DNA from: Candidatus Gemmiger stercoravium
GTDB taxonomy: Bacteria > Bacillota > Clostridia > Oscillospirales > Ruminococcaceae
Assembly (NCBI GenBank): GCA_019119835.1
Contig: DWWE01000043.1
Coordinates: 1 to 64,000 of the forward strand
Direction: 5' to 3'
DNA length: 64,000 nucleotides
Shown in pieces: positions 1 to 64,000 of the stretch. Below the pieces are notes generated by a model. It did not search any database. It was given only the letters and a program-made list of their open reading frames with translations, and was not told where the DNA came from. The position numbers were made by a program, and so were the translations under genes. How positions within the stretch are numbered: position 1 is the stretch's first letter; every line of letters starts with the position of its first letter.

Positions 1-662
1 CCGCTGCCCCGCTCCCACACCCGCATGATCAGGTGGTGGGGGTCCCGGACGCAGACGAACTCGGTGTTGATCCCTTCGGGAAAGGCCGGGTGGTGTTCGA
101 ACTCCGGCCCCAGCGCGGCCAGGGCAGCCCCTTCGGGCAGGGTGGCCGGGTCGGGCCACTGGATCACGCAATGGGGGTTGCCCATGCTCAGGCAGGCTGC
201 GTCCCAGCTGCGGCCGGCGGCCACCAGCTCGGCGTGCAGCAGCGGGCCGGCGCCCAGGCCCACGGCGGGCAGCGCCGCAGGGTTTGCGTCGAACCGGCCC
301 ATGTCGGCCTGCCACATCCCGTCCCCCAGCCGGTGCAGGGTCTTGCGGCCGGCCAGCCGGGTGTCGATCTCCAGGGTGTCCCGCTTCAGGCCGTGGCGGT
401 AGAGGTACTCGGCCACGCAGCGCACCCCGTTGCCGCACATCCGCCCTTCGCTGCCGTCGGCGTTGAACATCCGCATCGTGGCGTCGCCGCCGGCCAGCGT
501 GGGCGGGCAGATGTAGATGACCCCGTCCGCCCCCACCGAAAAGTGCCGCCGGGACAGCCGCCGGCTCCATTCCGCGGCCTGTTCCGGCAGGCCGGTGTCG
601 CGGCGGTCCACATAGATATAGTCGTTGCCGCAGCCGTGCATTTTGGTAAAATTCAGTTGCAT
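1..662 (-). CDS. dapF: Diaminopimelate epimerase, 3' end truncated by window edge
   Basis: Minus-strand translation from ATG at 662 reads MQLNFTKMHGCGNDYIYVDRR...FNADGSEGRMCGNGVRC, typical DapF with catalytic Cys motif. Missing from the ORF track because it runs off the left edge. Confidence 0.93.
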   Translation of the reverse strand, partial: MQLNFTKMHGCGNDYIYVDRRDTGLPEQAAEWSRRLSRRHFSVGADGVIYICPPTLAGGDATMRMFNADGSEGRMCGNGVRCVAEYLYRHGLKRDTLEIDTRLAGRKTLHRLGDGMWQADMGRFDANPAALPAVGLGAGPLLHAELVAAGRSWDAACLSMGNPHCVIQWPDPATLPEGAALAALGPEFEHHPAFPEGINTEFVCVRDPHHLIMRVWERGS

Positions 663-839
663 CGGTTCGCCTCCTTTGGTTGGTCTGCTTCTATCATATC
701 GCGCCGGGGCGTTTGGTACAACCGTTTGCGGGGAAAAATCTGCCCGGACCTCCGCCGTCCGCGCCCTTTCGGGGAGCCCGGCAGGCCGGCGGGGAACTGG
801 ACACTCGGTGGCAAGGCGTCGAATTTTTGGGCCCGCGGC

Positions 840-868
840 TTGACAACCCGCCCGGGATAGGATATAAA
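840..868 (+). promoter_or_regulatory. SigA-type promoter of proS
   Basis: TTGACA (840-845), 17-nt spacer, TATAAA (863-868). Confidence 0.7.
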
Positions 869-1037
869 AATACCTGTAAGAATCATAAGGGCGACAGGGC
901 GGCCCGGCAGCGCAGGCGGCCGGACCGGCCTGTTCTGTGCTTGCATACCGAAGGGGACGGCACCGCGCCGGGGCCAGGCGCCCCGGACCGCCCGGGACCA
1001 AACCAAGCGCGAGCTGCGCAAGAAAGTGTGAGAGAGA

Positions 1038-2477
1038 ATGGCAAAAGACAAGAAAAAACTGGTGGAGGCGATCACCGCCCAGGAAGTGGATTTCGCCCAG
1101 TGGTACACCGACATCTGCACCAAGGCCGAACTGGTGGAGTATTCCAGCGTCAAGGGCTTTGTGGTGCTGCGCCCCTATGGCTACGCCATCTGGGAAAACA
1201 TCCAGAAAAACCTCGACGCCCGCTTCAAGGCCACCGGCCATGAGAATGTGGCCATGCCGATGCTGATTCCCGAAAGCCTGCTGAAGAAGGAAGGGGAGCT
1301 GGTGGACGGCTTCGCCCCCGAGGTGGCCTGGGTCACCGCCGGCGGCAGCGAGCCGCTGGAAGAGCGGCTGGCCGTGCGCCCCACCAGCGAGACGATGTTC
1401 AGCGACCACTTCTCCCATGTGCTGCAGAGCTACCGCGACCTGCCGATGCTGTACAACCAGTGGTGCAGCGTGGTCCGGTGGGAAAAATCCACCCGCCCCT
1501 TCCTGCGCACCCGGGAATTCTGGTGGCAGGAGGGCCATACCATCCACGAGACCGCCGAGGAAGCCCAGGCCGAGACCGCCCAGCAGCTGAACTGCTATGC
1601 GGATTTCTGTGAGCAGGACCTGTGCATCCCGGTACTCAAGGGCCGCAAGACCGACAAGGAGAAGTTTGCCGGCGCCGAGGCCACCTACACCGTCGAGGCC
1701 ATGATGAAGGACGGCAAGGCGCTGCAGAGCGGCACCAGCCACTATTTCGGGGACAAGTTCTCCCGCGCTTACGACGTGACCTTCACCGGCCGGGACAACA
1801 CCCTGCAGTATCCGTTCCAGACCTCCTGGGGCGCTTCCAGCCGGCTGATCGGCGCCATCATCATGACCCACGGCGACGACGACGGCCTGATCCTGCCGCC
1901 GGCCATCGCGCCGGTGCAGGTGGTCATCGTGCCGGTGGCCGCCCACAAGCCCGGCGTGACCGAGAAGGCCCGCGAACTGGCCGACGCGCTGCGCGGGTCC
2001 TTCCGGGTCAAGGTGGACGATTCCGACAAGGCCCCGGGCTGGAAGTTCAGCCAGTGGGAGATGAAGGGCGTGCCGCTGCGCATCGAGGTGGGCCCGCGGG
2101 ACATCGAGCAGGGCCAGTGCGTGCTGGTGCGCCGCGATACCCGTGAAAAGCAGTTCGTCCGGTTCGAGGACCTGGCCACGGCGGTGCCCGCCGCGCTGGA
2201 GGCGCTGCGCGCTTCGCTGTACGAAAACGCCCGGAAAAACCGTGAAGCCCGCACCTACACCGCCCGGAGCCTTGAGGAGATCAAGGCCATCACCGCCGAG
2301 CACACCGGCTTTATCAAGGCCATGTGGTGCGGCGACCTTGCCTGCGAGGAGGCCATGAAAGAACAGGCCGGCCTGTCCAGCCGCTGCATGCCCTTTGAGC
2401 AGGAAGAGATCTCGGATGTCTGCCCGATCTGCGGCAAACCGGCCCGCAAGATGGTCGTCTGGGGCGTCGCCTACTAA
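1038..2477 (+). CDS. proS: Prolyl-tRNA synthetase (short archaeal/eukaryotic-like type)
   Basis: 479 aa; class II motifs ([22 protein letters not shown]), C-terminal CPICGKP and terminal VVWGVAY. Confidence 0.95.
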
Positions 2478-2567
2478 ACGGCAGCGCGGCAAGAGCGCCC
2501 GCCGCAACCAGGGCCGCCCTTTGCCCCGCGTTCCGTCTGTCTCTTTGTGGGGGAAAGGTCTGTGCCC

Positions 2568-3635
2568 ATGTTCCTGTTCATCACCTTTCTGCTCTATGCG
2601 CTGGGGCTGGTCCTCACCGCCGTGGGCAGCCGGCTGACCGGCCGCTGCGCCACCTGGTGCTGTGCGCTGTGCGGCTTCCCGATGTGGGTGGTCAGCGGCA
2701 CGGTGGCCTCGCTCAGCGTGGCGCTGCCCCAGCTGGTGCTGGCCTTCCTGGCTTCGGGGCTGTCCATCACCAGCCTGGCGGTGGGGGCGGCGCTGGCCGG
2801 CGCCGTCACCGACCTGGGGCTGGTGCTGGCGCTCTGCCTGCTGCGCCGCTCGGTCACGGTGGACCGGGGCGAGTTCTGCCGCAAATGCGGCATCCTGCTG
2901 GCGGCCTGTCTGGTACTGCTCCTCTTTGTCCGGGACGGCGCGCTCAGCCACACCGGCGCCGGGCTGCTGATGGCCCTCTTCGTCCTCTTTGTGATGGAAA
3001 GCATCGTGTACCAGTACCGCCTTGTGTATGACGAGGACCTGCAGCCCATCGGGGTGGGGCCGAAGCGGCTGCCCCGCAGCGCCGCGGTGCCGGCCAGCCA
3101 GACGATGGCGTTCCCGGCCATGAGCCCGGGCAACGCCGTCAAAAACCTGGCCGGGGTGCTGGGGGGCCTGGCGCTACTGCTGGGCGGGGCCTGGGCGCTT
3201 TTGTACAGCGCCACCGCCCTGGCCAACCTGACCGGTACCATCCAGGCGCTGTGGGCGGCCACCCTGATCTCCTTCGGTTTCAGCCTGCCGCTGCTGGCCG
3301 AGGTACTGCACCATCCCTTCGGCTCGGTCTGGAAACGGTTTGCGGTGCGCTGCCGCATCCACCCGCCGGCCGCGCTGCCGATGCAGATGCTCAACAGCGC
3401 GATCCTCAGCCTGACCTTTGTGCTGCCGCTGTGCAGCCTGACCTACCGGGCCCGGCTGCCGGTGGGGGCGCAGTTCCGCGCCTACGATGTGCCGGTCTGC
3501 GTGCTGCTGGGGCTGGTGCTGCTGGTCCCGCCGCTCTTCCGCCGCCGGCTGTACCGCTGGCAGGGCGGGGTCTGCCTGGGGCTGTACCTGCTGTACCTGG
3601 CCGCGGTGCTGCTGGCCCCGCGGGCCGGCGCCTGA
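2568..3635 (+). CDS. Polytopic membrane protein of unknown function
   Basis: Long hydrophobic ORF with many predicted TM segments; start at ATG 2568 preferred. Confidence 0.7.
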   Translation: MFLFITFLLYALGLVLTAVGSRLTGRCATWCCALCGFPMWVVSGTVASLSVALPQLVLAFLASGLSITSLAVGAALAGAVTDLGLVLALCLLRRSVTVDRGEFCRKCGILLAACLVLLLFVRDGALSHTGAGLLMALFVLFVMESIVYQYRLVYDEDLQPIGVGPKRLPRSAAVPASQTMAFPAMSPGNAVKNLAGVLGGLALLLGGAWALLYSATALANLTGTIQALWAATLISFGFSLPLLAEVLHHPFGSVWKRFAVRCRIHPPAALPMQMLNSAILSLTFVLPLCSLTYRARLPVGAQFRAYDVPVCVLLGLVLLVPPLFRRRLYRWQGGVCLGLYLLYLAAVLLAPRAGA

Positions 3636-3650
3636 ACTCAACATTGCAAA

Positions 3651-3690
3651 AACGCCCTGTGCCGCTTGGCACAGGGCGTTCTGCTTTGGG
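3651..3690. terminator. Bidirectional terminator between convergent genes
   Basis: AACGCCCTGTGCC-GCTT-GGCACAGGGCGTT perfect 13-bp stem (3651-3680) between convergent CDSs. Confidence 0.8.
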
Positions 3691-3718
3691 TTGGCTTTTT
3701 GAAATCGGGAATTCGTAG

Positions 3719-5182
3719 TCAGCGCCCTGCGGGCTGGCGGGGGTCGGCGGCCGGCAGGCTGAAGGTGAACCGGCACCATTTGCCCTGTTCGCTCTCGGCC
3801 TTGATCTGCCCGCCGGACAGGTTCACCAGCACCTTGCAGATGTGCAGCCCCAGCCCGCTGCCCCGGGTGTTCAGCCCGCGGGAGCGGTCCTCCTTGTAAA
3901 AACGCTCGAACACGAAGGGCAGCGCCTCGGGGGCGATGCCGTCGCCGGTGTTCTCGATGGAGACATACACCATGCCGCTGCTGTGGACCACCTGGAAGCG
4001 GATGACCCCGTCGGGCGGGGTGAACTTGATGGCGTTGTCCACGATGTTGTACACCACCTGATGGACCAGGTCCGGGTCGGCAAAGACCGGCTCGCGCCCG
4101 GGTTCCAGCCCCTGAATGTCGATCTTGCCGTCCTCGATGCGCCGCTCGTCGCTGAGCACCACATCGGTCAGGGTGTCCCAGACGTTGAAGCTGCGGGCCT
4201 GTACCTTGTACTCGCCGCTCTCCAGCTTGGTGATGTCCAGCATGTTCTGCACCAGCCGGGCCAGCCGCCCGGTCTCCTGGGAGACGATGGCCAGATAGTG
4301 CTTGTACTCGCTCTCGGGGATGGTGTCGTCCAGCATCCCGTCGATAAAGCCCTTGATGCTGGTCATCGGGGTGCGCAGTTCGTGGGCGATGTTGCCCATG
4401 AACTGGCCGCGGGCGTTGTCGATGGTCTGCAGCCGGGCCGCCATGTTGTTGAAGGTGGTGGCGAACTCGGCCAGCTCCTCGCAGCCATTCACCGGCGCCC
4501 GGGCGGTAAAGTCGCCGCTGCCCAGCTGGCGGGCCGCCGCGCTGATCTGTTCGATGGGGGCGGTGATCTTGCGGGTCAGCAGCATCGACACGATCATGGC
4601 CAGCAGCAGGATGCAGATGGCCGAAATGCAGATCACGCTCAGGCTGTCCTCCAGGTACCGGTAGGTGGACTGGGTGGAGGCACACACGAACAGGTAGGCC
4701 ACCGCCTGCCCGCCGTCGATGCGCCGCCCGGCCACATAGTGCTTGGTGGCCAGCGTGCCGCCCAGCGTGCCCTGCTCAAAGTAATCCTCCCCGGCGTCCA
4801 GCACGTCCAGCACATCCTCGGGCACCGGGGTGGCGGTCAGGGCGTCGGTCTGGGTATTCAGCAGGGCGTGGCCGGTCTCGTCGGCCACAAACACCGTCAC
4901 GTCGGAGGAGGTGTGAAACAGCTCGAACCCGTTTTCGATGTTCTCCCGCAGCGCATCGTCCGCAATGGGTTTGGTGATGTCCTGCCCCATGGCGGCAAAC
5001 CGGTTGCTCAGGGCGGTGGAGGCATCCAGCACGCTGGTCAGCGCGGTGCGGCGCTCCTGGCTGAAATAGGCCATCGAGAGCGCGCACAGCACCCCGCCCA
5101 TCAGCGTCAGGCTCAAAAGCAGGATCAGGGCGGTGCTGGTGAAGATCTCCTTGCTGATGCTTTTGCTTCGTTTGCGCTGCAC
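3719..5182 (-). CDS. Sensor histidine kinase (HAMP/HisKA/HATPase)
   Basis: HELRTPMTSIKGFIDGMLD H-box, N box VVYNIVDNAIKFT, GSGLGLHICK G box; two N-terminal TM segments. Confidence 0.93.
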   Translation of the reverse strand: MQRKRSKSISKEIFTSTALILLLSLTLMGGVLCALSMAYFSQERRTALTSVLDASTALSNRFAAMGQDITKPIADDALRENIENGFELFHTSSDVTVFVADETGHALLNTQTDALTATPVPEDVLDVLDAGEDYFEQGTLGGTLATKHYVAGRRIDGGQAVAYLFVCASTQSTYRYLEDSLSVICISAICILLLAMIVSMLLTRKITAPIEQISAAARQLGSGDFTARAPVNGCEELAEFATTFNNMAARLQTIDNARGQFMGNIAHELRTPMTSIKGFIDGMLDDTIPESEYKHYLAIVSQETGRLARLVQNMLDITKLESGEYKVQARSFNVWDTLTDVVLSDERRIEDGKIDIQGLEPGREPVFADPDLVHQVVYNIVDNAIKFTPPDGVIRFQVVHSSGMVYVSIENTGDGIAPEALPFVFERFYKEDRSRGLNTRGSGLGLHICKVLVNLSGGQIKAESEQGKWCRFTFSLPAADPRQPAGR

Positions 5183-5183
5183 T

Positions 5184-5873
5184 TTATTCCTTCACCTCGA
5201 ACTTGTACCCCACGCCCCACACGGTCTTGAGGCACCACTGGTCGGACGCGCCTTCCAGCTTTTCCCGCAGGCGCTTGACATGTACGTCGATGGTGCGGGA
5301 GTCGCCGTAATACTCAAACCCCCACACCTCGTCCAGCAGCTGGTCGCGGGTATACACCCGGTTGGGGTGGGCGGCCAGGCAGGCCAGCAGTTCCAGCTCC
5401 TTGGGCGGGGCGTCCACCACCTTGCCCTTGACCTTCAGCTCGTAGCGGTTCATATCCAGGTGGAGGTTGTCAAAATCGTACACACCCTTGTCGTCCTCAT
5501 CCGGCAGGGCGCAGCGGCGCAGCACCGCCTTGATGCGGGCGGTGACCTCCTTGGTCTCAAAGGGCTTCACGATGTAGTCGTCCGCCCCCAGTTCGAGCCC
5601 CAGCACCTTGTCGTAGGTCTCGCCCTTGGCCGTCAGCATGATGATGGGGGTCTTGTTGTTCTGGCGGATGCGCCGGCATACCTCCCATCCGTCCATGCCG
5701 GGCATCATCACGTCCAGCAGCACCAGGTCGGGGTGCAGGCGCTCAAATTCCTTCAGGGCCTCGTTGCCGTCGTAGGCCATTGTCACATGAAAGCCCTCTT
5801 TTTCCAGGTACAGCCGCAGCAGTTCGCAGATGTTCTTGTCGTCATCCACCACCAGGATCTTTTCGTTTGCCAT
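5184..5873 (-). CDS. Response regulator, OmpR/PhoB family
   Basis: MANEKILVVDDDKNICELL...DLVLLDVMMPGMDG receiver plus winged-helix C terminus (RTIDVHVKRLREKLE); directly upstream of the kinase. Confidence 0.94.
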   Translation of the reverse strand: MANEKILVVDDDKNICELLRLYLEKEGFHVTMAYDGNEALKEFERLHPDLVLLDVMMPGMDGWEVCRRIRQNNKTPIIMLTAKGETYDKVLGLELGADDYIVKPFETKEVTARIKAVLRRCALPDEDDKGVYDFDNLHLDMNRYELKVKGKVVDAPPKELELLACLAAHPNRVYTRDQLLDEVWGFEYYGDSRTIDVHVKRLREKLEGASDQWCLKTVWGVGYKFEVKE

Positions 5874-6105
5874 ACTACTCTTCCCTCCGTCCACGGCGCG
5901 GCAGCGCCGTACAAAACTACACTTCCATTATAAAGGGCAAATATGGAAAAATAAAGAAGAAAACATCAAATTTTTCTTACCCGAACGCCCCGGTTTGTCC
6001 CACCGGCGGGGCTGTTTTTGCCAAATGGCTTGCCTGTTGGGGCCCCGCTGTGTATAATGGGAAAAGAAACTTTGCAAACCATTGCGCTAAAGGAGCGAAC
6101 GTTCT

Positions 6106-7236
6106 ATGAAACTTGGAATCGTTGGCCTGCCCAACGTGGGGAAATCCACCCTCTTCAACGCCATCACCTCCACCCGCAACGCCCAGGCGGCCAACTATCC
6201 GTTCTGCACCATCGAGCCCAACGCCGGCATCGTGGCGGTGCCCGACCCCCGGCTGGACAAGCTGGCCGAGCTCTGGCAGACCGATAAAAAGACCCCCGCC
6301 ACCGTGGAATTCGTGGACATTGCCGGCCTGGTCAAAGGCGCGGCCCAGGGCGCGGGGCTCGGCAACAAGTTCCTGGGGCATATCCGGGAATGCGACGCGC
6401 TGGTCCATGTGGTGCGCTGCTTTGACGACGACAGCATCATCCATGTGGTGGAGGATGTGAACAAGCCCGAGAGCGTGGACCCCATCCGGGACATCGAGGC
6501 CATCGACCTGGAACTGATCCTCTCCGACCTGGAGGTGGTCAACAACCGCCTGGGCCGCCAGCAGAAAGCCGCCAAGACCGGCAACAAGGCCGCCGGGGCG
6601 GAAGCCGCCTGGCTGGCCGAGCTGGCCGCCCACCTGGAAGCCGGCCAGCCTGCCCGCACCTTTGATTTTGACGAGGAGGACGCCGCCCAGGCCGCCGCCC
6701 GCAAGGAGATGGGCCTGCTCTCCGCCAAGCCGGTGATCTACGCCTGCAACGTGGGGGAGGACGACCTGCTGGGCGGCATCGGGGACAACCCCTACTACCC
6801 GCTGGTGGCGGAACGCGCCCGGGCCGAACACGCCCAGGCCATGCCGATCTGCGCCAAGACCGAGGAGGATATCGCCGACGCCACGCCGGAGGAAAAGCAC
6901 GCTTTCCTGCAGGAAATGGGCATCGAGGCCACCGGCCTTGACAACCTCATCAAAGCCAGCTATACGCTGCTGGGGCTCATCAGCTTCCTGACCGACGGCA
7001 AAAAGGAATGCCGCGCCTGGACCATCCGCCAGGGAACCCGGGCCCCCCAGGCCGCCGGCAAGATCCATTCCGACTTTGAGCGCGGCTTCATCCGGGCCCA
7101 GGTCATCGGGTACGAGGACCTGGCCGCCCACAACTTCGACTACGCCGCCGTCAAGGCCGCCGGCCTGCAGCGCACCGAGGGCAAGGAGTATGTGGTGCGG
7201 GACGGCGACATCATCGAGTTCCTGTTCAATGTGTAA
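6106..7236 (+). CDS. ychF: Redox-regulated ATPase YchF
   Basis: GLPNVGKSTLFNAIT, TGS-type C terminus, classic YchF/OLA1 sequence. Confidence 0.96.
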   Translation: MKLGIVGLPNVGKSTLFNAITSTRNAQAANYPFCTIEPNAGIVAVPDPRLDKLAELWQTDKKTPATVEFVDIAGLVKGAAQGAGLGNKFLGHIRECDALVHVVRCFDDDSIIHVVEDVNKPESVDPIRDIEAIDLELILSDLEVVNNRLGRQQKAAKTGNKAAGAEAAWLAELAAHLEAGQPARTFDFDEEDAAQAAARKEMGLLSAKPVIYACNVGEDDLLGGIGDNPYYPLVAERARAEHAQAMPICAKTEEDIADATPEEKHAFLQEMGIEATGLDNLIKASYTLLGLISFLTDGKKECRAWTIRQGTRAPQAAGKIHSDFERGFIRAQVIGYEDLAAHNFDYAAVKAAGLQRTEGKEYVVRDGDIIEFLFNV

Positions 7237-7246
7237 GGAGGGCGCC

Positions 7247-7930
7247 ATGACCATCGGAATTATGGGGGCGATGCCCGCCGAGGTGGACCAGCTGTGCGCC
7301 AGACTGGCCGATGTGACCCGGGAGGAATACGCCGGGGTGGTGTACCACCAGGGCCGCCTGGCGGACAAGAAGGTGGTGGTCTGCTGCGCCGGCATGGGCA
7401 AGGCCAACGCCGCCTCCACCACCCAGGTCCTCATCACCCGCTACGGGGCCGAGAAGATCCTCTTCTCCGGTGTGGCGGGCAACATGACCAGCCGGATCGG
7501 CATTGGGGATGTCTGCGTGGGGCGGCTCGTGGTCTACCATGACGCCGACGCCGACTGCATCGTCCAGAGCGCGCCGTTTCTCGAGGAATTCCCCGGCGAC
7601 CCGGCGCTGGTGCGCTGTGCGCTGGATGCCTGCGCCGCCTGCGGCGTGAAGGCGATTGCCGGCAAGATCGCCACCGGCGACCGCTTTGTGGGGGACAGCG
7701 CCACCAAGGCTGCCATTGCCGCCGCCTGCCACCCCGACTGCGTTGAGATGGAAGGGGCGGCCGTGGCCCAGATCGCCGCCCGCAACGGGGTGCCCGCCGT
7801 GATCCTGCGGGCCATGAGCGACAACGCCGACGAGGAAGGGTACGAGCGGCTGGTCGTGCAGGATTTCAGCATCGACGAGTATGTGACCACCGCCACCCGC
7901 ATTGTGGAAAAGATGCTCCAGACGCTCTGA
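7247..7930 (+). CDS. mtnN: 5'-methylthioadenosine/S-adenosylhomocysteine nucleosidase
   Basis: MTIGIMGAMPAEVDQL...VCCAGMGKANAA...VEMEGAAVAQ; start at ATG 7247 preceded by AAGGAGGG. Confidence 0.93.
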   Translation: MTIGIMGAMPAEVDQLCARLADVTREEYAGVVYHQGRLADKKVVVCCAGMGKANAASTTQVLITRYGAEKILFSGVAGNMTSRIGIGDVCVGRLVVYHDADADCIVQSAPFLEEFPGDPALVRCALDACAACGVKAIAGKIATGDRFVGDSATKAAIAAACHPDCVEMEGAAVAQIAARNGVPAVILRAMSDNADEEGYERLVVQDFSIDEYVTTATRIVEKMLQTL

Positions 7931-7956
7931 CGCGCCCGGACAAAGACAAACAACGA

Positions 7957-7993
7957 CCGCGCCGCCCTGTTCCCTCGGAACAGGGCGGCGCGG
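7957..7993. terminator. Bidirectional terminator
   Basis: CCGCGCCGCCCTGTTCC-CTC-GGAACAGGGCGGCGCGG, 17-bp perfect stem between convergent genes. Confidence 0.75.
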
Positions 7994-7998
7994 CTGCG

Positions 7999-8844
7999 TC
8001 AGGGGGCTTTTTTCACCGGGACCCAGACTTCAAAAGCGGTGTCGGCCGGGTTGGGGGTCTTGTAGACCTCAATGTCCGGCGCATCGCCGTACACATAGCC
8101 GGAGGCGGGCAGCCACTCGGTAAAGATGCGCCGCTCCAGCGCCTGCAGGTCGCGGCTGGTGCCGGCGCCGGGAAAGACAGCCCAGCAGGCCGGGGGGATC
8201 GTCATGGTCTCCCAGTCGTCGGCCGGGGCGTCGGTGGCCACGGCAATCAGGTAACGCCCGGCCTCGGGGTCCCGGCAGTCGCAGACCCCCAGCAGCCCCT
8301 GCGGTTCGCCGTTGGCCTGGGCCAGCAGCCGGGCCAGCGTTCCGCTTTCCACGGTGCTGTGCCACAGCGCGGGCACGGCGGCAAAATTCTTTTCCATCTC
8401 CGGGTGGATCGGCGCGCCGACGCCGGCCACCCGAAAAGCGTCTCGGGTCACTATGCGGTAGTTCATTTCACACACTCCTTGTACAGTCAGATGGAAGAGG
8501 ATGGGCGGGTAGGAGCAAGCCGGCGCCCGGCCGTCCCTGACCGCCGACGGCGCGGCCCCGTGGACCGACCGGAACGCCCGATGAAAGGCGGTGGGGGAGT
8601 CGTAGCCGTACCTGGCGGCCACCTCGATGACCTTGCCGCCGGCCTGCAGGTCGGCGGCGGCCCGCGACATCCGCCGCCGGCGCAGATACACCGAAAGCGG
8701 CACCTCGGCCAGGTAGCTGAACATCCGCTGGAACTGGCCGGCCGAACAGCCGCAGATCTGCCCCAGCCGCGCCGGGTCCACCCGGCCGGTCAGATTTTGC
8801 TCGATATAGCAAATGCCGCGGTTCATCTGTTCGATCCATTCCAT
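7999..8844 (-). CDS. AraC-family regulator with GyrI-like effector-binding C terminus
   Basis: N-terminal HTH (MEWIEQMNRGICYIEQNLTG... RYGYDSPTAFHRAFR) and C-terminal AraE/GyrI-like domain. Confidence 0.88.
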   Translation of the reverse strand: MEWIEQMNRGICYIEQNLTGRVDPARLGQICGCSAGQFQRMFSYLAEVPLSVYLRRRRMSRAAADLQAGGKVIEVAARYGYDSPTAFHRAFRSVHGAAPSAVRDGRAPACSYPPILFHLTVQGVCEMNYRIVTRDAFRVAGVGAPIHPEMEKNFAAVPALWHSTVESGTLARLLAQANGEPQGLLGVCDCRDPEAGRYLIAVATDAPADDWETMTIPPACWAVFPGAGTSRDLQALERRIFTEWLPASGYVYGDAPDIEVYKTPNPADTAFEVWVPVKKAP

Positions 8845-8939
8845 GGCGGTGCCCTCCCTGTGGTTCCAGTATAGCAGAAAGTGCCGGGCCGGTCCTCTCG
8901 GTTTGCGCCCCGAAACGGCGAGGCGCCGGCAAGACAAAC

Positions 8940-8965
8940 AGCCCCTTTGCCGGGGCAAAGGAGCT
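8940..8965 (-). terminator. Probable terminator downstream of mgsA
   Basis: AGCCCCTTTGCC/GGCAAAGGAGCT stem followed on the minus strand by a T-rich tract. Confidence 0.5.
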
Positions 8966-8988
8966 GGGGAGATCGGCTGCAGGGACAG

Positions 8989-9387
8989 TCAGGGGTTCAG
9001 GATGGTGCGCCAGTCCAGGTCGCCGTGCTCCAGACCGTGGATCAGCACTTCGGCGGTGGCGATGTTGGTGGCCAGCGGGATGTTGTGAACGTCGCAGATG
9101 CGCAGCAGGTTCATCTCATTGGGTTCGCCGGGCTTGGCGGTGATGGGGTCACGGAAAAACAGCAGCATGTCCACCTCGTCGCAGGCAATACGGGCCGCGA
9201 TCTGCTGGTCGCCGCCGTGCTCGCCGGGCAGGAACCTCTCCACCGGCAGGCCGGTCGCCTCAGCCACCAGCCGCCCGGTCGTGCCGGTGGCGATCAGGTG
9301 ATGGTTGGACAGAATACTGCGGTAAGCAATACAAAACTGTACCATCAGCTCTTTTTTTGCATCGTGTGCAACCAATGCGATCGTCAT
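8989..9387 (-). CDS. mgsA: Methylglyoxal synthase
   Basis: [18 protein letters not shown]...GTTGRL...GPxGGDQQ-type motif ([11 protein letters not shown]). Confidence 0.95.
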
Positions 9388-9445
9388 ACAGAACCCCGCT
9401 TCCCTCGTGCCAAGGCACGATGAACAACTTCAAAACTCTTTCTAT

Positions 9446-10195
9446 TTACCAACCTGTAAAGGTCAAAGGGATCCGCTCCCCCAACAGCCGGCCGGCAATC
9501 GCGGCCCCGGCTGTCCGGGCGGCGCAGCCTTCGGGCACGGCAGTGCCCTGGGCGCCGGCCAGCTGCAGCGCCGTGCTTTCGGGGATCGCCCCGATCAGCC
9601 GCACCCCCACGGTGTCGATGCACTCGTCCAGATCATACACCGGCGCCTTTGGGCCGAAACTCTGCCGGGCGATGCGGTTGACGACCAGCCGCACGCTGTC
9701 CTGGGCGTGGCCGCCGGCGATCAGCGCGTCGGCCACGATCCGGCCGTCCCGCAGGGCCACCGGGTCGGGGGTCAGCACCAGCAGGGCATGCTCGGCCAGC
9801 TGTGCGGCGGCGGTGAACGGGGCGCCCATGCCGGCGGCGGTGTCAAACAAGATCCAGTCAAAGTATCCGCGCATGGCAAGAACCAGCCGGGCCAGCGGTG
9901 CGCTGCGCACCTCGCCCCCCTCATACGGGGCGCTGATCACCGAAAGCCCCGGGTACAGCGGACTCTGTACGACGGCCTTTTCGCCCTCACACCGGCCGCA
10001 CAGCACATCCTCAATGTCATAGACGGTCTTGCCGTACACGCCGGCGATCACGTCCACGCTGCGCAGGCCGGAGTCCAGCTCGATCAGCAAAACGCGTTTG
10101 CCCCGGCGGGCCAGTTCCGCGCCGACCAGCACCGCAACGGTGCTTTTGCCGGTACCGCCCTTGCCGGAGCAGATCATCATGGTTTGTGCGTTCAC
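9446..10195 (-). CDS. minD: MinD/ParA-family ATPase
   Basis: Deviant Walker A CSGKGGTGKST; position in mre/mrd/min/mgs cluster. C terminus lacks an obvious amphipathic membrane-targeting helix. Confidence 0.8.
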   Translation of the reverse strand: MNAQTMMICSGKGGTGKSTVAVLVGAELARRGKRVLLIELDSGLRSVDVIAGVYGKTVYDIEDVLCGRCEGEKAVVQSPLYPGLSVISAPYEGGEVRSAPLARLVLAMRGYFDWILFDTAAGMGAPFTAAAQLAEHALLVLTPDPVALRDGRIVADALIAGGHAQDSVRLVVNRIARQSFGPKAPVYDLDECIDTVGVRLIGAIPESTALQLAGAQGTAVPEGCAARTAGAAIAGRLLGERIPLTFTGW

Positions 10196-10410
10196 GCCGA
10201 ATAGCCCCCGGGTTTTTGGATTTTTACAGACGGAATCATGTCGGCGGAGTATACCACACCGAGATTATCCTTTTATTATTCTAGCACAAAAGAACGACCC
10301 GGGCAACTGCTTTTTTGATAAAAAATGGACAGTTTTTTTGCACACAATCACGGAGGGGCCGCCCCGCATTTTTGGCGTGGCGGCCCGCTTTTTTCCTTTT
10401 TTTCCAAGGC

Positions 10411-12231
10411 TCAGCTCCCGTACAGCGCCCGCACGGTCTGCCGCAGCACCGGCGCGGCGTTGGCGCCCCCGCCGCCGTATTCCAGCACCACGGCCATGGC
10501 GTACCGGGGCTCTTCGGCCGGGAAATAACCGATCAGCACCGAATTGGTGTAGTACCCGCCGCCCGGGGCGCGCTCCGGGCGCTGGGGGCTGCCGGTCTTG
10601 CAGGCAAGGGTTACGGGGCTGTCCCGCAGCACGGCCAGGGTGCCGCTCATGGCCACCATCCCCTGCCGGATGGGGCTGAACACCTCGCGGCCGCCGGGGG
10701 CGGTGTCCGCCGTCCGGGGCCGGAACTGCCACACCGTCCGGCCAAGACTGTCATAGGCGGCTTTGGCAAAGTGTAGCGCCGGGCGCTGTCCGTCCCGGGC
10801 CAGGGCCGCCGCGTAGGCCGCCAGCTGCAGCGGGGTCACGGCGGTGTTGCCCTGGCCGATGGCGGCCTGCAGGGCCAGCCCGTCCTGGTAGTTTTCGTCG
10901 GTGGTCCAGGTCAGCCGGCCGGCGGCCGCCGGCAGTTCGGCGCCGGCGTCGGCGGCCAGGCCCAGCCGCTGCGCTGTGGCGGAAAACCCATCCACCCCCA
11001 CCCGGCGGCCCACATCATAAAAGAAGATGTTGCAGCTGTGCTGCAGCGCCGGGATCAGCGACACGGCCCCGCTGTGCCCCAGCTGCAGGCAGCGGGGCTG
11101 GTAGCCGCTGTAGAAGGTGTACCGCCCGCCGCAGAACACCGTGTCCGCCGGGGTGATGACCCCGCCGGCCAGCGCGGCGGCGGCCACGGCCGGCTTGAAG
11201 GCCGAACCCGGCGCGTACAGCCCGCTGCACACCCGGTCAAGCAGCGGGGCCGCGGCGTCGGCGGACAGGGCGGCATAGTCCTGCCGCCAGCGGTCCAGGT
11301 CATACCCCGGGCAGGAGACCGCCGCCAGCACCCCGCCGGTGCGCACATCCACCACCACCGCGGCCCCGGCGCTGCATTCCCGGCCGTTGCCGGCGGTGCG
11401 GGTGGTGCGCAGGGTCCGGATCTGGTCTTGCAGCGCCGCCTGCACGGCCTGCTGCAGTTCGCTGTCCAGAAACAGCTCCAGCGTGGCCCCGGGCCGGGGG
11501 TCCTGCAGCAGCCGGGTGCTGCGCCGGCCGTCCCGGTCCACCGCCACCTGCAGCCGCCCGCTGTGGCCGCGCAGCAGCGAGTCGTAGACCTGCTCCAGCC
11601 CGCTCTGGCCGATCTCGTCATTCATCGCCACCCCGGCGTCCCGCAAAGCATGGTTTTCGGCCTGCCACTGTTCCGCCGTGATGGCCCCGGTGTCCCCCAG
11701 CAGGTGGGGCAGCAGCGTCCCGTCGGGGTGGGTGCGCACCCCGCGGGCGATCAGCCGCACCGCGCCGCTCTGGGGCAGGCCGGCGGCGTAGAGGGCGGCG
11801 GCCGCCGCCTCGTCCAGCCCTTCGGCCAGCGGCAGCTCCCCGGCGCTGGCGGCAGAAAAAAAGGCGGCGAGGTGTGTTTCCACATCCTCGCCGTCCAGGC
11901 AGGTCTTCAGGTTCAACGTCTCAAGCGTCCGCAGCGTCTCGGTCAGGTCGGTGCCGGGCGGGGCCGGCAGGCAGAGGGTCAGGTCGTAGGCGGTGGCGTC
12001 CCGGGCCAGCACCCGGCCCCCGGCGTCCACAATGTCGCCCCGGGCGGCGGGCAGCGTCACCTGGTAGCGGGTCTGGCTGAGCTCCGCCACCCGCCGGGCG
12101 TAGTGGTCGGCCTGCAGGAACTGCATCCAGCCCAGCCGCAGGGCAAACAGCGCAAACACCGCGCCGCACACCACAGCCAGGGCGGTCAGCCGCCCTTTGC
12201 CCGGCCCCCGGGGCTTTTTCTGCCTGTTCAT
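10411..12231 (-). CDS. mrdA: Penicillin-binding protein 2-type transpeptidase
   Basis: SxxK in YAPGSAFKPA, SxN in LQHSCNIFFYDVG, KTG in LACKTGSPQ; N-terminal TM and dimerisation domain. Confidence 0.9.
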   Translation of the reverse strand: MNRQKKPRGPGKGRLTALAVVCGAVFALFALRLGWMQFLQADHYARRVAELSQTRYQVTLPAARGDIVDAGGRVLARDATAYDLTLCLPAPPGTDLTETLRTLETLNLKTCLDGEDVETHLAAFFSAASAGELPLAEGLDEAAAAALYAAGLPQSGAVRLIARGVRTHPDGTLLPHLLGDTGAITAEQWQAENHALRDAGVAMNDEIGQSGLEQVYDSLLRGHSGRLQVAVDRDGRRSTRLLQDPRPGATLELFLDSELQQAVQAALQDQIRTLRTTRTAGNGRECSAGAAVVVDVRTGGVLAAVSCPGYDLDRWRQDYAALSADAAAPLLDRVCSGLYAPGSAFKPAVAAAALAGGVITPADTVFCGGRYTFYSGYQPRCLQLGHSGAVSLIPALQHSCNIFFYDVGRRVGVDGFSATAQRLGLAADAGAELPAAAGRLTWTTDENYQDGLALQAAIGQGNTAVTPLQLAAYAAALARDGQRPALHFAKAAYDSLGRTVWQFRPRTADTAPGGREVFSPIRQGMVAMSGTLAVLRDSPVTLACKTGSPQRPERAPGGGYYTNSVLIGYFPAEEPRYAMAVVLEYGGGGANAAPVLRQTVRALYGS

Positions 12232-12319
12232 CGCCTGCACCGCCTTTCCCGGGGTATGCCCGTCTGTGCTGGAATTTCCCTCATTATACACGGCGGCGCG
12301 CCAAAATGCAAACGGCCGT

Positions 12320-13057
12320 TCACCCGGCCGGTACAAACACCACCCCGCCGCTGCGGCCGGTGCCGGTCAGGGGCGCCGTCTCCCGCAGGCCGGTGCCGTC
12401 TGGCTCGGGTACGCCGGCCAGCCTGCCGACCCACTGCCCGTCCAGGGTGGTCACCGTGGTGCCGGCGGCCAGGGAGCTGTGGCGGGGCAGGCCGGTCACC
12501 TGCAGCCGGCCGCCTTCCCGCAGCAGCAGCCCGGCCGTCTGCCCGGCCAGCACCGGCACGGCCCCCCGCCCGACGCCCGGCGGGTCGGCCTGGGCGGTGT
12601 CGGCGTCGGCGCTGCGCACCACCCCGCACAGCCGCCCCAGCTCGTCCAGCACCGGGGCGCCGGCGTCCAGCCCGCCGGCCGCCAGCACCAGCCCGCCGTC
12701 CGCCGCCCGGGCCGTGACCCGGGCGGGCTGCCATCCGCCCTGCGGGCGGGTCTCGCTGCCGGTCAGCGCCCGCAGCGCGTCGTTCTCGGTCTGCAGCAGG
12801 TCCGCCCGGGCCGCCGCGGTGCGCAGGGCGAAGCATTCGGCTTCCAGCGCCTGCAGCCGTGCCTCGAACCCCGGGGCCAGCCGTTCGGCCAGGGCGCTTT
12901 CCAGCCGGCGGGGCAGGGCGGCTGCGGCGGCGCCCAGCGGGGTGGGCACCCGGCGCCCGCCCCACCACAGCCCGGCTGCCAGCAGGATCACCGCCGCCGC
13001 CACGGCCCGCCGCCGTCCCCGCCGGGGCGGGCGGCCCAGGTCCAGTGTTCTGCTCAT
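12320..13057 (-). CDS. mreC: Rod shape-determining protein MreC-like
   Basis: N-terminal TM, coiled-coil (LLQTENDALRALTG), two beta-barrel halves (LDELGRLCGVV..., TLDGQWVGRLAGV); upstream of PBP2. Confidence 0.8.
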   Translation of the reverse strand: MSRTLDLGRPPRRGRRRAVAAAVILLAAGLWWGGRRVPTPLGAAAAALPRRLESALAERLAPGFEARLQALEAECFALRTAAARADLLQTENDALRALTGSETRPQGGWQPARVTARAADGGLVLAAGGLDAGAPVLDELGRLCGVVRSADADTAQADPPGVGRGAVPVLAGQTAGLLLREGGRLQVTGLPRHSSLAAGTTVTTLDGQWVGRLAGVPEPDGTGLRETAPLTGTGRSGGVVFVPAG

Positions 13058-13259
13058 GCGCTCACCTCCGTCACCGTAATTATATGGCGCACCGCCGCTG
13101 GGTAGACTTTCCGGGCCCGGTTCCTGTATAATAAGACGGAGGTTCCGCGGGCGCGCCTGCCCCGGAAATCTGTGAAAAAGAGCGGCGGCCCGGTTGGCAA
13201 CGCCCGGGCTGCCTATACTTGGGGTGTATCGGATGCACCCCGATAAGGAGGACCCCTTC

Positions 13260-14066
13260 ATGTCCTATCGTCTGCTTGTGTTGGATATCGACGGCACCCT
13301 GCGCCCTTCCGGCCAGGACCGGGTGCCCCGCGCCGTGGCCGAGGCGGTCTGCGCCGTGCAGCGCAGCGGGGTGCGGGTGGCCATCGCCACCGGGCGGGGG
13401 CGGTGCTGCATTCCCAAAGGGATGCTGCGCAGCATCCGGCCGGACTACTGGCTCTGCGCGGCCGGGGCCCAGCTGCTGGACCGGGGCGGCGCCGAATTGG
13501 CGGCCCGCCGCATGACGCCGGAGGAGATGTACGCCCTGGTGGATTTCTTTGAGGACCACGACCTGCCGCTGCGCTTCGTCTTTCGGGACGCCACCTACGC
13601 CTACCTGGACTACCCGGCCTTTGCGGCCCGCAGCCGGACCCTCGGCGATTCGCTGCGCGACGGCGAGGACCAGGACCGCCACCTGCAGGACATGCCCTTC
13701 ACGGCCTTCGGCCACCTGAGTCCGGTCCAGGCCGAACAGTTCCGGCAGAAGTACGGCTACCTGGGTCTGCGGTTCGTCTTTGAAGGGCCGGATTCCTGCG
13801 ACATCCTCTCGCCCGGGGTGGACAAGGCCGACGCCCTGGCCGCCCTGCTGCGCCGCCTGGACCTGCCGGCGGCCGACTGCGTGGCGGTGGGGGACAGCGA
13901 CAACGACGCGGAGATGCTGGCGCTGGCCGGCCTGGGCGTGGCGGTGGAGGGCGGCAGCCCGGCGGCCCTGGCGGCGGCGGACCGGACCTGCCCTTCCGCC
14001 GCCCGGGAAGGGGTGGCGGACCTCTGCCGGGAACTCTGGCCGGCGGCCTTTGCCGGGGCGGAGTGA
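13260..14066 (+). CDS. HAD-superfamily (Cof-type) hydrolase
   Basis: LLVLDIDGTLRPS and VAVGDSDNDAEML motifs. Confidence 0.92.
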   Translation: MSYRLLVLDIDGTLRPSGQDRVPRAVAEAVCAVQRSGVRVAIATGRGRCCIPKGMLRSIRPDYWLCAAGAQLLDRGGAELAARRMTPEEMYALVDFFEDHDLPLRFVFRDATYAYLDYPAFAARSRTLGDSLRDGEDQDRHLQDMPFTAFGHLSPVQAEQFRQKYGYLGLRFVFEGPDSCDILSPGVDKADALAALLRRLDLPAADCVAVGDSDNDAEMLALAGLGVAVEGGSPAALAAADRTCPSAAREGVADLCRELWPAAFAGAE

Positions 14067-14078
14067 AAGGGGGCCACC

Positions 14079-14612
14079 ATGCCGAAACAGACAGGCTATA
14101 CCCGGGTGGGCCCCGGTTTGCCGCCGGTGTGCGGGGCGCAGGCGTCGGCGCTGATCCTTGGCAGCTTCCCCAGCCCCAAAAGCCGGGAGCAGGGGTTCTT
14201 TTACGGCCACCCGCAAAACCGGTTCTGGCCGCTGCTGGCCGGCCTTACCGGGGCGCCGGTGCCCGCGTGGGAGGACATTGAGGCCAAAAAGCGGATCATC
14301 ACCCAAAACGGCCTGGCACTCTGGGATGTGATCCGCTGCTGTTCCATCCGCGGCGCGTCGGACGCCTCCATCCGGGAGGTGGAACCCAACGACGTGCCCG
14401 CCCTGATCCGGGCGCTGGGGGTGCGGGCGGTGTTCTGCAACGGGGCCGCGGCGGCCCGGCTCTATGCCCGGTACCTGCAGCCGGCAACCGGGCTGGCGGC
14501 GGTGCGGCTGCCCTCCACCAGCCCGGCCAACGCCGCCTGTTCGCCCCAGGCGCTGCGCCGGGCCTGGGGCGCGGCGCTGGCACCCTACCTGCCAGCTGTG
14601 GACAAATTGTAA
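14079..14612 (+). CDS. DNA-deoxyinosine glycosylase (uracil-DNA glycosylase superfamily)
   Basis: LILGSFPSPKSREQGFFYGHPQNRFWPLLA and LPSTSPANAA motifs. Confidence 0.87.
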   Translation: MPKQTGYTRVGPGLPPVCGAQASALILGSFPSPKSREQGFFYGHPQNRFWPLLAGLTGAPVPAWEDIEAKKRIITQNGLALWDVIRCCSIRGASDASIREVEPNDVPALIRALGVRAVFCNGAAAARLYARYLQPATGLAAVRLPSTSPANAACSPQALRRAWGAALAPYLPAVDKL

Positions 14613-14648
14613 AAAATCCCGGAACGGGGCGGCGGGCGGCAAAATTGT

Positions 14649-14677
14649 TTGCATCCCGCCGCGGTTTGCATTATAAT
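14649..14677 (+). promoter_or_regulatory. SigA-type promoter of the xpaC-telA operon
   Basis: TTGCAT-N17-TATAAT. Confidence 0.65.
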
Positions 14678-14744
14678 GAACCTGTGAACGATCGGACAAT
14701 GCCCCGGCCGCCGCCGGCGGAACGAAGGGGGAGAGGAGGCTGCC

Positions 14745-15368
14745 ATGACCCAGTGGGAAGAGACCCGGCGCAGGCCGGTGCTGCCCTGGTACCTGGCCGC
14801 GCTGGTGTGGCCGGTGGCGGCGCTGGCGCTGCCCATCTACCAGCCCTGGGCGCTGGGGGCGACGGCGGTCCTCAGCGCGGCGGTCGGGCTGGCCGCCGCC
14901 CGGCTGTGCCCCGCCCGGCTGGTGCGCCGCCAGGTGCCCTGCACCACCGGCGACGCCGAGGCCGACCGGCTGCTCACCGACATTGCCGGCCGGCTGGATG
15001 CCCTCGGGGCGCTCAACGGGGCGATCCCGGACCCGGAACTCTCCCGGCAGATGGACCGGATGGAGGCCGCCGGCCGCGCCATTCTCGAGGAACTGCGCCG
15101 CGCCCCGGACAAGGCCCCCCAGCTGGACCGCTTCGCCCGGTATTATCTGCCGGAGGCAGTCAAGATCATGTCCGCCTACGCCCGCCTGCAGCGGGTGCAG
15201 GGCCCCAACGCCGACGGGATGCGCCAGGAGGTGCTGGACACCGCCGGCACCATCGCCCAGGCGTTCGAAAATCAGCTGGACGCGCTGTATTCCGCCGAGG
15301 CGCTGGATCTGAGCACCGACATCGAAGTGCTGGAATCCATCCTGAAAAGTCAGAATCTGGCCGATTGA
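14745..15368 (+). CDS. XpaC-like (5-bromo-4-chloroindolyl phosphate hydrolysis) family protein
   Basis: TM N terminus plus helical domain (LPEAVKIMSAYARLQ...FENQLDALYSAEALDLSTDIEVLESILK), immediately upstream of telA. Confidence 0.8.
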   Translation: MTQWEETRRRPVLPWYLAALVWPVAALALPIYQPWALGATAVLSAAVGLAAARLCPARLVRRQVPCTTGDAEADRLLTDIAGRLDALGALNGAIPDPELSRQMDRMEAAGRAILEELRRAPDKAPQLDRFARYYLPEAVKIMSAYARLQRVQGPNADGMRQEVLDTAGTIAQAFENQLDALYSAEALDLSTDIEVLESILKSQNLAD

Positions 15369-15426
15369 CGGCCTTGCCCATACCACCCGCAGGGTGAACG
15401 CTGAAATGAAGAAAGGATGACCCATC

Positions 15427-16605
15427 ATGGCAGAACAAAATGCGACCCCGGACCTGGAACTGAACGTGCCCGCCGCCCCCAGCCTGACCCTGGAGGCGGA
15501 ACCCGCGCTGACGCTGGACCCGGCCGCCGATGAAAAGGTGGTGGAGGAGGCCAGGAAGGCCGCCCCCGTCAAGGTGGAGGACACCCCCCTGTCGCCGGAA
15601 GAGCAGCAGATGGTCGATGACTTCGCCCAGAAAATCGACATCACCAACTCCCAGATGGTGCTGCAGTACGGCGCGGCCAGCCAGAAAAAGCTCAGCGACT
15701 TTTCCGACACGGCGCTCTCCCGGGTCAAGACCAAGGATATGGGGGAGACCGGCGAGCTGATCACCGACCTGATCGGGGAACTGCAGGGCTTTGACGCCGC
15801 TGAGGAATCCAAGGGCTTCTTCGGCTTCTTCAAGCGCCAGCAGGCCAACATCGCCAACCTCAAGACCAAGTACGAGAAGGCGGATGTGAATGTGGAGCGC
15901 ATCAAGGCCAAGCTGGAGGACCAGCAGGTCATCCTGATGAAAGACATCACAATGCTGGACAAGATGTACCAGCTCAACCTGGTCTATTTCAAAGAACTGA
16001 CCATGTATATCCTGGCCGGGCGCAAAAAGCTGGCCGCCGTGCGGGCCAACGAGCTGGCCGCCGCCCAGGCCAAGGCCCAGCGCACCCAGCTGCCCGAGGA
16101 CGCCCAGGCCGCCCGGGACCTGTCCGACCAGTGCGACCGGTTTGAAAAGAAACTCTACGACCTGGAACTGACCCGGAACATCTCGATCCAGATGGGCCCC
16201 CAGATCCGGCTGATCCAGTCCAACGACACGATGATGGCCGAAAAGATCCAGACCACCATCGTCAACACCATCCCGCTGTGGAAGAACCAGATGGTGCTGG
16301 CCCTGGGTATGGCCCACAGCCAGCAGGCCATGCAGGCCGAGCGCGCCGTCACCGACGCCACCAACGAGCTGCTGCGCAAAAACGCCGCCACCCTCAAGCA
16401 GGGCACCATCGACATCGCCCGGGAGTCCGAGCGGGGCGTGGTGGATATTGAGACCCTCAAGCAGACCAACCAGGAGCTGATCTCCACGCTGGACGAGCTC
16501 AACAAGATCCGCGCCGACGGCAAGGCCAAGCGGGCCGCCGCCGAGGCGGAACTGGGCCGCATCGAGGGCGAACTGCGGGCCAAACTGCTGGAAGTGAACC
16601 GCTGA
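15427..16605 (+). CDS. telA: Toxic anion resistance protein TelA family
   Basis: GFFKRQQANIANLKTKYEKADVNVERI...; ARESERGVVDIETLKQTNQELISTLDE. Confidence 0.93.
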   Translation: MAEQNATPDLELNVPAAPSLTLEAEPALTLDPAADEKVVEEARKAAPVKVEDTPLSPEEQQMVDDFAQKIDITNSQMVLQYGAASQKKLSDFSDTALSRVKTKDMGETGELITDLIGELQGFDAAEESKGFFGFFKRQQANIANLKTKYEKADVNVERIKAKLEDQQVILMKDITMLDKMYQLNLVYFKELTMYILAGRKKLAAVRANELAAAQAKAQRTQLPEDAQAARDLSDQCDRFEKKLYDLELTRNISIQMGPQIRLIQSNDTMMAEKIQTTIVNTIPLWKNQMVLALGMAHSQQAMQAERAVTDATNELLRKNAATLKQGTIDIARESERGVVDIETLKQTNQELISTLDELNKIRADGKAKRAAAEAELGRIEGELRAKLLEVNR

Positions 16606-16648
16606 ACCGCGGCCCCCGGCGGGAAAACAGGCCGGAAAGGAGGCGCCC

Positions 16649-17296
16649 ATGCAGCTGGAACAACAGGAAACTTTTGAGATCACCGGCCCCCAGCTGGAAG
16701 TGCTGGGCCGGGCAGAGAGCAAGCTGCCCGCCCCGGCGCGCAAAAAGCCGGTGGCGGCGCTGGCCCTGGCGGCGCTGGCCCTTGTGTCGGTGCTGGGCAT
16801 CGGCGGGGTCAAGCTGCGGATGCGGTACGACCGGACGCTGGCGCTCTACACCCGGACCGACGAGTACGGCAACGGCATCCTGCAGGACCAGGACGCCCAG
16901 GCGGACGCCGCGGCCAGCCTGATCCGGCTGGGCGAGCGCATTCTGGGCGAACAGGACGAGACCGTCGCCCGGGCCCGGAACGCGCTGGACGGCTGGAACG
17001 CTTCGGACAAGCAGGACCCGGCGGAGCAGTACGACTGCAACGCCGAACTGTACAGCGCCGTGGGGGACCTGTACCTGGCCGCCGACCAGGCGGCGGGGGA
17101 GGGGGAGACGGCCCAGCTGGAGGCGCTGTACGCCGAATTCACCTCCCGCCAGGCGCTGATCGAGCGGGCGGCCGCCAACACCTACAACCCGGCGGCCGAA
17201 AGCTACAACAGCGCCGCAGACTGGTTCCCGGCCAACCTGATCGGTGCGCTCTGGGGCGTTGAGGAAGCGCCGCTGTTTGCCCCCGGTGCCGACTGA
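16649..17296 (+). CDS. LemA-like membrane-anchored protein
   Basis: One N-terminal TM; C-terminal YNSAADWFPANLIGALWGVEEAPLF resembles the LemA family signature. Confidence 0.65.
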   Translation: MQLEQQETFEITGPQLEVLGRAESKLPAPARKKPVAALALAALALVSVLGIGGVKLRMRYDRTLALYTRTDEYGNGILQDQDAQADAAASLIRLGERILGEQDETVARARNALDGWNASDKQDPAEQYDCNAELYSAVGDLYLAADQAAGEGETAQLEALYAEFTSRQALIERAAANTYNPAAESYNSAADWFPANLIGALWGVEEAPLFAPGAD

Positions 17297-17336
17297 GCGC
17301 CGCCGGGCCCGCCCATGAACCAAAGGAGGCAAGCCC

Positions 17337-18269
17337 ATGAGAGATACCGCTGTGCGCCGGGCGGCCGGCCTGACCGCCGCGCTCTGCCTGGCACTGGCCG
17401 GCGCCCTGCCGGCTGCGGCCGCGCCGGAGGTGGACCCTGACAAGGCGGTCATTGACAACGCCGACATCCTCACCCGGGATACGGAGACCTACATCACCGA
17501 CCTGAGCACCGCCCTGCAGGAGAGCTGCGGCGCCCAGATCGGCGTGTATACCGTCGAGTACATCGGCAATTACACGATGGAGGGCTATACATACGAGCTG
17601 GCCAACGCCTGGGGCCTGGGCGACGCCGAGCGGGACAACGGCATCGTGCTGGTGCTGGCCCCCGGCGAGGACGACTACCGGGCCATGTGCGGCGCCGGCC
17701 TGGAGACCCAGTTCACCGTGCCGATGCTGCAGACCATCCTGGATGAGGAGCTGCTCCCCAGCTGGGAGGAAGGCGACTATGACGCCGGCGCCCGCGCTAC
17801 GGTGCGGGCCATGGCGGACCAGCTCTGCACCATCTACGGCCTTTCGCTGGATCTGGACGACCCGGCGGCCAGCCTTGCCGGCACGGCGTCCGGCGCCCGC
17901 CCGGCCCGCCAGTCGGCCTTCCCCTGGGTGGGCCTTGTGGTGCTGCTGGTCGTGCTGGTCTTTGCGCTGGTCCTCTTCGCCCGGCCCCGGGGCCCCGGCT
18001 ATCGCGGCCCGCGCTTTATCTTCCTGGGCGGCTGGCGGCCGCGTCCGCCCCGCCCGCCCTATCCGCCCCGCCCGCCCCGGCGGCCTCCGCCGCCTCCGCG
18101 GGGCGGCTTCGGCGGCCCGCGTCCCGGCGGTCCCCGCCCGCCCCGGCCCGGCGGCGGTTTCCGGGCAGGCGGCGGTGGCTTCCGCGGTGGGGGCGCCGGC
18201 CGGTCCGGCGGTTCCTTCCGGGCTGGCGGCGGTTCCTTCCGCGGCGGCGGCGCCGGTCGGCGGCATTGA
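17337..18269 (+). CDS. TPM-domain (YgcG/Psb32-like) protein with Pro/Arg/Gly-rich tail
   Basis: Signal peptide, VIDNADILTRDTETYITDLS...GIVLVLAPGEDDYRAMCG, TM, then low-complexity PRPP/GGFRGGG tail. Confidence 0.88.
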   Translation: MRDTAVRRAAGLTAALCLALAGALPAAAAPEVDPDKAVIDNADILTRDTETYITDLSTALQESCGAQIGVYTVEYIGNYTMEGYTYELANAWGLGDAERDNGIVLVLAPGEDDYRAMCGAGLETQFTVPMLQTILDEELLPSWEEGDYDAGARATVRAMADQLCTIYGLSLDLDDPAASLAGTASGARPARQSAFPWVGLVVLLVVLVFALVLFARPRGPGYRGPRFIFLGGWRPRPPRPPYPPRPPRRPPPPPRGGFGGPRPGGPRPPRPGGGFRAGGGGFRGGGAGRSGGSFRAGGGSFRGGGAGRRH

Positions 18270-18307
18270 CCCCGCCCCCCGGCGCTCCTGTCCGGATGAA
18301 AGCCAAT

Positions 18308-18340
18308 GAAAAAAGGCACCCGGTCCGGGTGCCTTTTTTT
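18308..18340. terminator. Bidirectional terminator
   Basis: GAAAAAAGGCACCCGGTCCGGGTGCCTTTTTTT between convergent genes. Confidence 0.88.
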
Positions 18341-18398
18341 CTGCTGTCATGCGGCTGCCGTGCAAAAACGGCGGCTGCGCGGAAAGCGCGGCGGAGGA

Positions 18399-19520
18399 TC
18401 AGACCTCCTTGAGCTCCCCGCGGGAACTGGCTTTCAGGTAGGCATAGATAAAGCCGTCCAGATCGCCGTCCATCACGGCCTGCACGTTGCCGGTCTCGTA
18501 GTTGGTGCGGTGGTCCTTCACCATCGTGTAGGGCATGAACACATAGCTGCGGATCTGGTGGCCCCAGGCGATCTCGTTCTGCACGCCCTTGATGTCGTCG
18601 ATCTTGTCCTTATGCTGCTGCAGGGCAATCTGGTAGAGCTTGGCCTTCATCATCTCCATGGCGTATTCCCGGTTCTGCAGCTGGCTGCGCTGGGTCTGGC
18701 AGCTGGTCACGATGCCGGTGGGCTTGTGGATCAGCCGCACGGCCGAGGAGGTCTTGTTGATGTGCTGGCCGCCGGCGCCGGAGGAGCGGAACACCTGCAT
18801 CTCGATGTCGTTGGGGTTGATCTCGATGTGGATGTCGTCGTTGAGCTCGGGCATCACTTCCAGGCTGGCGAAGCTGGTCTGGCGGCGGGCGTTGGCGTCA
18901 AAGGGGCTGATGCGCACCAGCCGGTGTACGCCGTTTTCGCTCTTGAGCATCCCGTAGGCGTTGGCGCCCTTTACCATCATCGAGGCGCTCTTGATGCCGG
19001 CCTCGTCGCCGTCCAGCACATCCAGCACCTCCACCGCGTAGCCGTGCTGTTCGGCCCAGCGGGTGTACATGCGGTAAAGCATCTCGGCCCAGTCCTGGGC
19101 TTCGGTGCCGCCGGTGCCGGCGTGGAAGGTCAGGATGGCGTTGTTGTGGTCATATTCGCCGTTGAGCATCGTCATCAGCTGCAGTTCGTCAATGGCCTTG
19201 GCCACCTCCTCCACCGCCTGTTCGCCCTCGGCCGCCAGCTCGGGGTCGTTCTCCTCCTCGATCATCTCCAGCAGGGTCTCGGCCTCCTCATACTGGGTGG
19301 CCAGCTTGCGGTAGCGTTCCAGCTTGTTTTTCAGTTCGCCCATCTCGCCGTACACCTTCTGGCTGCGGGCCTGGTCGTCAAAAAAACCCGGCATGGTCAT
19401 CTGGTGTTCCAGCTCGGCCAGCCGCTTTTCGCTGGCCTCAATGGAAAGCGCTTCCCGCAGGTCGTTCACGGCGGTCTCGTAGCCGTGCAGTTTGGATTTC
19501 AGTTCGTCAATGGTGATCAT
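18399..19520 (-). CDS. prfB: Peptide chain release factor 2 (no programmed frameshift)
   Basis: SPF motif (RISPFDANARRQ), GGQ motif (SSGAGGQHINKT); continuous frame from MITIDELKSKL. Confidence 0.95.
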   Translation of the reverse strand: MITIDELKSKLHGYETAVNDLREALSIEASEKRLAELEHQMTMPGFFDDQARSQKVYGEMGELKNKLERYRKLATQYEEAETLLEMIEEENDPELAAEGEQAVEEVAKAIDELQLMTMLNGEYDHNNAILTFHAGTGGTEAQDWAEMLYRMYTRWAEQHGYAVEVLDVLDGDEAGIKSASMMVKGANAYGMLKSENGVHRLVRISPFDANARRQTSFASLEVMPELNDDIHIEINPNDIEMQVFRSSGAGGQHINKTSSAVRLIHKPTGIVTSCQTQRSQLQNREYAMEMMKAKLYQIALQQHKDKIDDIKGVQNEIAWGHQIRSYVFMPYTMVKDHRTNYETGNVQAVMDGDLDGFIYAYLKASSRGELKEV

Positions 19521-19695
19521 GTGGATTCCCCTATACTTAAATGTGTTTCCGGGAACAGGGCCCCGGTTCCGCCTTTTCAAGACACTGATACAGATTCAGT
19601 ATACCGCAAAACCGCCCGGGTGTAAAGAGCCGCCTTGCTGGCCCCGCACCCCTGTGCTATAATGGAGCCACTTGTGGAAAAAGGAGAGGAATCCT

Positions 19696-21549
19696 GTGAA
19701 AACCCTGCCCCGTACTTTGTGGGAAGTGCTCAAGTTCGAAGCGGTCTGCAAGCTGCTGGCCATCTGCCTGGTCTACCCGGTGCTCAACGGCGTCTTTCAG
19801 ATCTACGCTGCCTCCGAAGGGTTGAACTTCAACGCCGGCGTCGTCTCGGCGTTTCTGAGCCCGGCCGGGCTGGCGGTGCTGCTGGCGGTGGGCGCCGGGG
19901 CCACCGCCTTCGCCTTCTGGGAACTGTCCACCGTCATCCGCATTGCGGCTCTCACCCGCCAGGGCGACCGCTTCACCTGGCGGCAGCTGTGGTGGGGCTC
20001 GCTGTGGGGGCTGGGGGCGCTGCGGGGCTGGTCGCTGCCGGCCTCGGCGGTGTTCTATCTGGCGCTGGTGCCCCTTACCGCCGTCGGCTATGTCCACACC
20101 CTGCTGCCCACCCTGGCGCTGCCGGAGTTCATCTACGGCGAGCTGCGCCGCTACGGCGCCCTGGGCATGGCGGCCATGATCGCCATACCCGCCCTGTACT
20201 ACCTGCTCACCGCCCTGTGCCTGTATGCGCCGCTGTACATGTCGCTGCGCCGGCAGCGGTTCTTCGCCGCGGCCGGGCAGAGCCTGCAGGTCTGGAAGCG
20301 GAGCTTCTGGCGCGGCGGCCGCCCGGCCTGGCAGGGCTGGGCGGTGGTGGGCGCCTGCTGGGTCTGGGTGTCCGCCGCCACCCGCATCGCCCAGCACTGG
20401 CGGCGCAACCGGCTGGATCTGGTGGACTTTGACAGCGCTTTCTTCCGCAACCTGCTCTACTCCGAAGCCTTCCGCATCGACTTCGCCTACTGGGTGGTCC
20501 GCTCGGCGCTGGATGCGGCGGCCATGGCGCTGTTCATCCGGCTGCTGCTGGCGGTGGCCGACCCCGAAGGCGCGCTGCGGGCGCAAGCCGACCCCGCCTG
20601 GCAGGGGGACGCCGCCGTCATCGCCGGGGTGGTGCGCCGCCGGCTGGGCCGGATGCGGGCGCGGTTCCTGGCCCGGTGGCAGCGCCGGGGCACCCGCATC
20701 GGCACCGGGGCGCTCTGCCTGGTGCTGCTGGTCTGGATGATGGCCGGCAGCGCCCCGCCGATGCTGGCCCACCCGCCGGTGGTCATCGGCCACCGGGGCT
20801 GCCTGTATGAAGTGGAAAACACCCTGCCCGCCATCGAGACCGCCGCCGGCTACGGCGCCGACTACGCTGAGATCGACGTGCAGCTTTCGGCCGACGGTGT
20901 GCCGGTGGTGCTGCATGACGGCAACCTCTGGCGGCTGGCCGGGCAGAACCTCAATGTGTCCGAACTGACCGCCGACCAGCTGACCGCCCTGGAACTGCCG
21001 GCCACCGGCGCGGCCACCCGGGCCGGGCGCATCCCCACCCTGGAGGAACTGCTGGCCCGGGTGGCCAACGACCCGGCGCACATCGGGCTGCTGGTGGAGG
21101 TCAAACCCACCGCCGACAACGCCGCCGTCCTCACCGGGGCCATCCTGGAACTGGTGGAGCGGTACGGCGTGGGCGACCGGCTGATGTTCATGTCCCAGGA
21201 CCTGACCAGCGTCAACACGCTGCAGGCCGCCCACCCGGAATGGTGGGTGGGATACTGCGCCTACGGCTCCACCGGCGACCTGGATGAAGGGATCTGGAAG
21301 TACGATGTGGACTTCCTGGCGGTGGAGGAGTCGATGGTGTCCAACCGTCTGGCCCGGACCGCCCGCAGCCAGGGGCTGCCGCTGTATGTCTGGAGCGTCT
21401 ATGATTCGGACAAGATGCTGCAGTACCTGCAGATGGGGGTCGTGGGGCTCATCACCGACTTCCCCGACATTGCCCGGGACGTGGTGGACGGCTATCGCGC
21501 CGGCGACACCGCCCCCTACCGCGCACAGACGCCGGGCGGGGCGGCCTGA
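19696..21549 (+). CDS. Glycerophosphodiester phosphodiesterase with N-terminal membrane domain
   Basis: Multi-TM N terminus then VIGHRGCLYEVENTLPAIETAAGYGADYAEIDVQLSADGVPVVLHD GDPD domain; GTG start with GGAGAGG upstream. Confidence 0.9.
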   Translation: MKTLPRTLWEVLKFEAVCKLLAICLVYPVLNGVFQIYAASEGLNFNAGVVSAFLSPAGLAVLLAVGAGATAFAFWELSTVIRIAALTRQGDRFTWRQLWWGSLWGLGALRGWSLPASAVFYLALVPLTAVGYVHTLLPTLALPEFIYGELRRYGALGMAAMIAIPALYYLLTALCLYAPLYMSLRRQRFFAAAGQSLQVWKRSFWRGGRPAWQGWAVVGACWVWVSAATRIAQHWRRNRLDLVDFDSAFFRNLLYSEAFRIDFAYWVVRSALDAAAMALFIRLLLAVADPEGALRAQADPAWQGDAAVIAGVVRRRLGRMRARFLARWQRRGTRIGTGALCLVLLVWMMAGSAPPMLAHPPVVIGHRGCLYEVENTLPAIETAAGYGADYAEIDVQLSADGVPVVLHDGNLWRLAGQNLNVSELTADQLTALELPATGAATRAGRIPTLEELLARVANDPAHIGLLVEVKPTADNAAVLTGAILELVERYGVGDRLMFMSQDLTSVNTLQAAHPEWWVGYCAYGSTGDLDEGIWKYDVDFLAVEESMVSNRLARTARSQGLPLYVWSVYDSDKMLQYLQMGVVGLITDFPDIARDVVDGYRAGDTAPYRAQTPGGAA

Positions 21550-21584
21550 GGGTGAAAAGTTCCGCTTTGTTCATGGAAATTTCT

Positions 21585-21613
21585 TTGCTTTCATCCGCCG
21601 CATGGTGTATAAT
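21585..21613 (+). promoter_or_regulatory. SigA-type promoter
   Basis: TTGCTT-N17-TATAAT upstream of the zinc-ribbon/DUF2628 gene. Confidence 0.6.
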
Positions 21614-21681
21614 AAACACAATTCGGGAGGCTTTCTCAGCAGGGAAAAGCCCCACAGGATCCACGGAGGATACACACACGA

Positions 21682-22674
21682 ATGAGTAACTATGCCGGCA
21701 ACAGATGCCCTGTCTGCCAAAAGATCTTTACGGATAAAGACGACATTGTGGTCTGCCCCGACTGCGGCACCCCCTACCACCGGGCCTGCTGGCCCCGGGA
21801 GGGCTGCGTCCACGCGGCGGAGCACGGCCAGTTTGAGTGGCGGCCGGACGACGCCCCCGAAGCGGAGGAGCCTGTCTGCCCCAACTGCGGGGCCCACAAC
21901 CCGCCGGGGGCCCATTTCTGCAACCACTGCGGGGTGCCCCTGCCCGACCACCCCGAAAACGCCGACCGCCCCCAGCCCCAGCAGCCGCCGCGCCCGGCCT
22001 ACGACAACCCGGCCTACAGCGCCGGCCCGGCGGGCGGCGCGGGCCGCGAACCCCGCATTGAAAGCTACGCCGCCGGGCCGGACGGGGTCTACCGCAAGGC
22101 CCTGGGGCCGGAGGATGCGGTGGAGGGCATCAAGGTCAAGGACTGGGCCACCTACCTGGGCCCATCGGGGCTTTACTACCTGATCCAGTTTTACCGGATG
22201 CAGGAGACCAAGCACAAGGTCTCCATCTCCATCTCGGCGCTGCTGCTGGGGCCCATCTACCTGTTCTACCGCAAAATGTGGAAGGAAGGGGTCATCTTCG
22301 CGCTGCTGGACTTCCTCAGCGCGGTGCCGGTCTTCCTGGCCATGCTGGTGGTGTCCGACGCGCCGCTGGTCAGCGCCATGCCCACCGAATGGCTGCCGAC
22401 GGCGATGAATGTGGGGATGTTCCTGAACTATGGGGCCATGCTGGTGCGCACGCTGTTTGCCCTGTACTGGTACCGCAACACCGGCATCCGCCGCATCCAG
22501 GCGGTTCTTGGCCGGGAAGGCGGGGAGCAGCAGCGGCAGGACCAGCTGGCGCTGTGCGGCGGCACCAGCATCCCGGCGGTGCTGGGGTACCTGGCGGTCT
22601 GCGTGGCCTTCAGCATCCTGCTGATGTTCCTGGGGGTCAACCCCACGGCGGTTTCGTCCCTGTTCACCATGTAA
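21682..22674 (+). CDS. RING/zinc-ribbon membrane protein with DUF2628-like domain
   Basis: CPVCQKIFTDKDDIVVCPDCGTPYHRACW and CPNCGAHNPPGAHFCNHCGVPL zinc ribbons followed by TM segments. Confidence 0.85.
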   Translation: MSNYAGNRCPVCQKIFTDKDDIVVCPDCGTPYHRACWPREGCVHAAEHGQFEWRPDDAPEAEEPVCPNCGAHNPPGAHFCNHCGVPLPDHPENADRPQPQQPPRPAYDNPAYSAGPAGGAGREPRIESYAAGPDGVYRKALGPEDAVEGIKVKDWATYLGPSGLYYLIQFYRMQETKHKVSISISALLLGPIYLFYRKMWKEGVIFALLDFLSAVPVFLAMLVVSDAPLVSAMPTEWLPTAMNVGMFLNYGAMLVRTLFALYWYRNTGIRRIQAVLGREGGEQQRQDQLALCGGTSIPAVLGYLAVCVAFSILLMFLGVNPTAVSSLFTM

Positions 22675-22735
22675 AGGCGGCCCGGCCCCGGCGGGCTGTG
22701 CCGTATCACCAAGTATTTTTTTGGGAGGAGTCACT

Positions 22736-23665
22736 ATGAAGACAACACTGGTCATTATGGCAGCCGGCATCGGGTCCCGGTTTGGCGGCGGCATCAAGCA
22801 GCTGGCGGCCGTGGGCCCGAACGGCGAGATCATCATGGATTATTCCATCCACGACGCCATCGAGGCGGGCTTTGACAAGATCGTGTTCATCATCCGCCAC
22901 GACATCGAACAGGCGTTCCGGCAGGCCATCGGCGACCGCATCGAGCGCATCTGCGCCGGGCTGGGCGTCGAGCTGGGCTACGCCTTCCAGGAACTGGACG
23001 CCCTGCCCGCAGGGGTCGCCCTGCCCGAAGGCCGCACCAAGCCCTGGGGTACCGGGCAGGCGGTGCTGGCCTGCAAGGACCAGCTGGACGGCCCCTTCGC
23101 CGTCATCAACGCCGACGACTACTACGGCAAGGAAGCCTTTGTGCAGCTGTACAACTTCCTGCAGAACTACGACCCGGCCAGGCCCGGCGAACTGTGCATG
23201 GCGGGCTTTGTGCTCAAGAACACCCTCAGCGACAACGGCGCGGTCACCCGCGGCATCTGCCGGATGGATGAAAACGCCTGCCTGACCGGCGTGGACGAGA
23301 CCTCCGGCATCGAGAAGACCGCCGACGGCGGCGCCGCGGTGGCCGGTGCGCCCATCGACGCCGAGAGCCTGGTCTCGATGAACATGTGGGGGCTGACCCC
23401 CGGCTTTGTCGGGATGCTGGAGCAGGGCTTTGTGGAGTTCTTCGGCACCATCGCCGGCAACGAAATGAAGGCCGAGTACCTGCTGCCCATCTTCATCGAC
23501 GAGCTGCTCAAGGCCGGCAAGGTCACGGTCAAGGTGCTGCCCACCCATGACCGCTGGTTCGGCGTGACCTATCAGGAGGACAAGCCCGTGGTCATCGAAT
23601 CCTTCGCCCGGCTCATCGAGGCGGGGGTCTACCGCAAGGACCTGTTCAGCGACCTCAAACAGTGA
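22736..23665 (+). CDS. Sugar-phosphate nucleotidyltransferase-like protein
   Basis: LVIMAAGIGSRFGGGIKQL, KPWGTGQAVLAC, VINADDYYGKEAF. Confidence 0.88.
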   Translation: MKTTLVIMAAGIGSRFGGGIKQLAAVGPNGEIIMDYSIHDAIEAGFDKIVFIIRHDIEQAFRQAIGDRIERICAGLGVELGYAFQELDALPAGVALPEGRTKPWGTGQAVLACKDQLDGPFAVINADDYYGKEAFVQLYNFLQNYDPARPGELCMAGFVLKNTLSDNGAVTRGICRMDENACLTGVDETSGIEKTADGGAAVAGAPIDAESLVSMNMWGLTPGFVGMLEQGFVEFFGTIAGNEMKAEYLLPIFIDELLKAGKVTVKVLPTHDRWFGVTYQEDKPVVIESFARLIEAGVYRKDLFSDLKQ

Positions 23666-23673
23666 ACCACCCA

Positions 23674-23727
23674 CCCCGCTGTGTACGGGGCGGCTTCGGC
23701 CGCCCGCTGCGCCGCGGGGCTTTTTTG
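23674..23727 (+). terminator. Probable terminator
   Basis: CCCCGC...GGGCGGCTTCGGCCGCCC...GCGGGGC followed by TTTTTT. Confidence 0.65.
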
Positions 23728-23826
23728 TACCGGGAAGGAAGGCACGAAAATTGCAAAACCTTGGCATCCCAAGGCATGGAAAGTGAGGACAAAATGCGGT
23801 ATCGTAGCATCAGGAGGGAATGCTGT

Positions 23827-25431
23827 ATGAGCAAAGAAAAGAACAGACTGCCGGATGAGATGCTGCGCCCTGCGGCGGAGCTGACCCCTGAACAGCGGGA
23901 CACGGCCCTGGCCTTCCATGTGGAGCGGCTGCTGCGTTTCGGCCGCCGCCACAAGCTGGTGAAGGAACTGGACCAGATCGTGGCCCGCAACGAGCTGCTG
24001 GACCTGCTGGGCCTGGCCGCGCCCTATGAGGGCAAGATCCCCAAAGAGGAATTCGACACCCCCACCGAGATCCTGGAACCGATGCTGGACCTGGCGGCGG
24101 CCAAGGGCCTGTTTGACGACCAGGTGCCCCAGTACCGCATCAACTTCGAGACCCGGCTGATGGGCACCATGATGCCCCGGGAAAGCGAGGTCTGCCGCAA
24201 GTTCCGCCGCGAAAAGGCCAAGCATGGCCCCGAGGCCGCCACCGACTGGTTCTACGACCTGTGCGTGGTGTCCAACTACATCCGCACCGCCCAGATCGCC
24301 CGCAACATCCAGTGGACCGCCCCCACCCCCTACGGGGAGATGGAAATTACCATCAACCTCACCAAGCCGGAAAAGGACCCCAAGGTCATTGCGATGGAGC
24401 GGCTGCAGCCGGCGGCCAGCTACCCCAAATGTATGCTCTGCAAGGAGAACATCGGCTATGCCGGGCGCATCAACTTCCCGGCCCGCCAGACCCACCGCAT
24501 CGTGCCGCTGAACCTGGCCGGCGAGCCCTTCTACCTGCAGTACAGCCCCTATGCCTATTTCCATGAGCACTGCATCATCCTGCATGACGAGCACAAGCCT
24601 ATGACGATGGACCGGGACACCCTGGCCCAGATCTTCGACTTCGTCAGCCAGTTCCCCCACTATACCTGCGGGTCCAACGCCGACCTGCCCATTGTGGGGG
24701 GCAGCATCCTCAGCCACGCCCATTTCCAGGGCGGGCGCTACACCTTCCCGATGCAGAAAGCCTCCATCGCCCAGCCGCTGCGGGATCCCCGCTACCCCGG
24801 GGTGCGGGCGGGCATCCTGCACTGGCCGGTCTCCGCCATCCGGCTCATCGGCCGCAGCTCCCAGCAGGTGCAGATCGTGGCCAACAACATCCTGTCGGCC
24901 TGGCGCGGCTACAGCGACGAGAAGGTGGGCATCCTCGCCCACACCGGCGACACCCCCCACAACACCGTCACCCCGATTCTGCACTATGACGAGCAGGACG
25001 GCTACATCCTGGACCTGGCGCTGCGCAACAACCGCACCACCGAGGAATACCCCGACGGCATCTTCCACCCCCACAAGGAATACCACAACATCAAAAAGGA
25101 GAACATCGGCCTCATCGAAGTCATGGGCCTGGCCATTCTGCCCGCCCGCCTGAAGGAGCAGAGCGCCCAAATCGCCGACATCCTGTGCGGCGCCCCCAAC
25201 ACCAGCCGGGAGCCCGGCAGCCCGCTGGCCGTCCATGCCGACTGGATCGACGAACTGCTGGCCCGCTACGGCAGCGACATGACCCCGGTGGCCGCCCACG
25301 CCGCGGTGCGCAGCGGCATCGGCACGGTGTTCTGCCATGTGCTGGAAAACGCCGGCGTCTTCAAGCAGGACGACGAGGGCCGGGCGGCCTTCCTGCGGTT
25401 TGCCGAAAAGGTCGGCTTCCAAAAGGCTTGA
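23827..25431 (+). CDS. galT: UDP-glucose--hexose-1-phosphate uridylyltransferase (type 2)
   Basis: Class II GalT sequence (YPKCMLCKENIGYAGR, GGSILSHAHFQGGRYTFPM). Confidence 0.94.
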   Translation: MSKEKNRLPDEMLRPAAELTPEQRDTALAFHVERLLRFGRRHKLVKELDQIVARNELLDLLGLAAPYEGKIPKEEFDTPTEILEPMLDLAAAKGLFDDQVPQYRINFETRLMGTMMPRESEVCRKFRREKAKHGPEAATDWFYDLCVVSNYIRTAQIARNIQWTAPTPYGEMEITINLTKPEKDPKVIAMERLQPAASYPKCMLCKENIGYAGRINFPARQTHRIVPLNLAGEPFYLQYSPYAYFHEHCIILHDEHKPMTMDRDTLAQIFDFVSQFPHYTCGSNADLPIVGGSILSHAHFQGGRYTFPMQKASIAQPLRDPRYPGVRAGILHWPVSAIRLIGRSSQQVQIVANNILSAWRGYSDEKVGILAHTGDTPHNTVTPILHYDEQDGYILDLALRNNRTTEEYPDGIFHPHKEYHNIKKENIGLIEVMGLAILPARLKEQSAQIADILCGAPNTSREPGSPLAVHADWIDELLARYGSDMTPVAAHAAVRSGIGTVFCHVLENAGVFKQDDEGRAAFLRFAEKVGFQKA

Positions 25432-25456
25432 CATTTCCCGCTGTGTCTGGTAAAAT
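25428..25456 (+). promoter_or_regulatory. SigA-type promoter of rpsF-ssb-rpsR
   Basis: TTGACA (25428-25433)-N17-TAAAAT (25451-25456); -35 box overlaps the galT stop codon. Confidence 0.75.
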
Positions 25457-25474
25457 AAATTGCTGTGTCAGATT

Positions 25475-25512
25475 GACACATATCCTTGCCCCCGGGCAGG
25501 GGGCCTTATGTC
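25475..25512 (+). promoter_or_regulatory. Candidate S6:S18 autoregulatory mRNA leader
   Basis: GACACATA...TATGTC outer pairing enclosing GCCCCC-GGGCA-GGGGGC hairpin with a CCG triplet, in the rpsF 5' UTR. Confidence 0.4.
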
Positions 25513-25533
25513 CAAAAGGAGGTGTACAGAATT

Positions 25534-25818
25534 ATGGCTAAGTACGAAACCATGCTGGTTACCAGTTCCGCCCTGGATGAGGAAGCGAGCGCCGCTCTCA
25601 TCGGCAAGTTCAAGTCCCTGATCGAGGCGAATGGTACGATCGATTCTGTCGATGATTGGGGCAAGCGCCACCTGGCGTATCCCATCAACGACGAGACCGA
25701 AGGTGTGTACACGGTGATCAAATTCACCGCCGACCCGTCTTTCCCGGCGGAGCTGGACCGTGTGTACAAGATCACCGAAGGCGTGCTCCGCACCATCATT
25801 GTGGCGGAGGAAGCCTGA
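25534..25818 (+). CDS. rpsF: 30S ribosomal protein S6
   Basis: MAKYETMLVTSSALDEEASAALI...DWGKRHLAYPINDETEGVYTV. Confidence 0.95.
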   Translation: MAKYETMLVTSSALDEEASAALIGKFKSLIEANGTIDSVDDWGKRHLAYPINDETEGVYTVIKFTADPSFPAELDRVYKITEGVLRTIIVAEEA

Positions 25819-25848
25819 GCGGCCTTAGGTACGAAGGAGTAAAGACCA

Positions 25849-26334
25849 ATGCTGAATGTTGTTGCTATCATGGGCCGGCTGGTGGCCGACCCGCAGCTGC
25901 GTCAGACGACCTCCGGCAAGAACGTTGCGTCCTTCCGCATCGCCTGCGACCGCAACGGCCGCCGCGACGCGAACGGGCAGAGCAACGCGGATTTCTTCGA
26001 CGTTGTCGCCTGGGAGCGCAGTGCCGAGTTTGTCTGCCGTTATTTCCAGAAGGGCTCTCTGATCGCCATTGACGGCCGTCTGCAGTCCCGCACCTATCAG
26101 GATAAGCAGGGCAACAACCGCAATGCGGTCGAGATCGTGGCCCAGAACATCAACTTCGCGGCCCCGAAATCCCAGAACCCCGCCGCCTCCGGCATGGGCG
26201 CGCCGCAAGCAATGCCCGCGCCCGCCCCGGCAGACTACGCCCGTCCGGCTGCTCAGCCCGCCGCGCCCGCCTATTCGGCTGGCTCCAACGACGATTTTTC
26301 GCTGATCGAGGATGAGGGCGACCTGCCGTTCTGA
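25849..26334 (+). CDS. ssb: Single-stranded DNA-binding protein
   Basis: MLNVVAIMGRLVADPQLRQT...; acidic C-terminal tip DEGDLPF. Confidence 0.95.
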   Translation: MLNVVAIMGRLVADPQLRQTTSGKNVASFRIACDRNGRRDANGQSNADFFDVVAWERSAEFVCRYFQKGSLIAIDGRLQSRTYQDKQGNNRNAVEIVAQNINFAAPKSQNPAASGMGAPQAMPAPAPADYARPAAQPAAPAYSAGSNDDFSLIEDEGDLPF

Positions 26335-26364
26335 TCGTATCATTTTTACAAGGAGGTTAGAACC

Positions 26365-26607
26365 ATGGCTATGGATCGTTCTTCCCGCCCGATGCACCGC
26401 GGCCGCCGCAAGGTGTGCAGCTTCTGCGTGGATCGTGTGGAACACATCGATTATAAGGATCTGCCGCGCCTGCGCCGCTATGTGACCGAGCGCTCCAAGA
26501 TCATTCCCCGCCGTGTCACCGGCACCTGTGCTTTCCATCAGCGCGAGCTGACCGTTGCCATCAAGCGCGCCCGTCACATGGCCCTGATGCCCTATGTGAG
26601 CGACTGA
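26365..26607 (+). CDS. rpsR: 30S ribosomal protein S18
   Basis: [61 protein letters not shown]. Confidence 0.97.
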
Positions 26608-26635
26608 TCGCTTTGCGCCAGACAAAACTGCAATG

Positions 26636-26669
26636 AAAATGCCGCCAGCCGCAAGGCTGGCGGTATTTT
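26636..26669 (+). terminator. Terminator of rpsF operon
   Basis: CCGCCAGCC-GCAA-GGCTGGCGG stem flanked by AAAAT/ATTTT. Confidence 0.82.
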
Positions 26670-26708
26670 GCTTTGCGGGCGGGGGAGAGGGGGCAGGGCC
26701 GGCAGGGC

Positions 26709-27158
26709 TCACTCCTCCTCTTCAGGGCAGACCGGCACGCCCCGATGCTCCACCGTGGTGGAAAACACGATCTGGGTGCGGGTGCGGCCGAACTGCTGCA
26801 GCCGGTTGATGAAGGCGTCCAGCTCCTGGGTGGTGCCGAACAGCACCTGAATGAGCATGCTGTAATCCCCGGTGACGCAGCAGCATTCCACCACATGGGG
26901 GCAGCTTTCGATATAGGGGTAGAACTCCGGCTTGCGCTGGGGGTCCATGTCCAGATTGATAAAGGCTTTGACCAGGTACCCCAGCTTGGCGGCGTCCACC
27001 TGGGCCTGATAGCCGGTCAGGCAGCCTTCCTTCTCCAGCCGGGCGATCCGCGCAGACACAGCCGGGCTGGACAGAAACACCCGGTCGGCGATCTCCTTCA
27101 GCGGGGCACGGGCATCCTTCTGCAAAATGTCGATGATCTTCCGGTCGATCCGATCCAT
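26709..27158 (-). CDS. Lrp/AsnC-family transcriptional regulator
   Basis: MDRIDRKIIDILQKDARAPLKEIADRVFLSSPAVSARIARLEKEG; C-terminal RAM-like domain. Confidence 0.93.
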   Translation of the reverse strand: MDRIDRKIIDILQKDARAPLKEIADRVFLSSPAVSARIARLEKEGCLTGYQAQVDAAKLGYLVKAFINLDMDPQRKPEFYPYIESCPHVVECCCVTGDYSMLIQVLFGTTQELDAFINRLQQFGRTRTQIVFSTTVEHRGVPVCPEEEE

Positions 27159-27279
27159 GTCTGTCACCTCGCGCTGTGTATTCATCTTCGGTATTGTACC
27201 ACGGTTTGGGCAAAAGGTAAAGCCGGCGGCCGAATTTTGGAAAGTTTCTCCAACATTCGGCCGCCGGCCTTCGGATCGG

Positions 27280-28506
27280 TCAGTGGGGGATATACTGCAT
27301 GGCGTTGGTGCGGCTGCCGTTGATGCGCAGCTCCAGGTGCAGGTGGTAGCCGCCGTTGGCGCCCACCACATCGCCGGTGTTGCCGACGTAGCCGATCACC
27401 TGCCCCTTGGTCACGGTCTGCCCCTCGCTTACGGTAAAGGAGGACATGTGGGCGTACAGCGTGGCGTAGTTGCGCCCGTCGTCGGCGGTGCCGTGGCTGA
27501 TCTGCACGCAGTTGCCGTAGCTGGGCATGCTGCGGGCCGCGCTCACCACGCCGTCCGCCACCGCATAGATCGGCGTGCCGCCCGCGGCGGGGAAGTCGGT
27601 CCCGTTGTGGTGGGACCCGTCAATGCCGTCCGGGTCGCCGTAGTTGCAGCTGATGCGGGTGCCGGCGGCCAGGGCCGGGCCGAAATCCAGGCTGCAGGTC
27701 AGGTCCGGGGTGGAGTATCTGTCGTTCTGCTGCCGGGCGTAGGCGTCCAGCTCGGCGGTGGCCTGCTGGTAGGCGCGGCGGGCCTCCTCGGTCACCTGGG
27801 CCAGCGCCTGGGCCTCGGCCTGCTGGCGGGTCAGCGCACTGTTGGCGTCCTGCAGGGCGGTGGCCAGCTGGCCGCTGGTGGCGTTCAGGGCGGCCTGGTT
27901 CTCCTCCAGGCGGGCCTGGGCCTGGCGGGCCTGCTCGGCGGCGGCTTCGGCCGCCTGGCGCTGGGCGTCCAGCTGGGCGGCCTGGTCATTCAGCTCGCTC
28001 AGCAGCTGGTCGTTGCGGGCGGTCAATGATTCCAGCACCTCGTCAAAGGTCAGCAGCTGGAACAGGTTGGACACCTGGCTCAGCAGCTGGATGCCACCGC
28101 CGCTCTGCAGCTGCTGCATGGCCAGCAGCTGATCGCGGGCCACCTCCATCCGGGCGTCAAACTCGGCCTGTTTGGCTGCCAGCGCGTTGCGGGCGGCCTC
28201 GGCTTCCCCGTTGGCGGCGTCCAGTTCGGCCCGGGCCTGCTGCAGCGCGGTGTACACGCTGGACAGCTGGGCCTCTACCTCCGATACCCGGCCCTCGATG
28301 GAGCTGATCGTCTCCTGGGTGCTGTCGATCTGCTGCTCGGCGTCTTCCTGCTGGCGGGTGGCTTCCTCGTAGTCCTCCCGGGCCTGATCGGCCCGCTGCT
28401 GCAGTTCCTGCTGGCGGGTGGCGGCCCGGGCCGGCAGCGCCGGGACCGCCAGCAGCAGGGCCAGCGCCAGGGCGGCGGCCCGCCGCCGTAACAGACAAAG
28501 TCTCAT
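27280..28506 (-). CDS. Coiled-coil M23 murein hydrolase (EnvC-like)
   Basis: Signal peptide, long coiled coil, C-terminal M23 with HHNGTD, TLYAHM, HLHLE. Confidence 0.92.
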   Translation of the reverse strand: MRLCLLRRRAAALALALLLAVPALPARAATRQQELQQRADQAREDYEEATRQQEDAEQQIDSTQETISSIEGRVSEVEAQLSSVYTALQQARAELDAANGEAEAARNALAAKQAEFDARMEVARDQLLAMQQLQSGGGIQLLSQVSNLFQLLTFDEVLESLTARNDQLLSELNDQAAQLDAQRQAAEAAAEQARQAQARLEENQAALNATSGQLATALQDANSALTRQQAEAQALAQVTEEARRAYQQATAELDAYARQQNDRYSTPDLTCSLDFGPALAAGTRISCNYGDPDGIDGSHHNGTDFPAAGGTPIYAVADGVVSAARSMPSYGNCVQISHGTADDGRNYATLYAHMSSFTVSEGQTVTKGQVIGYVGNTGDVVGANGGYHLHLELRINGSRTNAMQYIPH

Positions 28507-28573
28507 GGTTATCCTTTCCGCGCCGGGTCCGGCGCTTGTTCGATCCGGTGCGGCCCCGCCGCCCGGCAGGACC

Positions 28574-30565
28574 TCAGCAGGGGATCTCCCCGGCGGGGTC
28601 CACCGCTGTGCCGTCGCGCCACAGTTCCAGGTGCAGGTGGGGGCCGGTGCTCATCCCGCTGTTGCCCACGGCGCCCAGCACCTGGCCGGCCTGCACCATT
28701 GTGCCGATCGCCAGCGGGGTCTGCCCCTGCAGCTGGCTGTACAGGGTGGTGCGGGCCGCCCCGTCGTCGCCGATGCCGTGGTACAGCAGCAGGTAGTACC
28801 CCTTGTCCGGGTCATACCCGGCCGCCAGCACAACCCCGTCGGCGGCCGCCAGCACGGGGGTGCCGGTTTCGGCCGCCAGGTCCAGCCCGGTGTGGGGCTT
28901 CGGCGCCGTCGGGTCATCCCCGAACAGCTGGCTGACGGTGCTGTAGCTGCTCAGCGGGCAGCGGAAGGCGCCGGTGTGCCGGAGCTGGGCGGCGCCGGCT
29001 TTCTGCACCGCCAGGTCCAGCATGGCCGGGTCCTGCAGCAGGGCCAGCAGACTGCCGTCGGCGTCCGGTTTGCCCAGCAGGGTGCCCGAGTAGGGCAGGT
29101 AGTATTGGGGCGGGACCAGGCTGCCGTCACATTGCAGTTCCAGGTGCAGATGGTTGCTGGTGGAGTTGCCGGTGCTGCCCACCATGCCGATGGATTCGCC
29201 CTGGGCCACGGCCTGTCCTTCCCGGACCGTGATCGCCGCCAGATGGGCGTACAGCGTGGTCCAGCGGTGACCGTTTGAGTCAAGCCCGTGGTCAATGACC
29301 ACATAGTTGCCGTAGCTGTAGTGGTACCCGGCCCGGGTCACCTGCCCGTCTGCGGCGGCCAGGACCGGCGTGCCGCGCGGGGCAATCAGGTCGTCCCCCT
29401 TGTGGACAAGGCTGTAAAACCGGCTGATGTAGGTGTAGTCCACCGGCAGGATAAACCCGCCGACCGGTTCAAAGGCCGGTGCCTCGGCCGTGCCGGGGGC
29501 GTCTGCCGCCGGCTCCCCGGGCGCCGGGGCGGCTGCGGCGGAACCGGGCGCCGGGGCGTCGCTCGAAGCCGAGGTGTCGGGAGGGGCGGTCGCCGCCGGT
29601 TCCGCGGCCAAGACCGGGGTCTCGGGGGTCTGGGCCAGGCTGGGCTGGGCCAGCAGCACGAACCCGGCTGCCATTGCCGCCGCCACACACAGCCCCAGGG
29701 CCAACCGGCCGGGGGCACGGTAGCGCAGCGCGTGCAGGATCCGCACCCGGGCGCCGCTCTGCCCGAAGGCCAGCGCCCCGGGCGGGGCGGTCCGCAGGGC
29801 AAAATGCAGCAGGCACTCACAATAGCGGGCCCGCTGGGCCTCGGTGCGGCCCCGCACGGCGGCTTCGTCACAGGCTTGCTCCATCGCCCGCTCAAACTGG
29901 CGGAAGGCCAGCCAGGCCAGGGGGTTCCACCAGTGCAGGCAGACCACCCCATAGAACAGCGGCTTGGTGAGCATATCCCCCCGGCGGATGTGGGTCTGCT
30001 CATGCAGCAGCACGGCCGCCCGGGCCTCGCCATCCAGGCCGGCGGGCAGGTAGATCCGGGGGCGCAGCACCCCCAGGGTGAAGGGGGTCTGCACCGCCGG
30101 GCTGCTGTAGCAGCCGTCCGGGGTGCGGCAGGCACAGCGCAGTTGCCGGTGCAGCCGTCGGCTGCCCGCCGCGGCCCGCGCCAGCAGAAAAACGGCCCCG
30201 CCCAGCCACACCGCGCCGACAACCCCCGCCCAGGCCGGGCAATCGCTTGCCGGCGCCCGGGTGGGCAGCAGCACCAGCACAGGGGTTTCGCCGGCCGGGG
30301 CGGGCGGCTCGGCCAGCGTCTGTACGGTCCGGGTCACCGTCTCGGCGGCCCGGGCCAGCTCCGGGTCCCGGGGCTCGGGCAGGGTGACGGGGATCACCCC
30401 GCCCGGCAGCGCAAACCGCAGCCCCACCGCCAGCCAGACCAGGCAGAGCAGCCAGCCGGGGGCCCGGGCCCGGCGCAGTACGGCGCACAGCCCCCAGGCC
30501 AGCAGGGCGGCGGCCCCGCCCAGCAGGCCGGCCATCAGGCAATGCTGCATCCAGGGCATCATCAT
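28574..30565 (-). CDS. M56 (BlaR1/MecR1-type) membrane metallopeptidase fused to two M23 domains
   Basis: M56 HEQTHIRRGD zinc motif and TMs; Ala/Pro-rich linker; two C-terminal M23 units (HKGDDL...TLYAHL...HLHLE and HTGLDL...TLYSQL...HLHLE). Confidence 0.9.
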   Translation of the reverse strand: MMMPWMQHCLMAGLLGGAAALLAWGLCAVLRRARAPGWLLCLVWLAVGLRFALPGGVIPVTLPEPRDPELARAAETVTRTVQTLAEPPAPAGETPVLVLLPTRAPASDCPAWAGVVGAVWLGGAVFLLARAAAGSRRLHRQLRCACRTPDGCYSSPAVQTPFTLGVLRPRIYLPAGLDGEARAAVLLHEQTHIRRGDMLTKPLFYGVVCLHWWNPLAWLAFRQFERAMEQACDEAAVRGRTEAQRARYCECLLHFALRTAPPGALAFGQSGARVRILHALRYRAPGRLALGLCVAAAMAAGFVLLAQPSLAQTPETPVLAAEPAATAPPDTSASSDAPAPGSAAAAPAPGEPAADAPGTAEAPAFEPVGGFILPVDYTYISRFYSLVHKGDDLIAPRGTPVLAAADGQVTRAGYHYSYGNYVVIDHGLDSNGHRWTTLYAHLAAITVREGQAVAQGESIGMVGSTGNSTSNHLHLELQCDGSLVPPQYYLPYSGTLLGKPDADGSLLALLQDPAMLDLAVQKAGAAQLRHTGAFRCPLSSYSTVSQLFGDDPTAPKPHTGLDLAAETGTPVLAAADGVVLAAGYDPDKGYYLLLYHGIGDDGAARTTLYSQLQGQTPLAIGTMVQAGQVLGAVGNSGMSTGPHLHLELWRDGTAVDPAGEIPC

Positions 30566-30939
30566 GGGTCCTCCTCCCGCTGTTGGGCCGCGTCCAGCAG
30601 GGCGCGGATCTGGGCGGCCTCCTCGGCGCTGATGGGCTTCTCGTTCAAAAAGGCGGCCACAAACCTGGGCAGGCTGCCCCCGAAGGTGCGGTCCACCACG
30701 GCGGCGCTCTCCTGCCGCTGTACGGCGTCCTGCTTGACCAGGGCGGTCACGGTGCCGCCCTCATTGCGCAGGATGCCCCGGCTGCACAGTTTTTTCAGCA
30801 CCGTGTAGGTGGTGCTCTTCTTCCAGCCCAGGGCGTCGGCGGCCAGCCGGACCAGCTGCCCGCTGGACAGCGGCTCGTTGGCCCACACCAGGGCCGCAAA
30901 CCGGTATTCGCCTTCGGCCAGGCGGCGGGGTTGTTCCAT
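30562..30939 (-). CDS. BlaI/MecI/CopY-family repressor
   Basis: EYRFAALVWANEPLSSGQLVRLAADALGWKKSTTYTVLKKLCSRGIL winged helix; overlaps next ORF at ATGA. Confidence 0.92.
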   Translation of the reverse strand: MEQPRRLAEGEYRFAALVWANEPLSSGQLVRLAADALGWKKSTTYTVLKKLCSRGILRNEGGTVTALVKQDAVQRQESAAVVDRTFGGSLPRFVAAFLNEKPISAEEAAQIRALLDAAQQREEDP

Positions 30940-31008
30940 CGGGATCTCCTCTCTTCCAGCTTCAAAAAATCCAGGCGCGCCGGGTGGGCGCGCAGAGTCT
31001 TCTGTGTT

Positions 31009-31039
31009 GAGTCTACCACGATAGACTCGGCGCTGTCAA
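31009..31039 (-). promoter_or_regulatory. Promoter with overlapping dyad operator of the BlaI-M56/M23 operon
   Basis: Minus strand TTGACA-N18-TAGACT; perfect dyad GAGTCTA-N6-TAGACTC (31009-31028) covers part of the spacer and the -10 box. Confidence 0.75.
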
Positions 31040-31238
31040 GTCGATCTTTCGTGGCGCGGCAGCCTGGCGGCGGCCCGGAACGCCGCCCGCCCCCGCCAGG
31101 CGCCGACGCCCGGGGACTGCCGGCAGAGCCGGGCGAACGCGGCGGCAAAACCCGGCGTTTCCACCGGGCGGATTTTGTGGTATAGTAATAGGGAGCAGGC
31201 CCGTTCCTGTCGAATCCCACAGAAAGCGAGAGACACCC

Positions 31239-32234
31239 ATGAAGAGGATCCTCCTCATCGCCACCGGTGGCACCATCGCCAGCCGGCCCACCGCCGCCGG
31301 CGGACTGGCCCCGGCGCTGACCTCTGCCGAACTGCTGGCCTGCGTGCCCGAACTGGCCGAGGTTTGCCATATCGATGCGCTCCAGCTGTACAACCTGGAC
31401 TCCACCAACATCGGCCCCGACCAGTGGATCGGCATGGTCCATGCGGTGCGGGACCATTACGACGCCTACGACGGTTTTGTCATCACCCACGGCACCGACA
31501 CGATGGCCTATACCGCCGCGGCCCTCGCCTACATGATCCAGCGCAGCGCCAAGCCGGTGGTGCTTACCGGCAGCCAGAAATCCATCTACAACCGGGACAC
31601 CGACGCCCGCAACAACCTGTACCGGGCGGTGCTGTATGCCTGCCACCCGGCCGCCTGGGGGGTGCAGCTGGTCTTTGACGGCAAGGTGATCCTGGGCACC
31701 CGGGCCCGCAAGATCCGCACCAAGAGCTTCAACGCCTTTTCCAGCATCGACTACCCCGACACCGCCGAATTCCGGGACCTGCGCCTGGTGCCCTTCCTGC
31801 CGATGCCGGCAGGGTATGGCCCGGTGCAGTTCCAGGACCGGCTGGACCCGGCGGTCTTTGTGCTGCGGCTGGTGCCGGGGATGCGGGCCGACATCATCCC
31901 GCTGCTGGCCGGCCACTGCAACGCCCTGATCCTGGAAAGTTTCGGGGTGGGCGGTCTGCCCGGCGGGGACGACGGCCCGCTGTTCGCCGCGGTGCGGGAC
32001 TGGTGCGCCGCGGGCCGGCTGGCGGTGTTCACCACCCAGGTCCCCCACGAGGGCAGCGACCTGGCGGTCTATGAGGTGGGCCGGGCCGCCAAGGCGCTGC
32101 CCGGCGTGCTGGAAGCCCAGGACATGACCCCCGAGGCTGCCGCCGTCAAGCTGATGTGGGCGCTGGGCCAGGCCGCCGACCGGGACGAAGCCGCCCGCCT
32201 GTTCCTGACGCCGGTGCAGTTTGACCTGGCCTGA
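31239..32234 (+). CDS. ansA: L-asparaginase
   Basis: LLIATGGTIASRPTAAGG and VITHGTDTMAYTAAAL motifs. Confidence 0.95.
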   Translation: MKRILLIATGGTIASRPTAAGGLAPALTSAELLACVPELAEVCHIDALQLYNLDSTNIGPDQWIGMVHAVRDHYDAYDGFVITHGTDTMAYTAAALAYMIQRSAKPVVLTGSQKSIYNRDTDARNNLYRAVLYACHPAAWGVQLVFDGKVILGTRARKIRTKSFNAFSSIDYPDTAEFRDLRLVPFLPMPAGYGPVQFQDRLDPAVFVLRLVPGMRADIIPLLAGHCNALILESFGVGGLPGGDDGPLFAAVRDWCAAGRLAVFTTQVPHEGSDLAVYEVGRAAKALPGVLEAQDMTPEAAAVKLMWALGQAADRDEAARLFLTPVQFDLA

Positions 32235-32256
32235 GCGGCCGGGCCGGTGCAGCCAA

Positions 32257-32292
32257 AAGAAAAGCCGTCCGCATCTTTGCGGACGGCTTTTT
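32257..32292. terminator. Bidirectional terminator
   Basis: AAAAGCCGTCCGC-ATCTTT-GCGGACGGCTTTTT. Confidence 0.88.
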
Positions 32293-32302
32293 GTATGCCT
32301 GT

Positions 32303-33166
32303 TCATTTTGACCTCATGGTGCTTTTTCGGTACCGCAGGGGGCTCTGCCCGACCATCGCGGTAAACCGGGTGGAAAAATTGCTCTCGTCGCCAAAGCCCA
32401 CCTGGTGGGCCACCATCCCCACCGGCAGGTCGGTCTGGGCCAGCAGCTCCTTGGCCCGGGTGATGCGGTAACAAAGCAGGAAGTTGTAGGGCGTGGTCCC
32501 CATATACTGGCGGAACAGCCGCAGGAAATAGCTTTTGCTGATGTGCGCGTTGGTCAGCAGCCCGTCCAGACAGAGCGGCTCGTCAAAGTGGGCGCGGATG
32601 TAGGCCACCGCCTCCTCGATCAGCTGGCGGTTGGCCTGGCCGGCCTCGCCGGTCAGCTGCTGGCGGGCCATCTTCGCCAGGATCTGGTGGATCACCAGCG
32701 CCTGGCTCACCGCGCTCTCGGCGGTCTCGCAGCCGGTTCCGTCCAGCAGCGCCTGCCAGAGGGGCAGGGCCTCTTCCCGGGGCAGGGGAATGGGGGCGAG
32801 CCGTTTGTCCGGGCAGAGCACGGGCTCCAGCGCCTGCACCCCGGACCCGCCCACCAGCGCCCAGTAATGGTGCCAGCCGCTCTGCCCGGGGGCGGTGCGG
32901 CAGCGCTCCACCTGGTCGCCCTCCAGAATCAGCGCCATGCCGGGTTCCAGCAGGATCTGGCTGCCGTCATGCTCGATCAGGCCGGCGCCTTCCAGCGTGT
33001 AGAACAGCAGCGTGCCGCCCCGGACGCTGCGGCAGGCCATATACTGCGCCCTGCCGTAGAACAGGCCGGATTCGATGCAGTAATAGGGCTGACACAGCGC
33101 CAGTGCGCCGGGGGTCGTGCGCAGCCATTGGCTCCGCTCTTCCACATCCAGATTGCGTGTCAACAT
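32303..33166 (-). CDS. AraC-family transcriptional regulator
   Basis: Cupin-like N terminus, two HTH C terminus (ISKSYFLRLFRQYMGTTPYNFLLCYRI...VGFGDESNFSTRFTAMVGQSPLRYRK). Confidence 0.93.
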   Translation of the reverse strand: MLTRNLDVEERSQWLRTTPGALALCQPYYCIESGLFYGRAQYMACRSVRGGTLLFYTLEGAGLIEHDGSQILLEPGMALILEGDQVERCRTAPGQSGWHHYWALVGGSGVQALEPVLCPDKRLAPIPLPREEALPLWQALLDGTGCETAESAVSQALVIHQILAKMARQQLTGEAGQANRQLIEEAVAYIRAHFDEPLCLDGLLTNAHISKSYFLRLFRQYMGTTPYNFLLCYRITRAKELLAQTDLPVGMVAHQVGFGDESNFSTRFTAMVGQSPLRYRKSTMRSK

Positions 33167-33437
33167 GTTCCAAGTTCACTCCCTTCGTTATGGCGGGGCG
33201 TGTCACTGCGCCGGGACCGGCCCCCTTCGCACAGTGGAAGAATGACAAAAAACCGAGGTATCATTTTTTAGGAACCTCATTGTTTTCGCTTCTGCGCCGG
33301 AAAGCGCGAGGGAATTTTCAAAAAAGTCGCCGTGTCGGCCGAAATCGCACACCATTCGCCGGAAACTGTGAATGGACCTTTACAACTATTTTACCAAAAA
33401 TAAGACAAAAATGCAAACCCATCCTGCGGTTTGCACA

Positions 33438-33481
33438 GAAAAGGCGCCCCGCCGCAGCCAGACAGGCCGCGGCGGGGCGCC
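33438..33481 (-). terminator. htpG terminator
   Basis: GGCGCCCCGCCGC/GCGGCGGGGCGCC stem followed on the minus strand by TTTT. Confidence 0.75.
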
Positions 33482-33501
33482 GGAATATCGGGGGAATGGA
33501 T

Positions 33502-35406
33502 TTACTTCATCAGTTCGCAGACCAGCTGGGCGTAAGCCACGGGATCTTCCAGCGGCAGGCCCTCGATCAGCAGCGCCTGGTCATACAGAAGCTCGCTGTA
33601 TTTGCTGACCTTGTCGCTGTCGCCGGCCTTTTGGGCGGCCTGCAGCGCGGCGAACACCGGGTGACCGGGGTTGAGCTCCAGCACCTTGGTGCTCTCCATG
33701 CCGGCCTCGTTGCCGGGCATCTTGCGCAGCACCTTCTCCATCTCCATGGACAGCCCGCCCTCGCTGGACAGCGACACCGGGTGATCCTTCAGGGTGGGGT
33801 TGGCCTTGACCTCCTTGATCTTGCCGTTCAGCGCGGTCTTGATCGCCTCAAACAGATCCTTGTTCTCGGCGGCGGTCTCCTCGGCGGCCTTCTTTTCCTC
33901 CTCGGTTTCCAGGCCCAGGTCGCCGGCGTTGATGTTCTTGAACTCCTTCTCCTTGTAATCGCGCATGATCTGCAGGCAGAATTCGTCCACATCCTCGGTG
34001 CACAGCAGCAGGTCGTAGCCCTTGCTCAGCACCAGCTGGGCGTTGGGCAGTTTGCCCAGGCGGGCGGCCTCGTCGCCGGCGGCGTAGTAGATGAATTTCT
34101 GGTCCTCGGGCATCTTCTCGATGTACTCATCCAGCGTGACGAGCTTCTGCTCCTTGGCCGAGTAGAACATCACCAGGTCGGCCAGCAGGTCCTTGTGCAT
34201 CCCGTAGTCGCCGTAGATGCCGAACTTGATCTGACGGCCGAACGCCTTCCAGAAGGTCTCGTACTTCTCCCGGTCGTTGACCAGCATCGCGTGCAGCTCG
34301 TTCTTGATCTTCTTTTCCAGGCTGTTGCGGATCAGCCGCAGCTGGCTGTCCTTCTGCAGCGTCTCACGGCTGATGTTCAGGCTCAGATCCTCGCTGTCCA
34401 CCACGCCCTTGATAAAGCTGAAGTAGTCGGGCAGCAGGTCGGCGCACTTTTCCATGATCAGCACGCCGGAAGCGTACAGCGCCAGGCCCTTCTCATACTC
34501 TTTGGTATAGTAGTCATAGGGGGTGCGGCCGGGCACAAAGAGCAGCGCCGTGTAGGTGGCGGTGCCCTCGGTGCGGGAGGTGATGACCCGCAGCGGATCG
34601 GTGAAGTCGGTGAAGCGGTTCTTGTAGAACTCGCTGTAATCCTCCTCCTTCACATCCTTCTTGTCCCGCTTCCAGATGGGCACCATGCTGTTCAGCGTTT
34701 CCAGCTCGGTGTAGGTCTCATACTCGGGCTTGTAGTCCTCGCCGGCGTCCTCGGGTTTGGGCTTCTGGCGGCTCTTCTGGCGGTACATCGTGATGGGGTA
34801 GCGCACATAGTCGCTGTACTTTTTGACAAGGCCGGCCAGGGTGTATTCGTCCAGATACTGGCTGTACTCCTCGTTGTCGGCATCCTCCTTGATGACCATG
34901 ATCACGTCTGTGCCGGGGGTCTGCTTGTCGGCGGGGGAGAGGGTGTAGCCCTCCACACCCTTGGACTCCCACTGCCAGGCTTCGTCGCTGCCCACCGCCC
35001 GGGAGATGACCGTCACTTTGGACGCCACCATGAAGGCCGAGTAGAAGCCCACGCCGAACTGGCCGATGATGTCGATGTTGTCGCTCTGGTTTTCCTGCTT
35101 GAAGTCCAGGCTGCCCGACTTGGCGATGGTGCCCAGGTTCTTTTCCAGCTCCTCCTTGGTCATGCCGATGCCGTTGTCCGACACGGTCAGGGTGCGGGTG
35201 TCCTTGTCGGCCGCGATGTGGATGGTCAGATCAGACTTGCTCACCCCCAGCGAGGTGTCGGTCAGACTCTTGAAATACAGCTTGTCGCAGGCGTCCGATG
35301 CGTTGGAGATCAGTTCCCGCAGGAAGATCTCCCGGTTTGTATAGATCGAGTTGATCATCAGGTCCAGCAGCTTTTTGCTCTCTGCTTTGAATTGACGGAT
35401 AGCCAT
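33502..35406 (-). CDS. htpG: Molecular chaperone HtpG (Hsp90)
   Basis: FLRELISNASDACDKL, DNGIGMTKEEL, GQFGVGFYSAFMVA. Confidence 0.97.
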   Translation of the reverse strand: MAIRQFKAESKKLLDLMINSIYTNREIFLRELISNASDACDKLYFKSLTDTSLGVSKSDLTIHIAADKDTRTLTVSDNGIGMTKEELEKNLGTIAKSGSLDFKQENQSDNIDIIGQFGVGFYSAFMVASKVTVISRAVGSDEAWQWESKGVEGYTLSPADKQTPGTDVIMVIKEDADNEEYSQYLDEYTLAGLVKKYSDYVRYPITMYRQKSRQKPKPEDAGEDYKPEYETYTELETLNSMVPIWKRDKKDVKEEDYSEFYKNRFTDFTDPLRVITSRTEGTATYTALLFVPGRTPYDYYTKEYEKGLALYASGVLIMEKCADLLPDYFSFIKGVVDSEDLSLNISRETLQKDSQLRLIRNSLEKKIKNELHAMLVNDREKYETFWKAFGRQIKFGIYGDYGMHKDLLADLVMFYSAKEQKLVTLDEYIEKMPEDQKFIYYAAGDEAARLGKLPNAQLVLSKGYDLLLCTEDVDEFCLQIMRDYKEKEFKNINAGDLGLETEEEKKAAEETAAENKDLFEAIKTALNGKIKEVKANPTLKDHPVSLSSEGGLSMEMEKVLRKMPGNEAGMESTKVLELNPGHPVFAALQAAQKAGDSDKVSKYSELLYDQALLIEGLPLEDPVAYAQLVCELMK

Positions 35407-35443
35407 AAAATCCCAACCTCGTTTTCGTGGATGAATTTGATAT

Positions 35444-35470
35444 TTAGCACTCTCGTGCTTTAAGTGCTAA
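35444..35470 (-). promoter_or_regulatory. CIRCE operator (HrcA site) upstream of htpG
   Basis: TTAGCACTC-N9-AAGTGCTAA; matches CIRCE consensus TTAGCACTC-N9-GAGTGCTAA with one mismatch. Confidence 0.9.
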
Positions 35471-35474
35471 AAGT

Positions 35475-35503
35475 AGTTTAGCACCATCCGCCCCAAAGTG
35501 CAA
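35475..35503 (-). promoter_or_regulatory. SigA-type promoter of htpG
   Basis: Minus strand TTGCAC-N17-TAAACT, immediately upstream of CIRCE. Confidence 0.75.
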
Positions 35504-35706
35504 GACCCTGACCCCCTTTTAACAAAAAATTCAAAAAGGGGCGGTGGTTCCCCCTTTTCAAACCCGGCGGTTTGCGGTATGCTAATCTTGGTGCGGATCG
35601 AAAATGCCCCGGCGCGGCGGCCGTGCGACGGCGCGCCGGGCGGCCGGGGCTTCGGCCTTTGCGCGGCCGGCCGCACCCGGATTCTTGCAGCAAGGGAAGT
35701 GTCAGT

Positions 35707-36192
35707 ATGTCCATCCATGGCGACAGAGCCTACGCCGCCTTTCTGGAAGGGTGCAACTGCGCCCAGTCGGTGGCGGTGGCCTTTGCCCCGGAACTGGGGC
35801 TGACCCGGGACCAAGTGCTCCGCCTGGCCTCGGGGTTCGGCGCCGGTTTCGGCCGTATGCGGGAGGTCTGCGGCGCCTTCAGCGGCATCACGCTGGTGCT
35901 GGGGGCGCTGTACGGCAACACCGACCCGGCGGGGAAGACCGCCACCTACGCCCGCGTGCAGGAGCTGGCCGCCCGCTATCAGGCAAACAACGGCGGCAAC
36001 AGCCTGGTCTGCCGGGAACTGCTGGGCCTGCAGAAGGCCGAGGGCAGCCCGGTGGCCAGCCCCCGCACCGCCGAATACTACAAAAAGCGCCCCTGCCCCC
36101 AGCTGGTGCGGCTGGCGGCCGACCTGCTGGACGCCTACATCACCGAAAACCCACCCCCGGAACACAAGGAGGACCCCCATGCAGCTGTATGA
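35707..36192 (+). CDS. C_GCAxxG_C_C-family redox/metal-binding protein
   Basis: EGCNCAQSVAVAFAPELG...GFGAGFGRMREVCGAFSG...LVCRELLG. Confidence 0.88.
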   Translation: MSIHGDRAYAAFLEGCNCAQSVAVAFAPELGLTRDQVLRLASGFGAGFGRMREVCGAFSGITLVLGALYGNTDPAGKTATYARVQELAARYQANNGGNSLVCRELLGLQKAEGSPVASPRTAEYYKKRPCPQLVRLAADLLDAYITENPPPEHKEDPHAAV

Positions 36193-37000
36193 GACCACCC
36201 TGCCCGGCGGCGCCTGGCTGCGCGGCTGGGTGCGGGACGCCACCGAGTCCATGCCCGATTTCAACGTCCGCCCGGCGGTGCTGGTGCTGCCCGGCGGCGG
36301 GTACGCCCACTGCAGCGTGCGGGAGGGCGACCCGGTGGCCGCCCGTTTCCTGGCGGCGGGGTACCAGGTGTTCCTTTTGAACTATACGGTGGCCGAAGAC
36401 CCCGCCCGGGCCCCGTTGGGCTATGCCCCGCTGACCGATGTGGCCCGGGCGCTGCTGCACCTGCGCCGCCATGCCGCCGCGCTGCGGCTGGACCCGGCCC
36501 GGGTCGCGGTCTGCGGGTTTTCGGCCGGCGGGCACCTGGCGGCCTGCTCGGCGCTGCTGGCCGGCGACGTGCAGGACCGGCTGGACCTGCGGGACGGCGA
36601 GACGATCCGGGACGCCCGGCCCGACGCGGTGCTGCTCAGCTACCCGGTCATCACCACCGGCCCGCTGACCCACCCGGGCTCGGCGGACAACCTGGCCCTG
36701 GGCGACCCGGCCCTGCGTGCCCGGTTCAGCCTGGAAGACCGGGTGGCCGACGCGCCCGACCTGCCGCCCTTCTTCCTCTGGCATACGGTGGCCGACGAGC
36801 TGGTCCCGGTGGAAAACAGCCTGATGCTGGCCCGGGCGCTGCAGCGGCGGGGCGCCTGCTACGAACTGCACATCTTCCCGGGCGGGGCCCACGGCAGCAG
36901 CCTCTGCACCCGGGAGGTGGGGTGCCCCAACGCCCACAACCGCGTCTGGATGGAGCTGGCGCTGAATTGGCTGGCCGATGTGTTTGACTATCACCTGTAA
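36179..37000 (+). CDS. Alpha/beta hydrolase (esterase/acetylxylan-esterase-like)
   Basis: VLVLPGGGYAHCSVREGDPVA, GFSAGGHLAACSA nucleophile elbow, GGAHGSSL; overlaps previous gene. Confidence 0.88.
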   Translation: MQLYETTLPGGAWLRGWVRDATESMPDFNVRPAVLVLPGGGYAHCSVREGDPVAARFLAAGYQVFLLNYTVAEDPARAPLGYAPLTDVARALLHLRRHAAALRLDPARVAVCGFSAGGHLAACSALLAGDVQDRLDLRDGETIRDARPDAVLLSYPVITTGPLTHPGSADNLALGDPALRARFSLEDRVADAPDLPPFFLWHTVADELVPVENSLMLARALQRRGACYELHIFPGGAHGSSLCTREVGCPNAHNRVWMELALNWLADVFDYHL

Positions 37001-37015
37001 GGGGGAACATCTACC

Positions 37016-38002
37016 GTGAAGATCTTTTTCTACACGCTGCGCCCGTTTGACGAGCTGGACTACTGCGAGCGCTTCAAGCAGCAGTACGGCATCGACTATG
37101 CCTGGACCACCGAGGCCCCCAACCCCGGCAACCTCCACCTGGCCGACGGCTGCGACGCCGTCAGCACCAACCCCTGCGAGATCCGCCCCGAATACCTCGA
37201 GACCTTCGCCCGGGGCGGCGTGCGGTACCTGCCCTGCCGCAGCATCGGCTACGACCACATCCCGCTCAACGCCGCCAGGCAGCTGGGGCTGCGGGTCTCC
37301 CACAGCCACTACCCGCCCGAGGGGGTGGCCAACTACACCATCATGCTGATGCTGATGGCCACCCGCAAAATGAACCAGATCATGCTGCGGGCCGCCGCCC
37401 AGGACTACTCTCTCCAGGGTAAGATGGGGCGGGATCTGTCCGACTGCACGGTGGGGGTCATCGGCGCCGGCAAGATCGGCCGCACCGTGCTGCGCCACCT
37501 GGCCGGCTTCGGCTGCCGGCTGCTGGCCTACGACCTGTATCCGCAGCCCGAGGCGGGGGTGAAGGCGGAGTATGTGGACCTGGACACCCTCTACGCCCAA
37601 AGCGACGTGATCACCCTGCACCTGAACGCCACGCCGGAAAACCACCATCTGATCGACGCCGCAGCCATCGCCCGCATGAAGGACGGGGTGCTGCTCATCA
37701 ACACGGCCCGGGGCACCCTCATCGACCCGGACGCCCTGGTCCGCGGGCTGGAATCCGGCAAGATCGGCGGCGCCGGCCTGGATGTGGTGGAGGACGAGAC
37801 CGGCATCTGCTACTACAACCGCTGCGGCGAGGCGCTGAACAACCGGGAGCTGGCGCTGCTGCGCAGCTTCCCCAACGTGATTGTCAGCCCCCACACCGCC
37901 TTTTATACCGATGTGAACGTGGCCAGCATGGTCAAAAGCGTGTTCGAGGCGGTGGACCATTTTGCCGCCGGCGTCCCCGAACCCAACGAAGTCCGGCTGT
38001 AA
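37016..38002 (+). CDS. D-2-hydroxyacid dehydrogenase (D-lactate dehydrogenase/VanH-like)
   Basis: GVIGAGKIGRTVLRHLAGFGCRLLAYD, INTARGTLIDPDALVRGLESG, SPHTAFYTD; GTG start. Confidence 0.9.
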   Translation: MKIFFYTLRPFDELDYCERFKQQYGIDYAWTTEAPNPGNLHLADGCDAVSTNPCEIRPEYLETFARGGVRYLPCRSIGYDHIPLNAARQLGLRVSHSHYPPEGVANYTIMLMLMATRKMNQIMLRAAAQDYSLQGKMGRDLSDCTVGVIGAGKIGRTVLRHLAGFGCRLLAYDLYPQPEAGVKAEYVDLDTLYAQSDVITLHLNATPENHHLIDAAAIARMKDGVLLINTARGTLIDPDALVRGLESGKIGGAGLDVVEDETGICYYNRCGEALNNRELALLRSFPNVIVSPHTAFYTDVNVASMVKSVFEAVDHFAAGVPEPNEVRL

Positions 38003-38068
38003 GGGCACCGACCCTTTGCGGGAATCCCCGGGGCGGCGCCCCGGACACCCTGAAGCCCTGAAAAAAGA

Positions 38069-38112
38069 AAAACGGCTGCGCACCTGCCCGGCAAGGGGGT
38101 GCGCAGCCGTTT
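38069..38112. terminator. Bidirectional terminator
   Basis: AAACGGCTGCGCACC...GGTGCGCAGCCGTTT between convergent genes. Confidence 0.8.
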
Positions 38113-38156
38113 CGCTGTCTGTGTTTGTCTGTCTGTTTGTCCGGCCGCCCGGGGCT

Positions 38157-38903
38157 TCAGCAGATGAAGAACCCGCCCCGGCCGCAGCAGCAGATGCTGC
38201 ACAGGTTGCAGACCATCAGGTACAGCCAGGCCTGCAGACAAAAGTTGCCCTGCTGCATCCGGGAGCCCGGCTGGGTGTAGGCCTGCTGGTAGGTCGTGTA
38301 GCTGCGGCTGGGGTTCTGCAGCCGGTCCAGCAGGCGCTGGTATTCGTAGTTGTTGGGCTCCATCTCCACGGCGGTGCGGGCTTCGGCCTGGGCGCGGATG
38401 TTGTTGCCCAGCCCGGAGCTGGCCAGCGCCGCATAATAATGCCACCGGGCGGTGCGCTGGCCGGTGGGAATGCCGTTGAGCACGTTCATCGCCTCGGTGT
38501 AATAGCCGTTGCGGATGTAGTTGTTGGCGGCCTGCATCTCGGGGCTTTCCCGCCCGGTGTTGCTGCGGGTCTCGTACCCGCCGAAGCCGAAGGGGTCAAA
38601 CCCGAAGCCGAACCCGAACGGGTCCTGGTACTGCCGGCCCTGGCCGGAGTACCCGCCCTGACCGCCGTACCCGCCGGCGGAACCGCCCGCCCCCGGGCCG
38701 TAGCTCTGGCGGGCGCCGCCGCCGGCCCGTTCCCGCATGATCTCGCTGTAGGCCGCCTGCACTTCCTTGAACTTGTCCTCGCAGGTGGGGTCGTCCGGGT
38801 GCAGGTCGGGGTGGTACTGCTTGCATTTCTGCCGGTAGGCTTTCTTGATGGTCTCTTCATCGGCGCCGGGCTGGATGCCCAATACGCTGTATGGATCGGT
38901 CAT
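38157..38903 (-). CDS. DnaJ-domain protein with Cys-rich C terminus
   Basis: MTDPYSVLGIQPGADEETIKKAYRQKCKQYHPDLHPDD J domain; CNLCSICCCGRGGFFIC tail. Confidence 0.9.
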   Translation of the reverse strand: MTDPYSVLGIQPGADEETIKKAYRQKCKQYHPDLHPDDPTCEDKFKEVQAAYSEIMRERAGGGARQSYGPGAGGSAGGYGGQGGYSGQGRQYQDPFGFGFGFDPFGFGGYETRSNTGRESPEMQAANNYIRNGYYTEAMNVLNGIPTGQRTARWHYYAALASSGLGNNIRAQAEARTAVEMEPNNYEYQRLLDRLQNPSRSYTTYQQAYTQPGSRMQQGNFCLQAWLYLMVCNLCSICCCGRGGFFIC

Positions 38904-39781
38904 TCGCTTTGCGTCCCCTTCCTTGGTTTGCCGGGCTTGCTGCGCACTGCCTTCAGCAGCGAATACTTGCACCACACCCCGGCATAGATCGTATTGTGGA
39001 CCAGCTGCCCTTCGGGGGTGTCTTTCAAAACAGGCAGCAGGGAAAAATTCTCGGCGCACAGCGCCATCTGCTGGGTCAGCAGTTCATGGCATCTGGCCTC
39101 GTACCCGGCCTTGTCCGGGCCGAAGGCTTCGGCGGTGGCGGCCAGGGCGTTGAACCGCCCGCGCCGCCGGTCTTTTTCCAGGTCGTCGTAGGCGTCCATC
39201 AGGTAGATGAACCCGCCCAGCCCCCGGCCCATCCGGTCCAGCGGGGCGGCGAACACATCCTCCCGGTACTGCAGCACCGCGCCCAGCAGCCCGCCGAAGC
39301 AGCCGCACAGGGCGTCCAGGTCGGTGCAGCCGGCGCTTTCCAGCCGGTCCAGCTCCGCGAGCTTCTGCCGCACGGCATCGCACTGGCGGGGCCAGCGCCG
39401 GCGGATCGCCGCCAGGTGCCCTTCCAGCTGTTCGGCCGCCCGGCGGCTGATCCCCCGGCGGTCGTCCTGCCAGTCATCCAGGTAGTTGTAGTAGGCCAGC
39501 AGCACCGTCATGTCGGCGGCATACTGCAGGCAGGGGTTGTCGGCCCGGGGACGGGGTTTCAGCGGGTGCGGCGCACACCGCCCCGAGGAAAAGCCGGTGG
39601 GCGGGTCGTACAGGGCGCTGAGCAGCAGCGCCGCAAAGGTCATATCGTAGGAAAGCGCCATCCGTGCGGCCAGGCCGTATTCCCGGCCCAGCAGCCGGCA
39701 CAGCCCGCAGTAGTAAGCCTGGTAGCGGTCCATGGCCGCATCGTCCAGACCCTTGCGATAGATCGTAACATATCCGAACAC
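38900..39781 (-). CDS. DUF5685-family protein
   Basis: MFGYVTIYRKGLDDAAMDRYQAYYCGLCRLLGREYG...; overlaps the DnaJ gene by ATGA. Confidence 0.8.
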   Translation of the reverse strand: MFGYVTIYRKGLDDAAMDRYQAYYCGLCRLLGREYGLAARMALSYDMTFAALLLSALYDPPTGFSSGRCAPHPLKPRPRADNPCLQYAADMTVLLAYYNYLDDWQDDRRGISRRAAEQLEGHLAAIRRRWPRQCDAVRQKLAELDRLESAGCTDLDALCGCFGGLLGAVLQYREDVFAAPLDRMGRGLGGFIYLMDAYDDLEKDRRRGRFNALAATAEAFGPDKAGYEARCHELLTQQMALCAENFSLLPVLKDTPEGQLVHNTIYAGVWCKYSLLKAVRSKPGKPRKGTQSE

Positions 39782-39810
39782 GCAGCGTCAACCTTTCGGA
39801 GGGGCGGCCC

Positions 39811-40212
39811 TCAGCTTTTTTTGATAAAGGTGGTCCCGCATTTGGGGCAGGTGATCGAGATTCGCCCCCGCCCGCGGGGCACCCGCAGCTGCTGGCGGCA
39901 GTGGGGGCAGCGGAAATACCGGTAGACCTTGCGCTGGTCGAACCGGGTCTTGGCGCTGCCGAACCGCTGCTGCACCGCGTACCGCTTTTCCAGGAACCAG
40001 CGGTTCTCCGCGCTGCGCCGGGCGATGTTGCGGCTGAAGATGCGGAAATAGCTGTAGATCAGCGCCGCCCAGCCCAGCCAGCCCAGCAGACGCAGCGGCC
40101 CGGGCAGAAACAGCCCGAGGATCACCAGGATCAGGGCCGCCGTGGACAGGAACTGGCTGAACGGGTCCACCCCGTACCGCCCGGACATAAAACGCTGGAA
40201 CCAAGCTTTCAT
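39811..40212 (-). CDS. Small membrane protein with C-terminal zinc ribbon
   Basis: Two TM stretches then YRYFRCPHCRQQLRVPRGRGRISITCPKCGTTFIKKS. Confidence 0.75.
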   Translation of the reverse strand: MKAWFQRFMSGRYGVDPFSQFLSTAALILVILGLFLPGPLRLLGWLGWAALIYSYFRIFSRNIARRSAENRWFLEKRYAVQQRFGSAKTRFDQRKVYRYFRCPHCRQQLRVPRGRGRISITCPKCGTTFIKKS

Positions 40213-40518
40213 GAAGAACGCCATCCTTTAACGAAAATTGACTCGATTTGTAAACCGAAACACAGTATGCCACAAATTTATGGTTAAATCGTGAACAGGA
40301 AGGAAACAGAATCTAAACAACTTGGCCGCTGTATCCCGGCGTGCCGGGCTGAACGGCGGCGCGGTGCGGGCGGAAGGTCATGGCCGGCCGCCCGGCAAAG
40401 GGCTGCCAGGTGGGGCCCGCCGCCCGCGCTTTTTCGCCCGGCGGGGCAGGGGAGCTTTTGGCGGAATCGGCGGAATTGTTGTATAATGGAAGAAAACTCC
40501 GCAAAGGGGACCTGCGCC

Positions 40519-41328
40519 ATGTACAACGCCCTGCTTTCCGATTTTTCCCCCGCTGCCATTGCCGCAAGCGGTCAGTGCTTCCGTATGCGGGAGACCGCGG
40601 CCGGCTGGTCGCTGATCGCCGGCGGCCGGTATCTGGAGATCCGGCCCGGCGATACGCCGGACGCCTTTGTGTTTTCCTGCACCCGGGCGGAGTTCGACGC
40701 CTTCTGGCGGGCTTATTTTGACCTGGATACCGACTATGCGCCCTTCCGGGCCCGCTGCCTCAAACGGGACGCCTACCTGCAGGCGGCCTGCCGCTACGGC
40801 GCCGGGCTGCGCATTCTGCGCCAGGACCCCTGGGAGATGCTCGTCAGCTTCATCATCTCCCAGCGCAAAAGCATCCCGGCCATCCGCCGCGCCGTCGAGG
40901 AACTCTGCCGGGCCTGCGGCGCCCCCCTCGACCCGGGGCAGGCGGAGCGCCGGGCTTTCCCCGCCCCGGCGGCGCTGGTGTGCGCCGGGCCGGACCGGCT
41001 GGCGGAATGCGGGCTCGGCTACCGGGCCGGCTATGTCTATGACGCGGCCTGCCGCGTTCACAGCGGCGAACTGGACCTGGCGGCGCTGGCCGACCGGCCC
41101 ACCGATCAACTGCGGGAAGCATTGATGGAAGTCCGCGGCGTGGGCATCAAGGTGGCACAGTGCGTGGCGCTCTTCGGCTACCACCGGCTGGAGGCTCTGC
41201 CGGTGGATGTGTGGGTGGACCGCATCCTCAAACAGCATTACCCCGGCGGGTTCCCCCGCCGGTATGCCCCCTGCGCCGGGGTGCTGCAGCAGTATCTTTT
41301 CTACTACGCCCGCTGCGGCGAAGGCTGA
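40519..41328 (+). CDS. OGG1-like DNA glycosylase (HhH-GPD)
   Basis: N-terminal SGQCFRM, HhH-GPD core FIISQRKSIPAIRRAVEELC and EVRGVGIKVAQCVALFGYHRLEALPVDVWVDRIL. Confidence 0.9.
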   Translation: MYNALLSDFSPAAIAASGQCFRMRETAAGWSLIAGGRYLEIRPGDTPDAFVFSCTRAEFDAFWRAYFDLDTDYAPFRARCLKRDAYLQAACRYGAGLRILRQDPWEMLVSFIISQRKSIPAIRRAVEELCRACGAPLDPGQAERRAFPAPAALVCAGPDRLAECGLGYRAGYVYDAACRVHSGELDLAALADRPTDQLREALMEVRGVGIKVAQCVALFGYHRLEALPVDVWVDRILKQHYPGGFPRRYAPCAGVLQQYLFYYARCGEG

Positions 41329-41349
41329 CGCGGCGCCGGGCCCGCCCGC

Positions 41350-42741
41350 TCACCGCCCGCCCTGCGCCGGCGCCGCCCGGACCAGCCGCAGGAGGGTCTC
41401 CACATGTTTTGTCCGGGGGAACAGGTCAACCGGCTGCACCGCCTCGGGGCGGTAGCCGGCGTCGGCCAGGGTGCGGGTGTCCCGGGCGGCGGTGGCGGGG
41501 TTGCAGCTCACCATCACGATGGTGCGGGGGGCCATCTCCACAAGAGCCCGGAGGGTGGCGGCGTCGCAGCCTTTGCGGGGCGGGTCCACCACGATCACGT
41601 CGGGGTGCTGCCCCTCGGCCGCAAACCGGGCCGCGGCAGCCCCGGCGTCCAGGCAGTAAAAGTCCGCCTGCCCGGCGCCAAGGCCCAGCCGCGCCGCGGT
41701 GGCGGCGGCCGATTCCACCGCCTGGGGCACCACCTCCACCCCCACCAGCCGGCGGCAGTCGGGCAGCATCGAAAGCCCGATGGTCCCCATGCCGCAGTAC
41801 AGGTCCAGCAGAAAATCGCCCGGCTGCAGCCCGGCAAACGCCCGCGCCCTGGCATACAGCAGCTCGGCGGCGGGGGTGTTCACCTGGTAAAATTCATGCA
41901 CCCCCATCTCGATGGGCACCCCGGCCAGCGTGTCCGCAATGCGGCCGGGGCCCAGCACGGTGCGGGTGCGCGGGCCGACGATCACGTTGGTGCGGGCGGT
42001 ATTCTCATTGACCAGCACGGTGGTCAGGGAAAACTCCCGCTGCAGCGTTTCGCAAAGTTCGGCCTCCCGGGGCAGGGCTTTGCCGTTGCAGACAAAGCAG
42101 AGCAGCCGCTGCCCGCTGTGCCAGCCCTGGCGCATGTACAGGTGGCGCACCAGGCCGGTGTGGGTCGCCTCGTCGTAGGGTTCAACGCCCAGCTGCTCAA
42201 ACAGCGCACAGGCCCGCCCGGCCAGCGCGTTCATCCAGTCGGGCTGCAGGCGGCAGTCCGGCGTCTCGATGATCCGGTGACTGCGCCCGGCGTAAAACCC
42301 GGTCACGATCCGCCCGTCCGCCCGCCGACCCACCGGCAGCTGCACCTTGTTGCGGTATCCGTTTTCCAGCGGCGAGGCCAGCGCCGGGGCCACCGGCAGG
42401 CAAAGCCCGCCCAGCCGGGTGAAGGCGTCCTGCACAAAGCCGGTCTTGGCGGCCAGCTCGGCCTCATAGCTCAGGTGGCGCAGGCTGCACCCGCCGCAGG
42501 GGCCGCACACCGGGCAGTCGGGGGTCCGGCGGCCGGGGCCGGGGGCCAGCACCTCCTCCATGCGGCCGTAGGCGTAGGTTTTCAGCGCTTTGGTGACGCG
42601 CACACGCAGCCGGTCGCCGGGGGCGCTGCCCGGCACAAACACGGCCATGCCTTCATGCCGGCCCACGCCGCTGCCATCGCTGGACAGGCTGTCGATGGTC
42701 AGGGTGAGCAGCTGGTTTTTCTTCAAAAGGATCTCGGGCAT
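41350..42741 (-). CDS. rlmD: 23S rRNA (uracil-5-)-methyltransferase RlmD family
   Basis: TRAM N terminus, CPVCGPCGGCSLRHLSYE cluster, LDLYCGMGTIGLSML, VDPPRKGCDAATL, MVSCNPATAARD. Confidence 0.93.
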   Translation of the reverse strand: MPEILLKKNQLLTLTIDSLSSDGSGVGRHEGMAVFVPGSAPGDRLRVRVTKALKTYAYGRMEEVLAPGPGRRTPDCPVCGPCGGCSLRHLSYEAELAAKTGFVQDAFTRLGGLCLPVAPALASPLENGYRNKVQLPVGRRADGRIVTGFYAGRSHRIIETPDCRLQPDWMNALAGRACALFEQLGVEPYDEATHTGLVRHLYMRQGWHSGQRLLCFVCNGKALPREAELCETLQREFSLTTVLVNENTARTNVIVGPRTRTVLGPGRIADTLAGVPIEMGVHEFYQVNTPAAELLYARARAFAGLQPGDFLLDLYCGMGTIGLSMLPDCRRLVGVEVVPQAVESAAATAARLGLGAGQADFYCLDAGAAAARFAAEGQHPDVIVVDPPRKGCDAATLRALVEMAPRTIVMVSCNPATAARDTRTLADAGYRPEAVQPVDLFPRTKHVETLLRLVRAAPAQGGR

Positions 42742-42846
42742 ACAAACAACCTTTCAGTCAGTCAAACGGTCGGTAAAAAATGCCGGGCCCGCCGCAAAAG
42801 GCGCCGCGCAGGGCGCGGCGTCGGTGCAACCAGGGGGAGGTAGGTC

Positions 42847-43692
42847 TTACAGCTGGGGGTCTTTTTCCAGCGCGGCCAGGTATTTGCTGGGGGGCACCCC
42901 CTTGACCTTTTTGAAAACGCGGGAGAAATAGAACTGGTCAAAGAACCCCACCGATACCGCGATCTCCGCAATGGACAGATGGGAGTTTTTCAGCAGGGAA
43001 CAGGCTTCGCTGATGCGGTAGCCGGTCAGGTAGTCGATGGGGCTCTGCCCCACATTGGCCATGAACACCCGGTACAGGTGGCTGCGGCTGACCCCCACGG
43101 CCTTGGCGATGTCGTCCACCGAGATGTCGTGGGAATAGTTGAACTGGATGAACTTGATGGCGGCCAGCACATACTGGCTGCTGGAGGACCCGGGGTTGGG
43201 CAGGGTGTCCCGGGCTTCCTTCATCAGCTGGGCCATGAACAGGTAGAGGTAACCGGTCATCAGCGCCTCGCACTGGGGCTCGGTGCCGCGGGACAGATAG
43301 ATGTTGTACAGCGCTTCCCGCACGCCCTGGGGGTCCTTGCAGTGGTGCAGCGGGTGCTGGTCGGTGAAGGGGGTCTGCTGCACCAGCTTGTTGGCGCAGG
43401 CGCCGTTGAAGCCCACCCAGTAATACTCCCACGGGTCGGTCTCGTCCGCCGCATAGGTGATGAGCTGGTTGGGCTTGGCCAGAAACAGGTCCCCTTCCTG
43501 CAGGTGAAAGGCCAGCCCGCCCACCTGGTACACCCCCCGGCCGGCCACCACCAGGTGGATCAGGTAATGGTCCCGCACGCCGGGGCCCCAGGTGTGCCCG
43601 GGCTGACAGAATTCATGCCCGCAGTTGAAGATGGAAAGCTCCACATTGTCGGTGTAGTTCTGTTTGTAAGATTGCTTCAGCAGATTTGCCAT
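42847..43692 (-). CDS. AraC-family transcriptional regulator, divergent to galK
   Basis: Cupin N terminus; VGVSRSHLYRVFMANVGQSPIDYLTGYRI...VGFFDQFYFSRVFKKVKGVPPSKY. Confidence 0.93.
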   Translation of the reverse strand: MANLLKQSYKQNYTDNVELSIFNCGHEFCQPGHTWGPGVRDHYLIHLVVAGRGVYQVGGLAFHLQEGDLFLAKPNQLITYAADETDPWEYYWVGFNGACANKLVQQTPFTDQHPLHHCKDPQGVREALYNIYLSRGTEPQCEALMTGYLYLFMAQLMKEARDTLPNPGSSSSQYVLAAIKFIQFNYSHDISVDDIAKAVGVSRSHLYRVFMANVGQSPIDYLTGYRISEACSLLKNSHLSIAEIAVSVGFFDQFYFSRVFKKVKGVPPSKYLAALEKDPQL

Positions 43693-43976
43693 GCCAGTGC
43701 CCCCAAGACAGGGGCTGTATCAGAAAAAAACCGGACCGCCGGTCCGCTTTGATAGGCCCCAGGATGCTGCGCCGCGGCGCAATTTTTTTTATTATACCAA
43801 GCTATTCATCAAAAGTCCATGTTTTCTGGTAAAAAAACTGTTTACTTGGCGGCAGAATTTGTTATACTAATTGCAAGTAATCCGCTTGTTCTGGTGCCGG
43901 CGATAAAAACGACCCGACTTTTTTGTGCATCATGACCAAAGCGGCCCGGTTTACATAGCAAGAAGGGAGCCGAACC

Positions 43977-45278
43977 ATGGCAACGACCACCGAATGGAAA
44001 CAGCAGATCCAGGCGGGCAGCTGGGATGCCGCCCTGTCCGAATTGTATACCTCCGACCAGGTCCCGGCCCAGCGGGCGCGGTACCTGCGCACACTGGAAG
44101 GCTTTGAGCAGAACTTTGGCGCCGACCGGGACGTGCGGCTGTACAGCGCCCCCGGCCGCACCGAGATCGGCGGCAACCACACCGACCACAACAACGGCGT
44201 GGTGATGGCGGCCGCCGTGGACCTGGACATCATCGCCGTGGTGGCGAAGAATGACCGCAACACCGTCCGCTTCATCTCGGAAGGCTTCGGCAAGATCGAC
44301 GAGATCGACCTCTCGGTGCTGACCCCCCAGCCTGAGGAAGCCGAGCACAGCGCCTCGCTGATCCGCGGCGTGGCCGCCGGCTTTGCCCGGCGCGGCGGGA
44401 TGCTGGGCGGCTTCGACGCCTTCTCCACCAGCAATGTGCTGCGCGGGTCGGGGCTTTCCTCCTCGGCAGCGTTCGAAGTCTGCCTGGGCGCCATCTTCCG
44501 GGGCGAGTACAACGCCGACCGGCAGGACCTATTCAGCCAGGTGGAGATCGCCAAGATCGGCCAGTATGCCGAGAACCTCTTCTTCGGCAAACCCTCCGGG
44601 CTGATGGACCAGACCGCCTGCGCCGTGGGCAGCGCCATGTCCATCGACTTCCGGGACCCTGAGGCCCCGGTGGTGGAAAAGGTGGCCTTTGACCTGGCCG
44701 GCGAAGGGTACGCGCTGTGCATCAGCGACACCAAGGGCAGCCACGCCGATCTGACCGACGACTACGCCGCCATCCGCCGCGAGATGGAGGCGGTGGCCGA
44801 GTGCTTCGGCAAGAAGGTCCTGCGGGAAGTGGAGGAGGCCGAGGTGGTCGCCGCCATCCCCGCCATCCGCGCCAAGGTGGGCGACCGGGCCGTGCTGCGG
44901 GCGCTGCACTTCTACAGCGAATGCCACCGTGCCGTGGCGCTGCGCCAGGCGCTGGAGGAAAAGGACTTCCCCGGCTTCCTGCGCCGGATTATTGCGGGCG
45001 GCCATTCCAGCTTTGAGTACAACCAGAACGCCTACAGCATCCACAACCCTGCCGAGCAGGGGGTCCCGCTGGCGCTGGCCATCAGCCAGCGGGTGCTGGA
45101 AGGCCGCGGCGCCTGGCGGCTGCAGGGCGGCGGCTTTGCGGGCACCATCCAGGCATTTGTGCCGCTGGATCTTTTGGAGAGCTACCGCACTGCCATCGAC
45201 GGCATCTTCGGCGCGGGCAGCTGCCATGTGCTCACCGTGCGCAACCACGGGGCCATCGAGGTCACCCGCGACCTGTAA
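43977..45278 (+). CDS. galK: Galactokinase
   Basis: PGRTEIGGNHTDHNNG, GSGLSSSAAFEV, GGGFAGTIQAF. Confidence 0.95.
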   Translation: MATTTEWKQQIQAGSWDAALSELYTSDQVPAQRARYLRTLEGFEQNFGADRDVRLYSAPGRTEIGGNHTDHNNGVVMAAAVDLDIIAVVAKNDRNTVRFISEGFGKIDEIDLSVLTPQPEEAEHSASLIRGVAAGFARRGGMLGGFDAFSTSNVLRGSGLSSSAAFEVCLGAIFRGEYNADRQDLFSQVEIAKIGQYAENLFFGKPSGLMDQTACAVGSAMSIDFRDPEAPVVEKVAFDLAGEGYALCISDTKGSHADLTDDYAAIRREMEAVAECFGKKVLREVEEAEVVAAIPAIRAKVGDRAVLRALHFYSECHRAVALRQALEEKDFPGFLRRIIAGGHSSFEYNQNAYSIHNPAEQGVPLALAISQRVLEGRGAWRLQGGGFAGTIQAFVPLDLLESYRTAIDGIFGAGSCHVLTVRNHGAIEVTRDL

Positions 45279-45299
45279 ACGCGGCCTGCTCTGAATCAG

Positions 45300-45333
45300 G
45301 AATCCGGACGGATACCGTCCGGATTCTTTTTTT
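45300..45333 (+). terminator. galK terminator
   Basis: GAATCCGGACGG-ATA-CCGTCCGGATTC followed by TTTTTTT. Confidence 0.9.
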
Positions 45334-45410
45334 GCGCTGTGACTTTTTCGTTTGCGCCGTCGTTTATCAGGGTGAAAGGGCCCTGAAAACAAAACGGAGG
45401 AGGAACCCGT

Positions 45411-45989
45411 GTGCCTACACCAAAAACCAATGACGCCGCCCTGCTGGCCCTGCTGCAAAGCGACCCCCAGGCCGGGCTGGCCCGGCTGCTGGACGCCTAC
45501 GGCGGGCTGATCCACGGGGTGGTGCGGCGGATACTGCCCCGCAACCCCGAGGATGCCGAGGAATGTGTGGCCGACGTGCTGGTGGCTGCCTGGCAGAGCG
45601 CCGGCCGGCTGGCCGGCGAACCGGACCGCCCGCTGCAGGGGTGGCTGGCGCTCACCGCCCGGCATATCGCCATCGACCGTTACCGCCGGCTGCGCCGCCG
45701 CCCCGGCACCGACCCGCTGGACGAGACCCTGGCCGCCGACTGGCTGCTGGAGCCCCGCACCAGCGAAGGGGAGGACTGTATCGCCGAGCTGGTGGCCGCC
45801 CTGCCGGCCCCGGACCATGAGATCTTTCTGCGCCGGTATTACCTGCTGGAACCCAGCCGCACCATTGCGGCCGCCCTGGGCATGAGCGAGCACACCGTCA
45901 ATGTGCGGCTGTCCCGGGGGCGGGCCAGGCTGCGGCGGCAATACATGGCCCGTATGCACCCCAATGCCAAGGAGGGACCTGAACAATGA
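45411..45989 (+). CDS. ECF-type RNA polymerase sigma factor
   Basis: Sigma region 2 (NPEDAEECVADVLVAAWQSAGRL...IAIDRYRRLRRR) and region 4 (RTIAAALGMSEHTVNVRLSRGRARLR); GTG start. Confidence 0.92.
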   Translation: MPTPKTNDAALLALLQSDPQAGLARLLDAYGGLIHGVVRRILPRNPEDAEECVADVLVAAWQSAGRLAGEPDRPLQGWLALTARHIAIDRYRRLRRRPGTDPLDETLAADWLLEPRTSEGEDCIAELVAALPAPDHEIFLRRYYLLEPSRTIAAALGMSEHTVNVRLSRGRARLRRQYMARMHPNAKEGPEQ

Positions 45990-47641
45990 AAGCACAGCGC
46001 AATGCACAGGACAACATCCGGCGGGAACTGGACGCGATGCCGCTGCCCGACAGCCCGCTGACCGAGGAACAGAAGCGGCGCATCCTGGCCCGGGCCTGCG
46101 AGAAAGCCGGCCTAAAGGCCCCGGCGGCCCCCGGGGCGGGCCGTTCCCTGCGGGTGGGGAAAAGCCGCCCGGTGCGCGGCCGGCGCCGGGCGGTGCGCAC
46201 CCTGCTGGTGGCGGCGGCCGTGGTCTGCCTGGGCACCGTGACGGTGGCGGCTGCGCCGGCCGTTTTACGGATGCTGCAGGGCGAGATCCCCTTCTTTGCC
46301 GTGACCCCCACCGCCAGCCCCGAGACCGCCGATCCGCTGAAAGCCCCCCGCGGCAGCTACGACAGCGCCCGGGCCCAGCTGGAAACCTACAACGCGCCGG
46401 TGGGCCAGAGCGTCACCCACGACGGCGTGACCATGACGCTGGATACCATCGCCATGGATGTGTCGGGCATGGACGCCTTCTTCACCATCGACGGCGGCGA
46501 GGCCATCCAGGGCGCAATCGGCCAGGACGGCTACACCCCCGACTGGGACAAACTCCAGGCGTTGTTCAAGATGTGGCGCACCACCGTCAACGGGGACGAC
46601 AACGCTCTGAACCAGGTCCAGACCGATTACTACCTCAACGAAGCGGGCCAGCTGCAGATCTGGTCGCACTATCTCTTCAAAACGCCGCCCCAGGGCGATG
46701 AAATCCGGGTCGAGATCCACGCCGAGTGCAACATCGGCCCCGAGGCGGACAGCCTTTACGGCGACTGGCAGCCCTTCGAGTTTGCGGTCAGCCTGGACGG
46801 CGCCTCGGTGCGCGCCGGCGGCTGCACCGTGCAGCCCGGCACCTATGACATGGGGCAGGGCGGCACGATCGACCCGGAGACTGCCGGGCTGAACTGGCCG
46901 GAACTGGCGGACAAGATCACCGGGCCCACCCGGGTGGAGCGGCCTTTGTACATCCGGTACCTGGCCTTCGGCCCGCTGGGCGGCAGCCTGACCACCGACC
47001 AGGGCGGCATCGAATATCTGGACGGCGTCATCCGGGCCGAGGGCCTCTCCGGCGAGGAGCTGGCCCTGGCCGATGACACCGGCAAGACGATCTACGCCAG
47101 CTCCAACCACCAGCAGAACCTGGAAAGCCTCAACCTGACCGCCCCCGACCCGGCGGCCACCGCGCTGACCCTCACGCCGGTGGTGCTGGATATGGACCAC
47201 TACGACCTGCAGACGCGCACCGTCACGATGGACCAGATGCGCAGCGGCGTACAGATTCCGCTGAGCCCGCTGGGCGGTTACACCGTGCGGAATTTTGCCA
47301 TCGAGGACCATGCCATCACCTACGAGATGGTGCCCTACGGCGTCTGGGCCGGCGGTGACGCCAATCTGATCCCCGACGACGAGGGGGTCATCGACCTGGT
47401 CGAGAGCGAGGCCACCGTGCTGGGCGGCGAGCAGGACGGCGAAACGGTCACGATCTATCATTCCGGCCTGTTCAGCCGAACGGTGGACGGCACCACCGGC
47501 GTCATCACGGTGCGGCATGACTACTATGCCGCCACCCGCGAACAGATCGAGAGCATCCCGGGCTTCCGCTACAACTACCAGGGCGCCTACAGCCTGGACA
47601 CCGACCACGCCCTGACCCTGCCGCTGCAGCCGACGGACTGA
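45986..47641 (+). CDS. Putative anti-sigma factor/membrane protein (DUF4179-like)
   Basis: Cytoplasmic N terminus, one TM (TLLVAAAVVCLGTVTVAAAPAVLRM), large extracytoplasmic domain; overlaps sigma gene by 4 nt. Confidence 0.75.
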   Translation: MKAQRNAQDNIRRELDAMPLPDSPLTEEQKRRILARACEKAGLKAPAAPGAGRSLRVGKSRPVRGRRRAVRTLLVAAAVVCLGTVTVAAAPAVLRMLQGEIPFFAVTPTASPETADPLKAPRGSYDSARAQLETYNAPVGQSVTHDGVTMTLDTIAMDVSGMDAFFTIDGGEAIQGAIGQDGYTPDWDKLQALFKMWRTTVNGDDNALNQVQTDYYLNEAGQLQIWSHYLFKTPPQGDEIRVEIHAECNIGPEADSLYGDWQPFEFAVSLDGASVRAGGCTVQPGTYDMGQGGTIDPETAGLNWPELADKITGPTRVERPLYIRYLAFGPLGGSLTTDQGGIEYLDGVIRAEGLSGEELALADDTGKTIYASSNHQQNLESLNLTAPDPAATALTLTPVVLDMDHYDLQTRTVTMDQMRSGVQIPLSPLGGYTVRNFAIEDHAITYEMVPYGVWAGGDANLIPDDEGVIDLVESEATVLGGEQDGETVTIYHSGLFSRTVDGTTGVITVRHDYYAATREQIESIPGFRYNYQGAYSLDTDHALTLPLQPTD

Positions 47642-47693
47642 CCCGCCCCGAAAGGCCCGCCGGGCAACCCGGCCGCCGCAGCGAAAAAACAGC

Positions 47694-47726
47694 AAGGGAC
47701 CGCGCCCGAACAGAGCGCGGTCCCTT
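47694..47726. terminator. Terminator between convergent genes
   Basis: AAGGGACCGCGC-N9-GCGCGGTCCCTT. Confidence 0.75.
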
Positions 47727-47763
47727 GGTTTTGTTTTGCGGTTTTATCTTGCGGCAGGCGGGT

Positions 47764-48534
47764 TCAGCGGGGGCGGTTGCGCCGGTACAGCACGGCCAGC
47801 CCCTTGAACAAAAGGTCCCCGTCAAACAGAATGTCCCGCCGGCAGCAGGGGATGATGCCCCGGGCCAGCCCGCCGGTGGCCACCACCGTCAGCGGTGCAC
47901 CCAGCTCGGCCTCCACCCGGTCGGCCAGCCCCTCCAGCATCGCCGCGGTGCCGTACACCGCGCCGCTGTTCAGGCATTCCTCGGTGTTCTTGCCGATCAG
48001 CCGGGCCGGGGCTTCGGGGGCGATGGGGGGCAGCTGGGCGGTCCCGGCGCTGATGGCCCGCAGGCTCGTCTGCACCCCGGGCACGATGAACCCGCCCAGA
48101 AACCGCCGGTCGGCGCTGATCACATTGTAGGTGCTGGCGGTGCCCAGGTCCACCGTCATGCAGGGCAGGGAATACAGCGCCGCCGCCCCGGCTGCGTCAG
48201 CGATCCGGTCCTGGCCCAGCCGCTCCGGCGCGTCGATGGCAAAGGTCAGCCCGGTGTCCAGGGTGTGGGCCACCCGCAGCGGTTCGAACCCGGTCAGCCG
48301 GCGCACGGCCTCGGCCAGCGGGCCGCTCAGGGCCGGCACCACGCTGCACAGGATCGCGCCGGTGCAGGCGGCCTTTTCAAACTGGAACCTCCGCAAAAGA
48401 AAGCGAAGCTCGGCGGTGTATTCGTCCGGCGTGCAGTGGGGCCGGGTCACCATCCGGAAGGCGAAGCGGATCAGGTCCCCCTCCAGCCCGCCGATGCAGA
48501 TGTTCGTGTTGCCGATGTCAATGGCCAAGATCAT
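47764..48534 (-). CDS. coaX: Type III pantothenate kinase
   Basis: MILAIDIGNTNICIGG...DLGTASTYNVI...GGLARG. Confidence 0.94.
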   Translation of the reverse strand: MILAIDIGNTNICIGGLEGDLIRFAFRMVTRPHCTPDEYTAELRFLLRRFQFEKAACTGAILCSVVPALSGPLAEAVRRLTGFEPLRVAHTLDTGLTFAIDAPERLGQDRIADAAGAAALYSLPCMTVDLGTASTYNVISADRRFLGGFIVPGVQTSLRAISAGTAQLPPIAPEAPARLIGKNTEECLNSGAVYGTAAMLEGLADRVEAELGAPLTVVATGGLARGIIPCCRRDILFDGDLLFKGLAVLYRRNRPR

Positions 48535-48892
48535 GCGGTTCGCTCCCCGAAAGCGCCTTGGCCCCAGTACGGGGCGCGGCGCCTGTCCTCTCTTGTTTTC
48601 GCAGGCGTGCTGCGTTCCCAACCATTATACCGTCAATCCTGCAAAATGAAAAGTGGTATTTTGCCCGGCGTGCCATTTGCTATTCTGCGGGGAATGTGGT
48701 ATTTTGTATGCAGGATGACCCGATCCCCGGCGGGCGGCAGGCGGGCGGCCCGACGGGGCGGCGCCTGCTTGGCCGGCCTGCCGGCGGCGACTTCGGACAA
48801 CTTTCCGGCCGTTTGGCATTCCTTTCAGAACCCGGGGGCCCGCCGCGGGTCCTGTTTGACCGTTCGAATCATCAGAACAGGGAGGCTTACCC

Positions 48893-50089
48893 ATGGCAAA
48901 AGATTTACAGGGCAAAACCATCGTGCTGGGCATCACCGGCGGCATCGCGGCTTACAAGATGCCCAATGTGGCCCATGCGCTGGCCAAGCGCGGGGCGGAT
49001 GTCCATGTGCTCATGACCCGAAACGCCACCGAGTTCATCGCGCCGCTGGTCTTTGAGACCCTCACCAACCGCCGCTGCATCGTCGATACCTTCGACCGCA
49101 ACTTCCAGTACGATGTGGCCCATGTCTCGCTGGCCAACGCCGCCGATCTCATGCTCATCGCGCCGGCCACCGCCAACGTTATCGCCAAGCTGGCCCACGG
49201 CCTGGCCGACGACATGCTCACCACCGTCACCCTGGCCGCCACCTGCCCCAAGCTGGTGGCCCCGGCCATGAACACCCACATGCTGGAAAACCCCATCACC
49301 CGGGACAACATCGACACCCTGGCCCGCTACGGCTTCACCGTCATCCCGTCGGGGGCCGGGCTGCTGGCCTGCGGGGACGTGGGTTCCGGCCGCCTGCCGG
49401 AAGAGCAGACCCTCCTTGACTATGTGGACCGGGCCCTCTTCGCCCCGAAGGACCTGGCGGGCAAAAAGGTCGTGGTCACGGCCGGCGCCACCCAGGAACC
49501 CATGGACCCGGTGCGCTACATCACCAACCATTCCACCGGCAAGATGGGGTATGCCGTGGCCCGGGCCTGTATGCTCCGCGGCGCCGATGTAACGCTGCTC
49601 ACCGCCCCCACCGCGCTGCGCCCGGTGCCCTTTGTCAACACCGTGCCCTGCACGACCGCCGCCGACCTGTTCGAAGCGGTCAAGGCCCATGCCATGGACG
49701 CCGACGCCCTGGTGATGGCCGCCGCCGTGGCCGACTACCGCCCGGCGGCGGTGGCCGATGAGAAGATCAAGAAAAAGGACGGGGACCTGACCCTGCCCCT
49801 GGCCCGCACCCAGGACATTCTGGGCTGGGTGGGCGCCCACAAGCCGGACGGGCTCTTTGTCTGCGGCTTTTCGATGGAGACCGAGAATCTCCTTGAAAAC
49901 TCCACCGCCAAACTCCACCGCAAAAACCTGGACATGGTGGTGGCCAACAACCTCAAGACCCCCGGCGCCGGCTTCGGGGTGGACACCAACGTGGTCATCC
50001 TCATCACCCGGGACGGGGCCGAGGAACTGCCCCTGCTCACCAAGGACGAGGTGGCCATGCGCATCGCCGCCGCCATCGCCGCCCGCTGA
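48893..50089 (+). CDS. coaBC: Phosphopantothenoylcysteine decarboxylase/synthase
   Basis: VLGITGGIAAYKMPN, APAMNTHMLENP, VTAGATQEPMDPVRYITNHSTGKMGYA. Confidence 0.95.
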   Translation: MAKDLQGKTIVLGITGGIAAYKMPNVAHALAKRGADVHVLMTRNATEFIAPLVFETLTNRRCIVDTFDRNFQYDVAHVSLANAADLMLIAPATANVIAKLAHGLADDMLTTVTLAATCPKLVAPAMNTHMLENPITRDNIDTLARYGFTVIPSGAGLLACGDVGSGRLPEEQTLLDYVDRALFAPKDLAGKKVVVTAGATQEPMDPVRYITNHSTGKMGYAVARACMLRGADVTLLTAPTALRPVPFVNTVPCTTAADLFEAVKAHAMDADALVMAAAVADYRPAAVADEKIKKKDGDLTLPLARTQDILGWVGAHKPDGLFVCGFSMETENLLENSTAKLHRKNLDMVVANNLKTPGAGFGVDTNVVILITRDGAEELPLLTKDEVAMRIAAAIAAR

Positions 50090-50138
50090 ACCCGACCGCC
50101 CCCGCCGGTTTGCCCGGCCGATCATTGTGTGCCCCCCG

Positions 50139-50170
50139 GTCCCCGCTTTTTGGCGGGGACTGTTTTTTTT
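50139..50170 (+). terminator. coaBC terminator
   Basis: GTCCCCGC...GCGGGGAC followed by TGTTTTTTTT. Confidence 0.88.
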
Positions 50171-50287
50171 GTGCGCTTTTCACAGAACTTCAAAAACCTA
50201 TCCCACAATTTTCACAAATCAGGGCTATAATCACTCTCGGATCATCCAGCGGGGAAGCCCGCTGTGCAAAAAAGGGGAGTGTATACC

Positions 50288-51457
50288 TTGATCGAAGTCA
50301 GTCACCTGACCAAACGCTACGGCGCCCATCTGGCGGTCGATGACATCAGTTTCACGGTGGAGGACGGCTGCATCTACGGCCTGCTCGGGCCCAACGGCGC
50401 GGGCAAGTCCACCACGATGAACATGGTCACCGGCTATCTGTCGCCCACAAGCGGCACCGTCACCATCAACGGACATGACATCCAGCAGGAACCCCAGGCC
50501 GCCAAGGCCTGCATCGGCTACCTGCCCGAACTGCCGCCGCTGTACATCGACATGGGCGTGACCGAGTATCTCAGCTTTGTGGCCGAGCTCAAAGGGGTGC
50601 GCAAAAAGGCCGACCGGACCGCGGCGGTGGCCCGGGTGTGCGAGCGCACCGGCCTGCGGGAAGTTTCCCGGCGGCTGATCCGCAACCTGTCCAAAGGCTA
50701 CCGCCAGCGGGTGGGGCTGGCGGCGGCGCTGCTGGGCGACCCCCGGGTCATCATCCTGGACGAACCCACCGTCGGCCTTGACCCGGTCCAGATGATCGAG
50801 ATTCGGGAGCTGATCCATGACCTGGGCCAGCACCACACGGTCATCCTGTCCAGCCACATCCTCAGCGAAGTGCAGACCATCTGCGACCGGGTGCTCATCA
50901 TCTCGGGGGGCAAGCTGGTGGCCCAGGGCACGCCGGAAGAACTGGCCGCCCGGCTGGCGTCCCGCGGTATGATCTCGGCCACCGCCCAGGGCGGGCGGGA
51001 GGCCGTGCTGGCCGCCGCGGCCGCCCTGCCCGGGCTCAGCGACCTGCGGGTCACCGCCGAGAAGGGGGACGAGGTCAGCTTCACCGCCGTCAGCACCGAC
51101 GGCGCCGACCACCGGGCCGAACTTTCCGCCGCGCTGGCTGCCGCCGGCTGCCCGGTGCTCAGCCTGGCCAGCGAGCAGATGAGCCTGGAAGAAGTCTTCC
51201 TGCAGCTGACCGAGAGCGAACCGGCCGGCGGCGAGCCCGCCGGCGAGGAGACGCAGCAGCCCGCCGGCGAGGCGGCCGAAGAAGCCGGCGCCGCCGCGCC
51301 GGAATCCGGCCCGGCGGCCGCGGAAGCCGAACCGCCCGCCCCCGACGCGGAAGACGGGGCGGGGGATGAACCGGATGATTCCGCCGGGGCCGGCGCCCCG
51401 CCCGCCCCCGACGACCCGCCCCGACCGGAAGAGGAAAACGGGAAGGAGGGGGACTGA
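50288..51457 (+). CDS. ABC transporter ATP-binding protein with acidic C-terminal tail
   Basis: LLGPNGAGKSTTMNM Walker A, LSKGYRQRVGLA signature, VIILDEPTVGLDP; TTG start with GGGGAG upstream. Confidence 0.93.
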   Translation: MIEVSHLTKRYGAHLAVDDISFTVEDGCIYGLLGPNGAGKSTTMNMVTGYLSPTSGTVTINGHDIQQEPQAAKACIGYLPELPPLYIDMGVTEYLSFVAELKGVRKKADRTAAVARVCERTGLREVSRRLIRNLSKGYRQRVGLAAALLGDPRVIILDEPTVGLDPVQMIEIRELIHDLGQHHTVILSSHILSEVQTICDRVLIISGGKLVAQGTPEELAARLASRGMISATAQGGREAVLAAAAALPGLSDLRVTAEKGDEVSFTAVSTDGADHRAELSAALAAAGCPVLSLASEQMSLEEVFLQLTESEPAGGEPAGEETQQPAGEAAEEAGAAAPESGPAAAEAEPPAPDAEDGAGDEPDDSAGAGAPPAPDDPPRPEEENGKEGD

Positions 51458-51460
51458 GCC

Positions 51461-52324
51461 ATGACTGCGATCTTCAAACGGGAGACCAAAAGCTACTTCA
51501 CCGGCATGATCGGGTATGTGGTCATTGCGGTGCTGGTGGCCTTCATCGGTCTTTATTACTCCGCCAACTGCCTGGTGTACGGTTCGCCGGACTTCTCCAG
51601 CGTGCTGTATTCCACCACCATCGCCATGCTCTTTGTGCTGCCGGCGCTGAGCATGCGCAGCTTTGCCGACGAGCGCCGCAACAAAACCGACCAGCTGCTG
51701 CTCACCAGCCCCATCACCATCCCGCAGATCGTGCTGGGCAAGTATCTGGCCCAGCTGGCCGTGTTTGCGGTGCCGATGCTGCTGGCCTGCCTGCTGCCGC
51801 TTCTTCTCTCGGCCTTCGGCGAGGTGCTGCTGGCCGGGGCCTATGCCACGCTGCTGGCCTACTTCCTGCTGGGGGCGGCCTGCATCGCGGTGGGCACCTT
51901 TGTCTCGGTGCTCACCGAAAACCAGATCATCGCCTACCTGGCCACCTTCGGCCTGCTGCTGGCCTCTTATCTGATGGAGGACATCCAGACCCTCTTCACC
52001 ACCGGCAGCACCATGGCCTTCATCATCTTCAGCATCGCGCTGGTGGTCATTGCGGTGCTGGTGGGCCTTGTCTGCAAAAGCCTGACCGTCGGCTGCGGCA
52101 CCTTCTGCGGCGGGGCGGTGCTGCTGATCCTTGTGTTCCAGATGCGCCCCACCTGGCTGCTCAACGGCCTCAACAGCGTGCTGGACGCGCTGGCCCTGTT
52201 CGCCCCCTTCCGGGATTTTGTGGGCGGCATGTTCAGCCTCAGCAGCATTTTGTACTATCTGTCGGTCGTGGGGCTGTTTTTGTTCCTGACCGGCCAGGCG
52301 CTGGAACGGCGCCGCTGGAACTGA
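51461..52324 (+). CDS. ABC transporter permease (GldF-like)
   Basis: Six-TM permease starting MTAIFKRETKSYFTGMIGYVVIAVLVAFIGLYY. Confidence 0.87.
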   Translation: MTAIFKRETKSYFTGMIGYVVIAVLVAFIGLYYSANCLVYGSPDFSSVLYSTTIAMLFVLPALSMRSFADERRNKTDQLLLTSPITIPQIVLGKYLAQLAVFAVPMLLACLLPLLLSAFGEVLLAGAYATLLAYFLLGAACIAVGTFVSVLTENQIIAYLATFGLLLASYLMEDIQTLFTTGSTMAFIIFSIALVVIAVLVGLVCKSLTVGCGTFCGGAVLLILVFQMRPTWLLNGLNSVLDALALFAPFRDFVGGMFSLSSILYYLSVVGLFLFLTGQALERRRWN

Positions 52325-52343
52325 GCAAAGGAGGGAAGCGACT

Positions 52344-53849
52344 ATGAAATTCCATTTCAGCAAAAAGCCCTCCGCCCCGGCGCCCCAGCCCACCGAGGCA
52401 CAGCGCGCCAGCCAGCGCCGGGCATTGGGCGCCGGCGCCTACGCCAGCGCGCTGGGCGCCATCGTGCTGGTGGTGGTGATCCTTGTGAACCTGGTCGTTC
52501 AGGCCATCCCCACCCAATACACCGAATTCGACATCTCCAACACCGGGCTGTTCACCCTCAGCGAGACCACCGTCAGCATGCTGAAAAGCCTGGACAAGGA
52601 CGTGACCGCCTACTACCTGGGCGAGACCGGCGGCGAGGACGCCAACCTTACCCGCCTGCTGGACCGCTACGCCGGCGAGTCGTCCCATTTCCGCTGGGGG
52701 CAGCGGGACCCGGCGCTCTACCCGACCTTTGCGGCCCAGTATGACGCCCAGGACGCCTCCAACGGCAGCGTGATCCTGGTCTGCGGCGAAAACCACGTGG
52801 TGGTGGATTCCGCCGATCTGTATGAGTACGACTACTCCAGCTACTACACCACCGGCTCGGTGGATATGCGCTTCAACGCCGAGAACGCCCTGACCACCGC
52901 GGTGGCCCAGGTCACCCGGGATGCCTCCTACACCGCCTACCAGCTCACCGGCCACGGCGAAGCGGAACTGGGCAGCGACTTTACCGAGGTGCTCACCAAC
53001 GCCGGCGTCACACTGGAAAGCCTGAGCCTGACCACCAGCGCCGTGCCCGAAGACGCCGCCGCGCTGATCCTCAACGCGCCCCAGGCGGACCTGTCCGAAC
53101 AGGATGTGGATGCGCTGCGCAGCTACCTGGACGGCGGCGGCCGGCTGCTGGTCACCACCAGTCTGCTTGCCGACACCCCCAACCTGGACGCCCTGCTGGC
53201 CGAGTACGGCATGACCCGCCAGGAGGGCCTGCTGGTGGAGACCGACGCCAACCACTTTGCCTACGGCTACGGCGGCACCTACCTGCTGCCGGAACTCCAG
53301 TCCAATGACATCACCTCCGGCGTGGTGGACGGCATGTACGTCTTCGCCCCGGTGTCCCAGGGCATCCTCACCGGCGAAGCAACCGGTACGGCCACCGCCG
53401 AATCCGCCACCGACGAGTCTGCAGCCGACTCCATCACCCACACGACGCTGCTGTCCACCAGCTCCTCCGCCTTCTCGATGCTGGACTACGAGACCGCCAC
53501 CACCATCCAGCAGGGGGAGAACGACCCCATCGGCAGCTTTGACGTGGCGGTGGCCGTCGAAAATTCCGACACCGGCGCCCGGGTGGTTTGGATCAACTGC
53601 GCCAACCTGCTGCTGGACAACATCAACAGCGCGGTGTCCGGCGGCAACGCCCAGTTCCTGGGCAGCGTGATGAACTGGATGAACGGCGAGGAGAACGCCG
53701 CCGTCATCGAAAGCAAGAGCATGAGCGCCGATTCGCTGGATGTGCCCGCCGCCCTCATCATGCCGCTGGGGCTGATCATCGTGATCCTGCTGCCGCTGGC
53801 CAGCCTGCTGGTCGGCGTGGTGATCTCGGTGGTGCGCCGCCGCCGCTGA
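52344..53849 (+). CDS. Gldg-family ABC-associated extracytoplasmic protein
   Basis: N-terminal TM, GldG-type domain (QYTEFDISNTGLFTLSETTVSMLKSLDKDVTAYYLGE), C-terminal TM. Confidence 0.85.
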   Translation: MKFHFSKKPSAPAPQPTEAQRASQRRALGAGAYASALGAIVLVVVILVNLVVQAIPTQYTEFDISNTGLFTLSETTVSMLKSLDKDVTAYYLGETGGEDANLTRLLDRYAGESSHFRWGQRDPALYPTFAAQYDAQDASNGSVILVCGENHVVVDSADLYEYDYSSYYTTGSVDMRFNAENALTTAVAQVTRDASYTAYQLTGHGEAELGSDFTEVLTNAGVTLESLSLTTSAVPEDAAALILNAPQADLSEQDVDALRSYLDGGGRLLVTTSLLADTPNLDALLAEYGMTRQEGLLVETDANHFAYGYGGTYLLPELQSNDITSGVVDGMYVFAPVSQGILTGEATGTATAESATDESAADSITHTTLLSTSSSAFSMLDYETATTIQQGENDPIGSFDVAVAVENSDTGARVVWINCANLLLDNINSAVSGGNAQFLGSVMNWMNGEENAAVIESKSMSADSLDVPAALIMPLGLIIVILLPLASLLVGVVISVVRRRR

Positions 53850-53870
53850 CCCTGCCGGGAGGTGCTTGCC

Positions 53871-54959
53871 ATGAAAATTTCCAAAAAAATGATGCCGCTG
53901 GCGGTGCTGGTGGCCGTGGTGGTGCTCCTGGCGATCGCGCTGGCGGTGCTCTCCGGCCTGGATACCGAGGAGGAAACCGGCCTGCCGCTGTTTGAGCTGG
54001 ACCCTGACTCGGTCACCGCCGTGTCCTACCAGCAGCAGGACGAGGAGGACCCCGTCGATGTGACGCTGCTCTATGCCGATGAGACCTGGACCTTGTCGGA
54101 CGACCCGACCCTGCCGCTGGACCAGGAGACCACGGCCAACCTGGCCGCCGACATCGCCGGCCTGACCGCGCTGCGGGACCTGGGGACCGACGCCGAGACC
54201 GAGGAGATGGGCCTGGACGAACCCACCGCCGTGCTGCGGCTGGCCGTTGACGGCGGCGACATCACCGCCGAGCCCGCCACCGGCGAGACGGCCTCCGGCC
54301 TGTACACCCTGACCATCGGGGCCGAAAACAGCGTGACCGGCGCCTACTACGCCAAGGGCAGCTGGGGCGACAGCGTCTACACCATTGACAGCTCCGATCT
54401 GTCCGGCCTGTTCAAGACCCCGCGGCAGCTCTATGCGGACCAGGAGATCACCGACCTGGAGACCACCGACCTGACCGCCATGACGGTGGAACTGCCCGGC
54501 GAGACGCTGGACTTCGCCTATGACGGCGAGACCTGGACCCTTGCCGACGACCCCGACTACCCGCTGGACCAGGACATCGTGACCAAGATGGCTTCCACCC
54601 TCTGCTCGCTCAAGAGCCAGTGGAGCATCACGAGCCCCGAGGCGGACAGCGTCTACGGGCTGGACAGCCCGGATGCCATCGTGACCCTCACCGGTTCGGA
54701 CGGCACGACGGTGACGGCCCGGTTCGGCGCCGTCTCGGCGGAGGATGACACGGTCAGCTACCTGCAGGCCAGCACGGCGCCGGATGTGGTGTACGAGATC
54801 TCCTCCACCAATCTGTCCGCCTACGCCTATACGAAGGACAGCCTGCAGGCCGCCACCGACGAGACCGCCACCGAGGAGAGCAGCGAGGAGGACATCATCG
54901 CAGAAAACCCGGTGGGCGGTGCGGACGACTACGTCTCCTCGGTGCCCGCCGACGAATGA
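53871..54959 (+). CDS. DUF4340-domain protein
   Basis: N-terminal TM followed by repeated domain pattern (DETWTLSDDPTLPLDQE / GETWTLADDPDYPLDQD). Confidence 0.85.
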   Translation: MKISKKMMPLAVLVAVVVLLAIALAVLSGLDTEEETGLPLFELDPDSVTAVSYQQQDEEDPVDVTLLYADETWTLSDDPTLPLDQETTANLAADIAGLTALRDLGTDAETEEMGLDEPTAVLRLAVDGGDITAEPATGETASGLYTLTIGAENSVTGAYYAKGSWGDSVYTIDSSDLSGLFKTPRQLYADQEITDLETTDLTAMTVELPGETLDFAYDGETWTLADDPDYPLDQDIVTKMASTLCSLKSQWSITSPEADSVYGLDSPDAIVTLTGSDGTTVTARFGAVSAEDDTVSYLQASTAPDVVYEISSTNLSAYAYTKDSLQAATDETATEESSEEDIIAENPVGGADDYVSSVPADE

Positions 54960-55090
54960 CCGCCCGCCGGCACACCGGGCTGCCTGAGCGGGACAAACAC
55001 GGCCCTGCCGCGGCGCCTGACCGGCTGCCGGCAGGCTGAAGCAGGCAGGGCGGCCGCCGGATGGCCCGCCCCGGCAATCGCACAGCATCG

Positions 55091-55391
55091 ACCCCCAAGG
55101 GAAGTGAAAACCGCTTCCCCTGGGGGTCTGAGCGTGTCGAGAAACTCGACACGCTCCACAAGGGGCAACAGCCGCGCACGGCAATTGCCTAACGCGGCTG
55201 TTTCCCCTTGTGTATCCCCTTCGACAAAATTTTACGGCAAATCGCGCACTCGTCACTGCGTTCTTCGCACACAATTTGCCGTAAAATTTCCCTGTCGGTG
55301 TCGCCGTCGTCGGCACATGTCCGCCGACGGCGACGAATTTTTTCAACAGCCTGCGCCCCCAAGGGAAGTGAAAACCGCTTCCCCTGGGGGC
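55091..55391. repeat. Compound palindromic element: five consecutive inverted repeats bounded by two identical 35-bp hairpins
   Basis: CCCCCAAGGGAAGTGAAAACCGCTTCCCCTGGGGG at 55092-55126 and 55356-55390; between them 12-bp, ~20-bp, 16-bp and 10-bp inverted repeats. Confidence 0.9.
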
Positions 55392-55396
55392 TTTTT
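55355..55396 (+). terminator. Second 35-bp hairpin copy in terminator configuration
   Basis: GCCCCCAAGGGAAG...CTTCCCCTGGGGGC followed by TTTTTG. Confidence 0.6.
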
Positions 55397-55496
55397 GTTC
55401 AGCCGGGGAAAAGCCTTCGCGCAGGCCGCCCCGGCGGCGGTGGACTTTGCCGGGCGGATATGGTAAGATCGAGACAGCAGAAAGGGGGAGGGCGCA

Positions 55497-55694
55497 ATGC
55501 TCATTCGGGACGAAACCATCGACCGGGGCCGGCCGTTTGACTGGGGGCGGGTCTCGGCCGACTATGCCAGATACCGGGACATTTATCCCCCGGAGTTTTA
55601 TGACAGGATCACGGCCCGGGGGCTGTGCGTTGCGCCGCCCTCCTTCACGGTGCGCCACTATGCCGCCATGGCGGAACTCAAGGTCAAAAAGTGA
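55497..55694 (+). pseudogene. Remnant of a class I SAM-dependent methyltransferase (N- and C-terminal ends fused)
   Basis: IDRGRPFDWGRVSADYARYRDIYPPEFYDRITARGLCV (N-terminal end) directly joined to PPSFTVRHYAAMAELKVKK (C-terminal-like end); SAM-binding core missing. Confidence 0.7.
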
Positions 55695-55777
55695 CTGGCG
55701 GCCGTCTCTCTTCTCTTTTGTCCGGGGCCATGGTATAATAATCCCAAAACAGCCGCCGCGGCGGCCGGCAAGGGGGA

Positions 55778-57004
55778 ATGGCGATGAAAACAGGACGACG
55801 GCGCGGCCTGGCGGCCTTTCTGGCGCTCTGGCTGCTGGCGCTGACCGGCTGCGGCGCCCCCGCCGCAGACCCGGCCCCCACCGCCCGGCCTGCAGCATCC
55901 GCTCCGCCCACCGCCGCGCCCACCGCCGCCCCGCTGACGGCGGCGGACCTGACGCTGGAAGAAAAGGTCGGCCAGCTCTTTCTGGTCCGGCCCGACGCGC
56001 TGGACCCTGCCCGGACCCCGCAGCAGATCGAGGACCCCGACGCCGCCGGCGCCACCGCCCTGACCGACGCCATGCGGGCTACGCTGGCCCGCATCCCGGT
56101 GGGCGGGGTGGTGCTGTTCGGCAAGAACATCGCCGACGCCGGCCAGCTGACGGCATTCACCGCCGACCTGCAGGCCGCCGGCCGGGTGCCGCTGCTGCTG
56201 GCGGTGGATGAGGAGGGCGGGGCGGTGGCCCGGCTGGCCAACAGCGGGGCGCTGGACCTGCCCCGGTACGAGAGCGCCGCCGCGGTGGGCGCCGAGGGCC
56301 CCGAGGCCGTGCGGACCATGTACCGGACCATCGGCGGCTATCTGCGGGACTTCGGCTTTGCGCTGGATTTTGCCCCGGTGGCCGATGTGAACACCAACCC
56401 GGACAATCCGGTCATCGGCAGCCGGGCATTTTCCGCCGACCCGCAGACCGCCGCGGCCTGCGTCCGGGCGGCGGTGGAAGGGCTGGGTGAGGCCGGCGTG
56501 CTGGCCTGCCTCAAGCATTTCCCCGGCCACGGCGATACCGCCCAGGACAGCCACGAGGAGGCGGCCGTTACCGAAAAGACGCTGGCGGCGCTGCGCAGCG
56601 GCGAGTGGGCCCCCTTTGCGGCGGGCATCGCCGCCGGGGCCCCGCTGGTGATGGCGGGGCATATCACCGCCCCCAACGCCCTGCCGCCGGCCGAGTCCGA
56701 CCGCCTGGCCGGGTTCAGCGCCACCGTCCTCAACGATTGGCTGCGGGGGGAACTGGGCTTTGAAGGGCTGGTGGTCACCGATTCGCTGGCCATGGGGGCG
56801 GTCACCCGGCGCTATTCCTCCGGCGAGGCGGCGCTGGCCGCCCTGCAGGCCGGCGCCGACCTGCTGCTGATGCCGGCCGATCTGGAGGGAGCCTACACCG
56901 CGGTGGTGCAGGCGGTGGAAAGCGGCCGCTGGCCCGAAAGCGAGCTGGACGCCCGGGTGGAAAGGATCCTGGCGGCCAAGCGGGCGGCGGGGCTGCCGGT
57001 GTGA
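55778..57004 (+). CDS. Glycoside hydrolase family 3 N-terminal domain lipoprotein (beta-N-acetylhexosaminidase-like)
   Basis: Lipobox LLALTGCG; LLLAVDEEGGAVARL, CLKHFPGHGDTAQDSH, GLVVTDSLAMGAV. Confidence 0.92.
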   Translation: MAMKTGRRRGLAAFLALWLLALTGCGAPAADPAPTARPAASAPPTAAPTAAPLTAADLTLEEKVGQLFLVRPDALDPARTPQQIEDPDAAGATALTDAMRATLARIPVGGVVLFGKNIADAGQLTAFTADLQAAGRVPLLLAVDEEGGAVARLANSGALDLPRYESAAAVGAEGPEAVRTMYRTIGGYLRDFGFALDFAPVADVNTNPDNPVIGSRAFSADPQTAAACVRAAVEGLGEAGVLACLKHFPGHGDTAQDSHEEAAVTEKTLAALRSGEWAPFAAGIAAGAPLVMAGHITAPNALPPAESDRLAGFSATVLNDWLRGELGFEGLVVTDSLAMGAVTRRYSSGEAALAALQAGADLLLMPADLEGAYTAVVQAVESGRWPESELDARVERILAAKRAAGLPV

Positions 57005-57038
57005 AGCGGAAACGATGGTAGAGAGGGCGAGGTACGGA

Positions 57039-58232
57039 ATGTCACAACCCAAAAAGCTGCAAAACCTGACAAACCTGCAGGACCGCACGGTCCGCAGCTC
57101 CCTGGCCGGCACCTGCGCCGGGCGGGTCAAGCCCTGGCAGGTGGAGGACTGCGCCCCCCGCACGCCGGCCCGGCCGCTGTATGCGGTGGACGGCTGGTTT
57201 CTGACCCAGCGGGTCTCGGGCATACAGCGGTATGCCATCGAGATCCTGGCCGAACTGGACCGGCAGATCCCCGCCGGCAGCGTGGAGATCGTCCTGCCCG
57301 AAGGTGCGCCCCAGCCGGTGTACGACAACATCCGGGTGGTGGTGCAGGGGCAGGCGAATCCGCTGTGGGAACAGCGGGACTATCCCCGCTACCTGGCCGG
57401 GGCCGGCCGCCGCTGGCTGTGCATGTGCAACGTGATCCCGCTGCATTCGCCGGACGCCTGCCGGGGCATTGCGGTCTGGCACGATGTCTGCTACCGCGCC
57501 CGGCCGGATTTTTACCGCGACCCCCGGGGCCGGGCCAGCGCCGCCTGGCACCGGCTGCAGTACCGGGCCATGGCCGCCCGGGCCCGCCGCATCGTCACGG
57601 TGTCGGAGTTTTCCAAAACCGAGATCGAGCGGTACTACGGTGTGCCGGGCGAGCGCATCACGGTCATTTACAACGCCTGGCAGCACATGCAGCGGGTCGC
57701 GGCGGACGAAAGCATCTTTGCCGGGGCCGGCAAATGGCCGGCGCTGCGCCCGGGCCGGTATTACTTTTCCATGGCCAACCTGCTCAAAAACAAAAACTTC
57801 CCCTGGGTGCTGCGGGCGGCCAAAAACACGCCGGAGGCGGTGTTCGCCATCGCCGGCGGCGGCAGCCTGCAGGCCGAAGCCCGGGCCCTGGGGCTGGCGG
57901 AACTGCCCAACGTCGTCTACCTGGGCTATGTCACCGACGAGGAGGCCAAGGCCCTGATGGCTCATTGCCGGGCCTTTTTGTTCCCGACACTGTACGAGGG
58001 GTTCGGCATCCCGCCGCTGGAAGCCATCGCCTGCGGCGCGCCCGCGGTGCTGGTCAGCGACACCCCCTGTATGCGGGAGATCTACGGCCCCCACGCCGGG
58101 TACATCGACCTGGCCGCCAACCCCGGCAACCTGCGGCAGATCACCCCGCCCGCCGCCGACCCGGCCGCGGTGCTCACCCGCTACGCCTGGCGGGAAAGCG
58201 CCCGCCGCCTGGCCGGGCTGATGGGACTGTGA
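57039..58232 (+). CDS. Glycosyltransferase family 1/4-like
   Basis: RIVTVSEFSKTEIERYYGVPGERITVIYN, FLFPTLYEGFGIPPLEAIACGAPAVLV. Confidence 0.93.
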   Translation: MSQPKKLQNLTNLQDRTVRSSLAGTCAGRVKPWQVEDCAPRTPARPLYAVDGWFLTQRVSGIQRYAIEILAELDRQIPAGSVEIVLPEGAPQPVYDNIRVVVQGQANPLWEQRDYPRYLAGAGRRWLCMCNVIPLHSPDACRGIAVWHDVCYRARPDFYRDPRGRASAAWHRLQYRAMAARARRIVTVSEFSKTEIERYYGVPGERITVIYNAWQHMQRVAADESIFAGAGKWPALRPGRYYFSMANLLKNKNFPWVLRAAKNTPEAVFAIAGGGSLQAEARALGLAELPNVVYLGYVTDEEAKALMAHCRAFLFPTLYEGFGIPPLEAIACGAPAVLVSDTPCMREIYGPHAGYIDLAANPGNLRQITPPAADPAAVLTRYAWRESARRLAGLMGL

Positions 58233-58257
58233 CGGTGCCGGACGCAAAGGAGACATT

Positions 58258-58800
58258 ATGCAGAATCATGAACTGACGCTCAACGGCAAGCCCTACGCCG
58301 TACAGCGGCTGCTGGACAAGGGGAAAGGCGGGTATTCCTATCTTGTCTGCGACGGGACACAGCGGTATGTGCTCAAGCAGATCCACCACGAACCCTGTGA
58401 TTACTATCAGTTCGGAGACAAGCTGGCTGCCGAACTGCGGGACTACGAGCGGCTGCGGGCGGTGGGGGTCCCAATGCCCGAACTCTACGCCGTGGACACG
58501 GGGGCGGAACGCCTGCTGAAAGAGTACATCGAAGGCGACACCGTCTTCGAGCTGGTCCGGGCGGACGCGCTGCCGCCCGAATGTCTGGACGAGATGCGCG
58601 CCATCTGCCGGAAACTCTACGCAGCGGGGCTCAACATTGATTATTTCCCCACCAACTTCATCCCGCGGGGCGGTGCGCTCTACTATGTGGACTACGAGTG
58701 CAACGCCTATATGGAGCAGTGGGATTTCGAACACTGGGGCATTCAGTATTGGAGCCGCACCCCGGCGTTCCTGCAATATCTGCGCGAACACGAAACCTGA
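58258..58800 (+). CDS. Protein-kinase-fold protein
   Basis: Gly-rich DKGKGGYSYLV, YVLKQI lysine, catalytic-loop-like NIDYFPTNFI and VDYE. Confidence 0.7.
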   Translation: MQNHELTLNGKPYAVQRLLDKGKGGYSYLVCDGTQRYVLKQIHHEPCDYYQFGDKLAAELRDYERLRAVGVPMPELYAVDTGAERLLKEYIEGDTVFELVRADALPPECLDEMRAICRKLYAAGLNIDYFPTNFIPRGGALYYVDYECNAYMEQWDFEHWGIQYWSRTPAFLQYLREHET

Positions 58801-58810
58801 AACGATGTAA

Positions 58811-58848
58811 ACGCACAGCCCCCGCCGTTTTCGGCGGGGGCTGTGCGT
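58811..58848. terminator. Bidirectional terminator
   Basis: ACGCACAGCCCCCGCCG-TTTT-CGGCGGGGGCTGTGCGT, 17-bp perfect stem. Confidence 0.78.
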
Positions 58849-58886
58849 CTCTGTTCAGGTTGGCCGGGGCAAGGGACGGCTTTCCC

Positions 58887-60404
58887 TTATCCTTCCCTGT
58901 CCAATTGCCGGTACTGCAGCGCCTCCATCAGCGCGGCGGCGTCGATGACCTCGCGGCCGTTCAGGTCGGCCACTGTGCGGGCTACCCGCAGGATGCGGTC
59001 GTAGGCGCGGGCGCTGTAGCCCATGCGGTCAAAGGCTGCCCGCAGCATCGTTTCGGCGGCGGGGGCCAGCGGGCAGAACCGGCGCAGCAGCCCGCTGGGC
59101 AGCTGGGCGTTGCAGCGCACCCCGGCGCCCTTGTACCGGTCCTGCTGCAGGGCGCGGGCCTCGGCCACCCGGCGGCGGATGGCCTCGCTGGGCTCGCCCC
59201 CGGTCTCGGCGGCCAGGGCCTCATACTCCACCGGCCGGGCTTCCACATGCAGGTCGATGCGGTCCAACAGCGGCCCCGAGATCCGCTGCCGGTACCGGGC
59301 GATGGCGCTGGGGGTGCAGCGGCATTCCTGCCCCGGGCAGCCGTGGTAACCGCAGGGGCAGGGGTTCATCGCCGCCACCAGCATGAACCGGCAGGGGTAG
59401 GTGGCGCTGCCGTGTACCCGGCTCACGGTGATCTGCCCGTCCTCCAGCGGCTGGCGCAGTACCTCCAGCGTCTCGCGGGAAAATTCCGGCAGTTCATCCA
59501 GAAACAGCACCCCGTTGTGGGCCAGGCTCACCTCGCCGGGCCGCGGCTGGCTGCCGCCGCCGGCCATGGCGGTGGCGCTGACGCTGTGGTGCGGGCTGCG
59601 GAAGGGCCGCTGCCGCAGCAGCCCGGTGCCGCCCGGTACCAGCCCCGCCACCGAGTACACCGCCGTCGTCTCCAGCGATTCGGCGTAGGAAAGCGGCGGC
59701 AGAATGCCCGGCAGCCGCTTGGCCAGCATACTCTTGCCGGTGCCCGGCGGGCCCACCATCAGCAGGTTGTGCCCGCCGGCGGCGGCCACCTCCAGCGCAC
59801 GGCGGGCTTCCTCCTGCCCGCGCACGTCGGCAAAATCCGGCCCGGTCCAGACCCCGTCGGCATCATAGCCCTGCGCCGTGGCGGGGGAGAGGGGGGCGGC
59901 CCCGCTCAGGTGTTCGACCACCTGCCGGGCCGTGCGGGCCGGGTAGACGGTCAGCCCTTCGGCCACGGCGGCCTCGGCGGCGTTTTCGGCAGGCAGGAAC
60001 AGCTCCCGCACGCCGGCTTTGGCGGCGGCCAGCGCCATGGGCAGCGCCCCGGCGATGGGCCGCAGCGCCCCGTCCAGACCCAATTCCCCCAAAAAAGCCT
60101 GGTGCGGGGCGGGGGCGGGCAGCTGGCCCTGGGCCGCCAGCAGACCGATGAAGACCGGCAGATCATACAGCGGGCCGGTCTTGCGCACGTCGGCGGGGGC
60201 CAGGTTGACCGTCACATGGCTGCTGGGCCAGGGATAGCGCAGGTTTTTGATGGCGCTGCGCACCCGCTCGCCGCATTCCCGCACGGCGGAATCCGGCAGG
60301 CCCACCACCGCAAAAGCCGGCAGCCCGCCCGAGATGTCCGTCTCCACCGCCACCGGGTACCCGTTCAGGCCGGATACCCCCAGGCTGTTCACCGCTGCAT
60401 ACAC
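58887..60404 (-). CDS. comM: YifB/ComM-family Mg-chelatase-like AAA ATPase
   Basis: VYAAVNSLGVSGLNGYPVAVETDISGGLPAFAVVGLPDSAVRE; Walker A MVGPPGTGKSMLAKRLPGILP; GTG start at 60404. Confidence 0.94.
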   Translation of the reverse strand: MYAAVNSLGVSGLNGYPVAVETDISGGLPAFAVVGLPDSAVRECGERVRSAIKNLRYPWPSSHVTVNLAPADVRKTGPLYDLPVFIGLLAAQGQLPAPAPHQAFLGELGLDGALRPIAGALPMALAAAKAGVRELFLPAENAAEAAVAEGLTVYPARTARQVVEHLSGAAPLSPATAQGYDADGVWTGPDFADVRGQEEARRALEVAAAGGHNLLMVGPPGTGKSMLAKRLPGILPPLSYAESLETTAVYSVAGLVPGGTGLLRQRPFRSPHHSVSATAMAGGGSQPRPGEVSLAHNGVLFLDELPEFSRETLEVLRQPLEDGQITVSRVHGSATYPCRFMLVAAMNPCPCGYHGCPGQECRCTPSAIARYRQRISGPLLDRIDLHVEARPVEYEALAAETGGEPSEAIRRRVAEARALQQDRYKGAGVRCNAQLPSGLLRRFCPLAPAAETMLRAAFDRMGYSARAYDRILRVARTVADLNGREVIDAAALMEALQYRQLDREG

Positions 60405-60533
60405 GCCGCCCGCCTCCCTTTCACATCCGTGGACTCTGCTATCAGTATAGCGGCTTGCGGCCCGGCGGGCAAGCAAAAACGCCGAAAAACAGAAAAAAGA
60501 GGCTCGAAACCTGGCCCAACCCCCAAAATCCGA

Positions 60534-60562
60534 TTGACAAGGACGGTCTGGATTGGTATATT
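60534..60562 (+). promoter_or_regulatory. SigA-type promoter of phosphohexomutase gene
   Basis: TTGACA-N17-TATATT. Confidence 0.75.
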
Positions 60563-60623
60563 TATGATAGTTAAGCAAAACTACCCAAAATATTTTGCTG
60601 AAAGAAAAGCGCAGGTGTTCAAA

Positions 60624-62306
60624 ATGTATAAAGAAATGTATGAACGTTGGCTGGCTTATGATCTGGACGATGCGGACCTCAAACCCGAACTGGAAAAGAT
60701 CCAGGGGGATGACGCCGCCATCCAGGACCGCTTCGCCGTGGCGCTGAAATTCGGTACCGCGGGTCTGCGCGGGGTCATCGGCGCCGGCACCAACCGGATG
60801 AACGTCTATGTGGTCCGCCAGGCCACCCAGGGCCTGGCCAACTGGGTCAGGACCCAGGGCGGCACCCAGACCGTGGCCATCAGCTACGACAGCCGCATCA
60901 AGAGCGATGTGTTCGCCAGGGCCGCCGCCGAAGTGCTGGCCGCCAACGGCGTCCATGTGCGCATATACAAGGCGCTGATGCCGGTGCCGGCGCTGAGCTT
61001 TGCCACCCGTTACTACAACTGCAACGCCGGCATCATGGTCACGGCGTCCCACAACCCGGCCAAGTACAACGGCTACAAGGCCTACGGCCCCGACGGCTGC
61101 CAGATGACCGACGAAGCCGCCGACATCGTTTATGCCGAGATCCAGAAGACCGATGTGCTCACCGGCGCCAGGACCATGCCCTTTGCCGAAGGCATGGAAA
61201 AGGGTCTGATCGAGTATGTGGGGGATGACTGCATCCGCGCCCTGTACGACGCCATCGAAGCCCGCTCCATCCGTCCGGGCATCTGCAAGACCGCCGGTCT
61301 CAAGCTGGTGTACAGCCCGCTGAACGGCTCCGGCCTGGTACCGGTCACCACCGTCCTGCGGGAAATCGGCATCACCGACATCACCGTCGTGCCCGAGCAG
61401 GAATACCCCGACGGCAACTTCCCCACCTGCCCCTACCCCAACCCCGAGATCTTCGAGGCGCTGCGCCTGGGGCTGGAACTGGCCGAAAAGTCCGGCGCCG
61501 ACCTGATGCTCGCCACCGACCCCGACGCCGACCGGGTGGGCATCGCCGTCAAGTGCAAGGACGGCAGCTACGAGCTGCTCACCGGCAACGAGGTGGGCGT
61601 GCTGCTGCTGGACTACATCTGCGCCGGCCGCATCGAACAGGGCACCATGCCCAAGGACCCGGTCATGTGCAAGTCCATCGTCTCCACCCCGCTGGCGGAC
61701 AAGGTGGCCGAGCATTACGGCGTCGAGTGCCGCAACGTCCTCACCGGCTTCAAGTGGATCGGCGACCAGATCGCCCGGCTGGAGGCGGACGGTCAGGTGG
61801 ACCGCTTCCTCTTCGGCTTTGAGGAAAGCTACGGCTACCTCGCCGGGCCCTATGTCCGGGACAAGGACGCCATCATCGGCAGCATGCTGATCTGCGAAAT
61901 GGCCGCCTACTACCGCTCCAAGGGCAGCTCCATCAAGGAGGAGCTGGAGCGCATCTACGCCGACTACGGCCGCTACCTGAACAAGGTGGACAGCTTTGAG
62001 TTCCCCGGCCTGTCCGGCATGGACAAGATGGCCGGCATCATGGAAAGTCTGCGCAAGGACCCGCCCAAGGACTTTGCCGGCGACAAGGTGGTCAAGGTCG
62101 TGGACTACGAAAAGCCCGAGGAGACCGGCCTGCCCGCCGCCAACGTGCTGATCTATACGCTGGAAAGCGGCTCCACCGTGGTGGTGCGCCCCTCCGGCAC
62201 CGAGCCCAAGATCAAGACCTACTTCACCACCAAGGGCAAGGACCTGGCCGAAGCCCAGGCCAAGAAGGACGAACTGGCCGAGGCCATCAAGCCGATCCTG
62301 GCCTGA
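60624..62306 (+). CDS. Phospho-sugar mutase (alpha-D-phosphohexomutase)
   Basis: FGTAGLRGVIGAGTNRMN, MVTASHNPAKYNGYK active-site Ser, TDPDADRVG, RPSGTEPKIKTY. Confidence 0.94.
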   Translation: MYKEMYERWLAYDLDDADLKPELEKIQGDDAAIQDRFAVALKFGTAGLRGVIGAGTNRMNVYVVRQATQGLANWVRTQGGTQTVAISYDSRIKSDVFARAAAEVLAANGVHVRIYKALMPVPALSFATRYYNCNAGIMVTASHNPAKYNGYKAYGPDGCQMTDEAADIVYAEIQKTDVLTGARTMPFAEGMEKGLIEYVGDDCIRALYDAIEARSIRPGICKTAGLKLVYSPLNGSGLVPVTTVLREIGITDITVVPEQEYPDGNFPTCPYPNPEIFEALRLGLELAEKSGADLMLATDPDADRVGIAVKCKDGSYELLTGNEVGVLLLDYICAGRIEQGTMPKDPVMCKSIVSTPLADKVAEHYGVECRNVLTGFKWIGDQIARLEADGQVDRFLFGFEESYGYLAGPYVRDKDAIIGSMLICEMAAYYRSKGSSIKEELERIYADYGRYLNKVDSFEFPGLSGMDKMAGIMESLRKDPPKDFAGDKVVKVVDYEKPEETGLPAANVLIYTLESGSTVVVRPSGTEPKIKTYFTTKGKDLAEAQAKKDELAEAIKPILA

Positions 62307-62365
62307 CCGCCGCCTGCCCCGCCCCGGCGAGGGAAAGCGGGGAAAGGATGGGCGCAAGAAAAACC

Positions 62366-62394
62366 TTGACATCCCGCCGCATTTTTGCTATACT
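62366..62394 (+). promoter_or_regulatory. SigA-type promoter of rpmE
   Basis: TTGACA-N17-TATACT. Confidence 0.78.
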
Positions 62395-62414
62395 ATTCCG
62401 GCAATCGTTCAGAT

Positions 62415-62453
62415 GGCTGCTCCATTCGCACAGGATGGCGTATGCTGGTAGCC
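62415..62453 (+). promoter_or_regulatory. Candidate structured leader of rpmE
   Basis: GGCTGC...GTAGCC stem enclosing CCAT...ATGG, within a ~130-nt 5' UTR. Confidence 0.35.
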
Positions 62454-62529
62454 AACATTCGGAGATTGTGATGAGCGCATATATCAAGTATGCCTCCCCA
62501 AGTCATGATCGTGAAAGAGGTGAAACGCA

Positions 62530-62736
62530 ATGAAAGAAGGCATCCATCCGAAGTATGTGGATTGCACCATCACCTGCGCCTGCGGCAACGTCATCCAGAC
62601 CCGCTCCACCAAGCCGGAGATCCGTGTCGAAGTCTGCAGCAAGTGCCATCCCTTCTACACCGGCAAGCAGAAGCTGGTGGATACCGGCGGCCGTGTCGAG
62701 CGCTTCAAGCGCCGTTACGCCAAGACCGGCAAGTAA
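62530..62736 (+). CDS. rpmE: 50S ribosomal protein L31 (zinc-binding type)
   Basis: [59 protein letters not shown]. Confidence 0.97.
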
Positions 62737-62751
62737 TCAGAACCCCATCGG

Positions 62752-62784
62752 TACCGCAGGCGGGCTTTCCGCCTGCGGTATCTT
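62752..62784 (+). terminator. rpmE terminator
   Basis: TACCGCAGGCGG-GCTTT-CCGCCTGCGGTATCTT. Confidence 0.7.
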
Positions 62785-62811
62785 CGTCTCTGTCAGGAAA
62801 GGAGCCTGCCC

Positions 62812-63429
62812 ATGCCGGACTATCGCACCATCCGCGGCACCGCCTGCTATACCTATGAAGAAAAGCGCAGCCGGTTCATCGGCGCGGTCTCCTTTGCCGA
62901 TACCGAGCAAGCCGCCCTCGGCTTCCTCAACCGGGTGCGGGCGGCCAACCGCACCGCCCGGCACAATGTCTATGCCTATGTGCTGCAAAGCGGCCGGGTC
63001 CGCTATTCGGACGACGGCGAACCCGCCAAGACCGCCGGCACCCCGGTGCTGGAGGTCATCCAGCATGCCGGCGTGTCGGATGTGGTCCTGGTGGTCACCC
63101 GGTATTTCGGCGGGATCCTGCTGGGCACCGGCGGGCTGGTGCGGGCCTATACGGCCGCGGCGTCCGGCGCCCTGGCCGCCGCCGAGCTGGTGCAGATGCG
63201 CAGCGTGGTGGACTGCGCCCTTGCGGTGCCTTATGCCCAGTACGAACCGGTCCGCCGCCTGATCGAGCAGGCGGGCGCCCGGCTGGAGGAACCGGAGTTT
63301 GCCGACAAGGTCACGCTGCGCTGGCGCCAGCCCGCCGGGGAGGAGGGGGCGCTGTGCGCCGCACTGGACGAGGCGCTGCGCGGTGCGGCCGCCGTGACGG
63401 TCACACCGCCCCATTTCGCCCCCTTCTGA
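62812..63429 (+). CDS. YigZ/IMPACT-family protein
   Basis: EKRSRFIGAVSFADTEQAALGFL...FSDDGEP-type (YSDDGEPAKTAGTPVLEVI)...VVTRYFGGILLGTGGLVRAYTAAA. Confidence 0.94.
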   Translation: MPDYRTIRGTACYTYEEKRSRFIGAVSFADTEQAALGFLNRVRAANRTARHNVYAYVLQSGRVRYSDDGEPAKTAGTPVLEVIQHAGVSDVVLVVTRYFGGILLGTGGLVRAYTAAASGALAAAELVQMRSVVDCALAVPYAQYEPVRRLIEQAGARLEEPEFADKVTLRWRQPAGEEGALCAALDEALRGAAAVTVTPPHFAPF

Positions 63430-63613
63430 TCGGCCTGCACCTGCCGCCTGCGCCCCGCCGCGCGGGCGGTTTTCTGCCCCGGAAGGGGGACGAATTATGA
63501 ACGAAAGGTGAAATTTGCCGCATTTCCGCCGACTTCAAAAGTGTTTTGGCCGTTTTTATCGTATCTATACTATAGAAGACATTTTTCTGCCGCGGGCAGG
63601 ACAGGGGGGCTCC

Positions 63614-64000
63614 ATGACCATCCGGGAACAGACACAGACCATCGAACGGCTGACCCTCAGCCGCTATGCGGCGCTGAGCGAGCAGAGCCGCGGCCGCCGC
63701 CGGCCGGAACCGGAGGACCCGCTGCGCCCCTGTTTTCAGCGGGACCGGGACCGGATCCTGCACTGCAAGGCGTTCCGCCGCCTCAAACAGAAGACCCAGG
63801 TCTTCCTCTCGCCGGAGGGGGATCATTACCGGACCCGGCTGACCCATACGCTGGAAGTCAGCCAGATCGCCCGCACCATCGCCCGGGCCCTGCGCCTCAA
63901 CGAAGATCTGACCGAGGCCATCGCCCTGGGCCACGACCTGGGGCATACCCCCTTCGGCCATGCGGGGGAGAGGGCGCTCAACAAGCTGTGCCCCGGCGGG
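63614..64000 (+). CDS. dgt: Deoxyguanosinetriphosphate triphosphohydrolase-like protein, 3' end truncated by window edge
   Basis: [40 protein letters not shown]...[19 protein letters not shown]-domain. Missing from ORF track because it runs off the right edge. Confidence 0.92.

Follow-up and report, generated by a model that had tools for sequence, protein, structure and literature searches.

A palindromic element of Candidatus Gemmiger stercoravium between duplicated terminator hairpins: a probable IS1182-type MITE

The palindromic block at 55091-55391 of the window (the whole stretch of 64,000 nucleotides analysed here, from Candidatus Gemmiger stercoravium) is, with a probability of about 0.88, an IS1182-type MITE, moved by a transposase that duplicates a target stem-loop whole by cutting at both of its feet. 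On this reading the MITE (55130-55353) entered an intrinsic terminator, the one following the gene whose end is at 54959. A transposase of the IS1182 subgroup would join the 3' ends of the element to the two feet of the stem-loop, the target probably being an extruded cruciform or hairpin, and gap repair would then copy the entire stem-loop, which would therefore leave an identical terminator hairpin on each side. Harm to the host is probably low: a hairpin and a tract would be left on each outer side (the A-tract on the left, the T-tract on the right), so that termination should, by this anatomy, survive in both directions. The original prediction had proposed a mobile or dispersed, MITE-like palindromic element, and this is borne out by about 40 copies, terminal inverted repeats (TIRs), target-site duplications and empty sites in relatives.

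Anatomy of the block

An identical 35-mer lies at 55092-55126 and again at 55356-55390, and between the two copies stand four inverted repeats in series; all of these, described earlier from the same block, were recovered where they had been placed. The inverted repeats go far beyond chance. With one outer base pair added (A-T on the left, G-C on the right, the inner 35 bp being identical), the 35-mers become two hairpins in direct repeat at 55091-55127 and 55355-55391. These are the left and right copies of the duplicated target, the hairpin of the host's intrinsic terminator; beside the right copy the T-tract of the terminator, TTTTT, is kept and can be read directly at 55392-55396 on the plus strand. 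The 35-bp hairpins had been taken for the ends of the element itself. They are instead the duplicated host terminator; other copies carry locus-specific hairpins in this position. A remark on the same hairpins, that their stem mismatch would become a U-G wobble in a minus-strand transcript, accordingly holds for the host terminator and does not extend to the mobile element.

The element proper, 224 bp on the plus strand, is geneless and consists of four hairpins; its boundaries were set with the help of relatives and of the ~40 copies that its genome carries. Terminal hairpin 1 (55130-55156), found by repeat search and from the flanks of copies, has arms of 12 nt at 55130-55141 and 55145-55156 that match at 100%, forming the left end GAGCGTGTCGAG-AAA-CTCGACACGCTC, with the left TIR (G/C)AGCGTGTCGAGAAA in the first arm. 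Internal hairpin 2 (55157-55212), seen in the inverted-repeat search and in the fold, has arms of 28 nt (55157-55184 and 55185-55212, 86%) and a central palindrome. Internal hairpin 3 (55227-55289) is closed by AAATTTTACGGCAAAT arms of 16 nt (55227-55242 and 55274-55289, 100%), and is marked by inverted repeats, fold and some paired changes among copies. Internal hairpin 4 (55300-55334; arms of 14 nt at 55300-55313 and 55321-55334, 93%) carries the loop motif GC(A/G)CATGTCC, whose conservation emerges from relatives and the copy alignment as well as from the inverted repeats. The right TIR (55338-55353, minus strand) reads CAGGCTGTTGAAAAAA in the window copy and CAGACTGTCGAAAAAGT in most copies, and follows the pattern of IS1182-family TIRs, CAG(N)CTGTC(G/A)AAAAAG; read inwards on the minus strand, the right end is CAGACTGTCGAAAAAG in most copies. 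Listed open reading frames across the block appear incidental and none is convincing, as had been judged before.

Folding of the 227-nt core gives -116.7 kcal/mol, whereas its shuffled versions average -64.7 (z -11.9; z -12.0 for the minus strand). A z of about -12, together with paired changes in the stems of copies from the window's genome and from a second genome, G141, would also suit a structured noncoding RNA or structured 3' UTR that was amplified by copying while its hairpins were selected as RNA. This explanation, part of the original prediction, is very unlikely. The shared stems of the window's genome hold about 12 positions with A-C pairs (G-U on the minus strand) against 3 with plus-strand G-U, which would favour an RNA, but this asymmetry is absent in G141 (3 versus 4 positions); moreover, palindrome repair can also keep stems matched, ends and target are kept from genus to genus but interiors are not, and no Rfam family comes near its gathering score (best 22.2 bits against a threshold of 54). 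An RNA function is not claimed here; it is unproven, and support for it does not go beyond the fold itself.

Copies, relatives and empty sites

The element is dispersed. With the block as query, 40 scored copies were found in its own genome, a 2.36-Mb draft in 120 contigs that is 93% complete, with best E values from 3e-165 to 3.7e-51, and the block is thus not single-copy. Nearly all of these copies match only positions ~47-260 of the query (window 55128-55341); the flanking 35-bp hairpins are not shared, because flanking hairpins differ from locus to locus. Most two-ended copies sit between two hairpins that match each other and are specific to the locus, such as GCCCGCCGGAATGCGGCGGGC (L028), AAGCCCCGGTTCACACCGGAGCTT (L005), AGGGTGTGCCCTGCGGCGC(A/G)CCCT (L009) and AACGGCGGGCCCGGGGCCCGCCGTT (L055), and A- and T-tracts are generally found outside the duplicated hairpins. 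These hairpins are intrinsic terminators, present on the two sides as direct repeats. Some copies have lost part of their sequence, and others lie at contig ends or lack matching hairpins (e.g., L016, L022, L008). In one copy (L029, contig C83, ~1688-1750), the loop of internal hairpin 4 is split by a further ~60 bp of hairpin sequence. Searches of the plasmid and phage collections yielded no copies of this MITE.

Divergent versions of the element occur in ten other genera of the family. The left-end pattern is present in 13 of 398 family genomes from 11 genera, the window's included, and a reversed control pattern in none; named carriers include Acetanaerobacterium elongatum and Candidatus Gemmiger stercorigallinarum. 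The relatives from other genera keep both ends and the place between (mostly) duplicated terminators, and most keep the GC(A/G)CATGTCC loop, whereas large parts of the interior show no sequence relationship between genera. Six loci from several genera (L035, L040, L074, L077, L082, L086) have a hairpin 2 motif of the type ATC(A/G)CTGCGGCT, which is absent from the window type. Among the elements of G141 (L087, L121, L122, L127, L129), some carry a tandem module of ~150 bp that runs from hairpin 1 to the CATGTCC loop, and these reach ~350-500 bp or more.

Many extragenic palindromic copies, and a modular interior with tandem expansion in G141, would be expected of REP/BIME palindromes spread by a Y1 (RAYT) transposase or of a BOX-like modular repeat. 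Such an origin, the REP/BIME label of the original prediction, is highly improbable: no Y1 transposase (PF01797) was found in the element carriers G000 (the window's genome), G054, G085 and G135, and the element has terminal repeats, whole-hairpin target duplications and a right end matching IS1182.

Comparison of orthologous loci with and without the insert, proposed as a check, yielded empty sites with a single terminator in relatives. At the hup-hslR junction, the window's genome has GCCCGCCGCATTCCGGCGGGC, the element and then GCCCGCCGCATTCCGGCGGGC-TTTT. A lone terminator, GCCCGCCGCTGACCCGGCGGGC-TTTTTT, occupies the same junction in G400, the nearest congener, which lacks the element there, and several further congeners likewise have a single terminator with the element absent. 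The window's own junction in G400 and G401 holds one terminator of different sequence and no element, the next gene there being judged a GH3 orthologue from its start only. The PFP locus was also examined as an empty site, and its gene order is not conserved in congeners.

Insertion sequences of the IS1182 family

The right end of the element, CAGNCTGTCGAAAAAG, matches the TIRs of IS1182-family insertion sequences (IS). In most copies the right TIR, CAG(A/T)CTGTCGAAAAAG, equals the terminal repeats of these IS, which mostly read CAG(N)(C/T)TGT(C/A)(G/A)AAAAAG, the same pattern as the MITE right end and in several cases identical letter for letter. The left end, (G/C)AGCGTGTCGAGAAA, fits the IS pattern CAGN(C/G)TGTC(G/A) only partly; it is a palindromic variant (AGCGTGTCGAG...) and just approximately a terminal inverted repeat. 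The IS1182 family (NCBIfam NF033551; e.g., ISEfa7) shares with the window element its right TIR, and shares also the preference for terminator hairpins and the duplication of the whole hairpin; the window element differs in having no transposase gene and a modified, palindromic left end.

Whole-hairpin duplication is the kind of target duplication common to the MITE and the IS. In G033, whose contigs match Acetanaerobacterium elongatum, an IS1182-family IS is split over contig ends at three loci with the same hairpin beyond both ends, and relatives of its transposase occur in 26 of 398 family genomes. Fourteen intact IS in family genomes have an exact direct repeat on either side, in each case a complete hairpin of 21-39 bp; across the bacteria examined, the whole-hairpin repeats of IS span 19-39 bp overall. 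Four of the IS transposases score 389-423 bits against an IS1182 cut-off of 270 and contain the domains PF05598, PF13751 and PF01609, and the IS with these intact transposases have CAGNCTGTCGAAAAAG-type TIRs with exact whole-hairpin repeats beside them. Among eight plasmid IS1182 elements examined (Enterococcus, Bacillus, Aminobacter, Acinetobacter), five show whole-hairpin duplication. In the remaining three, and in four IS of the family, the hairpins on the two sides differ (L252, L253, L259, L281, L328, L330, L331), as would be expected after recombination between copies.

An IS1182 transposase acting in trans, and no longer found in the draft genome, would probably have mobilised the MITE. 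No such transposase was found in the window's genome, and searches with PF01609 and NF033551 both came back empty; this is not proof of absence, because the draft, 93% complete, is broken up at repeats. At L128, the one left end in G141 without the MITE interior, there is no transposase nearby. A multi-copy IS1182-like IS of G141, considered as an autonomous partner, was rejected because its ends differ (GGCAATACCGCA...).

Duplication length and the folded target

The length of the target duplication follows that of the hairpin. When the left and right flanks of copies were aligned, the median score was 38 in cognate and 12 in non-cognate pairs, and 60 of 99 candidate end pairs, a set that includes nested, truncated and falsely paired ends, scored above 99% of the non-cognate pairs. 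Among the MITE loci, 53 duplications of 20-43 bp, chosen by an alignment score that favours long repeats, all fold; in 52 of them the centres of repeat and hairpin lie no more than 1.5 nt apart, and duplication length correlates with hairpin span at r = 0.97 (n=53). Seventeen IS duplications of 21-39 bp, analysed separately, gave the same picture (17/17 folded and centred; r = 0.98); eight of them are at copies of one IS in G340 or at relatives of that IS, but their target sites are independent. The duplicated repeat stops at the hairpin feet in nearly every case.

Most DDE transposons make target duplications of a characteristic length, set by the spacing of the enzyme's cuts. Here the duplication has the length of the host hairpin, and it therefore seems that the enzyme reads its target in folded form. 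The coincidence of repeat and hairpin boundaries suggests that an extruded hairpin is recognised, and strand transfer would take place at its feet. It is likely that a DDE transposase of the IS1182 subgroup, with TIRs CAGNCTG..., measures its target by secondary structure in this way and that MITE families of gut Oscillospiraceae exploit it. The enzyme would cut at both feet of any terminator stem-loop, with the duplication a complete hairpin of any length (19-43 bp were seen), and the MITE families would enter terminators without destroying termination in either direction. This would be a host-sparing strategy of insertion, the terminator being copied and not broken; it would explain a large class of palindromic repeats of gut Clostridia, at which assemblies break and recombination may occur, and whole-hairpin repeats would offer a simple rule for finding IS1182 insertions.

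Some IS1182 members are said to target palindromes, as others report of the 2015 review by Siguier, so that target choice is partly known. In the open-access literature no description was found of whole-terminator duplication by IS1182 or its MITEs. IS1272 targets terminators and deletes or replaces the stem-loop with no duplication (PMC4923244, PMC5678879). As described for IS1272/TnSha1, the choice of stem-loops and terminators likewise follows no sequence consensus (PMC5678879, PMC4923244), but the stem-loop lost there is duplicated whole at the window element. Wan et al. had considered, as hypothetical pathway b, that transposon 3' ends joined at the 5' feet of stem-loops would duplicate the whole stem-loop; the outcome here matches that pathway, which becomes directly testable. 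The IS1182-derived MITEs reported so far (MITEPye1, PMC11578231; ISMac2 MITEs, PMC3852290) are also small and geneless with IS1182-like TIRs, but they were reported with 4-bp direct repeats (one ISMac2 MITE with none), not whole hairpins. The pneumococcal SPRITE, RUP and BOX elements are, by their description, similarly small, dispersed, palindromic and partly modular, and the review that covers them describes no terminator-hairpin duplication (PMC10969869).

Since IS1272 is itself an IS1182 member that targets terminators (PMC4923244, PMC5678879), the element might have replaced a stem-loop without duplicating it, its flanking hairpins then being chance neighbours or having evolved independently. 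This is extremely improbable. Each flanking hairpin is a direct repeat of its own partner, in most cases with an identical loop; the repeats around the IS are exact, and empty sites retain one hairpin. Replacement is refuted for copies with matched hairpins and could still hold for copies without a duplication.

The hairpin might also have been duplicated after insertion, by local duplication or by gene conversion that restored the terminator, and not through a staggered cut. Some flank pairs (e.g., L010, L132 and L134) do keep the same stem with a different loop, and at L134, in G141, one loop appears inverted, as if the hairpin had flipped. A later duplication is nevertheless very unlikely: intact IS of Oscillospiraceae, and those on plasmids from Bacilli, Alpha- and Gammaproteobacteria, are flanked without spare sequence by exact whole-hairpin repeats, and the duplication almost always ends at the hairpin foot.

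About 40% of the candidate end pairs are without a matching duplication, some of them being detection artefacts or nested or truncated copies. In the window's genome, three loci (L007, L056 and L064, on contigs C4, C42 and C76) show exchanged flanks: L007 has one hairpin, A, on its left and another, B, on its right, whereas the order is B-element at L056 and element-A at L064, both of them contig ends; either recombination between copies or misassembly would account for the exchange. Candidatus Gemmiger stercorigallinarum has A-element-A at L161, with the left flank as in L007.
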